Assembly (NCBI GenBank): GCA_001782165.1
Contig: MFNV01000009.1
Location: 1 to 56,122, forward strand
DNA length: 56,122 nt
DNA from: Candidatus Levybacteria bacterium RIFCSPHIGHO2_01_FULL_41_15
GTDB lineage: Bacteria; Patescibacteriota; Microgenomatia; Levybacterales; UBA12049
Direction of reading: 5' to 3'
Made by a program: the position numbers and the translations under genes. Of this stretch, positions 1 through 56,122 are shown piece after piece (within the stretch, counting starts at the first letter, position 1; every line of letters starts with the position of its first letter). Below the pieces are notes generated by a model. It worked only from the letters and a program-made list of their open reading frames with translations, was not told the origin of the DNA and searched no databases.

Positions 1-220
1 CAACTTGTTCTTTTACATTATCAACGGGAATTTCTTTTCTTTCTTCAGCCAAACATTCAATAGCAAGTTCTATTCCTTTTTTTATGCTTTTGAGGACTTC
101 ATCAATTGTGTCGCCATAGTCGGCAACTCCAAGAGTTGGACAAAAAGCATTGTAAACGGTTTTTTTACCTGTCTTTTCCGGCTCAATAATAATTCTGTAA
201 TTTAAAACTTGTGTTTGCAT
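1..220 (-). CDS. HicB-family antitoxin-like protein, partial at the window edge
   Basis: The reverse strand is open from an ATG at 220 to the window edge, giving 73 residues with no stop. The protein opens MQTQVLNYRIIIEPEK and continues with a CPTLGVADYGDTIDEVL stretch and a helical IKKGIELAIECLAEE segment. This is the usual HicB/UPF0150 layout: a short beta-rich partial RNase H-like fold in which the pattern 'xYxaxxPxLpGv...GdTxeEAlxnixeai' is conserved. HicB proteins neutralise the small mRNA-cleaving toxin HicA and often repress their own promoter. No HicA gene lies upstream, where rpsJ sits; a partner could lie to the left of the window, or this may be one of the common solitary HicB-like proteins. 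The C-terminal DNA-binding part, if any, is not visible. Confidence 0.75.
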   Translation of the reverse strand, partial: MQTQVLNYRIIIEPEKTGKKTVYNAFCPTLGVADYGDTIDEVLKSIKKGIELAIECLAEERKEIPVDNVKEQV

Positions 221-299
221 AAGCTTATTATCTCACTTAAATCTTGCAGTGGCAAGGAGAAAAATTTAGAATTCGGATTTGATTAGAAATTTTCAGGGA

Positions 300-608
300 T
301 TACATCTTTATCTCTACATTAACTCCGGCTGGTAGTTCAAGATGAGTCAAAGAGTCGATGGTTTTATCTGTAGGAGACATAATATCTATTAATCGCTTGT
401 GGACTTTAATTTCAAAATGATCTCTGGCATCCTTGTCTATAAAAGGGGACTTGTTGACTGCAAAAACACTTCTTTTTGAGGGAAGAGGGATAGGACCTAC
501 GACCTTTGCTCCTGTTCGTATCGCAGTATCTAAGATCTGCTGACAGCAAAGGTCTATAACTCTTGCATCATAACTTTTTAAACGTACTCGTATTCTTCCC
601 TTAGGCAT
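300..608 (-). CDS. rpsJ: 30S ribosomal protein S10
   Basis: This 102-residue protein matches S10 over its full usual length. It has the N-terminal IRVRLKSYDARVID strand and helix, the GPIPLPSK loop that contacts 16S rRNA in the small-subunit head, and the FEIKVHKRLIDI segment. S10 also serves as NusE, partnering NusB in antitermination. In most bacteria S10 opens the S10 operon or closes the str operon after tuf. Here it lies downstream of tuf and two small unknown genes on the same strand, so the tuf-rpsJ order is kept although it is interrupted. A candidate promoter of its own lies at 665-693. Confidence 0.97.
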   Translation of the reverse strand: MPKGRIRVRLKSYDARVIDLCCQQILDTAIRTGAKVVGPIPLPSKRSVFAVNKSPFIDKDARDHFEIKVHKRLIDIMSPTDKTIDSLTHLELPAGVNVEIKM

Positions 609-664
609 AAAAATTAACTAATAACTAAAAGTGTAAAACTAAGAACTATTAAAACCAATGGTCT

Positions 665-693
665 ATTTTACAATATAAAAAGGTGTTATACAA
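665..693 (-). promoter_or_regulatory. Candidate sigma70-type promoter of rpsJ
   Basis: On the minus strand TTGTAT (688-693) and TAAAAT (665-670) are separated by exactly 17 bases. The predicted start is about 50 bases before the rpsJ ATG. The hexamers are imperfect and the region is AT-rich, so this is only a plausible site; rpsJ could also be read through from the genes upstream. Confidence 0.4.
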
Positions 694-786
694 GGGAGAC
701 TAAATTGCTGCATTGTTCAATTGCTAAATTGTTATGAAGAAAATTTCTTAAAGAAAAAATTATTAAAGGAGTAAATATTGGAAGTT

Positions 787-1104
787 TTAAACTTGATCTC
801 CGGGGTCGGTGACTAATTCACCAATAGGCATGGCGCTAGTAGCTTCTGGGGTTTGTACACCTTGCTCAAAAATTACCCCCGCTTCTGCTAGTTTGCCTTC
901 CAATTCAGTGGGGTAATATAATTTTGCTTCACCGAGACGATCTATGTGTGTTTCAAAAACTATCAACATCGGTGCTTTAGTTACACCAACTGTATATCCG
1001 TTGGTATTAGTATCCAATGCTACCCGGATTATACTATCTTTATTTTTTCGCACTAACGCATGGAAAGCCTGCGTTCGTTCTTTTGACAAATATGCTTCTG
1101 GCAT
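787..1104 (-). CDS. Conserved-looking small protein of unknown function
   Basis: I do not recognise this 105-residue protein. It starts MPEAYLSKERTQAFHALVRKN, is soluble in character with no membrane segment or signal peptide, and ends in an acidic, flexible TDPGDQV tail. It follows the 1110-1397 gene with only five intervening bases, so the two are probably co-transcribed from the strong promoter at 1505-1534. It lies between tuf and rpsJ. The pairing of two small unknown genes under one consensus promoter suggests a two-gene unit, but the sequence gives no clue to a function. Confidence 0.65.
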   Translation of the reverse strand: MPEAYLSKERTQAFHALVRKNKDSIIRVALDTNTNGYTVGVTKAPMLIVFETHIDRLGEAKLYYPTELEGKLAEAGVIFEQGVQTPEATSAMPIGELVTDPGDQV

Positions 1105-1109
1105 AATTA

Positions 1110-1397
1110 TTATCCTTTCTCTCCTGTTGAGCCATCGTGTCGGGTATGAGTCACTTTTATTCTAGTTCTTACCGTACGTTCATCTTCTATTTCGACGGTA
1201 TCATTTTCTCCTCTTAGAAACATTCTTATTTTGCCTTTTTCTACGTTTCCTTCTGTTGAAACTGTAAAGTCATTAGTTCGAACCGCAAATACCAAATCCT
1301 GACCGGAGAATTCTACTTCAGTTAAATCAAGGTCGTGACATTCAATATTCGTTTTGATTCCTCCAAGCTCAAATTTCTGCGAACCGCCTATACCCAC
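1110..1397 (-). CDS. Small protein of unknown function, GTG start, with an in-frame upstream mini-ORF
   Basis: This 95-residue frame begins at a GTG and reads MGIGGSQKFELGGIKTNIE. It is rich in acidic residues and beta-strand-like segments and ends HTRHDGSTGEKG. I do not recognise the family. Six bases upstream of the GTG, in the same frame, an amber codon (1404-1406) closes a 15-codon ORF that starts at ATG 1451. Removing that single TAG would give one continuous protein of about 112 residues. The GTG is therefore either a genuine second start coupled to a leader peptide, or the restart of a gene broken by one nonsense change. TAG is a normal stop here, since tuf ends with it. Confidence 0.6.
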   Translation of the reverse strand: MGIGGSQKFELGGIKTNIECHDLDLTEVEFSGQDLVFAVRTNDFTVSTEGNVEKGKIRMFLRGENDTVEIEDERTVRTRIKVTHTRHDGSTGEKG

Positions 1398-1403
1398 TTT
1401 CGT

Positions 1404-1451
1404 CTATGCTTCTTCGCCGCCCCTTAAAATTTTTATGTTTGCCGGTGCCAT
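1404..1451 (-). CDS. 15-codon ORF: possible leader peptide or 5' part of an amber-interrupted gene
   Basis: ATG at 1451 opens MAPANIKILRGGEEA followed by TAG. The start lies about 47 bases downstream of the predicted transcription start of the 1505-1534 promoter, which is where a first start codon is expected. The following gene starts at a GTG six bases after the stop and in the same frame. It could be a leader peptide, or the true N-terminus of the 1110-1397 protein cut by a nonsense mutation or sequencing error. The sequence alone does not decide. Confidence 0.45.
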   Translation of the reverse strand: MAPANIKILRGGEEA

Positions 1452-1504
1452 ATATTAAATTAAAATTAAGAATTGAAAATTGAAAATTAATTTAAGGTAG
1501 GTGG

Positions 1505-1534
1505 ATTATAGTAGAGATCTAATCCAAAAGTCAA
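1505..1534 (-). promoter_or_regulatory. Sigma70-type promoter for the 1451/1397/1104 genes
   Basis: The minus strand carries TTGACT (1529-1534) and a perfect TATAAT (1505-1510) separated by 18 bases. It points at the ATG at 1451 with a leader of about 47 bases and lies in the 246-base gap after tuf. Confidence 0.7.
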
Positions 1535-1697
1535 GGGGAATTGGTTAGTTGGTTAGTTCGCAGTTTGGTTATTCGGGGGTAGCAAACGAAAAACGAAGAA
1601 CTAATAACGAAGCTTCGTAAAATTATGCCCCATCCGATCTTACTGTTCGCCTTTTCAATTCTATTCGAATACGGCTCACAGAGCAATTTCGGAGGGA

Positions 1698-2879
1698 CTA
1701 CGCAATAATTTTGGAGATTACTCCTGCTCCGACTGTCTTTCCGCCTTCCCGAACAGCAAATCTTACTCCCTCTTCAAGTGCGACGGGAACAATAAGTTTT
1801 ACTGTCATTTTGGTTGAGTCTCCGGGCATTACCATTTCAACTCCCTTAGGAAGCGTAACTTCTGCAGTCACATCTGTTGTTCTTATATAAAACTGCGGTC
1901 TGTAACCTGTAAAGAATGGCGTGTGGCGTCCGCCTTCTTCTTTGGTAAGGATATAAACTTCTGCCTCAAATTCCTTGTGAGGCGTAATTGAGCCCGGTTT
2001 TACAATAACCTGCCCTCTTTCAACATCATCTTTTTCAATACCCCTTAGAAGTAGTCCTACATTGTCTCCTGCTTGACCTTCATCAAGTTGTTTTCGGAAC
2101 ATCTCAACTCCTGTAACAACCGTTGATTTGGTATCTCTCATCCCTACAATTTCAACAGATTCATTTACTTTTACAACTCCTCTTTCAATTCTTCCGGTTA
2201 CAACAGTTCCCCGACCCTTTATAGAGAAAACATCCTCAACAGGCATAAGGAAAGGCTTGTCAACATCTCTTTTGGGAGTTGGGATATCATTATCAACCGC
2301 ATCCATCAATGCTGAGATTTGTTTTTCTGCTTCCGCATCTCCCTCCAAAGCCTTAAGAGCAGACCCTCGAATAATTGTCACCTTGTCTCCGGGATATTTG
2401 TATTTTGTGAGAAGTTCCCGGACTTCCATTTCGACCAGATCCAGAAGCTCTGCGTCGGAAACCATATCGGTCTTGTTGAGGAAAACTACAATTGCCGGTA
2501 CTCCAACTTGATATGCGAGTAAAATATGTTCTCTTGTCTGGGGCATGGGGCCATCCGGCGCAGAAACTACAAGAATTGCACCATCCATTTGCGCAGCTCC
2601 TGTGATCATATTCTTAATGTAATCTGCGTGTCCCGGAGCATCAATGTGGGCATAATGTCTTTTGTCGGTCTCGTACTCAATGTGGGTAATATTAATGGTA
2701 ACCCCTCTTGCTTTTTCTTCGGGAGCATTGTCAATGTCTTCGTATTTCTTAACCTGCGCTTTGCCCTGTTTTGCCAAAACTGAAGTAATAGCAGCTGTTA
2801 ATGTGGTTTTACCATGATCGACATGGCCAATAGTACCAATATTTACATGCGGTTTTGTTCTTTGAAATTTTTCTGCCAT
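1698..2879 (-). CDS. tuf: Elongation factor Tu
   Basis: The 393-residue length is normal for bacterial EF-Tu, the GTPase that delivers aminoacyl-tRNA to the ribosomal A site. The GTP-binding motifs are intact: P-loop GHVDHGKT near residue 18, switch [10 protein letters not shown] near 80, NKTD near 135, and GSALKAL. Domains 2 and 3 follow, with [13 protein letters not shown] and the C-terminal strand ending VISKIIA. The start [19 protein letters not shown] is the conserved one. The gene ends in TAG, which shows amber is a normal stop here. A consensus promoter lies just upstream (2935-2963), so tuf is transcribed on its own rather than only from fusA. Confidence 0.99.
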
Positions 2880-2934
2880 ATTTTAAAAATTTTTACAAGA
2901 AAAGAATACACCTTAAAGTTTTAGGCTAGAAAGA

Positions 2935-2963
2935 AATATACAATATTTTTACGAGTGCGTCAA
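2935..2963 (-). promoter_or_regulatory. Sigma70-type promoter of tuf
   Basis: TTGACG (2958-2963) and TATATT (2935-2940) on the minus strand are spaced by exactly 17 bases, within the gap between the cupin stop and the tuf start. This predicts a leader of about 50 bases. Confidence 0.7.
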
Positions 2964-2981
2964 GGGGGAAAATAAAAAATA

Positions 2982-3515
2982 TTAATCTGGGATGTGTAGT
3001 TTGTCTCGAGGAATAGACGCTGCGCCTCGCATTCTTACAAGCACAAAAGCAAAATGTCCATCCGTTGATCCTCTATGCAAAGTGTTTGGGGGAACTGTTG
3101 TAAAATTATTGTTCTCGGTAAGCTCAACTTGTGAAGATCCATCCCCTCCTAAGTGAAGAAACATTTTTCCTCGCAACAGATGGTAATCTTCTTCAATTAC
3201 TACGCCTTCGTGAGGATGTTTATGCGAGGAGGTTTTTTTATTTGGGCCCATAAAATATATAAAAATCCAATCGTCACCAATCGTTCCTTCGTATATGTAC
3301 TCTGCTTCAGAATTAGAATTATCGTGTTGTCTTGATGGAAAAATAAGATCTAAAGTTTCCCCCTCTTTAAGAACGCCAATTGAGTAGAGTCTTTCATGTA
3401 AAACAAAGTGATAATTTGGGACGAACATCGAAAGCTCTTCCTGTGTTAGAAATTGAGGGGCTTGCTTTCCGTCTTCGGGATGAAAGCTAAATCCCCTTTC
3501 TGCCGGTGACAACAT
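2982..3515 (-). CDS. Cupin-fold protein
   Basis: This 177-residue protein carries a single cupin domain in its C-terminal half. Motif 1 is the SSHKHPHEGVVIEEDYHLLRG region (about residues 96-117) with two His, Glu and Asp candidates for metal binding. Motif 2 is VPPNTLHRGST (about 141-151) with a late His. The N-terminal 90 residues are less conserved and include a YIYEG strand. Cupins of this type bind a divalent metal or a small ligand, and functions range from isomerase and dioxygenase to sensor, so no substrate can be named. It lies between tuf and the 3589-3885 frame, on the same strand as fusA and tuf. Confidence 0.75.
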   Translation of the reverse strand: MLSPAERGFSFHPEDGKQAPQFLTQEELSMFVPNYHFVLHERLYSIGVLKEGETLDLIFPSRQHDNSNSEAEYIYEGTIGDDWIFIYFMGPNKKTSSHKHPHEGVVIEEDYHLLRGKMFLHLGGDGSSQVELTENNNFTTVPPNTLHRGSTDGHFAFVLVRMRGAASIPRDKLHIPD

Positions 3516-3588
3516 AAGTTACTTAAAAAGATATTATAATAAATTCTACTGTGCGGTGGCAACCCCTCTGGCAAAGGTACAGGGAAAT

Positions 3589-3885
3589 TTATTTTTCTTC
3601 ATCTTTATTTTCATCGTCTTCTCCCAAATTAATTCTAATGGGATCAGGTAAAACAGCTGCTCGCGGCGTATCAGAATTCTTAAACCCCAAAGTAGCTGCC
3701 GTAGTTGCTGCCAAAATGTCATCTCCCGGACAAATCAAAATTCTTAAGCCCATTGCTACAACTGTAAATCCTACTCGTACAATAGAAGGAAAGAATCCTC
3801 TCTTAAGCAAGTATCTTGATTTACCACCGTTTTTCTCTGAGCCAACGGAGTCACTGACTGACATGCACTTCAGTTGTTCACGCAT
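3589..3885 (-). CDS. Short hypothetical protein after fusA
   Basis: This 98-residue frame starts eight bases after the fusA stop on the same strand. It has one hydrophobic stretch (SIVRVGFTVVAMGLRILI, about residues 34-51), an Ala/Thr-rich segment and a strongly acidic C-terminus (EDDENKDEEK). I recognise no family. A competing frame on the plus strand (3551-3889) covers the same bases. I prefer the minus strand because of the tight spacing to fusA and the strand of all neighbours, but the gene itself is uncertain. Confidence 0.45.
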   Translation of the reverse strand: MREQLKCMSVSDSVGSEKNGGKSRYLLKRGFFPSIVRVGFTVVAMGLRILICPGDDILAATTAATLGFKNSDTPRAAVLPDPIRINLGEDDENKDEEK

Positions 3886-3893
3886 ATAACTTA

Positions 3894-6038
3894 TTACTGC
3901 GCGGATACCCTTCCGGTAAAGGTCGACTTGGCAAGCATTTGTTCTACAATATTTTTTGGAACTTCCTCATAATGAGATGGCTCCATGTAATATGATGCGC
4001 GTCCCTGAGACATACTACGCAAGGTTGTTGCATAACCAGATAATTCTGCCAAAGGAACCATTGCCAGAACAATAGTCGCCCTTGCTCTTTCCTCGGTTCC
4101 CAGAATCTGCGCTCTTTTTGCGGACAGATCTCCAATAACATCTCCCATAAATTCTGAGGGCGTTGTTACTTCAACTTTCATAATCGGCTCCAAAAGTGTA
4201 AGCCCTGCCTTTTTGGCTGCCGCCTGAAGCGCCTGGCTTGCGGCAATTTTAAAGGCTATATCTGAAGAATCAACTTCATGATAACTTCCGTCATAAACTG
4301 CAACTTTCATATCAACCATAGGATACCCTAATAAAACTCCGTTCTCCATGGATTCCCTAATACCTTTCTCTACAGATGTAATAAACTCTTTAGGGATTGC
4401 TCCACCTTTTATCGCATCTACAAATTCATAACCCTCTCCCCGAGGCTTTGGTTCAAGACGAAGAAAACAATGGCCGTATTGACCCCGTCCTCCAGATTGA
4501 CGAATATATTTTCCTTCAGCTTGAGTTTCTTTCGTTATTGTTTCTTTATAGGCAACTTGGGGCGCTCCAACATTTGCCAGAACTCCAAACTCTCTTTTCA
4601 TTCGGTCCACCATAATTTCAAGCTGAAGCTCTCCGATTCCCGAAATAATTGTTTGTCCTGTCTCATGATTTGTTTTTATCACAAACGTTGGATCTTCTTC
4701 GGAAAGTCTCTTAAGAGCAAAGCCAAGTTTTTCTTGATCGACTTTGGTCTTTGGCTCAATGGCAAGAGAGATAACAGGTTCCGGGAAAGAAATCTTTTCA
4801 AGAACAATTGGTTTTTTCTCATCACATAGAGTATCTCCCGTTGCCGTATCCTTAATACCGACAAGCGCTACTATTTCTCCTGCAAATGCCTCTTTTATCT
4901 CCTCTCTTGTATTTGCGTGCATAAGAAGAATTCGGCCGACTCTTTCCGTAATATTTTTTGTACTATTATATGTATAAGAACCCGATGTTATTTTTCCCGA
5001 GTAAACTCTAACGTAGGTGAGTTTCCCCACATGAGGATCGATCTGGATCTTAAAGGCAAGACCTGAAAAATGCTCTTCAGGCACAAGTTTTCTAACCTCA
5101 TCTCCATTGGTCTTGGGATTTATGCCATGAACCTCCTTAAGATCAAGAGGGGAAGGAAGAAAGTCCACAACAGCATCAAGAAGGGGTTGAACCCCTTTGT
5201 TCCTAAGAGAGGATCCCGCATAAATTGGAACCAGTTTGTAGTCAATAACTGCCTGTCTTAATGCTCTTCTCAACTCATCCACTGAAGGCTCTTCCCCTCC
5301 CAGGTATTTTTCCAAAAGCTTATCATCTGTTTCTGCAATTTTTTCTATAAGCTTATGGCGGTACTGCTCGGCTTGCTTTTTGAGATCTTCCGGAATTTCA
5401 TCGGATATCTCGAATTTCGCGCCAAGTTGATCCGATCCCCAAATATAAGATTTTCTACTTAAAAGGTCAACTATCCCTTTAAATGTTTGTTCGACTCCGA
5501 TGGGCAAAACCATAATCGCAGGATTTGCACCAAGCCTGTCCTCTATACTTTTGACTGTTGCAAGAAAATCAGCGCCTAACTTGTCCATTTTGTTGATAAA
5601 ACAAATTCTCGGAACTTTATATTTATCCGCCTGTCTCCAAACAGTTTCTGACTGAGATTGAACTCCTTCCTCCGCATCAAGAACTGTTATACCGCCGTCA
5701 AGAACACGAAGAGATCTTTCGACTTCTGCTGTAAAATCAACATGGCCCGGTGTATCTATAATATTTATCCGATAAGGGTCCTCTCGCCCCGCGGAGCTTT
5801 GCGAAGTGTGGGTCCAATAAGTAGTTGTTGCGGCAGAAACAATAGTGATACCGCGCTCTTTCTCCTGCGCCATCCAATCCATTTGAGTAGTTCCCGCATC
5901 GATATCTCCGATTTTGTATGTTTTTCCAGTATAAAAGAGAATACGCTCGGTCGTGGTGGTTTTACCCGCGTCAATATGAGCAATAATTCCAATATTTCTA
6001 ATTTTCTCAAGTGGTACTTGTCTTTTTGTTTCAGCCAT
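3894..6038 (-). CDS. fusA: Elongation factor G
   Basis: EF-G is the translocase GTPase of the ribosome, also acting in recycling. From the ATG at 6038 ([21 protein letters not shown]) it is 714 residues, close to the usual 690-710. The frame can be extended six codons to 6056, but the chosen start matches the family. Visible motifs are [13 protein letters not shown] (P-loop), [15 protein letters not shown] (switch II), [10 protein letters not shown], and the domain IV segment [14 protein letters not shown]. Just before DTPGHVDF there is an extra SQSSAGRED-like stretch encoded by a GC-rich segment (about 5781-5811) not expected in EF-G. The gene is separated from rpsG, its usual neighbour, by three unrelated genes. 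Confidence 0.98.
5781..5811. repeat. GC-rich insertion inside fusA
   Basis: A locally GC-rich segment containing CCCCGCGGAGCTTTGCGAAG encodes the SSAGRED stretch just before the conserved DTPGHVDF motif, where typical EF-G has only a short loop. It resembles the other in-frame GC-rich elements in this window (42473, 44350, 48498, 51889), but its palindromic character is weak. Confidence 0.4.
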
Positions 6039-6039
6039 A

Positions 6040-6150
6040 ACATAAAAAAATTCCAAATCTCAAGCACCAAATCCCAAATAATTTTCTAATTTTCAAAATT
6101 CGAATTTTGAATTTATTTAGAATTTAGGATTTTGGATTTAGAATTTACTA
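6040..6150. repeat. AT-rich intergenic repeat of the TTGGGATTTGG family
   Basis: This stretch is built from variants of AATCCCAAATAA, TTCCAATTTT, GAATTTTGAATTTATTTAG and their complements. Similar text recurs at 34480-34592, 38414-38520, 44961-45039 and 46290-46350, always beside a minus-strand gene start. It forms the 5' leader of fusA. Its role is unknown. Confidence 0.55.
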
Positions 6151-6155
6151 TTTGT

Positions 6156-6184
6156 AGTATACCATATTTTCGAAGCTCTGACCA
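6156..6184 (-). promoter_or_regulatory. Promoter of fusA with extended -10
   Basis: The minus strand shows TGGTATACT (TATACT at 6156-6161, preceded by TG one base away) with a weak -35 TGGTCA (6179-6184), spacing 17. It lies just before the 3' end of the 6190 gene in the direction of transcription and would give fusA a leader of about 110 bases that runs through the AT-rich repeat. Confidence 0.5.
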
Positions 6185-6189
6185 TATAC

Positions 6190-6837
6190 TTAGCGAGGAC
6201 CGAAAATTGTAGCAAAGCGGTTGTCGGGAAGTTTTCTGGATTTTGATTTTCTGTGTGAAAAATAATCAGATGATTCGAAAGTGCAAATTCTTGGATTATA
6301 AATATTTTTCTTTAAAACTTTTAGCCTAGTTAATTCTTTTTCAACTTTTTCCCAAAGATCGATTTCATAATGACATGGTCCAATTGATGGACCAATATTA
6401 ACAACGAGATTTTTGGGATTAATATTAAACTTTTTCTTTAAAGCTTCAATTGTACTCTTGACAATCTTTTTAAGATTGTGTCTTGACACATGAATAAGTC
6501 CAATGGTTTTAGTCTTGGGATCATAAACTGCAATAGGTAAACAGTCTGCTGTTAAAATACTCAAATAAACCTCTTCTCTATTTGAAACTGCCGCATCTGC
6601 TTTTATAACAGTCTTTGTATCTTTTGCACCTCTTCCTAAATCTTTTATTGTTACTGAATAAACTTTATCTTTATGCTGAAGATATAAAACTACAAAATTG
6701 TCTAAATTTAATCCAAATTTTTCTGCAATTTTTTTTCTATTTTTTAATGCTTCTTTTTCTCCCTTAAAGAAAGACATATTCCCATCACCTACTTTTGTCG
6801 TTAGTAAAACTAATGCTGAAAAATCCTCGATTTTCAT
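6190..6837 (-). CDS. PgeF/YfiH-family (laccase-domain, purine nucleoside phosphorylase-like) protein
   Basis: The 215-residue protein matches the YfiH/LACC1 family (multicopper oxidase-like domain PF02578). It has LTADCLPIAVYDP (about residues 94-106) and NIGPSIGPCHYEID (about 146-159), which carry the Cys and His metal ligands, and a C-terminal FSHRKSKSRKLPDNRFATI segment in the place of the family's YRRD...TGR. Family members act as Zn-dependent purine nucleoside phosphorylases or adenosine deaminases, or edit peptidoglycan precursors. The normally conserved HAGWRG motif after the first Cys is HVSRHN here: the His is kept but the GWRG is lost, so activity could differ. It is divergent from the 6878 gene with a 40-base gap. 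Confidence 0.75.
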   Translation of the reverse strand: MKIEDFSALVLLTTKVGDGNMSFFKGEKEALKNRKKIAEKFGLNLDNFVVLYLQHKDKVYSVTIKDLGRGAKDTKTVIKADAAVSNREEVYLSILTADCLPIAVYDPKTKTIGLIHVSRHNLKKIVKSTIEALKKKFNINPKNLVVNIGPSIGPCHYEIDLWEKVEKELTRLKVLKKNIYNPRICTFESSDYFSHRKSKSRKLPDNRFATIFGPR

Positions 6838-6862
6838 CCCAGAGATTATATCAAAAGTTAAG

Positions 6863-6871
6863 TGCTATAAT
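6863..6871 (+). promoter_or_regulatory. Extended -10 promoter placed for a leaderless mRNA
   Basis: TGCTATAAT is a perfect extended -10 that ends six bases before the ATG at 6878. Transcription would start at or next to the A of the ATG. No good -35 is seen at 17 bases. No Shine-Dalgarno sequence precedes the ATG. Confidence 0.55.
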
Positions 6872-6877
6872 TGTTTT

Positions 6878-7330
6878 ATGAAATTAAAGAAATTGATTAA
6901 GGATTATCTTGAAGAGGCAAAGTTGATGCAACTCTCAACTTGCGTTGATAATCAGCCGTGGGTCTGTCATGTTTGGTTTGCTGCTGATGAAAATTTAAAT
7001 ATTTACTGGTTTTCCTCAACTACAAGGCGGCATTCAAGAGAAGTAATGAAAAATCCAAAAGTTTCTGCTGCAATCGTTCTCCCTCACACTCCGGAAGATA
7101 TTCCGAGAGGACTACAGCTTGAGGGAGATGCGCAGCTTCTTACCGATGAGAAAGATATTCAAAAAGCAAGATCTGTTTATGAAGGACGAATATTTTCAAA
7201 AAAAGTGGTTAATGATTTAATAAAGTCCAAAGACTCACCTCATAAGTTTTATAAAATTAAACCAAGAGCATTTGTACTTTTCGATCTGGTAAACTTCCCG
7301 GAAAATCCCCGACAAGAATTAGAATTCTAA
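6878..7330 (+). CDS. Pyridoxamine 5'-phosphate oxidase-like FMN-binding split-barrel protein
   Basis: From the ATG at 6878 the protein is 150 residues, starting MKLKKLIKDYLEEAKLMQLST. It shows the split-barrel pattern: KLMQLSTCVDNQPWVCHVWF, then IYWFSSTTRRHSREVMKNPKVSAAI, then GLQLEGDAQLL, with Arg and Ser residues where FMN phosphate is usually bound. It belongs to the general stress protein 26/PNPOx-like group; the substrate is unknown. An upstream extension to 6698 is open but lies across the divergent gene, and the perfect extended -10 six bases before 6878 decides for this start. Just after its stop lies the rpsG 3'-end scar. Confidence 0.8.
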   Translation: MKLKKLIKDYLEEAKLMQLSTCVDNQPWVCHVWFAADENLNIYWFSSTTRRHSREVMKNPKVSAAIVLPHTPEDIPRGLQLEGDAQLLTDEKDIQKARSVYEGRIFSKKVVNDLIKSKDSPHKFYKIKPRAFVLFDLVNFPENPRQELEF

Positions 7331-7331
7331 A

Positions 7332-7361
7332 TTACCACCTGAAGTGGGCGAAGGCGCGGTT
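7332..7361 (-). pseudogene. Remnant of an rpsG (S7) 3' end
   Basis: On the minus strand these 30 bases read NRAFAHFRW followed by TAA, which is the conserved C-terminus of ribosomal protein S7. The intact rpsG at 8033-8506 ends NKAFAHFRW-TAA. The final 24 bases of the two copies (7332-7355 and 8033-8056) differ mainly at synonymous third positions (GCC/GCT, CAC/CAT), and this copy is more GC-rich. There is an in-frame TGA about nine codons further upstream, so no larger S7 fragment survives. It marks a past insertion, recombination or duplication at the rpsG 3' end. Confidence 0.8.
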
Positions 7362-7392
7362 GACTCTCCAAATTTTTCCTCATGCAAAACTA

Positions 7393-7421
7393 TTGACAGA
7401 CTATAAATCTCTCGTTATGAT
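7393..7421 (+). promoter_or_regulatory. Consensus sigma70 promoter of the TrpR-like gene
   Basis: A perfect TTGACA (7393-7398) and TATGAT (7416-7421) are separated by exactly 17 bases. The transcription start falls inside the palindrome at 7421-7450, about 29 bases before the ATG. The promoter and the presumed operator therefore overlap. Confidence 0.85.
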
Positions 7422-7450
7422 AAGTCTAATAATCTAAATCATTAGACTTA
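7421..7450. promoter_or_regulatory. Upstream palindromic operator candidate
   Basis: Perfect inverted repeat with 10-base arms: TAAGTCTAAT (7421-7430), a ten-base spacer, and ATTAGACTTA (7441-7450). It starts on the last base of the -10 box and covers the transcription start, the classic position for a repressor site. The same element recurs behind the gene at 7902-7928. Confidence 0.75.
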
Positions 7451-7456
7451 ATAAAT

Positions 7457-7897
7457 ATGTCTCAGGTTTCGAGAAGAACACTCTCAAAAAACGTGGAAAA
7501 GAAAATGTATTCTATCTTTTTTAATGCATTGGCTCGATTATCAAACCCTTCAGATATTCAAGATTTTATTCTGGATCTTTTAGGACCAGCTGAACAAACA
7601 ATGCTAGCAAAAAGACTTGCAATCGCTGTTCTTCTGGTAAAAGGTTATCAGTATGAAACCATTAAAGATATTCTTAAAGTTTCACAGGAAACTATTGCGA
7701 GAGTAAATATGATGCTCAATTTTAGAGGTAAGGGATACAATATTGCGATTAAAAGAGTGCTTCGAGAGGAAAAGTTAGAAGATTTATTTAAAGTAATCGG
7801 AGATTCAGCCGTTGGAATTCTTCTTGAATCATCTATAAAAAGGTCTCTTAGACGAGAAAGAAAAAGAACAAGGAAACCCAAAACTGCCTTGGGATAA
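7457..7897 (+). CDS. TrpR/YerC-family helix-turn-helix regulator
   Basis: This 146-residue protein contains the Trp repressor superfamily fold: LLGPAEQTMLAKRLAIAVLL and GYQYETIKDILKVSQETIAR (about residues 42-80), matching the YerC/YecD branch rather than true TrpR. The second block is the DNA-binding helix-turn-helix. The C-terminal 50 residues are strongly basic (KRSLRRERKRTRKPK) and extend beyond the usual ~100-residue family length. The gene is framed by a consensus promoter overlapping a palindrome and by a second near-identical palindrome right after the stop, so autorepression is the natural reading. The effector is unknown, and no tryptophan genes are nearby. It sits between the rpsG scar and the intact rpsG end. 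Confidence 0.85.
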   Translation: MSQVSRRTLSKNVEKKMYSIFFNALARLSNPSDIQDFILDLLGPAEQTMLAKRLAIAVLLVKGYQYETIKDILKVSQETIARVNMMLNFRGKGYNIAIKRVLREEKLEDLFKVIGDSAVGILLESSIKRSLRRERKRTRKPKTALG

Positions 7898-7901
7898 GTT
7901 T

Positions 7902-7928
7902 AGTCTAATAATCTAAATTATTAGACTT
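7902..7928. promoter_or_regulatory. Downstream palindrome, near-copy of the upstream operator; may also act as terminator
   Basis: Arms AGTCTAATAAT (7902-7912) and ATTATTAGACT (7917-7927) are perfect, with a CTAA loop, four bases after the TrpR-like stop. Compared with 7423-7449 the 27 bases differ at one position, which keeps the half-site AGTCTAAT, ten-base spacer and ATTAGACT. No clear T-run follows, so it looks more like a second operator than a standard terminator. Confidence 0.65.
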
Positions 7929-8032
7929 TATATCGCTATTTATCTACTCAATACCCTTCTAAAAATTCTTCTATCTTTTCTTGTATTTATTAAGTACTAT
8001 GACAGATTGGATTTAAGAAAATACTTTGTGGC

Positions 8033-8506
8033 TTACCACCTGAAATGAGCGAAAGCTTTATTTGCTTCTGCCATTCTGTGGACAACGTCTCTTTTTTTAA
8101 TTGCTTCTCCTTTGTTTTCTAAGGCATCCAGAAATTCTGCTGCAAGTTTTTCAGAAAATGTATGATAGTCTTTGTTGGACCTTCTGCGTGCCGCCTGTAT
8201 AAGCCACCTTATTGCAAGCGATGTTCGTCTGTCCCCTCTTACTTCAACAGGTATCTGATAAGATGCTCCACCCACTCTTCTTGCCTTAACTTCCTGTCTA
8301 GGTTCAATATTTGAGAGCGCTTTTTCAAAAACCTCAAGAGCATCTTCCCCCTGTTTTGAGATGTTTTCCAAAGCATTATAAAAGACTTTCTGAGCAACGG
8401 TCTTTTTTCCATCGCGCATCAAGTTGTTTATGAACTTCGTTGCGAGTTTGCTTCTGTAAATCTTGTCCGGCTCAGCTTGTCTTTTCCCTGCTTTCTTATG
8501 TCTCAT
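8033..8506 (-). CDS. rpsG: 30S ribosomal protein S7
   Basis: From ATG 8506 this is a 157-residue S7, the primary assembly protein of the small-subunit head, which contacts E-site tRNA. Conserved features are the basic start MRHKKAGKRQ, the NIEPRQEVKARRVGGASYQIPVEV segment with the beta-hairpin, and the C-terminus ANKAFAHFRW. The frame could begin one codon earlier at a TTG, but ATG is preferred. It follows rpsL with a gap of about 90 bases of AT-rich sequence. A displaced copy of its last nine codons lies at 7332-7361 on the other side of the TrpR-like gene. Confidence 0.97.
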   Translation of the reverse strand: MRHKKAGKRQAEPDKIYRSKLATKFINNLMRDGKKTVAQKVFYNALENISKQGEDALEVFEKALSNIEPRQEVKARRVGGASYQIPVEVRGDRRTSLAIRWLIQAARRRSNKDYHTFSEKLAAEFLDALENKGEAIKKRDVVHRMAEANKAFAHFRW

Positions 8507-8598
8507 CAAATTAAATTAAAAATTAAAAATTAAAAATAAAATTTGAAATATATTCTTTTTTATTTTTGATATGTATTTTTTATATTTTATACTTTATT

Positions 8599-9072
8599 TT
8601 ATCCTGCGGTTTCCGCTGGCGCCTCTGCCGTAGTCTGGGCTTCTGCGGTCGGTTTAGGCGCTGCCTCTCCTCGCTTTGTTCCGTACTTGCTTCTTGCCGT
8701 CTTCCTTCCTTCAACTCCTGCAAGATCAAACTTGCCTCTTACAATATGGTATTTAACACCCGGCAAATCTTTAACTCTTCCTCCCCGCACCAAAACAATT
8801 CCATGTTCTGAAAGCGCATGTCCAATTCCTTGAATATAAGCAGTTACTTCCATTTTGTTTGAAAGCTTAACTCTTGCAACCTTTCGAAGAGCAGAATTAG
8901 GCTTTCTAGGAGTCATTGTTTTAACAAGAGTCACTACCCCTCTTTTTTGAGGAGCTGTTATTGATTTGTAAACCTGGTCTTTGGAATTAAATATTCTTCG
9001 TAGTGCTGTTGACCTGGTTTTTTTAACTTTGCTCTTTCTTCCTTTTCTTGAAAGCTGTGATAAGGTAGGCAT
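8599..9072 (-). CDS. rpsL: 30S ribosomal protein S12 with internal insertion and Ala-rich tail
   Basis: At 157 residues this is longer than the usual 124-140 for S12, the decoding-centre protein. The family core is clear: [60 protein letters not shown] and RSKYGTKRG. The segment between the N-terminus and the PQKRGV motif ([18 protein letters not shown]) is longer than normal and the usual CPQKRGVC cysteines are replaced (APQKRGVV). After RSKYGTKRG there is a 25-residue Ala/Glu/Thr/Pro tail. It precedes rpsG in the classical str order and follows rpoC. Confidence 0.96.
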
Positions 9073-9092
9073 CGTTTTAAATTTTTTAATTA

Positions 9093-9126
9093 CTAATTTC
9101 TAATTGACCTAAAATTTAGAAATTAG
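9093..9126. repeat. Inverted repeat in the rpoC-rpsL gap
   Basis: Perfect 11-base arms CTAATTTCTAA (9093-9103) and TTAGAAATTAG (9116-9126) with a 12-base loop lie about 20 bases before the rpsL start. It could fold in the rpsL leader, serve as a regulator or ribosomal-protein site, or be a simple AT-rich repeat. Confidence 0.45.
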
Positions 9127-9129
9127 ATC

Positions 9130-9156
9130 AATTAGGTTAATCAGGTTAATTAGGTT
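9130..9156. repeat. Three tandem 9-base repeats
   Basis: AATTAGGTT is repeated three times in succession (the middle copy is AATCAGGTT) between the rpoC stop and the rpsL leader hairpin. Confidence 0.6.
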
Positions 9157-9169
9157 AATTGAAGTAGTA

Positions 9170-12100
9170 TTATACATTATCTGCGGAAGGTTGTTCAACT
9201 CCAATTTTATCGGGGTCAACCCCCGTTTGAGGAGGAAAGGGTTCGAAAGATCCCATCTCAAAATCGGTGGAGACTGAATCTGGGGCAACAGGAATCAGTC
9301 TTCCAATAATAACGTTTTCCTTAAGACCCATAAGCCTATCCTCCTGTCCCTGTAAAACAGCCTCTGTAAGAACCTTAGTCGTTTCCTGGAATGATGCTGC
9401 AGAAAGCCAGGAATCCGAGAAAAGTGATGATTTAGTAATCCCAAGAAGAATTTGTCTCGCAGTTGCAGGCTCCCCTCCCTGAGAAAGTGTTTCTGCATTT
9501 ATCTCCTCAAACTTAACTTTTGTTATGAAATCTCCGGGAATAAGAGAAGTGTCTCCGACTGTTTCAATTACCACCTTATCTGACATTTTTCGCAATATTA
9601 CCTCAAAATGTTTATCGTTAATTTCAATACCTTGAAATTCGTAAACTCTCTGAGCTTCTGCGATTATGTACCTTTGAGCGTCAATAATTCCCCTTATTTT
9701 CAGAATGTCTTTTGGATCAAGGTATCCCTGGGCAAGCTGAGACCCTGAGGAGATTGCATCACCGTCTTCTACTGTCAGCTCAGATGCCAAAGGGATAAAA
9801 TATTCTCTCTCTTCAGGAGGTTTAGTTCTTGGATTTCGAACTTTAACAATATATCCGTCCTCTGTTTTTTCGATCTTTATCTTTCCTGCAATATCAGACA
9901 TGGGAGAAAGATTCTTGGGGGTTCTCATTTCAAAAAGCTCCTCAACTCGGGGTAACCCTTGGGTAACATCGGACATTACTACCCCCCCAAAATGTCTTAC
10001 TCTCATGGTTAGCTGAGTCCCGGGTTCTCCAATTGACTGCGCCGCGATAACCCCCACGGGAACCCCTATTTTTACTTTTCTCTTGGTTGAAAAATCCCAA
10101 CCATAACAGGAGGCACATACCCCATATTCTATCTTGCAGATAAGAGGAGACCTTAAGTATACCTCTTCGATGTCACCGGACGAAACAAGATGAGCTTTCT
10201 CCTCATTAAGCTCCCCGCCTTCTTTAACAATTACTTTTTTGTTTTTTTTAGAAACTATATTTGATGCTGCAATTCTTCCCAATATTCTGTCATAAAAGGT
10301 TGCTCTTCTATCAGGCTCCTCTTTTAATACTGCGATTCCGTCTTTTGTTCCGCAATCTTCGCCTCTTATGATAACATCATGAGCAACATCAACCAACCTT
10401 CGCGTAAGATAACCGGCATTTGCAGTCTTTAAAGCAGAATCTGTCAGACCTTTTCTTGAACCCCGCGCACTTGCTACATATTCAAAAATTGATAATCCTT
10501 CCCTGAAGTTCGATTTAATTGGTAACTCAACTATTTTCCCTAGTGGATCTAGGATTAGACCTCTTATTGCAGACAGCTGCTTAACTTGCTCTTTACCTGC
10601 CCTAGCGCCTTCTGAATCAATAATTACCTTGATAGGGTTTTCGGATCTTAAGGAAGCCCAGGTTTTATCCGCAAGTTCATCAGTGATTGCAAGCCATACA
10701 TCATTCTCAAGTCTTTTTCTTTCATCATTTGTAATAAGGCCCTGCTGGTATTCAATCTCAATTTCTTTAATTTTCCTTTCGGCGTCCTGGATGCTTTTAT
10801 CTTTTCCTTCCACCATTTGATTATCAAATACCGAAACTGAAACACCTGATATTGTTGCTCCATAGAATCCGAGAGTCTTTATATTGTCTATAAGTTTCTC
10901 AACTTCCTCCGGGGAATAATTTGCTATAGCATGTGTTACTATTTTTTTGATGCCCGATGCTTTTACGGGGTTGTTTATAAATTCTAAAGTTTTAGGAAGT
11001 TTTTCGTTAAACATTATTCTTCCCACCGTTGTTTCGGTAATTTTGCCATCTATTCTGACTTTTATGGGTTCTCTGAATTTTATTTTGAACAAAGAATGGG
11101 CAAGAATAGCCTCATCTGGTGATCCAAAAACAGACTGAGAATCATTCCTTAAGGTTTCATCAAGACTTGTAAGATAGAATATTCCAACCGCCATTTCTTT
11201 GTTTGGAAGAGTTATGGGACTTCCATCGGCGGGTTTTAAAAGATTGTGCCTTGGCATCATCAGATTCACTGCTTCTTCCTTGGCCATGTTGGACAAAGGT
11301 ATATGAACTGCCATTTGATCTCCGTCAAAATCAGCATTGTAACCGGCACACACGCATGGATGAAGGCTTATTGCTGATCCCTCTATAAGTACCGGGTAGA
11401 AAGCCTGAATTCCCAATTTATGTAAAGTTGGTGCGCGGTTTAAAAGAACTGGATGATTTTTGGTAATTTCCTCAAGAATATCAAATACCTCAGGGGGTCT
11501 TTTTTCAATAAACCTTTTTGCTGATTTTATATTTGGGGCATATCCTCTTACAATTACTTCGCGCAAAACAAAAGGCTTAAACATTTCAAGAGCCATCTCT
11601 TTAGGAAGGCCGCATTCAGAAAGATCAAGTTCTGGACCAACGACAATAACAGATCTTCCTGAATAATCCACTCTTTTACCTAGGAGGTTTTGCCTAAATC
11701 TTCCCTGTTTTCCCCTAAGCATGTCTGATAGTGATCTTAAAGGAGAGGCTACTACCTGTGTTGATCTTTGGGATACATCAATCAATGCATCGACTGACTC
11801 CTGAAGCATCCTTTTTTCGTTTCGTAAGATTATTTCAGGAGCTCCAAGAATTATAAGATGCTTTAATCTGTTATTTCTGTTAATAACACGTCTATACAAA
11901 TCATTAAGATCAGATGTCGCAAATCTTCCTCCTGCAAGCTGTACCATGGGGCGAAGATCAGGCGGGAGAACAGGCAGAACTGAAATAACCATAGAGGAAG
12001 GGGAAACACCCGCCTTTCTCATTGATTCAATAAGTCTTAATCTCTTGATAAGCTTAAGATATTTCTGTCCTTTTGATTTTTCTGCTTCTTTTCGAAGTTT

Positions 12101-12976
12101 AATAATTAAATCGGGGAGGTCAAGTCTGTTAAGAAGCTCAAGTATTCCCTCAGTCCCTGTCCGCATGGTAAAGAAGACAGGAATGTCATATTCAAGAATC
12201 TTAAAGTATTCATCTTCTGAAAGAACCGTCCCTACACGGAGGCTTTTTATAAGCCGAGATAGTGCTTCGTAAATTTCATCTATCTTTTTCTCTTCCTCAA
12301 TCAGTCTTTCCTGAAGGACTGCAATTTTTTGTCTTTCTGTTAAATCAAGTTCCTGATATATAAGCCCTCTCTGCTCTTCTTTTATTTTGGAAGATTCCTT
12401 TTTCTTGACCACTGTTTCCTCTTTTATTTTTTTCTCCTCAGAAAGAATTTCTTGTCGCTGGATTTTCTTTCTTTCTTCAATGTTTTTAAGAAATTTATCA
12501 AGCGCTTCTTTTTTCTTATCCTCGTCAACATCCACAACCAAAAATGAGGCGTAATAAATTACGGACTCCAAACTTCTTTGAGACATGTCAAGAATAAGAG
12601 AAAGGGGAGACGTTGATCCTTTAAAGAACCAAACATGAGAAACGGGTGAGGAAAGATTAATGTGCCCCATTCTTTCTCTTCGAACTCTTGATGTGGTTAC
12701 TTCAACTCCGCATTTATCACAGATAACACCTCTATGTCTTATTCTTTTATATTTTCCGCAGTAACATTCCCAATCTTTGGTTGGACCAAAAATTCTCTCA
12801 TCAAAAAGCCCATCCTTTTCAGGACGCAGCGTCCTGTAATTAATAGTCTCAGGCTTGGTAACCTCTCCGTATGACCAGGAGAGAATATCATCCTTATTAG
12901 CAAGAACAATCTTTAAAGACTTAAAATCCAAAATTGTAATATCTTTCATTTTTTTATTATCAGTTCTGTTATTCAT
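9170..12976 (-). CDS. rpoC: DNA-directed RNA polymerase subunit beta'
   Basis: This 1268-residue subunit forms one side of the polymerase active-site cleft. The N-terminal zinc ribbon has Cys 71, 73, 86 and 89. The catalytic Mg-binding loop NADFDGDQMAVH lies near residue 548. The trigger-loop region QSIGEPGTQLTMRVRHFGG and the second zinc site (CGTKDG...CASCYGWD) follow. Between about residues 175 and 250 there is a Lys/Glu-rich, coiled-coil-like insertion. The C-terminus ends in a short Pro/Asp-rich tail. The start overlaps the rpoB stop by eight bases, so translation is coupled. Transcription comes from the rpoB promoter at 16491-16519. Confidence 0.99.
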   Translation of the reverse strand: MNNRTDNKKMKDITILDFKSLKIVLANKDDILSWSYGEVTKPETINYRTLRPEKDGLFDERIFGPTKDWECYCGKYKRIRHRGVICDKCGVEVTTSRVRRERMGHINLSSPVSHVWFFKGSTSPLSLILDMSQRSLESVIYYASFLVVDVDEDKKKEALDKFLKNIEERKKIQRQEILSEEKKIKEETVVKKKESSKIKEEQRGLIYQELDLTERQKIAVLQERLIEEEKKIDEIYEALSRLIKSLRVGTVLSEDEYFKILEYDIPVFFTMRTGTEGILELLNRLDLPDLIIKLRKEAEKSKGQKYLKLIKRLRLIESMRKAGVSPSSMVISVLPVLPPDLRPMVQLAGGRFATSDLNDLYRRVINRNNRLKHLIILGAPEIILRNEKRMLQESVDALIDVSQRSTQVVASPLRSLSDMLRGKQGRFRQNLLGKRVDYSGRSVIVVGPELDLSECGLPKEMALEMFKPFVLREVIVRGYAPNIKSAKRFIEKRPPEVFDILEEITKNHPVLLNRAPTLHKLGIQAFYPVLIEGSAISLHPCVCAGYNADFDGDQMAVHIPLSNMAKEEAVNLMMPRHNLLKPADGSPITLPNKEMAVGIFYLTSLDETLRNDSQSVFGSPDEAILAHSLFKIKFREPIKVRIDGKITETTVGRIMFNEKLPKTLEFINNPVKASGIKKIVTHAIANYSPEEVEKLIDNIKTLGFYGATISGVSVSVFDNQMVEGKDKSIQDAERKIKEIEIEYQQGLITNDERKRLENDVWLAITDELADKTWASLRSENPIKVIIDSEGARAGKEQVKQLSAIRGLILDPLGKIVELPIKSNFREGLSIFEYVASARGSRKGLTDSALKTANAGYLTRRLVDVAHDVIIRGEDCGTKDGIAVLKEEPDRRATFYDRILGRIAASNIVSKKNKKVIVKEGGELNEEKAHLVSSGDIEEVYLRSPLICKIEYGVCASCYGWDFSTKRKVKIGVPVGVIAAQSIGEPGTQLTMRVRHFGGVVMSDVTQGLPRVEELFEMRTPKNLSPMSDIAGKIKIEKTEDGYIVKVRNPRTKPPEEREYFIPLASELTVEDGDAISSGSQLAQGYLDPKDILKIRGIIDAQRYIIAEAQRVYEFQGIEINDKHFEVILRKMSDKVVIETVGDTSLIPGDFITKVKFEEINAETLSQGGEPATARQILLGITKSSLFSDSWLSAASFQETTKVLTEAVLQGQEDRLMGLKENVIIGRLIPVAPDSVSTDFEMGSFEPFPPQTGVDPDKIGVEQPSADNV

Positions 12977-15900
12977 CTCTCGTCTCCCCTTTCTGAATAA
13001 ATTCTTCTTTTATCGTACCCTCACTTACACCCGTTCCTGTCTCTTCCTGAGAGGGAATTCCCTTTTCCCCCATTTCCTCACGAAGCTCTCTTCTCTCTTG
13101 TTCGGTTTTCTCCTGTTCTGCGACTGTTTTCCCTTCGGGTTTTTCTTCCTCTGAAACATCAGGAAGTGCCACATTTACAGACTGAGGTGTATCAACGGTT
13201 ACGCCTTGTGCTATAACATTTATACCAAGGGCGGCAAGTTCTTTTATTAAAACCCGAAATGACTCCGGGACCTTAGGGGTTGGAATATCGGTCCCTTTTA
13301 CGATTGCCTCAAAAGCCTTAGCACGTCCTACAACGTCGTCTGATTTTATAGTTAACATTTCCTGAAGAATATATCTTGCACGATGAGCTTCAAGTGCCCA
13401 GACCTCCATCTCTCCAAGTCTTTGCCCTCCCATTTGCGCCTTTCCGCCTAGGGGCTGCTGGGTAACTAGAGAGTAAGGACCGGTAGATCTGGCATGAGTT
13501 TTATCTTCTACCATATGAATCAGTTTCATAATGTATTCAACTCCTACAACGACTGAATTTTCATAAGCTTCCCCAGTTCTACCATCATAAAGAGTTGTCT
13601 TGCCATTTTCTGGAAGTTTTGCGGTTTTAAGAAGAGAAATAATTCTCTCTTCTCCAACTTCTTCAAAAACTGGTACTGCAACTTTAATATTAAGTTTCTT
13701 TGCCGCCCAACCAAGATGCGCCTCGAGAAGCTGTCCCAAGTTCATGCGAGCCAAAACACTTATGGGGGAAATAATAATATCAACAGGTGTACCGTCAGAT
13801 AAATAAGGCATATCTTCTTGCGGTAGAATCTTTGAGATAACTCCTTTGTTTCCGTGCCGTCCGGCAAGCTTATCTCCGACAGTTACATGACGAAACTGTG
13901 CAACTTCAACAATAATTTTTTTGATAGTTCCCGGCTCAAGCTCATCTCCTTTTTTTTGATCAAGAATCTGAATACTTATAACTGTTCCTCTTTCTCCATT
14001 AGGAACGCGAAGAGAGGTATCCCTCACTTCCCTTGCCTGTTCTCCAAAAATTGCCCTAAGGAGCCTTTCTTCTGCGGTAAGTTCTGTTTCTCCCTTAGGA
14101 GCGATTTTCCCAACTAGGATATCTCCGGGCCCCACCTCGCTTCCCACAACGACAATTCCTTCCTCGTCCAAATTTGCCAGATCTTCTTCAGAAACATTTG
14201 GAATATCTCTTGTTGTTTCCTCAGATCCGAGTTTGGTATCAACAACAGATGCTTCATATTTTTCAATATGAATTGATGAAAGAGTATCCTCCTTAACAAG
14301 CCTGTCCGATATAACAATGGCATCCTCATATCCTAGCCCATCCAGAGAGGCATAGGCGATAATCAAATTTTTTCCAAGAGCTTGTTCTCCGTCACAAGAT
14401 GCAGGTCCGTCGACAAGAATATCTCCCTTTTTCACTTTTTGTCCGGGGAAAACCTTTGCTCTCTGAGTATAAGAGGTTGCCTGAGAACTTCTCTTAAATG
14501 AATTAATTCCAAATTCTTTTTTTTCACTGTTTCTTGATCTTATTATAACTTTATTTGAGTCGACATAGGAAACTGTTCCGTCAATCGGAGACTTGATTAC
14601 TCTTCCCATAACCTGGGCGATTGTGCTCTCCATTCCTGTACCCACAACTGGACTTTCGGGATTTACAAGAGGAACTGCCTGACACTGCATATGAGTACCC
14701 ATAAGTGCCCTGTTCGCCTCATCATGGCTTACAAAAGGAATGAGGGACGCGGCAGATCCGACAACCTGTCTTGGAACAACATCTACATACTCTACGTTCT
14801 CTTTTTCTGTTTCTATAAACTCTCCTTTGTGCCTTACGGGAACACGATCTTCCTGAATAAACCCGTTTTTGTCCAGAACACCTGAATGGGTAATATAATA
14901 ATTTTGTTCATCATCTGCTGTCATGTAAATTGTTTCATCGGTTGCTTTCACTAAAGTCTTTCCCCCGCTTTTGCGAATAGCTGTCTTTCTATAGGGAGTT
15001 TCCAAAAATCCAAATTCATTTACTTTTGCATAAAGAGCAATATAGGTTACGAGTCCAATATTGGGTCCCTCGGGACTTCTTATCGGACAGATTCTTCCAT
15101 ACTGGGAACTGTTAATATCACGAATAGAAAAAGCCGCTCTTTCTCTTGAAATTCCTCCCGTACCCATAACTGTAAGACGATTCAGATTATCTATCTCAGA
15201 AAGAGGATTTGTCTGATCAAGAATTGTTGAGAGCTGTGAAGTTCTGAAAAATTCATTTATAGATGCCATTATGGGTCTTGCGTTTATAAGACCTGCAATT
15301 GTTACGGGAACATCAGGCTGAATAAGACTCATTCTTTCCTTTACGCTTCGCTCAAGTCTTAGAATTCCCACGCGGAAGGCATTAGTTGCAACAAGTTCCC
15401 CCACTCTTCTAACACGTCTATTTGCAAGACTGTCAATATCATCTATCCCATCCTTTCCTTGGGCAAGTTCAATAAGAAAGGCTATTGTTCCTATAACATC
15501 ATCTATGGTGAGTACTCTTTCCTCTGAGAGTTTAAAACCCGGAGCATCTTTGAGTTTTTTATTTATCTTATATCTTCCGACTCTTCCAAGATCATAGCGT
15601 CTTGCATGGAAAAACATCCCATAAAAGCTTTCCTTAATTTTATCAAGAACTATTGGTTCTCCCGGATGCATCTTTCTGAAAATTTCAACAAGAGCTTCTT
15701 GAGAATCGGGGGTTTCATCTTTTTTAAGGGTATTATCTATAAAAGAGGCTTTCCCTTCTTCAGGCTCCTTAAATTTTTCTCTTATATCATCATTTGAGGA
15801 AATCCCAAGGGCTCGCAAAAATGTTGTTGCTAAAAACTTTCTTCTTCTGTCAATTCTCACGGTTATTGTTTCATGTCTTGTTGTTGAAAACTCAAGCCAT

Positions 15901-16409
15901 GACCCATGCACCGGTCTTATCTCGGCAGTATATATTTTTTTTCCCGTAACATTATCTTGTATAACTGTAAAGTAGGCGCCGGGAGATCGAACCAACTGGT
16001 TTACAATAGTTCTCTCGACACCATTTATAATAAAGGTTCCTCTCTCTGTCATTTGAGGGATGTCTCCAAGAAAAACTTCCTGTTTGATGGTCTTATTTGT
16101 TTTTTTGTTAAGAAGCTCAGCGCTTACATACAAAGGCGCATCAAACGTTATTCCTTTTGTTATACAAAAATCAGTGGACTTTGGGGGTTTTCCAATCCTG
16201 TAATCTTTAAATATTAAAGTCCAGTTTTTTTCGGTAAAATCATCGATGGGGGAAATCTCCTGAAGAATCTCTCCAATTCCTTTTTCCAAAAACCAAGCAT
16301 AAGAATCTTTCTGTACTGCAAGAAGGTCAAGTGTCGGTAAGAACGAATATTCTTTCCCCCAGTTTATTCTGGTGTTGTTTCTGTTTATAAACTTGTCAGC
16401 TTTAGGCAT
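12969..16409 (-). CDS. rpoB: DNA-directed RNA polymerase subunit beta
   Basis: A compact beta subunit of 1146 residues (E. coli 1342), without the large lineage insertions. Conserved blocks include the rifampicin region FFRTSQLSTILDQTNPLSEIDNLNRLTVMGTGG, RICPIRSPEGPNIGLV, GQNLIIAY-like GKNLIIAYASLDGLGYEDAIV, KLAGRHGNKGVISKILP, and the C-terminal GGKAQMGGQRLGEMEVWALEAHRA. The last 60 residues are a Glu/Lys-rich flexible tail. In the rifampicin region position 516 (E. coli numbering) is Asp and position 526 is Asn rather than His. Reading the latter as a resistance-type residue is an inference. A consensus promoter lies 80 bases upstream. Confidence 0.99.
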   Translation of the reverse strand: MPKADKFINRNNTRINWGKEYSFLPTLDLLAVQKDSYAWFLEKGIGEILQEISPIDDFTEKNWTLIFKDYRIGKPPKSTDFCITKGITFDAPLYVSAELLNKKTNKTIKQEVFLGDIPQMTERGTFIINGVERTIVNQLVRSPGAYFTVIQDNVTGKKIYTAEIRPVHGSWLEFSTTRHETITVRIDRRRKFLATTFLRALGISSNDDIREKFKEPEEGKASFIDNTLKKDETPDSQEALVEIFRKMHPGEPIVLDKIKESFYGMFFHARRYDLGRVGRYKINKKLKDAPGFKLSEERVLTIDDVIGTIAFLIELAQGKDGIDDIDSLANRRVRRVGELVATNAFRVGILRLERSVKERMSLIQPDVPVTIAGLINARPIMASINEFFRTSQLSTILDQTNPLSEIDNLNRLTVMGTGGISRERAAFSIRDINSSQYGRICPIRSPEGPNIGLVTYIALYAKVNEFGFLETPYRKTAIRKSGGKTLVKATDETIYMTADDEQNYYITHSGVLDKNGFIQEDRVPVRHKGEFIETEKENVEYVDVVPRQVVGSAASLIPFVSHDEANRALMGTHMQCQAVPLVNPESPVVGTGMESTIAQVMGRVIKSPIDGTVSYVDSNKVIIRSRNSEKKEFGINSFKRSSQATSYTQRAKVFPGQKVKKGDILVDGPASCDGEQALGKNLIIAYASLDGLGYEDAIVISDRLVKEDTLSSIHIEKYEASVVDTKLGSEETTRDIPNVSEEDLANLDEEGIVVVGSEVGPGDILVGKIAPKGETELTAEERLLRAIFGEQAREVRDTSLRVPNGERGTVISIQILDQKKGDELEPGTIKKIIVEVAQFRHVTVGDKLAGRHGNKGVISKILPQEDMPYLSDGTPVDIIISPISVLARMNLGQLLEAHLGWAAKKLNIKVAVPVFEEVGEERIISLLKTAKLPENGKTTLYDGRTGEAYENSVVVGVEYIMKLIHMVEDKTHARSTGPYSLVTQQPLGGKAQMGGQRLGEMEVWALEAHRARYILQEMLTIKSDDVVGRAKAFEAIVKGTDIPTPKVPESFRVLIKELAALGINVIAQGVTVDTPQSVNVALPDVSEEEKPEGKTVAEQEKTEQERRELREEMGEKGIPSQEETGTGVSEGTIKEEFIQKGETRDE

Positions 16410-16490
16410 CAGATAAATTCAAATTTTTCTACAACAAAAAAAATACACAGGGTTCTCACCCCTTTTTCCAAAATTTGTTGGCGTGGAGAA

Positions 16491-16519
16491 TTTATAGCAG
16501 AAAAGCCAAACCATGTCAA
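16491..16519 (-). promoter_or_regulatory. Consensus sigma70 promoter of rpoBC
   Basis: A perfect TTGACA (16514-16519) and TATAAA (16491-16496) on the minus strand are spaced 17 bases apart. The leader of about 75 bases contains a small GGGTGAGAACCC hairpin (around 16450). This is the only strong promoter seen before rpoB, so rpoB, rpoC, rpsL and rpsG are probably one unit. Confidence 0.8.
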
Positions 16520-16549
16520 CAGTTAATTCTGATAAAATAAAAAAGGTGA

Positions 16550-17176
16550 ATGAAAAAATCTAGAAGGCAGAAGGCATTAAAGATAGTAAAAGAACTTAAA
16601 AAACTTTTTCCGACTTCAAAAACAGCTCTTGTTTACTCAACTCCCTTTGAACTTCTGGTTGCTGTAATCTTATCAGCAAGAAATACGGACAAGAAAGTGA
16701 ATGAAATTACAAAAAAACTTTTTGAAAAATATGAGACCGTAGATGATTTCAAGAATGCAAATATAAGAGGGCTCGAAAAAGACTTATCCCAACTTGGGCT
16801 CTTCAGACAAAAGGCAAAATTTATTAAAGAGACCGCAAAAATTATTTCTGAAAACTATAGCGGGGAGATTCCGAAGAGAATGGACGAATTAATCAAACTT
16901 CCGGGAGTTGGTAGAAAGACGGCAAACATAATCCTCGGAAATATTTATGGAATCGTTGAAGGAATTGCGGTTGATACTCATGTCACAAGACTTTCTAAGC
17001 TATTCGGGCTGACCAAAAACTCCGATCCAAACAAGATTGAAAAAGACCTAATGGAAATTATTCCAAAAGAAGAATGGTTTGATTTCACCAATCGCATGAT
17101 CGCCTACGGAAGACTCTATTGTCCAGCTCATTGCAGACACACCCAATGTCCTCTAAAAAGATACATTGGAATTTGA
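16550..17176 (+). CDS. nth: Endonuclease III-type DNA glycosylase/AP lyase
   Basis: The 208-residue protein is a base-excision repair enzyme that removes oxidised pyrimidines and cleaves AP sites. The helix-hairpin-helix LPGVGRKTANIILGN (about residues 117-131) carries the catalytic Lys, and VDTHVTRLSKLFGL (about 142-155) carries the catalytic Asp. The C-terminus GRLYCPAHCRHTQCPL has only three cysteines with irregular spacing instead of the usual C-x6-C-x2-C-x5-C [4Fe-4S] site, so the cluster may be lost or altered. A Shine-Dalgarno AAAGGTGA directly precedes the ATG, and an extended -10 (TGATAAAAT, 16530-16538) lies just upstream. It is divergent from rpoB. Confidence 0.93.
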   Translation: MKKSRRQKALKIVKELKKLFPTSKTALVYSTPFELLVAVILSARNTDKKVNEITKKLFEKYETVDDFKNANIRGLEKDLSQLGLFRQKAKFIKETAKIISENYSGEIPKRMDELIKLPGVGRKTANIILGNIYGIVEGIAVDTHVTRLSKLFGLTKNSDPNKIEKDLMEIIPKEEWFDFTNRMIAYGRLYCPAHCRHTQCPLKRYIGI

Positions 17177-17195
17177 AATTTGAAATTTCAAATTT
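17176..17195. terminator. Palindrome between convergent nth and yjbQ
   Basis: AAATTTGAAATTTCAAATTT is a perfect 20-base palindrome that begins on the last base of the nth stop codon and ends five bases before the yjbQ stop. Its position between convergent genes suggests a bidirectional terminator, but the stem is purely AT-rich, so the strength is doubtful. Confidence 0.4.
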
Positions 17196-17199
17196 AAAA

Positions 17200-17589
17200 T
17201 TAGAATATGGAGTATGCAATTGCTCTCTCCCGGGGGCCGTTTAGTTCGATTAAAATTACCCTTTGCCAAGTTCCCAGCATTAGTTTTTTATTTTCAAAAA
17301 ACAAAGCCAAGGAAGTTCCGACAATAGATGAAAGAATGTGATCATCGGTATGAGATGGGTCATGGGGATGGCGGTAGGAAATCTTAGGAAGCATTTTTCG
17401 CAAAGCCTCTAAAATATCCTTATCAGTTCCTGGATCCAAATCTGCAGTAGTTAGTCCACAGGTTGTATGAAGTACGTTTAAAACTATTGTCCCGTTTGAC
17501 TCTTTACTTTTTTTAAGAATTTCATTAATTTTATCGGTGATATCCAAAACTTCATCCTTTTCATTTGTTATTATGTCAAACGTATTCAT
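17200..17589 (-). CDS. yjbQ: YjbQ/UPF0047 family protein
   Basis: The 129-residue protein is a complete YjbQ (secondary thiamine-phosphate synthase enzyme family, UPF0047). It has the HTTCGLTTADLDPGTDKDI motif (about residues 42-60), YRHPHDPSHTDDHILSSIVG with its metal-binding His residues (about 73-92), and LGTWQRVILIELNGPRER near the C-terminus. Members have been reported to complement thiamine-phosphate synthase weakly in E. coli, but the cellular role is unclear. Its start overlaps the end of the DUF763 gene by four bases (ATGA type), so the two are co-translated. Confidence 0.9.
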   Translation of the reverse strand: MNTFDIITNEKDEVLDITDKINEILKKSKESNGTIVLNVLHTTCGLTTADLDPGTDKDILEALRKMLPKISYRHPHDPSHTDDHILSSIVGTSLALFFENKKLMLGTWQRVILIELNGPRERAIAYSIF

Positions 17590-18827
17590 GTTGAAATTTT
17601 CTCAAGTCTTCTTAAGGCTTTGTCTTTTGAGGTAGGATCAATTTTTGTCCGTTTTACCGCTTTTTGCAAAATATTAATAGTAGTATCGTAAGTCTTGGTA
17701 TCAACTGGATAAGGGATTTCATCTTTCCCTCCGTGTGCAAAACTGTATCTTGCAGGATCCTCATATGAAGGGTCAGCGCCATAAATAATTTCGGAAACCA
17801 GCGAAAGAGCCCGAATGGTTTTGGGTCCCACTCCTTCAATAGCAAGCAAACCCTCATAATCTTCAGGGCTTTCGTATGTCGCTTTTTGTAAAATGCGGTC
17901 TAAGTACTTACTTTTGGTAAAGTCCTCGGTGACTACGGGGTGAGTAGTAAAATGCGGATCATTGAGTTTTAGAAAGGTCAACTGTTCCCCATCTCCACCA
18001 GCTTTTTTTGGTGGCATTCTAAAGGATATCATTTGAGAGTAATCAGAAAAATGATTTCTTAAAAGTTGTATATCCTTCATAAGAGTATTGTATCCTGAAG
18101 AAACCAATTCCGAAGAAAGTTCTCTATTCTCTTCGCTTTTTTTATCAACCAGATTTAACACTTTCCTTTCAAAAACCTGTGATGCGATTCCCGAATGAGG
18201 TTCGTCTATAAAATCCTTTCCATATTTTTTATTTTTTATATTTAATCTTTTATCTTGTAGTTCATCATACCAATGGTATCTTCTCGCTGTTGCATTACTT
18301 GTATTCATTCCCTGCTGAACAACTGCCCAGCTTGAGAGAACCGGTGCAGAGTTCCCATTTTTTCTTACCGAGAAAAGGAAGGCATGGTGATAAATTTGAT
18401 ATCCGTCCTGAACTAAACTTGAGTCAACCTTGGCAGCCATTTTTGAGCTGTATGAAAGACTCTCGATCTTTTCGGAATCCAAACTTAATCTTTCTCCCCA
18501 ATCTAAAATTTCATCAGGAGTTTTTCTTGATGTTTTTCCTTTCCCTCCGCAAATAAAAACACCAAGATCTTTTTCTTCTCCCCTTATTGCCTCCTTAAGT
18601 GCCGCAGTTAAAATTGTTGTAAGGCCTGAGGCATTCCAGTCAAATGCAAGAACGGTTCCTAAGGACTGGAACCAGATAGGGTCGGCTATTCTTCTTACAA
18701 ACTCTGTCGGCCCGTATTCTTCAACCAAGACCCTTGTCATCTCTCGTCCCAAAGAAACCATTCTTCTGAAAAGCCATGGAGGACACCGTCCTGTATCAAG
18801 TGTAAAAGTGGCTATCCCTCGTCTCAC
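17586..18827 (-). CDS. DUF763 family protein with a helix-hairpin-helix
   Basis: The 413-residue protein matches DUF763 (PF05559): the start MRRGIATFTLDTGRCPPWLFRRM, the block EFVRRIADPIWFQSLGTVLAFDW with the following SGLTT, and FICGGKGKTSRKTPDEI. These proteins are known mostly from archaea and thermophilic bacteria and have no established function. Near residue 330 LLAIEGVGPKTIRAL is a helix-hairpin-helix, which points to DNA or structured nucleic acid binding. The neighbours nth, yjbQ and thpR are also nucleic-acid or archaeal-flavoured, suggesting a repair or RNA-processing setting and possible old transfer from archaea (inference). Confidence 0.85.
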   Translation of the reverse strand: MRRGIATFTLDTGRCPPWLFRRMVSLGREMTRVLVEEYGPTEFVRRIADPIWFQSLGTVLAFDWNASGLTTILTAALKEAIRGEEKDLGVFICGGKGKTSRKTPDEILDWGERLSLDSEKIESLSYSSKMAAKVDSSLVQDGYQIYHHAFLFSVRKNGNSAPVLSSWAVVQQGMNTSNATARRYHWYDELQDKRLNIKNKKYGKDFIDEPHSGIASQVFERKVLNLVDKKSEENRELSSELVSSGYNTLMKDIQLLRNHFSDYSQMISFRMPPKKAGGDGEQLTFLKLNDPHFTTHPVVTEDFTKSKYLDRILQKATYESPEDYEGLLAIEGVGPKTIRALSLVSEIIYGADPSYEDPARYSFAHGGKDEIPYPVDTKTYDTTINILQKAVKRTKIDPTSKDKALRRLEKIST

Positions 18828-18850
18828 ACACTAACAGTAGCATAGAGGAG

Positions 18851-19372
18851 TTAACTTCTCAAGGATTTTTGGGTAATAATGCTGTAGGTCGCGCCAAGTC
18901 GTGATAACCTTGATTCAAAAAGAGTTATTTTATTTACTTTCATTTTTCGGTTAATTTTAGTTTGTTTTATTCTTGGAAGTTCTAAGATGCCCTTTTCCTC
19001 AAACCTCGCAAGCGTTATGTGAAGATTATATTTTCTCTTTTCCTTTTCTCGTCTGAAGTGTTCATGAAGTTTTTCATGAAGTCTCAAAAGGCTTTTGGTT
19101 GTTTTTCCATTTACCCAAATCATCCAGGGTCTATTGCCGGGAAAATATTTAATTTCCTCAAAAATCAGATCAAAAAACCCTTCGTCAAAATTAAATTTAT
19201 TGAATTTCCCAATAACTTTCTCTATGTTTTCTTCCCAAAAAGGCGGGACAAGCGTAACGTGAAGGTTAGATGATTCAATAAAGCGGACCGGAAGTTTCCT
19301 GTTTTCTTCCTGCCATTTCAAAAAATCTTTTTGGATTTCCCCGGAACATTTTATCCCAATAAAAATTCTCAT
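18851..19372 (-). CDS. thpR: RNA 2',3'-cyclic phosphodiesterase (2H family, 2'-5' RNA ligase-like)
   Basis: A complete 173-residue member of the 2H phosphoesterase superfamily. The two HxT motifs are present: NLHVTL (His38, Thr40) and NLHITL (His118, Thr120), spaced as in ThpR/LigT. The start MRIFIGIKCS is the usual first strand. The enzyme hydrolyses 2',3'-cyclic phosphate ends on RNA and can reversibly join 2'-5' ends. It follows the 19385 gene by 12 bases and precedes DUF763 by about 23 bases, all on one strand. Confidence 0.9.
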   Translation of the reverse strand: MRIFIGIKCSGEIQKDFLKWQEENRKLPVRFIESSNLHVTLVPPFWEENIEKVIGKFNKFNFDEGFFDLIFEEIKYFPGNRPWMIWVNGKTTKSLLRLHEKLHEHFRREKEKRKYNLHITLARFEEKGILELPRIKQTKINRKMKVNKITLFESRLSRLGATYSIITQKSLRS

Positions 19373-19384
19373 TCAGTTTCTTTT

Positions 19385-20053
19385 TTATAAACCCGCCGCA
19401 TCAATAACATCATATGCCTCTTTTATTCTCCCATCTAGTAAATAGTGAAGAATTCTTGGTCTTAATTTATAATCAGCAAAGGGTAGTGCCTGCAAAATTC
19501 TAAGATATCTAATATCACTTGGCAGAAAACGACTTGCAAAGTCCTTGATTCTTAAAGTAAATTCATGGCAAAATTCTCTAAGTCTTTCTAGCGTTTCTCT
19601 TTCTTTCCCTATCAATGTTGTTCTAGCATCTTCTGAAATAAACTTTCTGTTTGGGGCATTCTCAACATTTTGTCCTAAAGAATCTGCTCTTTCCTTAAGT
19701 GTTTCTTGGATAAAAAAGGAGGAGATATAGACTAGTTGGGGTGAGTCCATATCCCAATTCATTCTTCTTGAAATGCCTGCTAACTCAAGACCAACCATAA
19801 AAACAAGTGCGTTCTGTCCTCTGTGCCGTTTGGGGTTACCAAATGTGTTTATGCTTAAAAAAGTTATATTATCAAGAGCAAAGTCCCACTCAAGATCTGG
19901 GGCGACCTCGCGTGCATTTAAAACGGTATCACCTGCAACTTTCTTCCTTATCTCAAAACTTTCTATCTTCGCGGTTTTAAAAAATTCGCTGGGAGTCTTA
20001 GGAGTTATGGGATAGTCATACAAACCACCCCTTCTCTCTCTTGCGTCAGTCAT
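19385..20053 (-). CDS. Hypothetical protein, 222 residues
   Basis: I do not recognise this protein. It starts MTDARERRGGLYDYPITPKTP and appears soluble and mostly helical, with a Glu/Arg-rich region (KERETLERLREFCHEF) and a C-terminal half containing PRILHYLLDGRIKEAYDVIDAAGL. There is no signal peptide or membrane segment. It lies 12 bases upstream of thpR on the same strand, so co-transcription is likely. It may belong to a lineage-specific family. Confidence 0.7.
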   Translation of the reverse strand: MTDARERRGGLYDYPITPKTPSEFFKTAKIESFEIRKKVAGDTVLNAREVAPDLEWDFALDNITFLSINTFGNPKRHRGQNALVFMVGLELAGISRRMNWDMDSPQLVYISSFFIQETLKERADSLGQNVENAPNRKFISEDARTTLIGKERETLERLREFCHEFTLRIKDFASRFLPSDIRYLRILQALPFADYKLRPRILHYLLDGRIKEAYDVIDAAGL

Positions 20054-20089
20054 AGCAAGAGTGGATCTTATAACTTTGTTACGATAATG

Positions 20090-20494
20090 TCAATTTTGGG
20101 GTTCTTTTGCTTTTTCGAAGTTAAGAGCTAAAGAGTTTATGCAGTATCTTTTCCGCGTTGCTGTTGGACCGTCATCAAACACATGTCCCAAATGTGCCCT
20201 GCAGGTTTTACATTTTACCTCAACTCTTTTCATTCCAAGACTCAAATCATTTTCAAAATCCACATTATCTCCAACCAGCCTGTCAAAAGAGGGCCAGCCT
20301 GTTCCCGAATCAAACTTGTTGTCAGAGTAAAAAAGAGAATTTCCGCAGACAACACAATCATACATTCCTTTGTCGTGGTTATCGGTATATTTTCCTGATC
20401 CAGGCGGCTCGGTTCCCTTTAAAAAACAAATGTTATATTGTTCGGGAGTTAATTTCTTCTTAAGTTCTTCAAGTTTTTCCTTATCCATTTTCAT
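20090..20494 (-). CDS. msrB: Peptide-methionine (R)-S-oxide reductase
   Basis: The 134-residue MsrB repairs methionine-R-sulfoxide in proteins. The zinc-binding pairs are Cys47/Cys50 (CVVC) and Cys95/Cys98 (CKTC), and the catalytic Cys118 sits in RYCINS. SGTGWPSF (about residues 63-70) and HLGHVFDDGP complete the family signature. It lacks a signal peptide and should be cytoplasmic. Its start overlaps the end of the DUF4242-like gene by four bases, so the two are translationally coupled. No msrA is fused or adjacent. Confidence 0.96.
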   Translation of the reverse strand: MKMDKEKLEELKKKLTPEQYNICFLKGTEPPGSGKYTDNHDKGMYDCVVCGNSLFYSDNKFDSGTGWPSFDRLVGDNVDFENDLSLGMKRVEVKCKTCRAHLGHVFDDGPTATRKRYCINSLALNFEKAKEPQN

Positions 20495-20739
20495 CCTAGT
20501 GTTTTTACTTCTACAACATCTTCAAGTGGTACAGCTGCTCCCTCGTGCGCCTCTTTAACCTCTTGGGCAGATTGCGCTTCTGTCTGACAATAGGCAAAAC
20601 CCTTCTCCATGCTAACAACCGCGCCCAAAGGCTTTAGTCCCTTTGCCACTGCCCCCTGTTTATACTTTTCGTAACCTTCCCGGACATCAGTTTCGCTCAT
20701 TCCGGGGACAAGTTTATGAATTCCCAAAAATACTGTCAT
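20491..20739 (-). CDS. DUF4242-like small protein
   Basis: From ATG 20739 this is an 82-residue protein, MTVFLGIHKLVPGMSETDV. It has the ferredoxin-like alpha-beta pattern and the GFAYCQTEAQSAQEVKEAHEGA segment typical of DUF4242/SCO4226-like proteins, some of which bind nickel. The frame is open to a GTG at 20748, but that GTG is part of a perfect Shine-Dalgarno sequence (20745-20754), which fixes the start at 20739. It sits between the 20745 gene, whose stop lies inside its ribosome-binding site, and msrB, which it overlaps by four bases. Confidence 0.75.
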   Translation of the reverse strand: MTVFLGIHKLVPGMSETDVREGYEKYKQGAVAKGLKPLGAVVSMEKGFAYCQTEAQSAQEVKEAHEGAAVPLEDVVEVKTLG

Positions 20740-20744
20740 TCTTA

Positions 20745-20754
20745 TCACCTCCTT
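20745..20754 (-). promoter_or_regulatory. Strong Shine-Dalgarno that fixes the start of the 20739 gene
   Basis: AAGGAGGTGA on the minus strand is a full match to the usual 16S 3' end and lies five bases before ATG 20739. It shows that this organism keeps a standard anti-Shine-Dalgarno, although many genes here have no ribosome-binding site. Confidence 0.85.
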
Positions 20755-21032
20755 TTCACACTATTATTTTCTGTTCTAAGCTTATCCAATGTTTCTGCTC
20801 TCGCCGTTCCACGGATTCCTCTTTCTGCTATAAGCTGATCTTGCGGATCAAGTACTATTTCGTTACCCTTTGAATCTTTAACTACAAAAGGTCTTGGATC
20901 TTCTGGATCTTCGGTAGGATAAACTCTTACTCTTTTAAAATGGGGACCCTTTCCTTCCCCTTCGGTTTGGATTGACATTTGCATTAAGAATGGTTTTTCG
21001 GGTTTTGACTGCGGGGGTCTTTGTGCTTCCAT
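20745..21032 (-). CDS. Small hypothetical protein
   Basis: From ATG 21032 the protein is 95 residues, starting MEAQRPPQSKPEKPFLMQM. A longer frame to 21155 exists but would run across the divergent 21091 gene and its promoter, so the shorter start is preferred. It is polar, with a Pro-rich N-terminus and GPHFKRVRVYPTEDPEDPRPF in the middle. I recognise no family. Its stop lies inside the ribosome-binding site of the DUF4242-like gene, so the two are coupled, with msrB next. Confidence 0.65.
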   Translation of the reverse strand: MEAQRPPQSKPEKPFLMQMSIQTEGEGKGPHFKRVRVYPTEDPEDPRPFVVKDSKGNEIVLDPQDQLIAERGIRGTARAETLDKLRTENNSVKRR

Positions 21033-21053
21033 ATGCTCTATTTTACCAAAAAC

Positions 21054-21082
21054 TTGATATCTTGTCTTTTTATATATAAAAT
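21054..21082 (+). promoter_or_regulatory. Promoter of the 21091 gene, predicted leaderless
   Basis: TTGATA (21054-21059) and TAAAAT (21077-21082) are spaced 17 bases apart. The -10 ends eight bases before ATG 21091, so transcription would start at or within two bases of the start codon. Confidence 0.55.
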
Positions 21083-21090
21083 TGCTTGTT

Positions 21091-22224
21091 ATGCAAAGTA
21101 AAGAAGCGCCGCAAATGGAATTTGATATTGGGAAAGGTAATTCATTTGCCATCATGACTCAGGCAGCAACTAGTCCCGAACAGGAACAAAGAGTACAGGG
21201 CTTAATTAGTTTTTCGGATATTGAAAGAATGATCTATAGACATATCGAAAAAGTCCCTCCAAGAAATACTTTTGATGTAAGCGCTGTTATTGGAGCAGGA
21301 ATCGACTGGTTTTTGGTCCCTGCAAATTTTATCTATAGATACCGCGATGATTATTGCTTTGATCCCGACAGGTTTTATACCGAATGGAATTTACAAACTG
21401 TATTTTCAAGATTTTATCCCACTGGTTTTGGTTTTGATGAATATCTAGAGCTTTTCAAAAACCATCGCAAAAGATTTATCCAAAGCGATCCTCTAAAACC
21501 CGCAAATTTTGCTCTTGAAAGAAGAAATATAAAAAGGGCAATGATCCCATTATGGGAGGAGATTGCAAAAAAGTTTAAGATTGATTCTCTTGAAGTTCAA
21601 GAAATTATGGAAAATGCAAAAGGAGTTGTTTTGCCATCTGGGAGAACCGCATCGGCCGAAACTGTCGGACAAATCGGGCAGAGAATCGTAAGAGAAAGAT
21701 TTGATGCTTTGGTTGATGATGATAAAGATTACACATATATAGCAAAGCCCCGTTGTCTTTTGTCTTTTGAGGTTGACGGAATTACTTTTCAGGTCCAAGT
21801 TGAGCCGGATTACATAAAACGCAAGAGAGAAAAAAGAAAATCGACTATAAAAAGACAAGTCGTTGCAAAACGGATAGTCGGTGATTTTAAAGATTCCGAC
21901 AGACATAATTTAACCGACTATACAACCGCATTTGGGAAAACAATGCTTGTCTACAATTTTCTTTTAAGACAAATTGGGCAGAGATTTGTAGAAAAAGTTA
22001 CATGGGTAAAACTTCCTAACGGGCAGAGACGAAGAGTTTTTATAATAAGAGACAGGGTTTCAAAACCCGTTCCTTCGGATAGAGTCGAGACGGCTTTGGA
22101 ATTTTTGCAGGAAGAGAGCGGGGATATTTTTACACTGATGCCAAGACTTTCGGAAAAAGAAGAAGCTATGGCAAGGAATTTATTAGAACAGGCTCTTCAA
22201 ATTTCAAGGCAGGTTAGGATTTAA
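21091..22224 (+). CDS. Hypothetical protein with a PD-(D/E)XK-like core
   Basis: From ATG 21091 the protein is 377 residues; a TTG three codons earlier is open but the promoter position favours ATG. I recognise no named family. The middle region reads LSFEVDGITFQVQVEPDYI, then a very basic stretch (KRKREKRKSTIKRQ), then VAKRIVGDFKDSDRHN. This is the order seen in PD-(D/E)XK nucleases (Glu, then PD, then a hydrophobic strand with D-x-K), as in Cas4/RecB-like folds. The assignment is inference from pattern only. The protein has no membrane segment. It is divergent from the 20745 gene and convergent, with a four-base overlap, with the 22221 gene. Confidence 0.7.
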   Translation: MQSKEAPQMEFDIGKGNSFAIMTQAATSPEQEQRVQGLISFSDIERMIYRHIEKVPPRNTFDVSAVIGAGIDWFLVPANFIYRYRDDYCFDPDRFYTEWNLQTVFSRFYPTGFGFDEYLELFKNHRKRFIQSDPLKPANFALERRNIKRAMIPLWEEIAKKFKIDSLEVQEIMENAKGVVLPSGRTASAETVGQIGQRIVRERFDALVDDDKDYTYIAKPRCLLSFEVDGITFQVQVEPDYIKRKREKRKSTIKRQVVAKRIVGDFKDSDRHNLTDYTTAFGKTMLVYNFLLRQIGQRFVEKVTWVKLPNGQRRRVFIIRDRVSKPVPSDRVETALEFLQEESGDIFTLMPRLSEKEEAMARNLLEQALQISRQVRI

Positions 22225-22565
22225 CGAAAGCTTGGGGTTGAAAGACTATTCAATGAATTGGACTCAGGTTTGCAAAGCCTAAATGCAACATGCTGAGTTT
22301 TCTCATCGGTGCCAGTACCTATCATCGTTTTAGCGGGGTTTGGATTTATAAATTTAATAACTTTTCGTCTTAAAAGACCATTCTCCCGTTGATTCCAGAT
22401 CGACTCGGATATATTTGTTTGAAAGTAGGTAACAATTTTACCTTCTTGAACCTGATGAACCAAGCTAATCGTATATCCTCTGGTATCCGGGATAGGAATC
22501 TCATCGGTTACTATCGTGCCTCCTATATCCTTAAGACCTCTTAAGCCTAGTTCTCCCAAAAACAT
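22221..22565 (-). CDS. Small hypothetical protein
   Basis: The 114-residue frame starts MFLGELGLRGLKDIGGTIV and has alternating beta-like segments (TISLVHQVQEGKIVTYFQTN). It ends with a Ser/Asn-rich tail. I recognise no family. It converges with the 21091 gene, overlapping its end by four bases. No clear promoter is seen; a TATAA-like sequence lies upstream in an AT-rich gap. Confidence 0.55.
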   Translation of the reverse strand: MFLGELGLRGLKDIGGTIVTDEIPIPDTRGYTISLVHQVQEGKIVTYFQTNISESIWNQRENGLLRRKVIKFINPNPAKTMIGTGTDEKTQHVAFRLCKPESNSLNSLSTPSFR

Positions 22566-22638
22566 ATGGTGATAAAGCCTATAGGTATATTATACACCGT
22601 TTGTCAAAAAATACCCAATAAATTCAAGAATTTAAGAA

Positions 22639-23028
22639 TTATGCTTGAGGCGAGGTGGTTTCGTAAATTTTGTCTCCTGTTTTTATTACAATAGGGCGGA
22701 TGAGGTTAACGCCTATCATTGCAAGTTTATATCCAAAACCTCCGATAAAAGTCATAAGGAGAAAATGGGCAGAGAGATTAAGCGCGCTATCCAAAACGCC
22801 GGGAGGAATTATGTTAAGACTCGGGAGAAGAGCGGATAAATTCGGCTGACCAGTTGAATTTAAAGAATTTAAATCAGTATTGGATGCTGTAGGATAAGTG
22901 CTTTTTGGGATACTAAAGTATGTGGGATGAATTATATTCGTAAATGCGAGAATTACCAGAACTACCGAAAATACCATTATAAAAACTCCAATGCTTAAAA
23001 AAATATATCCCGTGGTCTTTGTGTTCAT
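22639..23028 (-). CDS. Small membrane protein with two transmembrane helices
   Basis: From ATG 23028 the protein is 129 residues. The N-terminal helix is TGYIFLSIGVFIMVFSVVLVILAF (about 5-28) and a second hydrophobic segment is AHFLLMTFIGGFGYKLAMIGVNLI (about 87-110). Between them lies a Ser/Thr/Pro/Asn-rich loop of about 55 residues, probably outside the membrane. A longer frame to 23076 is open, but the MNTKTTGY start gives a normal N-in signal anchor. I recognise no family. It is divergent from the 23189 gene, which also has a signal peptide and a membrane helix. Confidence 0.65.
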   Translation of the reverse strand: MNTKTTGYIFLSIGVFIMVFSVVLVILAFTNIIHPTYFSIPKSTYPTASNTDLNSLNSTGQPNLSALLPSLNIIPPGVLDSALNLSAHFLLMTFIGGFGYKLAMIGVNLIRPIVIKTGDKIYETTSPQA

Positions 23029-23188
23029 AAAATCATGATAAACAACCCCCACGGCATTTGCAACAAAAATTGTCAATCATGCTTAAGAAACTATTTGATT
23101 TGTTATTCTAGTCTTCTCAAGAATTTGAGAATATCAGACTATTTTTCAGTTTTATCAGATATTGCAAGACTTGACAAAATTTTTAAGA

Positions 23189-24325
23189 ATGGGCAGACTG
23201 AAAATGATGATACTTTCAAAATATCCAATCATAATTACCAGTGCGATTATTTTTTTTATTGTCTTTATTTTCAATTTTGCGCCCTTTTCTTATGCAGGTT
23301 CTCCAACAATCTCCAAGATAATTACAACTCAGCTGCACAAAGAGGGCGATCAGGTTCATAAATATCAGCTTGAGGCAGTTGTCAAAAATCCATCCGGAGA
23401 AAGAATTGAAGCATTTTGGAAAGTAGATTGCGGTAGTTTAAATACAGACAGGGGGTTTAAGGTTGTTTTAAGTTATTCCGATGATTGTTCAGATGCTCAA
23501 GTTACGCTAACTGTGGTTAACAATAAGCTGTACGGACAGAAATTAACTCAATATGTTTTTCTCCCCGGAACTCTCCGCATAGTAAATATCAAACCAAAAA
23601 ACCAGGAACCAGAAACCCAAGCAGTTACTACTCCCAAAAATCCCCCACTTTCCCTTATCCCAGCTGTTTCACAGCAGAAAAATTTTGGACAATTTCCATT
23701 TGTGACAAATGGAGTTTTAACAATTGCCGGATTAGTTTTACTTGCTGTCATTTTGTATGCTTTATGGAAAAAGTATTTATCCGTAAAGCTTATATCAACA
23801 GACAGTAAAGAGAAAGAGCAATGCAAATTGGGTGAGACAAGAGACTGTAAATTGATCGGCATGAAGTATTCTATCTACAACAGGAGACCTCATGAAGACG
23901 AAGAACTGGATTTATTCCTTGAGTTTTCTGCAGACGCAACCGACATTGCCAATTGGCTTATCTCAACAAGAGGCACAACTCCAGCGGTAAAAATGCTTCC
24001 GACTTTTCTAAGACAGACGATAGAAATCCATAAAAATATTAACAAAATTGAAAAATTGCGCGACGGGGTGGATATTTGGGGAACCATACAATGGGAAGAA
24101 TGTGAAGAACAAGGTTTTTGGATTTTGGCAAGCAATTCATGGGTACTTAAAACTAAAGATATTAAAATTTCTCCCCCGCTTTACTCATATCAGATGAATA
24201 CTCGAGCATGGAATCCGGAATATATGACGAATCAAAAATTTATCTATAGTAAGTTAAAGGAAATTCTTTCCTATGTCCGCAAAAAAGCCTTAGAGGAATG
24301 CCCGGGAAAACAGAGGGAAATATAA
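23189..24325 (+). CDS. Exported or membrane-anchored protein with an Ig-like N-terminal domain
   Basis: From ATG 23189 the protein is 378 residues (ATG 23204 is also possible). It has a signal peptide (IIITSAIIFFIVFIFNF then SYAG), a beta-rich extracellular domain of about 100 residues with two cysteines (VDCGS and DDCSD), a Pro/Thr linker, and a second membrane helix near residues 180-200 (LTIAGLVLLAVILYALW). A cytoplasmic-side region of about 175 residues follows, with several Cys and Trp residues. I recognise no family; the layout suggests an envelope protein or sensor. It converges with the FKBP gene. Confidence 0.65.
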   Translation: MGRLKMMILSKYPIIITSAIIFFIVFIFNFAPFSYAGSPTISKIITTQLHKEGDQVHKYQLEAVVKNPSGERIEAFWKVDCGSLNTDRGFKVVLSYSDDCSDAQVTLTVVNNKLYGQKLTQYVFLPGTLRIVNIKPKNQEPETQAVTTPKNPPLSLIPAVSQQKNFGQFPFVTNGVLTIAGLVLLAVILYALWKKYLSVKLISTDSKEKEQCKLGETRDCKLIGMKYSIYNRRPHEDEELDLFLEFSADATDIANWLISTRGTTPAVKMLPTFLRQTIEIHKNINKIEKLRDGVDIWGTIQWEECEEQGFWILASNSWVLKTKDIKISPPLYSYQMNTRAWNPEYMTNQKFIYSKLKEILSYVRKKALEECPGKQREI

Positions 24326-24327
24326 AA

Positions 24328-24344
24328 TTTCAAACACTTTGAAA
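24328..24344. terminator. Possible shared terminator hairpin
   Basis: TTTCAAA (24328-24334), loop CAC, TTTGAAA (24338-24344), sits in the 27-base gap between the convergent 23189 gene and the FKBP gene. The stem is AT-rich and short, so the call rests mostly on position. Confidence 0.35.
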
Positions 24345-24352
24345 ATTCTCTA

Positions 24353-24877
24353 TTATTCGTTGGGTGAAATTCTTACATCCAGAAGTTCGATGTCAAAGAC
24401 TAGAGAGGTGTTTGGAAGAATGGCATTTGGTACTCCTGTTTCTCCATACGCAAGGTCAGGAGGAATTATCAAGCGTCTTTTTCCTCCAACTCGCATTCCC
24501 AAAATCCCCTGATCCCATCCGGCAATCACCTTTCCAACTCCTATTTGAACTTGCAACGGCTGTTTGCCCAAAGATGTGTCAAAAACTTTTCCATCGGTAA
24601 ACATTCCTGTATAGTTAACAGTAATCGCATTGCCCGATGCGGCGGGCGTTCCCGTACCAATCTGCGTATCAATAATAGTAAGTTTTGTTATTTGGAAAGG
24701 AGCCTGAGTAGGAGGGGTCGTAGGCAAAGTTGTGGGCAAAGGAGTGGGCTGCCCGTTTGGAATAGAAATTGGAGAAGTGTCAAAAGGATTTATGGGTTTT
24801 TTGGAATTTAAAGAAAGAAGAAAACCAAAAACCAATAAAATTATAAGTCCATATATGATGAGAAACTTATTGTTCAT
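24353..24877 (-). CDS. Membrane-anchored FKBP-type peptidyl-prolyl isomerase
   Basis: The 174-residue protein has an N-terminal membrane anchor (FLIIYGLIILLVFGFLLSL, about 4-22), a Pro/Thr-rich linker (about 40-62) and a C-terminal FKBP domain. The domain shows VNYTGMFTDGKVFDTSL, GVGKVIAGWDQGILGMRVGGKRRLIIPP, AYGETG and LVFDIELLDV, i.e. the hydrophobic active-site residues of FKBPs. It should assist folding of exported proteins at proline bonds on the outer face of the membrane. It is divergent from alaS. Confidence 0.93.
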   Translation of the reverse strand: MNNKFLIIYGLIILLVFGFLLSLNSKKPINPFDTSPISIPNGQPTPLPTTLPTTPPTQAPFQITKLTIIDTQIGTGTPAASGNAITVNYTGMFTDGKVFDTSLGKQPLQVQIGVGKVIAGWDQGILGMRVGGKRRLIIPPDLAYGETGVPNAILPNTSLVFDIELLDVRISPNE

Positions 24878-24912
24878 TTTTCTCCCTAATCTTATCAGAA
24901 ATTAAAACGAGA

Positions 24913-24921
24913 TGGTATAAT
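24913..24921 (+). promoter_or_regulatory. Extended -10 promoter of the alaS operon
   Basis: TGGTATAAT is a perfect extended -10; the -35 at the proper distance is weak. The leader to ATG 24944 would be about 16 bases. It probably drives the whole alaS to mltG run. Confidence 0.6.
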
Positions 24922-24943
24922 CAGAGAGTAATTTTAAATTTCA

Positions 24944-26938
24944 ATGACAGCGCAGGAAATTATAGGTAAATATATTAAATTTTTTGAAAAAAGAGGCCAT
25001 AAAAGAATACCCAACTCTCCTCTTGTTTTGCAAAATGATCCAACAACTCTCTTCACCTCCTCCGGTATGCAGCCTTTAGTCCCCTATTTTCTAGGAGAAA
25101 AACACCCTCAGGGAAAAAGACTTGTAAATGTTCAGAATTGCTTCAGAGCTGCCGACATTGATGAGGTCGGAGACGATAAGCATACGACTTTTTTCAGAAT
25201 GCTTGGAAACTGGTCTCTTGGTGATTATTTCAAAAAAGAACAATTACCGTGGTATTGGGAGTTTTTGACAAAAGTAATAGGACTCCCAAAAGAAAAACTT
25301 TACATAACCGTTTTCGAGGGTTTCAGTAATACTCCAAAAGATATTGAATCTGAGAAAATTTGGACAGAAATTCTTGAAAATGAAGGACTTGATTCAAAGA
25401 AAAAAATCTTCTCGTACGGAGCAGATAAAAACTGGTGGTCAAGATCTGGGGTTCCCGATGATATGCCCGAAGGAGAGCCCGGAGGACCCGATAGTGAAGT
25501 ATTCTATTTTTTTGAGAATGTAAAACACGATCCCAAATTTGGAACACAGTGTCATCCAAATTGCCAGTGCGGAAGGTTTCTTGAAATTGGAAACTCTGTC
25601 TTTATGGAGTACCAAAAGACCAAGAATGGTTTTAAACCATTGCCGAACAAGAATGTAGATTTTGGAGGGGGGGCTGAAAGACTTCTGGCAGCTGTTGAAA
25701 ACAAAAACGACATTTTTGAGACAAGGTTGTTCTCCCCCGTTATAGACTCCATCGAGAAGATAACAGCCAAGAATTATAAAAAAAATAAAAAAGCAATGCA
25801 GGTAATAGCAGATCATATAATTGCTGCAGTTTTCATAACGGACGCAGGAGTAACCCCTTCAAATAAAGAACAAGGGTATGTCTTGCGAAGACTTTTGAGA
25901 AGAGCTATCCGTTATGGGAAACAACTGGAAGCTTCTGAAACATTTACTGCTTGGATTGCTTCCTCGGTTATTGAAAACTATTCTGATACCGATTCTCAGT
26001 TAATGGATAGAAAAAAAATTATTATCGGGTTGTTTACAGAAGAAGAGGAAAAGTTTAATCAAGCTATTCGAGAAGGGCTAAAAATATCGGAAAAAATATT
26101 TTTGACACGAACCCCGATAGTTCCTGAAGAATATTCAAAAATAATGCAGATTCCGAATAAGAAAGAGTTCTTTAGAAATATATTTAGAAAGAGTGATTTT
26201 AAGGAAACGGCAAATTTTTTATCTGGCTTTGGGGTCTCTCTTACAAAAGCAGATATTGGAAATGCTACGATTTCCGGAAATCAGGCTTTTGATCTGTATC
26301 AATCCTTTGGTTTTCCTATAGAAATGGTTACAGAACTTGCTCAGGAAAAACGTTTATTTGTGGACATTGAGGATTTCAAAAGAGAACTTAAGCGACATCA
26401 AAAAGTTTCAAGAAAAGGGGCGGGGAAGAAATTCGCGGGAGGTCTTGCGGACCATTCTGGAAAAACAATAATGGGACACACCGCAACTCATCTTCTCCAC
26501 CAGGCTCTTCGGGATGTCTTGGGAAACTCTGTCTATCAGACAGGATCAAATATTACAAGCGAGAGAATAAGATTTGATTTTGCATATGATAAGAAATTAA
26601 CGGATGATGAAATTGAAAAAGTTGAAAAAATTATAAATAAAAAAATCGAAGAAAATCTTCCTGTACACTTTGAGATAATGACGCTTGATAAAGCAAAAGA
26701 AATCGGCGCAATCGGGCTTTTTGATGAAAAGTATGAAGATAAAGTAAAAGTTTATTTTATAGGTCCTTCGACTCACTCCGCTGCATCGGGACAACCTCAT
26801 ACGCAAGCGTACTCGGTTGAATTTTGCGGAGGACCCCATGTAAATTTTACAGGACTGCTTAAAAGGTTTAAGATAATAAAACAAGAGAACATTGGGCATG
26901 GGCAAAGACGTGTCTATGCAACAATCAAGGATGTATGA
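24944..26938 (+). CDS. alaS: Alanine--tRNA ligase without the C-Ala domain
   Basis: The 664-residue enzyme charges tRNA-Ala. The class II core is clear: FTSSGMQPLVPYF and NCFRAADIDEVGDDKHTTFFRMLGNWSLGDYF (motif 2), then FGGGAERLLA (motif 3). The editing domain has HTATHLLHQ near residue 510 and CGGPHV near 630, the HxxxH and CxxxH zinc residues. The protein stops right after editing, so the C-terminal C-Ala/oligomerisation domain (bacterial AlaRS is about 870 residues) is missing. A Cys/His-rich insertion (TQCHPNCQCG, about residue 200) precedes NSVFMEY and is unlike E. coli AlaRS. The stop overlaps the next start by four bases. Confidence 0.97.
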   Translation: MTAQEIIGKYIKFFEKRGHKRIPNSPLVLQNDPTTLFTSSGMQPLVPYFLGEKHPQGKRLVNVQNCFRAADIDEVGDDKHTTFFRMLGNWSLGDYFKKEQLPWYWEFLTKVIGLPKEKLYITVFEGFSNTPKDIESEKIWTEILENEGLDSKKKIFSYGADKNWWSRSGVPDDMPEGEPGGPDSEVFYFFENVKHDPKFGTQCHPNCQCGRFLEIGNSVFMEYQKTKNGFKPLPNKNVDFGGGAERLLAAVENKNDIFETRLFSPVIDSIEKITAKNYKKNKKAMQVIADHIIAAVFITDAGVTPSNKEQGYVLRRLLRRAIRYGKQLEASETFTAWIASSVIENYSDTDSQLMDRKKIIIGLFTEEEEKFNQAIREGLKISEKIFLTRTPIVPEEYSKIMQIPNKKEFFRNIFRKSDFKETANFLSGFGVSLTKADIGNATISGNQAFDLYQSFGFPIEMVTELAQEKRLFVDIEDFKRELKRHQKVSRKGAGKKFAGGLADHSGKTIMGHTATHLLHQALRDVLGNSVYQTGSNITSERIRFDFAYDKKLTDDEIEKVEKIINKKIEENLPVHFEIMTLDKAKEIGAIGLFDEKYEDKVKVYFIGPSTHSAASGQPHTQAYSVEFCGGPHVNFTGLLKRFKIIKQENIGHGQRRVYATIKDV

Positions 26939-29274
26939 AATTGCCCCTCAGATTCGGCAAAAAAAAAGAAGAGAAACAATATTTCCTAGCTCTTGTACTT
27001 CGGAATGAGAAAGTGAATGCGGTTTTCTTTGAAGAAGAACTTTCGAAAGTAAAGGTTCTTGCCAGACATTCCGAATATTTTGAAAACTCCATTGAAGAAG
27101 CCTCTTTGGAGGAATTTTTGGATGTTCTGGATAAAGCTGTATCAACCGCGGAACAATCGCTTGTCACGGAACTTGAAACAGTAAAAACTATTTTTGGAGT
27201 TAAAGGAAGCTGGATTGGGGAAAACAAGATAAAAAAGGAGTATCTTTTAAAACTTAAGAAAATAAGTGATGAGCTTGGACTCTTACCCATAGGTTTTATA
27301 GTAATTATTGAGGCAATTTCTCATCTTCTCCAACAAGAAGAAGGGGCTCCTCTTACAGCCATAGTTGCTGAAACCGGCAAAAAATATATTTCTGTTGCCC
27401 ATGTAAAGGGAGGAAGAATTTTGGAATTCAAAACCTCGCAAATTCTGGAATCTCCTGCTCAGACTGTTGATACGATTCTTAAACATTTTTCATCATCCGA
27501 GATTCTCCCTGCAAGAATACTCATCTTCAATGGCGATGAAGATGAAAGTCAGGAATTTATAAATCACAGCTGGAGCAAAAGCCTTCCCTTTCTTCATCTT
27601 CCTAAAGTAGGTATCCTTTCCCCGGATTTTGACGCAAGAGCGGTTCTTTTCGGAGCGGCACAACAAATGGGGTTTGAGATTTTAGGAGATGTGTTAAGTA
27701 TCGAAGAAAAGAAAGAAGATATAGAAGAGCTTTCTAAACCTCCTCAGGAACAAGAAACTTTGCCCACCGGAGAAGCCGAAGAAGAGATTATAAATGAGAA
27801 GATCAAAAATATTCCGCAAGATTCTTCTCTTGAGTATTTTGGGTTTCTAGAGAACAAGGATATTGCCAAAGAGCCCTTGCAAGCTCCTCCAGAAGAAAAG
27901 CCGGAAGAAGAAATTACCGGAGAGAAAATCGAGGACCTGCCTGCTCGCCTCGATTCGGCAAAGCGGGCCGGACAGGCGGGAATTCCGAAGGATATAAAAG
28001 TTGAAGAAGCAGAAAAAAAGGCTCTTCCCATAAATGCATCCTTTGTTCTTACGGGGGTAAAAGTCTTTGCTCCTAGAATTTTGAAGTTTGTTAAGAAAAT
28101 TCCTGCAAAAATTTCTTTTTCAGGATTCGGTTTAACTCAAAGGGGGAAGGTTTTATTAATTCCGATCGTAATTTTCATTTTAATAATTATTCTGTCTCTC
28201 TTTTACTTTTTCTTAAATAAAGCGACTGTTGTTTTATCCCTTACAGGACAACCGTCAGAAAAAACTCAAGATGTAATTTTTGCCGTGGATTCACCGACGG
28301 ACAGTTCTCGGGGCATAATCGGTTCAGACTTTTTGGCAAGTCAAAAGGATGGCAATATTTCAACAAAAGCAACTGGAAAGAAGGAAGTTGGCGATAAAGC
28401 AAAAGGAACAGTAACAATTTTTAATAATTCATCTACAAGTCAAGCTCTTGCCCAAGGGATAACTATTACGTCCTCAAATGATTTGGAGTTTGCTCTTGAT
28501 AAAGGACTTACGGTTGCATCAGCATCCGGCGACATATTCTCCGGCACTACCCCAGGAAAAGTAAATGTCAATGTCACCGCAAAGGCAATCGGACAAGAAT
28601 ATAACCTCCCATCAAATACAAAGTTTTCTATAGGAGGACGTTCATCTGTTGCAGCCAAAAATGACAATGCCTTTTCAGGAGGATCTAAAAAAGAACTTAC
28701 AGTAGTTTCAAAAAATGATATCGTAAAGCTCGAGAGGGATCTTCCCAAAAGCCTTGAACAAAAAGCCAAAGATGATCTAAATAATAAAATTTCACAAGAT
28801 CAGGTACTTCTCCCTGTTTTGGTTTCAGAGGAATTGGTGAAAGGGGATTTCAGCAAAAAAGAAGGTGATGAAACAAATCAAGTTTCTCTAAAAGGGACAG
28901 TTGAGTTTAAGGGAATTGCTTATAAAAAGAAGGATATAGAAAACTTTTCAAATGAAATTCTTAAGAGAGAGGTTTCAGAAAACCTGACAATCGAACCCAA
29001 GAGCATAAAAGTTGATGTTTCGGATGTAAAAACAGAAGAAAGTAAGGTAAGTGCCCAGATCTCTATAAAAGCTCTTTTGATTCCCAAGATAGACTCTAAG
29101 AGTTTAGTAAAACAAATTAAGGGAAAATCTTTCAAAGATGCCGAATCTCTTCTGTCTAAATACTCTCAAGTATCAGATATTCAGATTTCTCTTTCTTTAA
29201 ACTTGCCATTTTTCCCAAAAAGGATTCCACTCTCCGAAAAGAATATTCAGGTAAAAACTTCTATAAATGAGTAA
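26935..29274 (+). CDS. Chimera: actin-like (PilM/FtsA-type) domain, transmembrane helix, baseplate J-like extracellular domain
   Basis: This 779-residue protein has an N-terminal part (about 1-260) with the spacing of PilM/FtsA-type actin folds: YFLALVLRNEKVNAVFF, LTAIVAETGKKYISVAHV and ARILIFNGDED, ending DARAVLFGAAQQMGF. The nucleotide-binding glycines and Asp are degenerate, so ATP binding is doubtful. An acidic Glu/Pro-rich linker follows, then a membrane helix near 405-427 (VLLIPIVIFILIIILSLFYFFL). The C-terminal 350 residues are beta-rich and Ser/Thr/Lys-rich, like the baseplate J/gp47-type proteins annotated in CPR genomes. It is coupled to alaS (four-base overlap) and to the sortase (eight-base overlap). 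An envelope-spanning scaffold is the natural guess. Confidence 0.7.
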   Translation: MKLPLRFGKKKEEKQYFLALVLRNEKVNAVFFEEELSKVKVLARHSEYFENSIEEASLEEFLDVLDKAVSTAEQSLVTELETVKTIFGVKGSWIGENKIKKEYLLKLKKISDELGLLPIGFIVIIEAISHLLQQEEGAPLTAIVAETGKKYISVAHVKGGRILEFKTSQILESPAQTVDTILKHFSSSEILPARILIFNGDEDESQEFINHSWSKSLPFLHLPKVGILSPDFDARAVLFGAAQQMGFEILGDVLSIEEKKEDIEELSKPPQEQETLPTGEAEEEIINEKIKNIPQDSSLEYFGFLENKDIAKEPLQAPPEEKPEEEITGEKIEDLPARLDSAKRAGQAGIPKDIKVEEAEKKALPINASFVLTGVKVFAPRILKFVKKIPAKISFSGFGLTQRGKVLLIPIVIFILIIILSLFYFFLNKATVVLSLTGQPSEKTQDVIFAVDSPTDSSRGIIGSDFLASQKDGNISTKATGKKEVGDKAKGTVTIFNNSSTSQALAQGITITSSNDLEFALDKGLTVASASGDIFSGTTPGKVNVNVTAKAIGQEYNLPSNTKFSIGGRSSVAAKNDNAFSGGSKKELTVVSKNDIVKLERDLPKSLEQKAKDDLNNKISQDQVLLPVLVSEELVKGDFSKKEGDETNQVSLKGTVEFKGIAYKKKDIENFSNEILKREVSENLTIEPKSIKVDVSDVKTEESKVSAQISIKALLIPKIDSKSLVKQIKGKSFKDAESLLSKYSQVSDIQISLSLNLPFFPKRIPLSEKNIQVKTSINE
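27936..27980. repeat. GC-rich imperfect inverted repeat within the 26935 gene
   Basis: CCTGCCTGCTCGCC pairs imperfectly with GGGCCGGACAGGCGGG across a short loop. It encodes PARLDSAKRAGQAG in the acidic linker, is far richer in GC than its surroundings, and shares the CCTGCCTG / CAGGCGGG words with the element at 48498. Confidence 0.6.
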
Positions 29275-29998
29275 ATACTATTACGAAAAAGGGGGTAGAA
29301 ACTCAAGAAAAAAATTGGTGAAGCACCTAGGAATTGTCTTTTCGATTATAGGACTAATGACTGCCATATACATTTTCTATCCTCTAATCCTCTGGCAGAT
29401 ATTTTTTGAGGGTACTTTTGCTTCACCAAGCATCCAAGCTCCAATACCCCGAAGCACTGTTGTAAACCCCGAAACTTTGGGAAGTCTTATTTCTCAAGCA
29501 GGAAATTTAATCTCTGGAGTCGACTACACAAATGCTCGAAATTGGTTCCCGGGTTACGGTGTGCCTGGCAGTAAAAAAGCAAAGGTTCCCTACTACTCCG
29601 TGTCAATTCCTAAGTTAAACATCAAGAATGCAACAGTCTCAACTGTGGATACAAACCTTTCTTCTCATCTTGTAAATTATCCGGGAACGCCTGCGCCTTC
29701 CGAGGCAGGAAATGCAGTTGTATTTGGCCACTCTACGCTTCCTCAGCTTTTCAATCCCAATGATTACAAAACAATTTTTGCAAATGCCTATCAACTTAAA
29801 CAAAGTGATATTATTTATGTTAATATCGCAAGTATTACCTATAAATATAGGATTTTTAATATTTCGGTTGTTGATCCAGATAATACTTCTATATTTAATC
29901 AAGACACTAGTGACTCCTATCTTACTCTGGTAACCTGCACTCCTCCCGGGACTGTTTGGAAAAGACTTATAATAAAATCAAAGCTTGAAAAAATCTAA
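29267..29998 (+). CDS. Sortase-family cysteine transpeptidase
   Basis: The 243-residue protein has an N-terminal membrane anchor (VFSIIGLMTAIYIFYPLILW, about 24-43) and a C-terminal sortase domain. The catalytic residues are His155 (VVFGHS), Cys224 (TLVTC) and Arg233 (WKRLII), in the family order. Sortases attach proteins to the cell surface by cleaving an LPxTG-like signal; no such signal was recognised in the proteins of this window, so the substrate is open. Its start overlaps the baseplate J-like gene by eight bases, suggesting it works on that protein or the same structure. Confidence 0.92.
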   Translation: MSKYYYEKGGRNSRKKLVKHLGIVFSIIGLMTAIYIFYPLILWQIFFEGTFASPSIQAPIPRSTVVNPETLGSLISQAGNLISGVDYTNARNWFPGYGVPGSKKAKVPYYSVSIPKLNIKNATVSTVDTNLSSHLVNYPGTPAPSEAGNAVVFGHSTLPQLFNPNDYKTIFANAYQLKQSDIIYVNIASITYKYRIFNISVVDPDNTSIFNQDTSDSYLTLVTCTPPGTVWKRLIIKSKLEKI

Positions 29999-30000
29999 AA

Positions 30001-30150
30001 ATGCAGGAGGAAAATAGGTTTAAAATTATTCTTATTAAAATCTGGCCTACAGTTTATCGAATCATAAACGGATTCCTGTACTTCATTCTTTCTTTAGTTA
30101 AGGGGATAGTTTCTATTGCCATCAGCCAAATAAAAGGAGACAGACAGTGA
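30001..30150 (+). CDS. 49-residue translationally coupled small protein
   Basis: ATG 30001 to TGA 30150 encodes MQEENRFKIILIKIWPTVYR and continues with an amphipathic or membrane-associated segment (IINGFLYFILSLVKGIVSIAI). It begins two bases after the sortase stop and its stop overlaps the GTG of the AMP phosphorylase (GTGA), so both edges fit an operon exactly. I recognise no family. The hydrophobic character and the neighbours point to the membrane. Confidence 0.65.
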   Translation: MQEENRFKIILIKIWPTVYRIINGFLYFILSLVKGIVSIAISQIKGDRQ

Positions 30151-31448
30151 AAAAATCCGATCTTTTCAAAAATGAGGAGGAGGAACTCCGAAAGGCACTT
30201 GAAGCAATCCAAAAAAAACTCGTCGGAAAAAGACTCACATACAAAGAGGTCTTTGCCGTAATGGACGAAATCGCAAGAAATAGACTCGGTGATGTCCTTA
30301 CAACTTATTTCGCAGCATCCGGTTTTGCTAAAGGCTTTACCAATAAAGAGCTTTATCATTTAACTCGCTCAATGGTTGATACGGGAGAACGGCTTTCCTT
30401 CAAGGGCATTGTGGCAGACAAACATTCGATAGGCGGGGTCCCAGGATCAAGAACCACTCTTATAGTTGTCCCTATTGTTGCAGCGGCAGGATTTACTGTA
30501 CCGAAAAGCTCATCGCGCGCAATAACATCGCCCGACGGAACAGCAGATGACATGGAAGTCTTGGCTCCTGTTGTTTTGACCCGGGAAAAAATATACAAGG
30601 TTGTTAAAAAAACCAACGGATGTATAGTCTGGGGAGGAAGCTTCGGTATTGCTCCTGCAGATGACATCATGATTAAAGTTGAAAAACCCCTTCTTTTTGA
30701 AAGTTACGATAAAATCCTTGTCTCAATAATGGCAAAAAAGGTTGCTTTTGGCTCAAATCATGTTGTAATTGATCTGCCTTACGGCAAATCCGTAAAGGTG
30801 CATAGATTAAAAGATGCAAAAATTCTTAAAGAAAAATTTCAATATCTGGCACGACAATTTCATATAAAGATAAAGGTGCTTATCCAAAGAACCGATGAGC
30901 CTCTGGGCCGCGGAATAGGACCAGTTCTTGAAACAAGAGAAGCTTTAAGGATTCTTCAACAAAAATCCGAAAGACCGCTTGATCTTGAAGAAAGAAGCCT
31001 TACTCTCGCAGGAGAACTTCTTAAGCTTTGTCTTACAGATGCAAATGTTAATCTAAAAAAAGAAATAAAAAAAACTCACGGGAGCTCTTTTAATTGGGCG
31101 AAAAATATTCTCAAGAACGGTCTTGCTTTTAAAAAAATGCAGGAAATAATAAGAGCTCAGGGAGGAAACCCCAATATAGACAGCGAAGATCTAAAAACCG
31201 GAAAGTTTAAAGATACTATAAAAGCAAAAGAAAGCGGAATCGTAAGAAGAATAAATACCAGAAATCTTACAATGGTTGCAAGAATTCTGGGAGCGCCTGA
31301 ACACAAGACAACAGGAGTTTATCTTAATAAGAAATTAGGTGAAGAAGTAAGGAAAAATGAGACCATCTGTACTTTGTACAGCGAAAACATGTATAATCTT
31401 AAAACAGGAAAAAGATCAGCAATAAGATTTCCGATAATTAGTCTATGA
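30147..31448 (+). CDS. AMP phosphorylase-like (thymidine phosphorylase family) enzyme
   Basis: The 433-residue protein starts at a GTG with a good AAAGGAGA upstream. It matches the archaeal AMP phosphorylase/DeoA family: DKHSIGGVPGSRTTLIVVPI, GFTVPKSSSRAITSPDGTADDMEVLAPV (about residues 108-135), and QRTDEPLGRGIGP. The enzyme converts AMP and phosphate to adenine and ribose 1,5-bisphosphate, which feeds the archaeal-type RuBisCO salvage route known in CPR bacteria. Archaeal AMP phosphorylase carries an extra N-terminal domain of about 85 residues that is absent here. No RuBisCO or isomerase gene is in the window. It is coupled on both sides (GTGA and ATGA). Confidence 0.88.
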   Translation: MKKSDLFKNEEEELRKALEAIQKKLVGKRLTYKEVFAVMDEIARNRLGDVLTTYFAASGFAKGFTNKELYHLTRSMVDTGERLSFKGIVADKHSIGGVPGSRTTLIVVPIVAAAGFTVPKSSSRAITSPDGTADDMEVLAPVVLTREKIYKVVKKTNGCIVWGGSFGIAPADDIMIKVEKPLLFESYDKILVSIMAKKVAFGSNHVVIDLPYGKSVKVHRLKDAKILKEKFQYLARQFHIKIKVLIQRTDEPLGRGIGPVLETREALRILQQKSERPLDLEERSLTLAGELLKLCLTDANVNLKKEIKKTHGSSFNWAKNILKNGLAFKKMQEIIRAQGGNPNIDSEDLKTGKFKDTIKAKESGIVRRINTRNLTMVARILGAPEHKTTGVYLNKKLGEEVRKNETICTLYSENMYNLKTGKRSAIRFPIISL

Positions 31449-32401
31449 GGAGATTAACAATTTTTGTAATTGTCTTAATTGTTGTTATTGCGGGCTCAGC
31501 TTTATGGTGGAAAAATGGCATAAGTTCTTCTGATCCCTCAAACCAAACTCCGAAAATCTTTGTAGTTGCAAAAGGTGAAGGCGTGCGAGAAATAGCCAAT
31601 AAACTTAAAAAAGAAGGACTTATCAGGGATCCGATTGTATTTTTTCTTCTGACTAAAAAGATGGGAATAGATAAAGAAATTCAGGCAGGAGACTTCAGGC
31701 TAAATCCATCAATGAATTTATATCAAATAGTAGAAAATTTAAGACACGGCACTTTGGATATCTGGGTAACCATTCCTGAGGGATTAAGAGCCGATGAAAT
31801 AGCAGGTATGTTTAAGACTTCTTTGCCAAATTATAAACCTGAATGGAGAAATATTCTGGTAGTAAATGAAGGTTATCTCTTTCCCGATACCTATCTTTTC
31901 CCAAAAGATGCAGATATAAATGCGATAGTTGATATACTGAAAAATAATTTTAATAATAAATACGCAACTTTGGGTACCTTAAAGACAAATCTTTCTCAAG
32001 AGGAAATTGTAATAATTGCATCTCTGATAGAAAGAGAGACAAGACACGACGAGGACAGGCCTCTTGTAGGAAGTGTCATCAAAAACAGACTTGAGCTTGG
32101 TATGAAACTTGATATAGACGCAACCATTCAGTATGCATTAGGATATCAGGAAGGAGAGAAAAGATGGTGGAAAAAACTCTTAACAGAAGAGGATAAGCTC
32201 TTAAACTCTCCTTACAATACTTATAAGGTGGCCGGTCTACCCCCGGGACCAATCTCAAACCCCGGTCTTGCAAGCCTAAAAGCTGCAATAAATCCGGCAA
32301 ATACTTCCTATCTATACTATATTACTGACAAAAACGGGATCAATAGATACGCTGAGGACATTAAAGTACACAACGAAAATATAAGAAAGTACGGCCTCTA
32401 A
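31445..32401 (+). CDS. mltG: Endolytic murein transglycosylase MltG
   Basis: The 318-residue membrane-anchored enzyme cleaves nascent glycan strands and limits their length. It has an N-terminal helix (about 4-21), a LysM-like region (VVAKGEGVREIANKLKKEGLI), EGYLFPDTYLFP (about 142-153), and the catalytic segment IIASLIERETR with Glu196, followed by VIKNRLELGMKLDIDATIQYALG. It ends with the usual NPGLASLKAAINPANTSYLYY signature. It starts inside the stop of the AMP phosphorylase (ATGA) and closes the operon that also holds the sortase. Confidence 0.95.
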   Translation: MRRLTIFVIVLIVVIAGSALWWKNGISSSDPSNQTPKIFVVAKGEGVREIANKLKKEGLIRDPIVFFLLTKKMGIDKEIQAGDFRLNPSMNLYQIVENLRHGTLDIWVTIPEGLRADEIAGMFKTSLPNYKPEWRNILVVNEGYLFPDTYLFPKDADINAIVDILKNNFNNKYATLGTLKTNLSQEEIVIIASLIERETRHDEDRPLVGSVIKNRLELGMKLDIDATIQYALGYQEGEKRWWKKLLTEEDKLLNSPYNTYKVAGLPPGPISNPGLASLKAAINPANTSYLYYITDKNGINRYAEDIKVHNENIRKYGL

Positions 32402-32500
32402 CTAAATCGTTTTGGGTAAAGGTTTTGGCCGCTAGCAACGTCTGGCGCTTAACATTTGACTATACGGGTAACTACACCGAACTCTTAAACAAAAATGTTA

Positions 32501-32824
32501 TTAGGTGGTTTTTCTTTTGAAGAATCTTCTTGCGGGCTTAGTTTTAACTGGTTCGTTCTCCGAATTACTTTTGGGAACACCGTTTCCATTTGAAGAAGTT
32601 TCTTTTTGGGCAATCCGAGGCTCTTCCGGTATTTCCTCTATCGTCTCCTCATACTCAAGATCATCATCCGCAAGCATTTCTGTCAAATTTTCAAGCCCAT
32701 TCTCTGAAATAGTTTTAAGAAGTTTTTTTCCTTTTTTTGTTGTAAGAAAAAAAACAAGCCCTCCCCCTATAATAGCGCCCCACAAAAACCCCTCGAAAAA
32801 TCTGTTATTGTTTCCGTTACTCAT
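32501..32824 (-). CDS. YtxH-like membrane protein
   Basis: The 107-residue protein resembles the YtxH/general stress family. It has one glycine-rich membrane helix near the N-terminus (GFLWGAIIGGGLVFFLTT, about 12-29) followed at once by KKGKKLLK. The rest is an acidic then basic flexible tail. The function of YtxH proteins is unknown. It overlaps the upstream DUF948-like gene by eight bases, and such pairs are typical of envelope stress operons in Gram-positive bacteria. Confidence 0.75.
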   Translation of the reverse strand: MSNGNNNRFFEGFLWGAIIGGGLVFFLTTKKGKKLLKTISENGLENLTEMLADDDLEYEETIEEIPEEPRIAQKETSSNGNGVPKSNSENEPVKTKPARRFFKRKTT

Positions 32825-33104
32825 GTTTTCCTTTCTTTGATGCTCTCTTTTTTAAAAGTCTTGCAACCACTGCTCCTGCTTTTATCCCCGTTGCAAGACT
32901 TGAAAGACCTGAAATAGGACCCGATACGCTTTCGGTTATGACGCCTGTATCATCCAAAACCTTGTTAGCCTTATCAACTGTTTTTCTAAGTTCTCTTAAA
33001 ATAAAAAACACCTGAACGCCTAAAACCAAAAGAAGGATAGTCAAAACTATTATTACCAAAAATAAAGCCGTTTGGGCAGGATCAATCATAGTAATATTAA
33101 ACAT
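32817..33104 (-). CDS. DUF948-like membrane protein
   Basis: The 95-residue protein has a single strong N-terminal helix (ALFLVIIVLTILLLVLGVQVFFIL, about 13-36) and a following coiled region (RELRKTVDKANKVLDDTGVI), then VSGPISGLSSLATGIKAGAVVARLL, the pattern of DUF948/YtxG proteins. The C-terminus is basic (KKRASKKGKHE). It lies directly upstream of the YtxH-like gene with an eight-base overlap. Its role is unknown. Confidence 0.75.
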   Translation of the reverse strand: MFNITMIDPAQTALFLVIIVLTILLLVLGVQVFFILRELRKTVDKANKVLDDTGVITESVSGPISGLSSLATGIKAGAVVARLLKKRASKKGKHE

Positions 33105-33179
33105 AGCATTTAAAAAATGACTATGTCAACAGGATTAAATATAACAAAACAAACCAGAGTTGGTTCGAGCAAAATCCAA

Positions 33180-33222
33180 TGACGATGACGAACGATGACG
33201 ATACGGGATCGTTACCGACGAT
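33180..33222. repeat. Short direct repeats of ACGATGACGA type
   Basis: TGACGATGACGA, ACGATGACGATAC, GGATCGTTACC and GACGATAG follow one another in the 174-base gap between the DUF948-like gene and the 33279 gene. The words GACGATGACG and CGATGACGAT are near-repeats. No gene or hairpin of note is seen there. Confidence 0.45.
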
Positions 33223-33278
33223 AGAAGAAATTTAAATCAAGGAAGAAAATTATTTAACGCAGGCGTATTGGAAAAAAT

Positions 33279-33788
33279 CTATTCTTCAATGCTTCGGGTA
33301 TCAGCTATCTCAACCGCCTTATTGAGTCGCTTCGCATTTCTAAGATTATTTACTGTTGCGTGAATTTTTGCAATTGTAAAACTAGCAGCAATCCCTGGAT
33401 CAGCATCGGATAATGCTGTTGCAGCAACATCTATTAATAATGCCCTCTTGCTAAAAAGGAATTGTTTTGAATTTGTGATATCTCCAAGTAATATATTTTT
33501 TTCTAATGGTCCCTCTCTGGAATCAATTCCACTCTGTTGGACTAAATTATCTGCATCAAATCCCTTAACAGAAGAGTATCGATCAGCTAGGTTGCTGATG
33601 AAAAATATTGCCGCACCAACAATATGAGCAGGGACAGAATTTACATGAAAAACTTCTAAATTTGCGAAATATGCGCCTAAAGTAACTGCCATAGTAATAT
33701 TTACATGTGCTCTATGATCTATCTCATACCATGCTCTTGGCACTTCTATCTTTGCTTGATCCATTGGGGACAATATTTCTTTTGACAT
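33279..33788 (-). CDS. Hypothetical protein, 169 residues
   Basis: I do not recognise this protein. It begins MSKEILSPMDQAKIEVPRAW and contains two weakly hydrophobic stretches (VNITMAVTLGAYFANLEVF and PAHIVGAAIFFISNLADRY, about 29-70) that could be membrane-embedded helices. The second half is mixed helical (LLIDVAATALSDADPGIAAS; AKIHATVNNLRNAKRLNKAV). Its stand-alone position, with gaps on both sides, suggests its own transcription. Confidence 0.6.
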   Translation of the reverse strand: MSKEILSPMDQAKIEVPRAWYEIDHRAHVNITMAVTLGAYFANLEVFHVNSVPAHIVGAAIFFISNLADRYSSVKGFDADNLVQQSGIDSREGPLEKNILLGDITNSKQFLFSKRALLIDVAATALSDADPGIAASFTIAKIHATVNNLRNAKRLNKAVEIADTRSIEE

Positions 33789-33822
33789 AAAATTTTGCGG
33801 GGCAGAGTTAGAACGAATGCTC

Positions 33823-34452
33823 CTATTTTACCAAAACGCGGCGGGTTACAGCTGTTTCTCTTCCGAAGCGATTAACTGCCTTAACATTAATTGTAGTCTT
33901 CCCGGGAAGGGCCAATATTTCTTTCTTAAATTTTCCATCTTCCCCAACGCTTACTGCGTCATCCCCTATAAAAATCGTTGAGGAAGAATCGGTTTTCCCC
34001 GAGACTGTAATAATTGAAGAGAAGATTGTCTGCCCCTCGGAAGGCGAATCTACATCAAGGGGAGGATTTAAAAATGCGTATCTTCCCTGAAAAAGTATAT
34101 AGCCTATTAAAATAATAAAAATTAAAATTCCTAATACAAAAAATCTTTTTATTTTAAATCTCCTAAGGGGGGCGTCTTTTTTCCCGATAAGCCCCTTAGG
34201 CAGAACCTCATATTCTTTTCTCTCATCAAATTCTCTTTTGAAAAGAGGTAAAATTTCTTTCTCGGGAAGTTCCAAAAATTTCGCGTAGTTTCGGACAAAT
34301 CCTTGAGCATACGCAGAAGGAAGTTTTTGGTATTCCCCCTTCTCTATGGAAGAAAGAAACTCGACCCGGATTTTTGTTGCATTTGAAATTTTTTCAAGCG
34401 AATACCTTTTTTTCTTCCTCTCGTCAAGAAGCCTCTGACTTGCCTTAAGCAT
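33823..34452 (-). CDS. RodZ-like helix-turn-helix membrane protein
   Basis: The 209-residue protein has the RodZ layout. A cytoplasmic HTH (SLEKISNATKIRVEFLSSIEKGEYQKLPSAYAQGFVRNYAKFLEL, about 18-62) is followed by a basic linker, one membrane helix near 101-117 (FFVLGILIFIILIGYIL) and an outer beta-rich domain of about 85 residues that resembles an Ig-like or penicillin-binding-protein accessory fold. RodZ links MreB to the cell-wall machinery in rods. No mreB is in the window, and in coccoid CPR cells the role may be different. It follows ftsK on the same strand. Confidence 0.85.
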   Translation of the reverse strand: MLKASQRLLDERKKKRYSLEKISNATKIRVEFLSSIEKGEYQKLPSAYAQGFVRNYAKFLELPEKEILPLFKREFDERKEYEVLPKGLIGKKDAPLRRFKIKRFFVLGILIFIILIGYILFQGRYAFLNPPLDVDSPSEGQTIFSSIITVSGKTDSSSTIFIGDDAVSVGEDGKFKKEILALPGKTTINVKAVNRFGRETAVTRRVLVK

Positions 34453-34479
34453 AATACTAAATACTAAGCACTAATTTTT

Positions 34480-34592
34480 AAATTCTAAATAATATCAAAA
34501 TCACAAATCCAAAATTTAAGACAGTTTGGATTTTAATATTTTGAGAATTGGAATTTATTTAGGATTTAGATATTCGAATTTCGAATTTTTTG
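34480..34592. repeat. AT-rich intergenic repeat of the TTGGGATTTGG family
   Basis: The 141-base gap between ftsK and the RodZ-like gene is filled with AAATTCTAAATAA, CACAAATCCAAAAT, GAATTGGAATTTATTTAGGATTTAG and similar words, related to those at 6040-6150, 38414-38520 and 44961-45039. No gene is seen in it. Confidence 0.55.
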
Positions 34593-34593
34593 T

Positions 34594-36681
34594 TTATTGT
34601 TGATTGAGACTTGCAATAACCTCTTCAGCATTCCTTACAAGAACATCCCTTGGCTTTGATCCTTCAGCATGTCCTACGATTCCTGCTTCCTCAAGCTGGT
34701 CCAAAATTCTTGCAGCTCTTGAGTAACCAATTGAAAGACGTCTTTGAAGAAGCGACGCAGAAGCTCTATCATGTTGGCATACAACTCTTATCGCCTCTTC
34801 AAAGAATGCATCTCGTCCGTCGCCTCCCGTCTTTCGAACCACCAAAGGACTTGCGGTAACTTCCTCGGTATATTCAACCGGCGGTCCTTTTTCCTTAAGA
34901 TAATCAACAAGCTTTTTAATTTCTTTTTCTGACACATAGGCACCTTGTATGCGTGTCGGTTTTGCCTGATCGGGCGGAATATAAAGCATATCTCCTCGCC
35001 CTAAGAGTTTTTCTGCTCCGGGCATATCAATAATAACCCGGGAATCAACCATAGATGAGACATTAAAGGCAATGCGGCAAGGAATATTTGCTTTTATAAG
35101 TCCTGTAATTACATCAACGGAGGGTCGTTGCGTTGAGAGAACCAAATGAATTCCAGTAGCACGCGCCATTTGAGCAAGCCTCGTAATCGCATCCTCAACT
35201 TCAACCGGCGCAAAAGCCATAAGATCTGCAAGCTCATCAACAAATATTACTATGTATGGGAGCGCCTGGAATCCCGCAAGTTCATTATAAGAATCAATGT
35301 TTCTAACTGTTCTTTCGGCAAATGTTTTATAACGTCTGTCCATCTCATCCATTGCCCATTTCAAAGATGCGAGAATCTTCTCAACATCAACAATTACAGG
35401 CGTCATAAGATGGGGAATCCCGTTGTATCCTGTGAGCTCTACTCTCTTAGGATCTATTAAAATCAACTTCACCTCAGAGGGAGATGTGCGGAATAAAAGC
35501 GATGAGATAAATGAGTTAATAAGAACAGATTTCCCGGAACCTGTTGTTCCTGCTATAAGGACGTGAGGCATTTTCCCGATATCAACAACTACTGGATTGC
35601 CTGAAACATCAAGCCCCAAAGAAACCGTAAGTTTTGATTTGCTTTTTCTCATTATTTCTGCCTCTAGCATTGTTTTAAGCGTTACAATCTCAAGGCTTCG
35701 GTTGGGGATTTCTATTCCGACAAGGTTTCTCCCTGGAATCGGAGCCTCAATTCTTATCTGTCCTGTCGGCGCCTCTGTTGCAAGGGCCAGATCATTGGTC
35801 AAAGAAGTAATCTTAGAAACCTTTGTTCCTAAGGCAATTTCAAGAGCATATTGAGTAACTGCCGGACCAAGATTTACTTCAACAACCTTTGCTCCGATTC
35901 CAAAACTCTGAAGAGTATTTTCTATAACTTGCGCGATATTCTTTATGTCCCCTCGGTCAGCTTTTTGAGCAGTTGAATCAGACAAAAGAGATAGAGGAGG
36001 ATATTCCCAAACACCGTCTGTTGCCAGAGGGTTAGCAACAAGCTTGTCTGATAAAAGAGACTCTTGTTTCTTCGGCTGAGAAATGGTCATCTCCCTATTT
36101 GAGAAGCCCGGTGCTCCGCCCCTTATCATAAGATGTCTATCTTTAAATCCCAAAGGCTTTTTATCTTTAAAGACAGACAGGATTGTTTTTGGGAAAAATC
36201 TTGAGACATTTTTGATCACAAAACCTGCGACTCCAAAAAGCTCATCTATAGATGTATCAAAAAAAACAACAAGTCCAACAAAAATTCCGGCAGTATATAC
36301 AAGATTTGCTCCAATACCAGTTACAAGATCCGAGAGAACTTTAAATAAATACTCTCCTAATATTCCGCCTTTAGTTAAAGCATTAAGGGAAATAAAAAAT
36401 AGTAAAAACCCGATTGAAACATTGGCTCTTGATATAAACATTTTAAGCCTTAGAAAAAGAAAGCCGAAAAATATCAGAACCAAAGGAAAAAGATAAGCAG
36501 AAAATCCAAAATATTTTTTAAGAAGATCGGAAGCTGTCTCAAAAGAGGGTTGGCTTTGGGTGAAGGTAAGAAAAGAGAGCAACCCTGCGATGATAAGGCC
36601 GAAGGAGAAAATAGAATAAATAGTTGTTTTTTTTAGTTTAAGCTTAAACCTTGTTCTTCTGTAATGTCTTCTTCTTGCCAT
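34594..36681 (-). CDS. ftsK: DNA translocase FtsK
   Basis: This 695-residue protein pumps chromosomal DNA through the division septum. The N-terminal 170 residues hold about four membrane helices. The motor domain carries Walker A GTTGSGKS (about residue 385) in VLIAGTTGSGKSVLINSFISS, LILIDPKRVEL, YIVIFVDELADLM (Walker B) and the STQRPSVDVITGLIKANIP block. The C-terminal gamma winged helix (ASLLQRRLSIGYSRAARILDQLEEAGIVG) reads DNA polarity sequences. The linker between membrane and motor parts is short, so the protein is compact like SpoIIIE. A TATAAT with 17-base spacing to a weak -35 lies upstream. Confidence 0.97.
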   Translation of the reverse strand: MARRRHYRRTRFKLKLKKTTIYSIFSFGLIIAGLLSFLTFTQSQPSFETASDLLKKYFGFSAYLFPLVLIFFGFLFLRLKMFISRANVSIGFLLFFISLNALTKGGILGEYLFKVLSDLVTGIGANLVYTAGIFVGLVVFFDTSIDELFGVAGFVIKNVSRFFPKTILSVFKDKKPLGFKDRHLMIRGGAPGFSNREMTISQPKKQESLLSDKLVANPLATDGVWEYPPLSLLSDSTAQKADRGDIKNIAQVIENTLQSFGIGAKVVEVNLGPAVTQYALEIALGTKVSKITSLTNDLALATEAPTGQIRIEAPIPGRNLVGIEIPNRSLEIVTLKTMLEAEIMRKSKSKLTVSLGLDVSGNPVVVDIGKMPHVLIAGTTGSGKSVLINSFISSLLFRTSPSEVKLILIDPKRVELTGYNGIPHLMTPVIVDVEKILASLKWAMDEMDRRYKTFAERTVRNIDSYNELAGFQALPYIVIFVDELADLMAFAPVEVEDAITRLAQMARATGIHLVLSTQRPSVDVITGLIKANIPCRIAFNVSSMVDSRVIIDMPGAEKLLGRGDMLYIPPDQAKPTRIQGAYVSEKEIKKLVDYLKEKGPPVEYTEEVTASPLVVRKTGGDGRDAFFEEAIRVVCQHDRASASLLQRRLSIGYSRAARILDQLEEAGIVGHAEGSKPRDVLVRNAEEVIASLNQQ

Positions 36682-36694
36682 ATTTTACTTTAAT

Positions 36695-36723
36695 ATTATA
36701 TCCCCTAGAAAGTATGACTACAA
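36695..36723 (-). promoter_or_regulatory. Candidate promoter of ftsK
   Basis: A perfect TATAAT (36695-36700) on the minus strand lies 13 bases before the ftsK start, with TTGTAG (36718-36723) at 17 bases spacing. Only the -10 is strong. The predicted leader is about 6-8 bases. Confidence 0.5.
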
Positions 36724-36745
36724 GCCGATTGGGAAAGATTAAACA

Positions 36746-38413
36746 TTAAACTTCAATCACAACTGGAAGCACAAGAGGACGCCTGTTTAAATGTCTGAGA
36801 ACTGATTTTTCCGCAATCTCTCCGACTCTTTTCCTTATATAAGTCCAGTCGGTAACTCTTCCTCTTTTTTGTGAGAAAGAATTTCTTATGTCTTTGGAAA
36901 CTTTTTGGCTGGCTAGTTTTGCCTCAGAAACAGAAAGGGCCCTTGAGATTATAGTTGGTGTTTCTGTCATCTGTCCGGTTGAGCTGTCAATTTCGGCAAG
37001 AACTATTATTACTCCCTCTTTTGAAATTTTTTGTCTGTCTCTTAAGACATAAGTTTCAACCTCTTCTCCTGAGATCTCATCGACGTAAATATTTTTGGTT
37101 GGGATTTTCCTTCCGATAACCGCACTGCCGGACTTTGAAAAAACTATCTCGTCTCCATTTTCAACAATGAATATGTCTCTATCAAGAAATCCCTGTTTGA
37201 ACGCAAGATTTTTATAGGCGACCATCTGCCGATAAGTTCCTCCGATTGGGACAAGTTTGCGGGGTCTTACCATCTCCATAAGAAGCATAAGGTCGTCTGA
37301 GGAACCATGTCCTGAAACATGAAATTCATCTGTAAGCTGAGAGTAAATTACCTTTGCCCCTTTCTTTGATAGACTGTCTATCATAGAGTTTATTGATATT
37401 TCATTGCCGGGAATTGGATCTGCAGAAAAAACAACCATATCGTTTGGAGAAATAGAAATTTCCCGATGCTCTCCATTGGCAATTCTTGACAAGGCAGAAT
37501 TTTCCTGCCCCTGGCTTCCTGCAACAAGAAGAAGCAATTCCCTACCCTTATATCTTCTTGCTTCAGGAAAACTTACCTCCATTCCTTTCTCAAGATTCAT
37601 ATATCCTAGCTTTTGAGCAATGCTTGCCGCCGTTATTAAAGAACGCCCAACAAATACCACTTTTCTCCCCAATTTTCTTGCCGCTGCGATCGCCTGATTG
37701 AGCCTTGAAATGTTTGACGAGTAGGTTGTAAGAATAAACTTACCCTGACAATCCCTCATCTCTTCCTCTATATTTTGAGCCAAAACCTGCTCTGATCTTG
37801 TAAATCCTTCTTTCTCTGCGCGAAGACAGTCAGACATAAGACACATAACTTTCTGCATGGACACTTTTGCGATTTTTTCAAAATCAGTTTTCTTGCCGTC
37901 AAAAGGTGTTAGATCAAACTTAAAATCACTTGCATGATAAAAATTCCCCAGAGGTGTCTTTATAAAAATATGAGAGCTGTCAGGAATCGAGTGAGTTACT
38001 CTTATAAAAGAAACGGTGAAACTGCCAAGCTTAAATTCGGAAGTTCCATAGTCAACTGTCTCAACCCTTTTGGCGACTCCATATTCTTTCAGTTTTTCAT
38101 TTGCAAGCCCTGCGGTCAAAGCTCCTCCGAGGACTGGAAAATTTTCTCCTTTGGCAATAAGCTGGGGGAGAATAAAAGGAAGCGCTCCGATATGGTCCTC
38201 GTGTCCATGCGTCAAAACAATTCCTCTAATTTTCTTCCCCGAGGATAAAATATAAGAAATATCAGGAAGAAGAAGATCAACTCCAAGGGTCGTTTCATCC
38301 GCAAATCCCAAACCACAGTCAATAATAAGAATCTCATCCTTATATTCATAAAGGTACATATTTTTGGTAACATCCCCTATTCCTCCAAGGGCTATAAATG
38401 AAACTTTATCCAT
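36746..38413 (-). CDS. rnj: Ribonuclease J
   Basis: At 555 residues this is the length of Bacillus RNase J1. The metallo-beta-lactamase core has LTHGHEDHIGALPF with His69, His71, Asp73 and His74 as zinc ligands; THSIPDSSH, NFYHASDFKFDLTP, and GHGSSDDLMLLMEMVRPRKLVPIGGTYRQM form the beta-CASP part. The C-terminal 100 residues are the usual small domain. RNase J has endonuclease and 5'-3' exonuclease activity and, with the PNPase and NusA genes nearby, completes an RNA-decay set. The upstream gap is an AT-rich repeat with a TATAAT-like box ten bases before the ATG. Confidence 0.96.
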   Translation of the reverse strand: MDKVSFIALGGIGDVTKNMYLYEYKDEILIIDCGLGFADETTLGVDLLLPDISYILSSGKKIRGIVLTHGHEDHIGALPFILPQLIAKGENFPVLGGALTAGLANEKLKEYGVAKRVETVDYGTSEFKLGSFTVSFIRVTHSIPDSSHIFIKTPLGNFYHASDFKFDLTPFDGKKTDFEKIAKVSMQKVMCLMSDCLRAEKEGFTRSEQVLAQNIEEEMRDCQGKFILTTYSSNISRLNQAIAAARKLGRKVVFVGRSLITAASIAQKLGYMNLEKGMEVSFPEARRYKGRELLLLVAGSQGQENSALSRIANGEHREISISPNDMVVFSADPIPGNEISINSMIDSLSKKGAKVIYSQLTDEFHVSGHGSSDDLMLLMEMVRPRKLVPIGGTYRQMVAYKNLAFKQGFLDRDIFIVENGDEIVFSKSGSAVIGRKIPTKNIYVDEISGEEVETYVLRDRQKISKEGVIIVLAEIDSSTGQMTETPTIISRALSVSEAKLASQKVSKDIRNSFSQKRGRVTDWTYIRKRVGEIAEKSVLRHLNRRPLVLPVVIEV

Positions 38414-38596
38414 AAGATTTAAATTATAAATTCAAAACACCAAATCCCAAATAAATTCCAATTTTCAAAAATCAAATTCCAAACCGCTTTGAATTTTGGT
38501 TATTTGAATTTAGAATTATTTGATATTTGTCCCGCTGGTAGTTTCCAGTCGGGATCCCGCAATTGCGGTGATTATTTTGGATTTGTGATTTTTTTA
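38414..38596. repeat. AT-rich repeat plus GC-rich palindromes before RNase J
   Basis: This 183-base gene-free gap has two parts. 38414-38520 is the AT-rich family with AATCCCAAATAAATTCC. 38530-38568 is GC-rich: TCCCGCTGG (38530-38538) pairs imperfectly with CCAGTCGGGA (38545-38554), and CCGCAATTGCGG (38557-38568) is a perfect 12-base palindrome. The GC-rich part may act as the terminator of the Lon-like gene or be another mobile short repeat. Confidence 0.5.
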
Positions 38597-39667
38597 TCAT
38601 GTTGGCAGAAATTGTTTGTAATTTTCCGATGTTATGTGTATATAACTTTCCTGAGAAACTTTTCCTTCGACAAAAAGTCTTGCGGTCTTTCTGCAAACTC
38701 CTTCTATGGTTCGCTCCAAACTTCTTATTCCCGCATCAAAACCCAAAGGTCTTATTATGAATGGCCAGACAGATTCATCAATAACAAGCTTCCTTTCGGG
38801 AAGTCCGTTTTGGGATCTTATTTTGGGGAAAAGATAATTTTTGGCAATTTCCATTTTTTCTTGATCTGTGTAAGAAGGCATTTGTACTACCTCAAGTCTG
38901 TCCAAAACCGCCGTTGAGATATTTGTAGTATTGTTTGCGGTTGACACGAATAAAACATGAGAAAGATCAAAAGGATAATCTATATAATGATCTGTGAATG
39001 CCTGGTTCTGCTCAGGATCCAGTAGCTCTACCAAAACACCCATAATATCTGACCTTGCTGCTTCGGTTACTCTATCAAGTTCATCAAGGAGTATAACGGG
39101 ATTTCTTGTTTTTGCATTAACAACTTTTTTAATTATTGCCCCGGGTTCCGCATCAGCAAAGGATCGCGATTGTCCACGAAGGGCGCGGGCGTCCCCCATG
39201 CCGCCAAGAGGAATTCTTTCAAATTTTCTCCCCAAAGCTTCTGCAATCGAATAAGCCAGGGTAGTTTTACCCGTTCCCACGAGTCCTACCAAACACAGGA
39301 TTGGAGCCCTAATTACTCCTTCGGATGTATTATTCTGCATTGTCAAAATTATTGAGGAAAGATATTCCAAAATTCTGTTTTTTACACTTTCAAGGCCATA
39401 GTGATTTTTATCAAGTACCTGCTTTGCGTTGTTTAGATCCAAAATATCTTTTGTTTCATTTGAAAAAGGAAGAAATGTCACCCAATTAACATAAGAGGAG
39501 ACATTTTCAAAATTTATAAAAGAGACGCTCCCCGTTTTTACGCTTGCCCTAAGCAAATTTATCATTCCCCCAACCTTATCCAAAAGCTCAGAAGGTAGAT
39601 TTGCCTGTTTTACCTTCTCTTCAAGTTTTTGAATCTGACCCTCCAATGATGAAGCAGTAACATCCAT
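38597..39667 (-). CDS. Lon-type AAA ATPase module without protease domain
   Basis: From ATG 39667 the protein is 356 residues. It covers only the AAA part of Lon: Walker A GLVGTGKTTLA (about 133-143), LGGMGDARALRGQ, Walker B VILLDELDRV (about 192-201) and LVELLDPEQNQAFTDHYIDYPFDLSHVLFV, the classic Lon DPEQN...YLDVPFDLS block. The Lon N-domain and the Ser-Lys protease domain are absent. About 90 residues of coiled-coil-like sequence precede the AAA part. A chaperone or regulatory ATPase role is likely. The chosen start lies six bases after a TATTAT -10 box. Confidence 0.85.
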   Translation of the reverse strand: MDVTASSLEGQIQKLEEKVKQANLPSELLDKVGGMINLLRASVKTGSVSFINFENVSSYVNWVTFLPFSNETKDILDLNNAKQVLDKNHYGLESVKNRILEYLSSIILTMQNNTSEGVIRAPILCLVGLVGTGKTTLAYSIAEALGRKFERIPLGGMGDARALRGQSRSFADAEPGAIIKKVVNAKTRNPVILLDELDRVTEAARSDIMGVLVELLDPEQNQAFTDHYIDYPFDLSHVLFVSTANNTTNISTAVLDRLEVVQMPSYTDQEKMEIAKNYLFPKIRSQNGLPERKLVIDESVWPFIIRPLGFDAGIRSLERTIEGVCRKTARLFVEGKVSQESYIHITSENYKQFLPT

Positions 39668-39673
39668 GATTAC

Positions 39674-39702
39674 ATAATACAAAAATAATGAAGCCACGTA
39701 AA
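39674..39702 (-). promoter_or_regulatory. Promoter of the Lon-like gene, predicted leaderless
   Basis: TATTAT (39674-39679) and TTTACG (39697-39702) on the minus strand are spaced 17 bases apart. Only six bases separate the -10 from ATG 39667, so transcription starts at or within a base of the start codon. Confidence 0.55.
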
Positions 39703-39711
39703 CTATGGGAA

Positions 39712-42060
39712 TTAATATGTGTCTTTTCTGAAACGTGGTCTTCTCGGAGGAAAGTTCCTTCTACCGCTTTTCTCTTCTCTTTCTCTTTTGAATTGCCTTG
39801 ATAGGGGGTGCTCTTCTCTTTCTCTTCTTGGAAAATCCTTATCATGTCTTTGAAAATCTCCTCGCATGCGTCTTGCCGGTCTTTGAATTTGCCCTGATTG
39901 AGTTGGGATTGCCCCTGTCATCGGCGGGGTTGAATCTTCGGGTTGTCTACCTCCTTTTTCCTGAAACTTCATTGAAAGATTTATTCTCCCCTGTTCATCT
40001 ATTTCCATTACCCTTACTTTTACTTTTTGTCCTATTGATACTACATCGGCGGGATTCTTAACAAATCCTTCTGCCATTTGAGAAACATGAACCATTCCTT
40101 CTTTGCCGGGAAGAATTTCTACAAATGCTCCAAAGGGAAGAATTCTTTTTACTTCTCCTTCAAATTCTTCTCCTGCCTTTACCTCCCTTGTTAGAGCCTC
40201 GATCCAATGAACTGCTTTCCCGACAGCTTCCTCCGAAGTCCCTGATACAGCAACAGAGCCATCGTCCTCAACATCAACAGTAGCACCAGTCTGAGCAATT
40301 ATATTTCTTATGGTTTTTCCTCCGGGTCCGATAAGCTCTCCGATTTTTTCAACAGGAATATAAATCATCTCAATTTTTGGAGCATATTTTGATACTTCTG
40401 TTCTTGACTTTGGCATTACAGAAAGCATCTTCTCAAGAATAAAAAGGCGGGCTTTCTTTGATTTTTCAAAAACCTCTTTGATCTGATTAAGAGTTAAGCC
40501 GGGAATCTTCACATCAAGCTGTATCCCGGTTATTCCTACATCTGACCCTGCAACTTTAAAATCCATATCTCCAGAAAAATCCTCAAGACCTAGAATATCC
40601 GTCAGGATTACATATTTAGAATCGTCTGACATCAGTCCCATTGCAATTCCCGCAATAGAATTTACGATAGGAACACCTGCATCCATAAGAGCAAGGGTTG
40701 ATCCGCAGGCTGACGCCATAGAAGTAGAGCCGTTTGATGAAAGAACTTCTGAAACTACCCTTATTGTATAGGGGAAAAGTTCCTGTTTGGGAATGACCGG
40801 CAGAAGCGCCCGCTCTGCAAGAGCACCGTGGCCAATTTCTCGCCTTGTTGGATAGCCAATCCTTCCTGTTTCACCGACCGAATACGGAGGCATGGAATAA
40901 TGATGCATATAAGTCTTAACTTCCTCTCCCTCTGCCGATTCTACCAGTTGCTCAAGCTTTGGAGAACCAAGCGTGACAACTGTAAGAACCTGAGTTTCTC
41001 CTCTTTGAAATACTGCAGATCCATGAGTTCTTGGCAAAACAGAAACCTTAGAGCTAATTTCTCGAATATCATCCGCCTTTCTTCCGTCAGGTCTTTTTCC
41101 CTTTTTAAGAATGTCCTCTCTTATAATCTTAAAAAGTACTGTCTCAATTCCTTGCGAGATGAGTTTTTTATCAAGCGGGTTTTGTGGATCTTCCAGTTTC
41201 ATCTGTTCAAATATTTTACCAACGAGGTCCTCAGTTTCTGATCCCGTTGACTCCTTGCCCAACCTTGTTTGAACAAGAGAACTTACCTCATCTTTATATT
41301 CTGTTTGAATCTTTGAAATTAGTTGGGAAAGAGCAACATTCGGGCTAACGATCTCTTTTTTCCTGCCTGCCTTTTTTACAAGATCCTCGATAAGAGCAAT
41401 TACCTTTTTATTTTCGGCATGGGCTTTTCCTATTGCCTCCAAGACTATATCTTCGGGAACTTGTCTTCCCTCTCCCTCAATCATTACGGTTTTTTCTTTT
41501 GTTTGGGTCGCAATAAGATCAAGCTCTGATAATTCAACTTCTGCAGCGCCCGGATTTACAATAAACTCCTTATTGCCGTTGCCTTTTTCCAAAACATACC
41601 CCATTCGAACGGCTGAGACCGGACCGTTCCATGGAACAGAAGATATGCTTAAAGCGGCAGATGTTGCGATAATTGAAAGAATATCAGGTTCATTCTCGCC
41701 ATCCACCGAGAGTACCGTTATGACAACTTGAACCTCTTTCTTAAAGTCCTTTGGAAAAAGCGGTCTTATGGATCTATCGATAAGTCTTGCCGTCAGGATT
41801 GCCTCATCGCTTGGTCTTCCTTCTCTTTTTACCCAACGGCTCCCCTTTATCCGACCTCCTGCATAAAGTCTCTCAACATATTCAACAGTCAGAGGAAAAT
41901 AATCAATGTCTTCCCTCACCTGCCCGACAACCAAAGTTGAGAGAACCATCGTATCTCCAAGACGGGCTAGAATTGAAGATGTAGCTTGTTTGGCAAGTTC
42001 TCCTGTCTCAAGTGTTAAGAGAGTTTCTGCCAGTTCTATACTTTTTGAGGTTTTTTCCAT
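39712..42060 (-). CDS. pnp: Polyribonucleotide nucleotidyltransferase
   Basis: The 782-residue PNPase degrades RNA from the 3' end by phosphorolysis. Two RNase PH domains are visible: VKREGRPSDEAILTARLIDRSIRPLFP (about residues 78-104) and ILTDILGLEDFSGDMDFKVAGSDVGITGIQLDVKIPG (about 485-522). KH (IGELIGPGGKTIRNIIAQTGA, about 582-602) and S1 (EFEGEVKRILPFGAFVEILPGKEGMVHVSQM) domains follow. The last 90 residues are a basic, Arg/Glu/Pro-rich disordered tail. The usual IPGGF loop of domain 1 reads IKGSRW. The start overlaps the rpsO stop by one base (TAATG), the classical rpsO-pnp coupling. Confidence 0.98.
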   Translation of the reverse strand: MEKTSKSIELAETLLTLETGELAKQATSSILARLGDTMVLSTLVVGQVREDIDYFPLTVEYVERLYAGGRIKGSRWVKREGRPSDEAILTARLIDRSIRPLFPKDFKKEVQVVITVLSVDGENEPDILSIIATSAALSISSVPWNGPVSAVRMGYVLEKGNGNKEFIVNPGAAEVELSELDLIATQTKEKTVMIEGEGRQVPEDIVLEAIGKAHAENKKVIALIEDLVKKAGRKKEIVSPNVALSQLISKIQTEYKDEVSSLVQTRLGKESTGSETEDLVGKIFEQMKLEDPQNPLDKKLISQGIETVLFKIIREDILKKGKRPDGRKADDIREISSKVSVLPRTHGSAVFQRGETQVLTVVTLGSPKLEQLVESAEGEEVKTYMHHYSMPPYSVGETGRIGYPTRREIGHGALAERALLPVIPKQELFPYTIRVVSEVLSSNGSTSMASACGSTLALMDAGVPIVNSIAGIAMGLMSDDSKYVILTDILGLEDFSGDMDFKVAGSDVGITGIQLDVKIPGLTLNQIKEVFEKSKKARLFILEKMLSVMPKSRTEVSKYAPKIEMIYIPVEKIGELIGPGGKTIRNIIAQTGATVDVEDDGSVAVSGTSEEAVGKAVHWIEALTREVKAGEEFEGEVKRILPFGAFVEILPGKEGMVHVSQMAEGFVKNPADVVSIGQKVKVRVMEIDEQGRINLSMKFQEKGGRQPEDSTPPMTGAIPTQSGQIQRPARRMRGDFQRHDKDFPRREREEHPLSRQFKREREEKSGRRNFPPRRPRFRKDTY

Positions 42061-42329
42061 TAATCTTTAAGGCTTAAATCCTTTGCAATTGAAGAGTAAC
42101 GCTTCTTATCAACGCTTTTTAAAAAATTGACAAGTCTCCTTCTTTTGGCGATCATCGATAAAAGTCCGCGTCTTGAATGGGTGTCATGAATATGCGCTTT
42201 GAGATGGTCTGTGAGTTTACCGATTCTATTGGAAAGAAGAGCAATCTGAACTTCAGGACTTCCGGTATCTCCTTCTGTCGTCTGATATTTTTTGATTATT
42301 TCCTGCTTTTGATCTGATGTAAGCGGCAT
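42060..42329 (-). CDS. rpsO: 30S ribosomal protein S15
   Basis: The 89-residue S15 has the normal length and start ([16 protein letters not shown]). [38 protein letters not shown] is the four-helix core that binds the 16S three-way junction. It is followed by pnp with a one-base overlap (TAATG). A nearly perfect promoter lies eight bases upstream of the ATG, so the mRNA is predicted to be leaderless. In E. coli S15 represses itself through a structured leader; that kind of control is impossible here if the leader is absent. Confidence 0.98.
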
Positions 42330-42337
42330 AGTTAGTA

Positions 42338-42366
42338 ATTATATCAATTTTTACATTGGCTCTCAA
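42338..42366 (-). promoter_or_regulatory. Promoter of rpsO-pnp, predicted leaderless
   Basis: TTGAGA (42361-42366) and a perfect TATAAT (42338-42343) are spaced 17 bases apart on the minus strand. Eight bases separate the -10 from ATG 42329, so the transcript starts at or within two bases of it. Confidence 0.75.
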
Positions 42367-42402
42367 TAAGGAAAATCGAGGTGAATTGTTAAATGTAAAT
42401 TG

Positions 42403-43410
42403 TTAAATATTCGTTGAGCCTTTGTAGATTTTGGGTGTCAGCCAATCAACCGGCGGATTTTTTCCCTGCTTGCCCTGAGCTTGTCGAAGGGTTTTACCTT
42501 GCCCCCCGCCCGCCTGCTCACCTCGGCTCGTCGAAGTAGGTTGGACAGGCCAGACAGATTGATCCCTTCTGTCAAATCTCTGTTCTTGTCTTAAATCTTG
42601 TCTTGTTTCTTGTTTTTGAGAAGTTTTAGGAGAAAATATCGAAGCCTCTTCCCCTGAAATTTCATCAGTCCTCTTAAAAGACCTTACAGCACCCTTTTTG
42701 ATAAGCTCTCCTGCCATTTCAAATGCAAGGGGGCTTGTTTTTGCATTTTGAAAGTTATCTGTGGCTTTCTCAATCCCGATTAAAAGATTCTGCGCCGTGT
42801 CTATATCGATAGGAAGACCAAGGGAAATTATAAGATCTGCAATCTTCTCTGAAATTGAAGAATTATCTGGAGAAACAATTGCTATGTCTCCAAATCCCTG
42901 ATTATCAGCTTTGTTATCAATATTTATAACTTGGGTATCTTTAAGAGCCTGAGGATCAAATATCCTTTCAAGATCAGAAAGTCTTGGGGTTCCAATAACA
43001 AAAAGAAGCGTTGGATATCCCTCAGATCTTTTAAAGGCGACGTCCCTTTCTGAGAATGAAAGTCCTTCCTCGCCCGGCTTTACTATGATATTCAAGAAAC
43101 CATTCTCTAGTGTATAAGAAATTTTATCTATTTCCCCTTCTTTATAGGGAAAGGAAACTACCATATCTCCTCCCCCCCCGTCAAAATTATTCTTTACCTT
43201 ATCAATTCCAACTAGCCTTGAATGCTCAACCAAAGCTTCAGTTGGGCAGACAACACTGACATTTTTGTTCTCGCTTTGAAGCACAAGATACAAAGAAAGG
43301 GCAGATGCCATCTCATCCACTCCAGGGTTCTTACCGACAGCTATACCGATAATGGCATTCTTATCGATAAGATCTCTAAGTTGATTTGGAAATCTATTAT
43401 CCATATTCAA
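42403..43410 (-). CDS. DHH-family phosphoesterase-like protein with degenerate active site
   Basis: The 335-residue protein follows infB after two bases, where the NrnA/RecJ-like nanoRNase lies in the usual nusA-infB-rbfA-nrnA cluster. The fold pattern is recognisable: IGIAVGKNPGVDEMASALSLYLVLQ matches the NrnA HxNPDxDAxGS block but lacks its His and first Asp, and NIDNKADNQGFGDI matches the DHH block but reads DNK (165-167). Catalysis is therefore unlikely. The C-terminal 75 residues are low-complexity (Gln/Arg/Ser) and contain in-frame repeat text (42473-42541). The role may be RNA binding or scaffolding. Confidence 0.75.
   Translation of the reverse strand: MNMDNRFPNQLRDLIDKNAIIGIAVGKNPGVDEMASALSLYLVLQSENKNVSVVCPTEALVEHSRLVGIDKVKNNFDGGGGDMVVSFPYKEGEIDKISYTLENGFLNIIVKPGEEGLSFSERDVAFKRSEGYPTLLFVIGTPRLSDLERIFDPQALKDTQVINIDNKADNQGFGDIAIVSPDNSSISEKIADLIISLGLPIDIDTAQNLLIGIEKATDNFQNAKTSPLAFEMAGELIKKGAVRSFKRTDEISGEEASIFSPKTSQKQETRQDLRQEQRFDRRDQSVWPVQPTSTSRGEQAGGGQGKTLRQAQGKQGKNPPVDWLTPKIYKGSTNI
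42473..42541. repeat. In-frame GC-rich repeat units with CCCTGAGCTTGTCGAAGGG
   Basis: CCCTGAGCTTGTCGAAGGG (42473-42491) and a diverged CACCTCGGCTCGTCGAAGTAGG about 30 bases later flank a CCCCCCGCCCGCCTGC stretch. I recall the first word as a common dispersed short repeat in several bacterial genomes (memory, not checked). It is translated as part of the protein's low-complexity tail. Confidence 0.6.
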
Positions 43411-43412
43411 AT

Positions 43413-44960
43413 TTAACCATGCGATATTAACATATCTCCTATAGTAAAGTCAAGAAAAGGAGATACGATTATCCCTGCTTCATTTCCTTTTTCAGCCTTT
43501 GATATTGGATTTTTTCCTTGCCGCAAGGAGACAACTGCAGTCTCTCCCAAAATTTCGTCATTTCTGACAAGTCTTACCTTATCTCCTTTTGCCATTCGCC
43601 CGTCTGTAATCGTAACACCCATGACTTTAGTCTTTTCATAAGGAAAAGAGGCGACAATTTTAGCTATTCCAAGAATTTCTTCCTCCATAGAAAGTTTTCT
43701 GCCTTCAAGTACGTCTTTTATTTCATCTATGAGTTCATAAATTAAATTGTAATTCTTAAGAAGAACTTTTTCGGTTCTTGCAAGTTTTAGGATTTCAGGT
43801 TTTAATTTTGTGTTAAATCCTATAACAAGTGCTCCGGTTGATTTTGCAAGAATAATATCGGCGGGAGTAATCTCTCCTGTTTTTTTATGGATAACATTTA
43901 TTTGCCCGGGAAGAGCATTTAAGATCGCCTCAAGTGACCCAAATGTATCCGCACAAAGAATCACAGAGAGAAGATGGGTATCGTCTTGGGCTAATGCTGT
44001 AGTTGCTGGTATAGTTTGACGTTTGGCGTTTGACGCAACGGGCTGTAATACCGAATAACCTTTACCCGATTCCTTGTGAGAAACCCCAGCCCCTTTCTTT
44101 TTTACTATTGAACCTACTGCCGGTGCCTTTTCAAATCCCAAAACTTCAACTGGCTCGCCGATCGTGACACTCTCAAGTCTTCTCCCATTTAAGTCATTCA
44201 AACTTTTTACCCTTCCCGATATGCCTTCTGAGACTATCTCATCCCGAATTCTTATGGTTCCGTTTTTGATAACAATTGTTGCAAGAGGTCCTCTTCTTAT
44301 ATCCTGTTTTGAATCAATTACAACTGCTTGAAACTCTCCTTGAGAGCTTTGCCGTGCGTCGCCGAAGGATTTGACGGCGGCGCGGGTTTTATTTTCGGAT
44401 TTAAGTTCATCAACCAAAAGAATCAAACTTAAAAGTTCTTTTATGTTGGTGTTTGTCTTTGCAGAAATTTCTATTATAGGCACATCGCCCCCATAACCTT
44501 CAAGAGCTATCCCCTCCTTCATAAGCTCTCCTTTTACCTTTTCGGGATTTTTTTCGGGCAAATCGGATTTGGTCAACACCACAATAAAGGGGATTTTGGA
44601 GGATTTAAGGACATGAATGCTTTCCTTTGTCTGAGGCATTACCCCGTCAACAGAGGAAACAACAAGAAGCCCGATGTCGGCTGCCATCCCCCCTCTTTCT
44701 CTCATTTTCGGAAATGCTTCGTGTCCCGGAGTATCTATAAAAGTTATGCTTCTAATCTTTCCTTCATTGACGAATTCTATCTTTGAGGCTCCTATGGATT
44801 GGGTTATCCCTCCATGTTCTTTTGAAGCGATATTGGTTTTCCTTATTGCATCTAAAAGGGTAGTTTTCCCATGATCAACATGACCCAATAGGGTTACTAC
44901 GGGAGTGAATATCCGAATAGAAAGGGTTTGTTTTGATAAATTTCTTTTTTGCTTATCCAT
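43413..44960 (-). CDS. infB: Translation initiation factor IF-2, short form
   Basis: The 515-residue protein contains the G domain ([14 protein letters not shown] at about 26-39, DTPGHEAF, TKSDLPEKN), domain II, domain III and the C-terminal fMet-tRNA-binding domain (MGVTITDGRMAKGDKVRLVRN...). The long N-terminal region of typical IF-2 (E. coli 890 residues) is missing: the G domain begins about 20 residues after the start. An element-like GC-rich stretch encodes RAAVKSFGDARQSSQG between G domain and domain II. It lies between nusA and the DHH-like gene as in many bacteria. Confidence 0.97.
   Translation of the reverse strand: MDKQKRNLSKQTLSIRIFTPVVTLLGHVDHGKTTLLDAIRKTNIASKEHGGITQSIGASKIEFVNEGKIRSITFIDTPGHEAFPKMRERGGMAADIGLLVVSSVDGVMPQTKESIHVLKSSKIPFIVVLTKSDLPEKNPEKVKGELMKEGIALEGYGGDVPIIEISAKTNTNIKELLSLILLVDELKSENKTRAAVKSFGDARQSSQGEFQAVVIDSKQDIRRGPLATIVIKNGTIRIRDEIVSEGISGRVKSLNDLNGRRLESVTIGEPVEVLGFEKAPAVGSIVKKKGAGVSHKESGKGYSVLQPVASNAKRQTIPATTALAQDDTHLLSVILCADTFGSLEAILNALPGQINVIHKKTGEITPADIILAKSTGALVIGFNTKLKPEILKLARTEKVLLKNYNLIYELIDEIKDVLEGRKLSMEEEILGIAKIVASFPYEKTKVMGVTITDGRMAKGDKVRLVRNDEILGETAVVSLRQGKNPISKAEKGNEAGIIVSPFLDFTIGDMLISHG
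44350..44386. repeat. GC-rich in-frame insertion in infB
   Basis: TGCCGTGCGTCGCCGAAGG followed by ATTTGACGGCGGCGCGGG is much richer in GC than the neighbouring sequence and has imperfect self-complementarity (CGCCG/CGGCG). It encodes a linker segment, RAAVKSFGDARQ, where no conserved motif is expected. Confidence 0.5.
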
Positions 44961-45039
44961 ATATTTTTAAAATTCCAAATTATAATATCTAAATCCCAAA
45001 TAAATTCCAATTTAAAAATTCCAAACTTCTTAAACATAA
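44961..45039. repeat. AT-rich intergenic repeat between nusA and infB
   Basis: The 79-base gap is made of AATTCCAAATTATAA, AATCCCAAATAAATTCC and AATTCCAAACTTC, the same family as at 6040 and 38414. It contains TATAAT-like words near the infB start, so it may also carry a promoter. Confidence 0.5.
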
Positions 45040-46227
45040 TTATTCGGAAGTCTTTTGGGATTTTCCTTTATCTACCTTTTTTTTCTTCCTCTTTATTCGC
45101 GAGACGGAGGCGATCTGTCCATTCTCGGGTGAACTGAAAGTCGATTTACTATTTTCTTTTTGATCTTCTTTCACTTGCGGTATTTCATCTTGTTTATCTT
45201 CTAATTTTAGACTAGATGGTTTCTCTTCATTTTTAATTTCATTTTCTTCCCCCTTGCCCTCCAAAACTTTAGTGTCGGAGGGTTCTCCCTCTATCTCAAT
45301 CCTATAACCTGTCAGCTTTGATGCAAGTCTTACATTCTGACCATCTCGCCCAATAGCAAGAGGTAATTCTTCGGCCGGCACAAAAACATGGGCAGTCTTG
45401 TCCTCCTCAGAAACCTCCACCTTCACATTCTTAGCAGGCGAGAGTGCCTGCGCTATAAATTCTTTCGAATCCTCCTGCCATTGAACTATGTCAATTTTCT
45501 CAAATCCTGCAAATTCCTGAATTATTGCCTGGACTCTTACTCCCTTTTGCCCAACGCAGCTTCCCACAGGATCTATTCCCGATTGCCCAGAAAAGACTGC
45601 AACCTTGCTTCGTGAACCCGCCTCTCTTGCAATAACTTTTATAACAACACTTCCCTGTGCCACCTCAGGAACTTCACGTCTAAATAGTCCCTCCAAAAGA
45701 CCGTTGTTTGCTCGTGAAACAATAAGCTCTTCTCCTTTAAGTCCTTCTCTTATTTCCAAAAGATAAACTGCAAGTCTTTGATTTAAATGATACCTTTCGC
45801 TGGGAATCTGCTCAGAAGGAGGCATTATGGCCTCGGTTTTGCCTACATCAACAATCATATTTGGACCTGCAAACCTTAGGATCATTCCGTTCATAACTGT
45901 CCCAATCCTCATTTTATAATCTGACATTATTGCTTCTTTTTCTTTTTCTCTAATTTTTTGAAGAATTACCTGCTTGGCGGTCTGAGCTGCAATTCGACCA
46001 AACCCCGGAGGAGTTACATCCTTATCCTTAAGAAAAATTTTTGCTTCACCCGTATTTGCATCAAGCTCTGCTCTATATTCCTCTACCTCAACTTCGGGAT
46101 GATCTTTCTTATAAGCTGCGAGAATTGCATTTTTTACAGTATCCAAAACCACAGAAATATCAACGCCGCGCTCATTGGCGACTTGATTTAATGCGAGTGA
46201 AAATTCACTTCTCTGCAATGCCGGCAT
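45040..46227 (-). CDS. nusA: Transcription termination/antitermination factor NusA
   Basis: From ATG 46227 (MPALQRSEFSLALNQVANERG) the protein is 395 residues. It has the NusA N-terminal domain (ILAAYKKDHPEVEVEEYRAELD), an S1 domain (GTVMNGMILRFAGPNMIVDVG), and two KH domains (PVGSCVGQKGVRVQAIIQEF and LPLAIGRDGQNVRLASKLTG). The last 80 residues are Glu/Lys-rich and disordered, replacing the acidic repeats of E. coli NusA. The longer frame to 46257 is excluded because a promoter -10 lies at 46236-46241, eight bases before ATG 46227. Confidence 0.97.
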   Translation of the reverse strand: MPALQRSEFSLALNQVANERGVDISVVLDTVKNAILAAYKKDHPEVEVEEYRAELDANTGEAKIFLKDKDVTPPGFGRIAAQTAKQVILQKIREKEKEAIMSDYKMRIGTVMNGMILRFAGPNMIVDVGKTEAIMPPSEQIPSERYHLNQRLAVYLLEIREGLKGEELIVSRANNGLLEGLFRREVPEVAQGSVVIKVIAREAGSRSKVAVFSGQSGIDPVGSCVGQKGVRVQAIIQEFAGFEKIDIVQWQEDSKEFIAQALSPAKNVKVEVSEEDKTAHVFVPAEELPLAIGRDGQNVRLASKLTGYRIEIEGEPSDTKVLEGKGEENEIKNEEKPSSLKLEDKQDEIPQVKEDQKENSKSTFSSPENGQIASVSRIKRKKKKVDKGKSQKTSE

Positions 46228-46235
46228 AGGCAAAC

Positions 46236-46264
46236 AGTATACCAAAATAACCACCAACCTTCAA
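46236..46264 (-). promoter_or_regulatory. Promoter of nusA, predicted leaderless
   Basis: The minus strand reads TTGAAG (46259-46264), 17 bases, then TATACT (46236-46241) with an extended TGG in front. The -10 ends eight bases before ATG 46227, so the predicted mRNA has virtually no leader. Confidence 0.7.
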
Positions 46265-46338
46265 CGGTTGACTATCAAATTATTGAATTGTTTTCAGTTT
46301 GGGATTTTGAATTTGGGGATTTGTTTAGAATTTAGAAA

Positions 46339-48729
46339 TTAAGAATTAGAAATTGCAACTGTTAATTGGGGATTGTTAACTGTTAATTGCAATTTATCTC
46401 CTCTTCTTATTTCATCCTTTAAGATTTTTTGGGCGATAAGATCTTCAATATTATCCTCTATGTATCTTCTTATCGGTCTTGCTCCATACTGCCGGTCAAA
46501 TCCTTCTTTAATTACCTTTTCAATTACTAAGTTATCAAAAGAAGCCGAAATATCCTGTTCTTTAAGCTTATTTGAAAGTTCCGAAAGAAGAATTTCCGTA
46601 ACCTTTCTTACCTCATCCTCCGAAAGAGGCTTAAACACAATTATCCCATCGAACCTATTTAAAAGTTCAGGTTTGAAGGTTCCCTTTTTTTGAAGAAGTT
46701 CCAAAAGATTCTTTTGAAATTTATTATCAACTGGTGTCCCTTTTTCTACTTCCTCGCGGATAAATTCAGATCCTGCATTTGAGGTTGCAATTACTATCGA
46801 ATCGATAAATGAAACTGTTTTTCCCTTGTTGTCTGTAAGTCTTCCGTCTTCTAAGACCTGGAGGAAAAGATTCAAGATATTAGGATCTGCCTTCTCAAAC
46901 TCATCAAGAAGTACCAGAGAAAAAGGGTTATCTTTTATCTTATCCGTAAGCTCCCCAGGCGTTTCAGTCTCACCAGGAAGAGATCCCAAAAGCCTTTTTA
47001 AGGATCCCTGATTTGAGTATTCGCTCATATCAAGCCTTATCATTTTGTTTTCTCCCCCAAAGTAAAGCCGGGCCAAGACCTTTGCTGTTTCGGTTTTACC
47101 CACTCCCGTTGGACCCAGGAATAAAAATGAGATGGGTCTTTCTTCCGTCGTCAAACCTGCCCTAAGTCTTCTCATGGCTTCTGAAATTTGTGATACTGCC
47201 TCTTTTTGATCAATTACTCTTTGGTGTATTTTATCCTCAAGGTTTAAAAGAAGCTGTTTTTCTTTCCCACTGGGTTTGCCCACTGCTATGTTTGTTTTCT
47301 CTTCAACTTTAGCAATAACATCTTTCTCCTCAACAACTTTTCTGCCCGATAAAACTACAGCGGCCGTGGTATCAGATAAAAGCACGGCAGCTGAACCGGG
47401 AAGAACTTTATCCGGCAGGTATTTTTTGGCAAATTTCAAAGACGCTACTATAGATTTATAAGAAAGAGACGTTTTACTTTTCTCTTCAATCTCATCTGAT
47501 TTTCTAAAAAGCATATTTAAAGCTGTATTGGAATCAGGCTCATCCACCCTTATGATCTCGAAGTTTTCGGCAAAAGTTTTTCTTGTTTCAACAAATTTTT
47601 TATAAGCTTGAGGACTAATAGTACAGATAATCCTTATTGCACCTTTCTCAATATAAGGGGTGAGGACTCCTGAAAGATCAAGCTGAAACGAAGAAGAACC
47701 AAGAATATTTTCAACTGAAGGAATAAAAATAATAATATTTCCTGAATGAGAAACCTCTGCGATTAAAGAGTCTATCCTCGCCTCCAAAGCACCTATATTC
47801 TCCGTCCCGGCAAGAAGAGCATCAACGAGAAGCTGGTAAAATTTCTGATGGTAAAGATTACCCTTTAGGTCACCGATTAAGCTGTAAAAGGAGAGTGCGC
47901 TTGCAATTTCTCTTCTTCCTGATCCTTCTTCTCCTACAAGAAGGGCACTTTTTCCTTTATACATTGCCTCCAAAAGCTGTCGGAACTCTTCCTCCCTTCC
48001 TAAGATTGTTGGTTTTTTTCTAAGGATTTCCCCTGTTAAATCCAGCATGTATTTCCTAGCTTCTATAGTCCAGCCTGTGACCCAATCTTCTGCAATCCCT
48101 AAACCCGGGAATTCTATTCTGAAAGGCTTAGGGTTTTCCTCTTTAGAAAATCTTGCCCTAGTCCATAATAAAATTTGCATAAACTCTTCTTTCTTAAGCC
48201 CTTTATTAAACAAAAGTTTTGTCGCACTTTCGGAAAGAAGCAGATACGATGCAAAAAGATCGGCTGTTGTTATGAATTTTCCGTTAAGTTTTTTGACCGT
48301 TTCAAAAGCAGTTTTGACGATTTGATCTTTGGAAATCTTTATATCTATTATCTCTTCAGGTTTTAATATGTCTGATTTTTCCATAATGAAATCCACAGCC
48401 TCCATCTTCACCATTTTTTTAATCAGCGTTTCTGAATCTTTACTTGTTTGAAAAAGGGCAAGGGCAGGAAGAGTAAATGAATCAAAAATATTTTTGCCCT
48501 GCCTGCCGGCAGGCAGGCCGTCATTTTTTGAAACCTCAAGTTTAGGTGAAATTTTTGAAATCTTGAACCTTAGGAAAACTTCAAAAATCAAAAGAAGTGA
48601 TAAAAAAAATACAAACAGACTGCTCTCCTCTGAGATAATCAGGAAAAATAAAAGAAGGAACACAAAAAGTCTTAAGACTTTCGCTATGGGAAAGTTAAGA
48701 AAAGAAAAAATTCTTGCGTAATCTTTCAT
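46339..48729 (-). CDS. Membrane-anchored ClpC/ClpA-type AAA+ protein with an inactive first ATPase domain
   Basis: The 796-residue protein starts with two membrane helices (about 18-33 and 36-54), absent from normal ClpC. A Clp_N-like helical region follows (about 85-195). D1 has a Walker A-position sequence GEEGSGRR (266-273), where the required Lys-Thr is Arg-Arg, and its Walker B reads IIIFIPSVE with Pro and Ser in place of Asp-Glu (337-338), so D1 cannot hydrolyse ATP. D2 is intact: GPTGVGKT (539-546), LVLLDE (605-610) and the Arg-finger region PELLNRFD. No ClpP-binding IGF/LGF loop is seen. A 20-base palindrome (48498) is translated in the linker. Its start overlaps the 48726 gene by four bases. 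Confidence 0.85.
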   Translation of the reverse strand: MKDYARIFSFLNFPIAKVLRLFVFLLLFFLIISEESSLFVFFLSLLLIFEVFLRFKISKISPKLEVSKNDGLPAGRQGKNIFDSFTLPALALFQTSKDSETLIKKMVKMEAVDFIMEKSDILKPEEIIDIKISKDQIVKTAFETVKKLNGKFITTADLFASYLLLSESATKLLFNKGLKKEEFMQILLWTRARFSKEENPKPFRIEFPGLGIAEDWVTGWTIEARKYMLDLTGEILRKKPTILGREEEFRQLLEAMYKGKSALLVGEEGSGRREIASALSFYSLIGDLKGNLYHQKFYQLLVDALLAGTENIGALEARIDSLIAEVSHSGNIIIFIPSVENILGSSSFQLDLSGVLTPYIEKGAIRIICTISPQAYKKFVETRKTFAENFEIIRVDEPDSNTALNMLFRKSDEIEEKSKTSLSYKSIVASLKFAKKYLPDKVLPGSAAVLLSDTTAAVVLSGRKVVEEKDVIAKVEEKTNIAVGKPSGKEKQLLLNLEDKIHQRVIDQKEAVSQISEAMRRLRAGLTTEERPISFLFLGPTGVGKTETAKVLARLYFGGENKMIRLDMSEYSNQGSLKRLLGSLPGETETPGELTDKIKDNPFSLVLLDEFEKADPNILNLFLQVLEDGRLTDNKGKTVSFIDSIVIATSNAGSEFIREEVEKGTPVDNKFQKNLLELLQKKGTFKPELLNRFDGIIVFKPLSEDEVRKVTEILLSELSNKLKEQDISASFDNLVIEKVIKEGFDRQYGARPIRRYIEDNIEDLIAQKILKDEIRRGDKLQLTVNNPQLTVAISNS
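48498..48517. repeat. Perfect 20-base palindrome inside a coding region
   Basis: CCTGCCTGCCGGCAGGCAGG is perfectly self-complementary and is read in frame as LPAGRQG between the membrane part and the Clp_N-like part of the ClpC-like protein. It is strikingly GC-rich against its surroundings and looks like a short mobile repeat. Confidence 0.8.
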
Positions 48730-49052
48730 AAAAAAAGAATCAGAACAGTACCCACAGGCCAGAAAAGAAACGTTATGAAGAATAAGATTTCAAAAATAAG
48801 AATCAAAAAGAATATGAGAAGTTCGGCGCTTATAACAAAAGTCTTGATAAAAATTCCCATGGCGATGGAAAATGCAACCAATCCTTTCCTGTATTCGTTT
48901 TTCCATGGCTTAAAATAAGTTTTTATTAAAAGAGGAAGTGACAAAAGTTGAAGCGTTGAATTGTTTAGCGAAGAAAAAAATCTTATGAGTCCTATCGGCG
49001 CTTCCAAATACCAAAATTTTAAAAAAATTATGGGTATCGATAAGTAAAACAT
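48726..49052 (-). CDS. Polytopic small membrane protein coupled to the membrane ClpC
   Basis: The 108-residue protein is almost entirely hydrophobic, with about three membrane helices (about 1-20, 58-76 and 77-108). A short polar loop (LIKTYFKPWKNEYRKG, about 43-58) lies between them. I recognise no family. Its stop overlaps the start of the membrane-anchored ClpC-like gene by four bases, so the two are made together and may form one complex. It follows the subtilase gene by about 44 bases. Confidence 0.7.
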   Translation of the reverse strand: MFYLSIPIIFLKFWYLEAPIGLIRFFSSLNNSTLQLLSLPLLIKTYFKPWKNEYRKGLVAFSIAMGIFIKTFVISAELLIFFLILIFEILFFITFLFWPVGTVLILFL

Positions 49053-49096
49053 TTTATTATCTTCTTTAGTGTAGGAACTTTTGAACTAAATATCAA

Positions 49097-50806
49097 TTAA
49101 TTACTTGGGGTACAAATTAATTGGCATTGCTGAATAACTTTTTGTGCAGGCGGACAATTTGGATCGACGACACAATTATATGTTTTAATTGGCGTTGGGG
49201 TGGGCGTTGGGCTTGATCCTCCCGAACCTCCGCCTGTTGGCGTAGGCGTTGATTGAGCAGGAGTAGTTGGAGTTGGTGTTACACCAGGTGGTAAAGTAGG
49301 TGTAGGTGTTGGCACTCCAGGTGGTAGAGTAGGGGTTGGGGCACCCGGCGGCGCACCACTTGAGCAAGCTTGTAACGCTTTAAAGACATTTAGTCTTGGA
49401 CCAATCGGTTTATCTGTCGAGATAGGGTCTGCGCTTGCAACTAAACAATCACTGACTTGTTGTGGAGTAAGGTTTGGATAAAGAAATAAAACAAGAGCCG
49501 CTGCACCTGCAACATGAGGCGAAGCCATACTTGTCCCTTGATAATTATAACTGTATCCTCCTCCAGGGACGGTCGAAATGATACAACTTGATACGGTACA
49601 CACCCCACCTGATATTTTTTTATCTCCACCGGGTGCCGCTAACTCAACGACAGAGCCATGATTTGAATAATAAGCCCTTTGGTCATTTGGTCCTGTTGCT
49701 GCCACGGTAACCACTCCACTGCAAGAGGCTGGTGAAAAGCCAGAAGCATCTGCATTACTATTCCCTGCCGCAACTACCACAACTACCCCTTTACTCAATG
49801 CATAATTAATTGCATCTTGATATAAAAAATCGCAGGATCTTGCTCCTCCAAGGCTCATGTTTATGACACGCGCTCCGTTGTCTACCGCGTACCTTATTCC
49901 TTGCACTATCCCACTACTTGGTCCACTCCCACCACTACCCAAAACCTTTACAGCCATAAGTTTTAAATCCCAATTAATTCCACTAACACCTATCTTGTTA
50001 TTAGCTAATGCTCCGATTGTTCCCGCAACATGAGTACCATGACCTTTATCATCTCTTGGATCATCTGAGCCACTAATAAAATTTTTGCCTTTTATTATAT
50101 CGTCTGGTAAATCTTGATGGGTATAGTCAATTCCTGTATCTATCACTGCTGCAGTTACGCTTTTACTTCCCTTTGCTGCATCCCATGCATCACTCATTTG
50201 AATTTTTTGAAGCCCCCACATTTGAGGATAATATAGATCATCTGGAGTAGTTGCGAATATTTCATCAATAAAGTTTGGTTGAGTACCCTCTATAAAGCCA
50301 TACTTCAAATACAGATTTTGGACAATTATAGCATCACTGCCTGATTTAAGTTTTAGTAGATAGTGTCTTCTTAGCATTGGGTCTTTTGAGTCTTTGAATA
50401 ATTTTTCTTTATATGTAACACCTGCCTGTTTGTCTAATTCTTGAAAGAGGGATAAATATTCCTGCGGTGTCATCTGTTTTTGAATATTATCCCGCCAAAA
50501 AATCTTAATCTTTCCACCAATACTTCTTTGTTTTTTTTCTCTTTCTCCTATAGCTTGTTCTAGTTCCCCAGGAGAAAAACCAGCTTTGTATTTTACAATT
50601 ACTTGGCCTGATACATAACTTGCCGGCTCGTAATATTTTGCTGTCCTTTCAGTGACAGCAAGCTTCTGTGGCTTTTTAAATATTGTTACAACTAGTAAAT
50701 AAGCAAAAAAAATTACCAATATCCCTAAAATGATATAAGCTATTTTTTTGGACTGGGAAAAACTTTTAAAACGGTTGAACAATTGCGTTAGTTTCGACAT
50801 TGTCAA
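49097..50806 (-). CDS. Membrane-anchored subtilisin-like serine protease (S8)
   Basis: The 569-residue protein has an N-terminal membrane helix (about 22-43), a propeptide-like domain (about 64-160: YVSGQVIVKYKAGFSP ... KLKSGSDAII), and a subtilase domain. Its catalytic triad is Asp223 (VIDTGID), His256 (HGTHVAG) and Ser426 (GTSMASP), with Asn349 (AAGNS) in the oxyanion hole. The C-terminal 90 residues are a Pro/Thr-rich stalk plus a short Cys-rich end. It is thus an extracellular protease tethered to the membrane. The upstream gene overlaps it by 41 bases and encodes a second copy of the propeptide-like domain. No LPxTG-type sorting signal is seen. Confidence 0.93.
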   Translation of the reverse strand: MTMSKLTQLFNRFKSFSQSKKIAYIILGILVIFFAYLLVVTIFKKPQKLAVTERTAKYYEPASYVSGQVIVKYKAGFSPGELEQAIGEREKKQRSIGGKIKIFWRDNIQKQMTPQEYLSLFQELDKQAGVTYKEKLFKDSKDPMLRRHYLLKLKSGSDAIIVQNLYLKYGFIEGTQPNFIDEIFATTPDDLYYPQMWGLQKIQMSDAWDAAKGSKSVTAAVIDTGIDYTHQDLPDDIIKGKNFISGSDDPRDDKGHGTHVAGTIGALANNKIGVSGINWDLKLMAVKVLGSGGSGPSSGIVQGIRYAVDNGARVINMSLGGARSCDFLYQDAINYALSKGVVVVVAAGNSNADASGFSPASCSGVVTVAATGPNDQRAYYSNHGSVVELAAPGGDKKISGGVCTVSSCIISTVPGGGYSYNYQGTSMASPHVAGAAALVLFLYPNLTPQQVSDCLVASADPISTDKPIGPRLNVFKALQACSSGAPPGAPTPTLPPGVPTPTPTLPPGVTPTPTTPAQSTPTPTGGGSGGSSPTPTPTPIKTYNCVVDPNCPPAQKVIQQCQLICTPSN

Positions 50807-51314
50807 CTTCAGAAAGATTTTTTAAGATTGTGATTGCTTGTAATAAGTCACTCCCTGTTTTCAATTTTATTAAATAATAAGTCCTTAAATTGTTGTCTGT
50901 TGTGTCTTTATAAAGTTTTTCCTTAGACAGGACTCCAGCCTCTTTATCTGCTAATTCAATTTCTCTCAATTTAGTCTGGTCCTGTAATTCATCAGGTGAT
51001 TGACCAGGTTTGTATTTTATGATGAGTTGATCAGAAACATATGTGTCTTCGGGGGGGAGAGTGATTGTCGGAATAGATTTTGGTGATGGAGCTTGGATAG
51101 AAGGATTGGCCGCAGGGACAGGAGAAAATTTGGGAGTTTGTTTTATCTTTTTTGATTGTCTAAAAAATATAAAAGGAACGATGATAAAAAGAACTAAAAC
51201 TATTACTGCAAGGCCTGCTATAATTTTTTTTGTATTTAAAAAAACAACTATTCTATCAGATAGATTGGGTTTTGGGACTGGAAAGCCTTGCTGAATTTTA
51301 TTTTCTTCATCCAT
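50766..51314 (-). CDS. Stand-alone, membrane-anchored subtilase propeptide-like protein
   Basis: The 182-residue protein has a short cytoplasmic tail, one membrane helix (about 30-51), a Pro-rich linker and a C-terminal domain (about 92-182) visibly related to the propeptide region of the adjacent subtilase. Both show YVS-Q-(V/I)I-KYK-G-SP-EL, KEKL(F/Y)KD and YL(L/I)KLK(S/T)GSD. There is no protease domain. Family knowledge: S8 propeptides fold and inhibit their enzyme, and free I9-type inhibitors exist. This may therefore be a membrane-bound inhibitor or folding assistant of the subtilase, or a relic of duplication. It overlaps the subtilase gene by 41 bases and follows clpC by seven. Confidence 0.75.
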   Translation of the reverse strand: MDEENKIQQGFPVPKPNLSDRIVVFLNTKKIIAGLAVIVLVLFIIVPFIFFRQSKKIKQTPKFSPVPAANPSIQAPSPKSIPTITLPPEDTYVSDQLIIKYKPGQSPDELQDQTKLREIELADKEAGVLSKEKLYKDTTDNNLRTYYLIKLKTGSDLLQAITILKNLSEVDNVETNAIVQPF

Positions 51315-51321
51315 AAATCAC

Positions 51322-53886
51322 TTAAGCCTTTGGGGACATTTGTGTACCATCGCTTCCCATTGTGAGCGGCGGGTTTGGAATTGAGTTTTGAGTTGGTGTT
51401 CCATTTATTAGCGGCTGGCTAGGAATTTGTTCTCCATCTGAATTTTGAGAACTCTGGACTTGGGGAGGAGCTTTTGAAAAAGTGAATTCTTCTTTTTGAC
51501 TATCATAATTTATCAAAATCTTGTCTCCTGCAACAAAAGTTTTGTTGATAATACGAATTGCAATTGGATTTTCGATTGCGCTTTGAATAAGGCGTCTTAA
51601 AGGTCTTGCTCCATAAACAGGATCATATCCTTCTTTTGCCAGTCTGTCCAATGCTTCTTTTGTTATATCCAGATCAAATCCTTGCTGATTTAAAAGTTTC
51701 TTTGTCGCGTTTATTCCTAACTTTGCGACTTCGGTCATATTCTTCTGAGACAGTGGCTCAAATATTACAACCTCGTCAAAACGGTTTAGGAGCTCGGGTT
51801 TGAAGAATTTTCGAAGCTCGGCGAACAAGATTTTTGAAAGTTCTTCAAATCTTTTAGCTTCTTCCTGCGGGGAAATTTCCTTACCTTGCCCCGCCGAGGC
51901 GGGGTCTTCTTTTTTATTTTGCTCAAGCTGCTGCTGAATCAAAACGCTTCCGATATTTGAAGTTGCAATTATAATAGTATTCTTAAAAGAAATTGTATTT
52001 CCCTTATTATCTGTAAGACGTCCGTCCTCAAGAAGCTGAAGTAGAATATTGAAAACATCAGGGTGGGCCTTTTCTATTTCATCCAAGAGAACAATTGAGT
52101 AAGGTTTTGTTCTAACTGCCTCCGTAAGCTGACCGCCCTCCTCATATCCTACATATCCAGGAGGAGCGCCGATAAGCTTTGCTACTTCATGTTTTTCCAT
52201 GTATTCACTCATGTCAAGTCTAGCCATTGCCTCTTCTTTTCCAAAAAGAAGCTCGGCCAGTGTTTTTGCAAGTTCTGTTTTTCCAACACCTGTTGGACCT
52301 AAGAAAATAAAAGATGCGATGGGCCTGTTTGCGCTGGATAGTCCGATTCTTCCTCGTCTTACAGCTTCTGCAACTGCGGCAACAGCATTTTCTTGATTTA
52401 TTAATTTCTTGTGAATAGTCTCTTCAAGGTGAAGCAATTTTTCACTTTCGTTTTCTGTAAGTTTTGTTATAGGAATTCCCGTCCAACCTGAAACAACTTT
52501 TTCTATATCGCTTTTGGAAACTGAGTTATCAGATCTTTTTCCTGCATTTAATTCAAGCCTTGCCTCTGCTGCTGCCTCATCCAAAAGATCTACTGCCTTA
52601 TCGGGCAAAAATCTTTCTCCTATATACCGCTTTGATAATCGGACAGATTCTTCAAGAGTTACATCGGGCAAAACTATTTTGTGAAAGTTCTCATACTTTG
52701 GTCTTAAAACCTTAAGCATCTCAACTGCGGTTTTTTCATCCGGCTCCGCAATCAGAACCGGCTGAAATCTTCTCTCAAATGCTTTATCCTTTTCAAAATA
52801 TTTTCTGTATTCAGTTGTAGTAGTCGTTCCAATTATCTGAAGCTGTCCACGTGCTAAAAATGGTTTTATTATATTTGAGGCATCCAAAGCTCCCTCTGTA
52901 TCTCCTGCTCCAATAAGCGTGTGGATTTCGTCTATAAAAAGAACTACTGTTCCGCTTGCCGCTTGTGTTTCTTTAATAACATTTCGCAGTCTTTCTTCAA
53001 ATTCTCCTCGGTGAGAGGCGCCAGCGACTAAAGATGACAAATCGAGCTGAATTATTCTTTTTGAAAGCAAATCCTTTGGAGCAGATCCTTCAACTATTTT
53101 CTGTGCAAGTCCTTCTACAACTGCCGTTTTCCCAACCCCTGCTTCTCCTATGATAACCGGGTTATTCTTGGTTCGCCTAAGTAAAATGTGAATTACTCTT
53201 TCTATTTCTGTATCTCGTCCTGCAACCGGGTCAAGTTCTCCATTTTTTGCCTGATCTGTTAAATCTACTCCATAACTTTCAAGAGCCGATTTTCTTCCCT
53301 TTACATAAGTCGAAGATTTGGAAAGTGTTTTCTCTAAATCTTCTTTTTTAATTCCTTCATTTTGAAGAATATTTGATGAAGTTGCTTGGGAGAATAGCGC
53401 GAGCAAAAGATCCTCGGGTGTTATAAACTCAACTCCTCTGCCTTTTACCATTGCGTAAGCTTCATCAAGAATTTTTTTGGTTGTATCGCTTAAAGTCTGC
53501 TCTCCAATAAAATTTCCCATCGTCTGCCTACCCTGAATTTCTTTAACTATTTTTGTTGGATCCTGGGAAAATTGGGAAATTAATTTAAAAATTTCTCCGT
53601 CATATAAAAGACCGGTCATTAGCTGATCTGGCTCTATTAAAGCTTGTTTAATTCTTTTTGCCTCCTGTTGTGCAAGATTTAAGACTTGAGTAGCTCTCGT
53701 ATCTAAATGGGATAAAACCGAAAGTCCCTGTCTGATACTTGGCTCCATAGGAGAAGGTGCGATGTTTACTGAAGGCTGGGAAACAACTGGATTCTGAGGG
53801 GTAAATGCTTGTGACGGCGGCTCTGGACCTTGATGCATTGGATTATCAGCTATATATTTTCTTGAACCGAATAAATTTCCGAACAT
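51322..53886 (-). CDS. clpC: ClpC/ClpA-type AAA+ unfoldase
   Basis: The 854-residue protein has a Pro/Gln-rich extension (1-50), two Clp_N repeats (about 60-200), and two intact AAA modules. D1 has Walker A GEAGVGKT (247-254) and [16 protein letters not shown]2 has GPTGVGKT (about residue 533) and [29 protein letters not shown]. The middle domain that ClpB or ClpC carries is nearly absent, and no IGF/LGF ClpP loop is seen; at that place is a low-complexity [16 protein letters not shown] stretch from an inserted palindrome. Its partner protease is therefore uncertain. The C-terminus is a Ser/Gln/Pro-rich tail. Confidence 0.93.
51889..51904. repeat. In-frame CCCCGCC/GGCGGGG palindrome in clpC
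   Basis: CCCCGCC-GA-GGCGGGG has 7-base perfect arms and is translated as DPASAGQ in the D2 loop where ClpP-binding sequences usually lie. It is another GC-rich dispersed element. Confidence 0.65.
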
Positions 53887-53891
53887 ATTTT

Positions 53892-53966
53892 TTACTGTGA
53901 ACAGGTAAATGGATAGGTGGCTCCGACAACCGCAACAATAATTAAAATCAATGTTCTTTTATTCAT
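53892..53966 (-). CDS. Possible 24-residue secreted or membrane peptide
   Basis: ATG 53966 to TAA 53892 encodes MNKRTLILIIVAVVGATYPF and four more residues with one Cys. It has the basic start and hydrophobic core of a signal peptide or single membrane helix. It lies in the gap between the VirB6-like gene and clpC, on the same strand, with AT-rich -10-like text upstream. It could be a genuine tiny protein or chance. Confidence 0.3.
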   Translation of the reverse strand: MNKRTLILIIVAVVGATYPFTCSQ

Positions 53967-54023
53967 ATACTATATACTCATGGTAGCATTTTATAACGCC
54001 TATAACAATTATCAAGGTCAGGT

Positions 54024-56122
54024 TTATTCATTAGTATTTATATCCTCTTTGGAAGAGGGCTTTGATTGATTCTCGGACTCCTCGATTTCTCTTTGTTCTT
54101 CAAGTTCCATTTCTTTGGGTTTTTCTTCTCTTTTTGTTTGCGTACCAAGCATTGTTGACTCCTCCTCTTCCTTCTTGCCTAACTCCTCAATAATAGACTT
54201 TGCCGCCTCGAGTTTTGCCTTAAGATACGCTATTACTTCTGTCTGAGCAAACCCTCCGATTAGGAGAAAAGGTAAGATCGCTCCAACTGCTTCCATTCCT
54301 TTTGTTATATTCTGAGTATCGGATGAGACCAAAAGATTAATAGTTCCGGAGATTTTATCTATATCATTTAGAATCCATTCTTTTCTGTTTCTTTGTTTTC
54401 CCTCTATGGACTTTGGCGGCTCAAGCTTTAAGTAATTTTCCTGCCATATCTTCTTAACAGATTCGTAATCGTCAATACTTACAGCCTGGACTCGATTTGC
54501 TGCCGGGAAGCTTGCCTTAGCAAATCCTTTAAGATCTGCTGCTCCCGCAGCTTCTAGGAGAGAGACTGCAAGAGCACTGCCTTTTTCTTTTGCTTCAAGT
54601 AATTGCTGTTTTATATTATCATCTATTCCGGCTTCTCCTTTTTGCATCGTAGACAAAATTGATTTTGCCAGTGGGTCGCCATTTTGTTGAGCTTGTGTTA
54701 AAGCATTCTTTATGGAACTCGACTGAAGAACTTCAATCAATTTGGCTGTTTCGATTTCCGATGCTTTAAGACCTGTTTTAGATACTGCTCCTGCTGCCGA
54801 TAGAATAGAAGTTGCCAGTGGGTCGCCTCTTTGAGCTTCTTGTTTCAACCTTTCCTGCAATGAATTGTATCTCTCTCTTTGCGTTGGAACTGTAACGCGT
54901 TTTGGATTTGCTATTCCCTCTAGTGTCTCGTGTAGTCTTGCAATATCCTGATGCTTTCCAATATCGGATGACAAAAGAGAAGTTTCGTATTGTGCTATAT
55001 CTCTCATCGTAGGAATACTTAAATTTGCCAATCTAAGAAAATCAGAACTCATCTGCGCACTTCTTATATTAGCTGCTTGAGCGTTGATTATTGCCTCATT
55101 TGCTCTTATTTCCGGAATTGAAATCTTAGCAGGTATAAATGGCAACGGACGGGCAAGTCCTTCGGGTTGGACTGATGGAGGCGGAGGCTGTCCTGCGGTT
55201 CCTCGCCCAACCAAAGAAGATCCACCCGCTATCAATTGTTTTATTATTGTACTTTCCCCAAAAGAAAAATCATGAAGAAAATCAAGAAATATTTGGAGAA
55301 GAAGAAACGGCAAAATAATAACTACCCAAAGCATTAAAAGAGCTATCACATATAAAGCAAACGTGTCCCTATTATTAACGCTATTAGTTAAACTGACTAT
55401 TTGCCCTGGGCCTCCCAAAAGAATACTGATCGCAGTTGGATACACTTGGTCTCCGTTAAAGATGAAATTTAGCGGAATACCTGAGATGGCGCTTGTACTT
55501 GAACTCCATAGATGAACGAGTCCGGAAAGAAAGATTGCAAATATTGGAGCATATAAAAGCCAGCGGAAAAATTCACCCATCCAAATCTTTGCAGTATTTC
55601 TAATTGGGGAATACAAAAGGAGAAGCGGAAATATTGGCGAAATTACAATAAAAAACCAAAGAATTATTTTTCTAAGAATCAGAATTCCGGTCATTACATA
55701 ATAAGTAAGGGCAGTTAATTTAATAAGAAGAAGAGAGACAAAAACAGACTCGTCAAATTCTGCCCCAAATTTCCTATACCCTTGAAAATCTTCGTATTTA
55801 AATCCCACAAACAAAAGGTCTTTTTGAGAGATTATTTGTCCAGCAAAGGTAGGGCTCTTAAGAAAAAACCCTTGTATTGCATCTGTTATTTGATAGATAA
55901 ATTGAATAAGAGCAAAAGAAAAAGTAACTAAAAGAAGTATCATTATAAATCTTGGAATAAATTTCATTACTGTTATGTTTTTCCCTCGGGTAACTATAAT
56001 TACAAAGGCTGATACAAGAACAAAGAGAGTAAAGAAGGCATAAACAATATTTCTGATTGTTGCCCAGAAAGTTGCCAGAGGATTATTGCTTCCGCTTGAA
56101 ACGGATGACCAGTTATAATTTG
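54024..56122 (-). CDS. VirB6/TrbL-like polytopic membrane protein, 5' end beyond the window
   Basis: An ATG-bounded frame begins at 55967, but the reading frame stays open through to 56122 (about 51 more codons, including a hydrophobic IVYAFFTLFVLVSAFVIIV segment), so the true start lies to the right. The visible part has six or more membrane helices in its N-terminal 260 residues, then a long Ala/Gln/Lys/Glu-rich soluble region with the near-repeat words GDPLATSILSAAGA and GDPLAKSILSTMQ. The layout resembles VirB6/TrbL-type type IV secretion channel proteins, frequent in CPR genomes, possibly for pili or DNA uptake. The family call is an inference from topology. Confidence 0.6.
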   Translation of the reverse strand, partial: NYNWSSVSSGSNNPLATFWATIRNIVYAFFTLFVLVSAFVIIVTRGKNITVMKFIPRFIMILLLVTFSFALIQFIYQITDAIQGFFLKSPTFAGQIISQKDLLFVGFKYEDFQGYRKFGAEFDESVFVSLLLIKLTALTYYVMTGILILRKIILWFFIVISPIFPLLLLYSPIRNTAKIWMGEFFRWLLYAPIFAIFLSGLVHLWSSSTSAISGIPLNFIFNGDQVYPTAISILLGGPGQIVSLTNSVNNRDTFALYVIALLMLWVVIILPFLLLQIFLDFLHDFSFGESTIIKQLIAGGSSLVGRGTAGQPPPPSVQPEGLARPLPFIPAKISIPEIRANEAIINAQAANIRSAQMSSDFLRLANLSIPTMRDIAQYETSLLSSDIGKHQDIARLHETLEGIANPKRVTVPTQRERYNSLQERLKQEAQRGDPLATSILSAAGAVSKTGLKASEIETAKLIEVLQSSSIKNALTQAQQNGDPLAKSILSTMQKGEAGIDDNIKQQLLEAKEKGSALAVSLLEAAGAADLKGFAKASFPAANRVQAVSIDDYESVKKIWQENYLKLEPPKSIEGKQRNRKEWILNDIDKISGTINLLVSSDTQNITKGMEAVGAILPFLLIGGFAQTEVIAYLKAKLEAAKSIIEELGKKEEEESTMLGTQTKREEKPKEMELEEQREIEESENQSKPSSKEDINTNE

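Follow-up and report, generated by a model that had tools for sequence, protein, structure and literature searches.

A stand-alone, membrane-anchored propeptide-type protein encoded directly upstream of a subtilase in Levybacteria: a candidate tethered inhibitor

The fervidolysin-type prodomain (PF22148) normally forms part of a subtilase chain, as its cis propeptide. In free form, subtilase propeptides are nanomolar inhibitors in trans, as described for pernisine (more than 50% inhibition at 15 nM; PMC10580911). Prokaryotes are said to have relatively few endogenous peptidase inhibitors, and stand-alone propeptide mimics that inhibit subtilases have been described in eukaryotes (PMC6993865). 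In Plasmodium, a propeptide-like protein in its own right, SUB1-ProM, is encoded next to subtilase genes; it carries an E-x-N capping motif followed by a C-terminal tail, the subtilase retains a propeptide of its own, and no sequence similarity has been reported outside this genus (PMC6993865). The MEROPS family I9 inhibitors POIA1, yeast IB2 and Arabidopsis SPI-1, and also TgMIC5, are likewise independent propeptide folds that act on subtilases (PMC6993865). Among bacteria, an Aeromonas sobria operon encodes the subtilase ASP and a separate protein, ORF2, which binds the active site with its C-terminus and serves as external chaperone and temporary inhibitor (PMC5638518), while in Myxococcus xanthus PopD forms a complex with the subtilase PopC and, as long as the cells are not starving, prevents its secretion (PMC6434023). 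Given the eukaryotic I9-type inhibitors, SUB1-ProM and ORF2, the statement in a preliminary description of the present locus that no named example of such a pair is known was too strong. Nevertheless, the open-licence papers searched contained no bacterial case of a membrane-tethered propeptide homologue alongside a subtilase that has its own propeptide, no bacterial stand-alone propeptide, and no paper treating Levybacteria and subtilisin together.

We describe here such a pair from Candidatus Levybacteria bacterium RIFCSPHIGHO2_01_FULL_41_15 (genome of 728 kb, 98.6% complete). It lies in a 56,122-nt stretch of DNA, analysed as a whole and called the window below, with the following genes:

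51322..53886, minus strand: ClpB-like AAA+ ATPase gene, directly upstream, a conserved neighbour
50766..51314, minus strand: stand-alone membrane-anchored propeptide protein, 182 aa (open reading frame, PF22148, AlphaFold2)
49097..50800, minus strand: subtilase, 567 aa from the ATG at 50800 (PF00082, E 1.2e-58)
49097..50806, minus strand: the same frame read from an alternative TTG start at 50806, 569 aa
50766..50800, minus strand: overlap of 35 nt between the 3' end of the stand-alone frame and the 5' end of the subtilase frame

Only 7 nt separate the ClpB-like gene from the stand-alone frame. The position of the subtilase ATG is conserved in relatives, and the overlap counted from it is 35 nt in G005 and G019 as well and 20 nt in G004. 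The order ClpB, stand-alone protein, subtilase, together with the overlap, is kept across three genera. That one gene was split by an assembly frameshift can be ruled out, since independent genomes show the same arrangement. Two ClpB-like AAA+ ATPases (46339-48729 and 51322-53886) flank the pair, and relatives show synteny over the ClpB-flanked block, which also includes NusA, IF-2 and a TrbL/VirB6-like gene.

The stand-alone protein consists of a transmembrane helix, a Pro/Ser/Thr-rich linker and a C-terminal propeptide-type domain:

51168..51224, minus strand: transmembrane helix, aa 31-49 (Kyte-Doolittle 3.28)
50787..51068, minus strand: Fervidolysin_NPro-like propeptide domain, aa 83-176 (Pfam)
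50769..50795, minus strand: C-terminal tail E174-T-N176-AIVQPF182, with the chain end at the predicted P1 position (alignments)

The preliminary description holds at this level. Both neighbouring frames are present, and the propeptide-like domain that they were said to share is recovered by BLASTP, in which the stand-alone protein matches the propeptide of the subtilase (37% over 107 columns, E 7e-16), and by PF22148, which scores the 182-aa protein at 31.1 bits (Pfam cut-off 21). The motif words noted earlier run in the same order (YVSDQ/YVSGQ, KYKPGQSP/KYKAGFSP, KEKLYKD/KEKLFKD, KLKTGSD/KLKSGSD), and a Pfam scan of this separate gene product gives no S8 match, in agreement with the claimed lack of a catalytic domain. 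The reported overlap is also real, but its length of 41 bases applies only to the TTG start.

An AlphaFold2 model of the stand-alone protein, built from an 11-row alignment of the window and related sequences, has a membrane helix at residues 18-56, a linker of low confidence and a domain in which pLDDT exceeds 90, and the domain probably folds independently. Its elements follow the order strand-helix-strand-strand-helix-strand (bab-bab), the topology of I9 propeptides. This ferredoxin-like arrangement is common, so it is supportive of, rather than decisive for, propeptide identity, and for the same reason the Foldseek scores against the PDB are only modest: ranks 2 and 3 are the subtilase proteins 8gko (A. 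fumigatus alkaline protease) and 8uwc (site-one protease), at E about 5e-3. With phmmer, the 182-aa protein gave no relevant match among PDB sequences; the domain profile did reach subtilisin prosegments, weakly. The same element order has been described for subtilisin propeptides, TgMIC5 and SUB1-ProM (PMC6993865). As for topology, positive charges lie on both sides of the helix, so charge does not decide it. However, the stand-alone proteins of G035, G585 and G534 have signal-peptide-like N-termini, which makes export likely, and from this and homology we infer that the domain faces the outside of the cell.

The C-terminal end of the stand-alone protein is suggestive of its mode of action. 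The tail comprises a helix-capping type motif (E-x-N) and six further residues, and the domain profile aligns this motif with E-x-D of the subtilisin E and BPN' prosegments. In the solved structure of the BPN' prosegment (1SPB_P) the chain ends six residues after that Asp, with a last residue that is known to occupy S1 in the subtilisin-propeptide complex. N176 to F182 matches this chain end, and the tail is thus predicted to reach S1. Among nine stand-alone/subtilase pairs, five have a stand-alone chain ending exactly at [N/D/E]+6: those of the window (NAIVQPF), G004 (NYVPELF), G005 (NNIQNTF) and G019 (NYINRAN), and that of a second pair in the genome of the window (G000:C7), which ends six residues after an equivalent Glu (EGIQSGQ). 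The other four end at +3 (G004:C27), +7 (G035), +8 (G534) and +9 (G585). An exact P1 end is therefore not universal, and the tails of SUB1-ProM vary likewise (PMC6993865). A stop at [N/D]+6 offers a simple rule for finding further cases.

The partner subtilase has its own anchor and its own propeptide:

50678..50734, minus strand: single transmembrane helix, aa 23-41 (Kyte-Doolittle 3.06)
50255..50629, minus strand: cis propeptide, about aa 58-182
49430..50164, minus strand: catalytic Peptidase_S8 domain

In addition to Peptidase_S8, Pfam gives a sub-threshold PF22148 match, and the triad D221/H254/S424 and oxyanion N347 are conserved in the alignment and against AK.1 protease. AlphaFold2 models the full chain poorly (mean pLDDT 63), with the propeptide elements in the same order as in the stand-alone domain. 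At the junction with the mature part the sequence reads N-FIDEIF-ATTPDD. In the solved structures of AK.1 protease and 9RK9 the chain starts at the residue preceding the Thr aligned to T185; if these chain starts are taken as mature starts, the cut falls at +6 in normally spaced relatives. The window subtilase carries an additional residue ahead of its mature start, and its own cleavage site could then be either +6 or +7. A Kyte-Doolittle scan found no later membrane helix in the chain. Because the only helix lies before the propeptide, processing should shed the catalytic part and leave a membrane-tethered propeptide behind; the tethered protease of the preliminary description is thus anchored as made, but its catalytic part should be released. 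The C-terminal end of the subtilase (49100-49250) consists of a stretch rich in Pro and Thr and a short segment with four Cys (YNCVVDPNCPPAQKVIQQCQLIC), conserved in ClpB-linked relatives.

The pair is not confined to the window. When the regions upstream of all 53 subtilase matches (PF00082; 32 of 82 genomes) in the order were read, seven pairs in five genomes were found: G000:C9 (the window), G000:C7, G004:C6/C8, G004:C27, G005, G019 and G035. One is probably split over two contigs: the end of G004:C6 falls within the first part of a subtilase gene, and the rest of such a gene lies at the end of C8. A class-wide search added G585 and G534, so that the search in other genomes proposed with the first description brings the total for the class to nine pairs, in seven genomes; G471, where the locus lies at the edge of a contig, is probably a further one. 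Nine of the 11 complete stand-alone copies lie directly 5' of a subtilase, overlapping it or within about 20 nt, and two (G436 and G583) have no adjoining subtilase. Conversely, 46 of the 53 subtilase matches in the order have no stand-alone partner, and a phylum-wide sample gave almost no further copies. The second pair in the genome of the window is divergent. Its stand-alone protein, encoded 12 nt from a subtilase with propeptide, scores below the PF22148 cut-off (17.6 bits), and a domain-only profile built without it gives 15.3 bits (E 0.0018, 1825 frames), the highest score among 2000 shuffles being 6.2 bits; we accept its homology with moderate confidence.

Several other arrangements were observed during this search. 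In G436:C39 (L087:5227-5637) a signal-anchored propeptide protein of 136 aa is encoded on its own next to an MltG-like gene, away from any subtilase. Anchored proteins of 168 and 193 aa precede subtilases in G523:C35 (L209:1-1285, 1-nt overlap) and G608:C3 (L208:606-1922, directly 5'); their C-terminal domain differs, that of G523 having no Pfam match, and they form a possible further class of partners. In G029:C1 (L090:6471-9275) the ClpB slot holds a protein with a related N-terminal anchor and an unrelated ectodomain without Pfam match, followed by an M4 metallopeptidase with FTP propeptide; it looks as though the anchor and its partner had been replaced jointly.

The stand-alone gene is not a recent copy of the propeptide of its own partner. 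This is ruled out by the insert pattern, an insert of about 30 residues being present in the subtilase propeptide and absent from the stand-alone copy, and by the identities, which are 45-48% to stand-alone proteins of another genus and 33-42%, depending on the alignment, to the partner propeptide. In the domain tree, which is weak beyond the clade tests given a short domain and several long branches, a starred branch groups the ClpB-linked subtilase propeptides (G005, G019 and the sister family f2) apart from the stand-alone copies. An AU test rejects a single clade comprising every stand-alone copy (p 3.5e-5), indicating that they arose more than once, and the four ClpB-linked copies may form one clade (compatible, p 0.20). 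In f2 the slot after ClpB holds one anchored subtilase, with a related anchor and the propeptide fused to the protease, and no stand-alone copy. The subtilase encoded at G078:C12:182965-186678 (L130) has two propeptide domains in tandem within a single chain. These cases point to a likely origin by duplication and loss of the catalytic part. Copies fused to their own protease, named at the outset as a finding that would speak against the pair, thus do exist, and the pairing stands nonetheless. The stand-alone frame is intact across three genera at 30-46% identity, and codon positions 1, 2 and 3 of the four ClpB-linked genes are 46-59%, 57-71% and 36-43% identical, with third positions saturated, as expected for a protein under selection.

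In short, the stand-alone protein is best read as a tethered product-like inhibitor or a docking site, a chaperone acting in trans being less likely. Our main reading, to which we give a probability of roughly 0.58, is that it is a membrane-tethered, product-like inhibitor of the co-encoded subtilase. Operon order and overlap suggest coupled synthesis, in which the stand-alone protein would be made just before the protease. Its domain would fold by itself outside the cell and pack on the catalytic domain as the cleaved propeptide of the enzyme does, with the free C-terminus (...AIVQPF) sitting in the S4-S1 pockets as an uncleavable product mimic. As autoprocessing of the subtilase would leave a membrane-bound propeptide and free the catalytic part, the stand-alone protein would copy the layout of that leftover, and active protease could be captured or held, inhibited, at the surface of the producer.

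The preliminary description had offered an inhibitor and a chaperone side by side, a reasonable proposal for a pair that proves real, conserved and recurrent, but the former is better supported. Propeptides fold subtilases in general, the stand-alone gene comes first and is probably translated first, and in bacteria ORF2 sets a precedent for a chaperone on a chain of its own with inhibitory activity as well (PMC5638518), all of which would suit a domain that templates folding of the protease in trans. However, this subtilase and all partners examined keep their own propeptide, making a second chaperone redundant, and f2 has an anchored subtilase without any extra copy; together with a chain end at or near P1 and a domain predicted to fold alone, this renders the chaperone role improbable. 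Slightly less probable still is a docking receptor that retains the shed protease at the surface, with inhibition incidental or absent. The anchor and linker are of the same type as those of the subtilase, the mature protease lacks any other membrane helix, and the G029 protein, with related anchor and different ectodomain before an M4 metallopeptidase, looks as if the slot were meant for an anchored partner of a protease; yet the conserved E-x-N motif and the +6 end point to binding at the active site, and the secreted-type pairs (G035, G585, G534) have no anchor with which to retain anything.

Two further readings we consider very unlikely, and to the same degree. The gene might be the functionless 5' copy of a tandem subtilase that lost its catalytic part, a degenerate duplicate, as the fused same-slot subtilases of f2 and some lone or broken pieces elsewhere (G313, G453) might suggest. 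Against this speak the intact frame, operon position and overlap in three genera with codon-position bias, the recurrence of independent pairs, and a C-terminus that in the ClpB-linked group is conserved and not ragged. Alternatively, the protein might inhibit a different protease (a host, prey or rival subtilase) and be co-encoded incidentally; lone copies without neighbouring subtilase (G436:C39, G583:C52) would fit, but not the position of most complete copies directly 5' of a subtilase.

Many Patescibacteria are thought to live on other cells, and for such organisms control of surface proteolysis would matter. Extending the tethered-inhibitor reading, we tentatively suggest, while regarding it as rather doubtful, a recurrent form of self-protection that arose more than once in these ultra-small bacteria: the tethered propeptide would recapture and silence released enzyme at the surface, free enzyme would work at a distance, and in one genome the slot would have been given a different ectodomain to go with an M4 metallopeptidase. 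The locus provides a directly testable pair.

How, then, does this locus compare with the systems described so far? SUB1-ProM shares the capping motif, the tail and the gene neighbourhood, but it is eukaryotic, secreted without a transmembrane anchor and encoded without operon or overlap, and its inhibition has been measured whereas that by the Levybacteria protein is predicted from sequence (PMC6993865). The I9 inhibitors and TgMIC5 are also eukaryotic and are said to have no significant sequence similarity to bona fide propeptides (PMC6993865); unlike those, the Levybacteria protein is recognisably homologous to the propeptide of its partner and is membrane-anchored. In Aeromonas, ASP is propeptide-deficient and orf2 lies downstream (PMC5638518), whereas the window subtilase has a propeptide in cis; we liken the two by description only, as we do PopC/PopD, in which a bacterial subtilase is held back by a separate partner (PMC6434023). 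The fervidolysin-type prodomains belong to the same domain family, but in the present locus such a prodomain also occurs as a separate anchored chain. Thus, while the previously described stand-alone mimics are eukaryotic (fungi, plants, parasites), the pair described here represents a bacterial, operon-encoded and membrane-tethered propeptide form.
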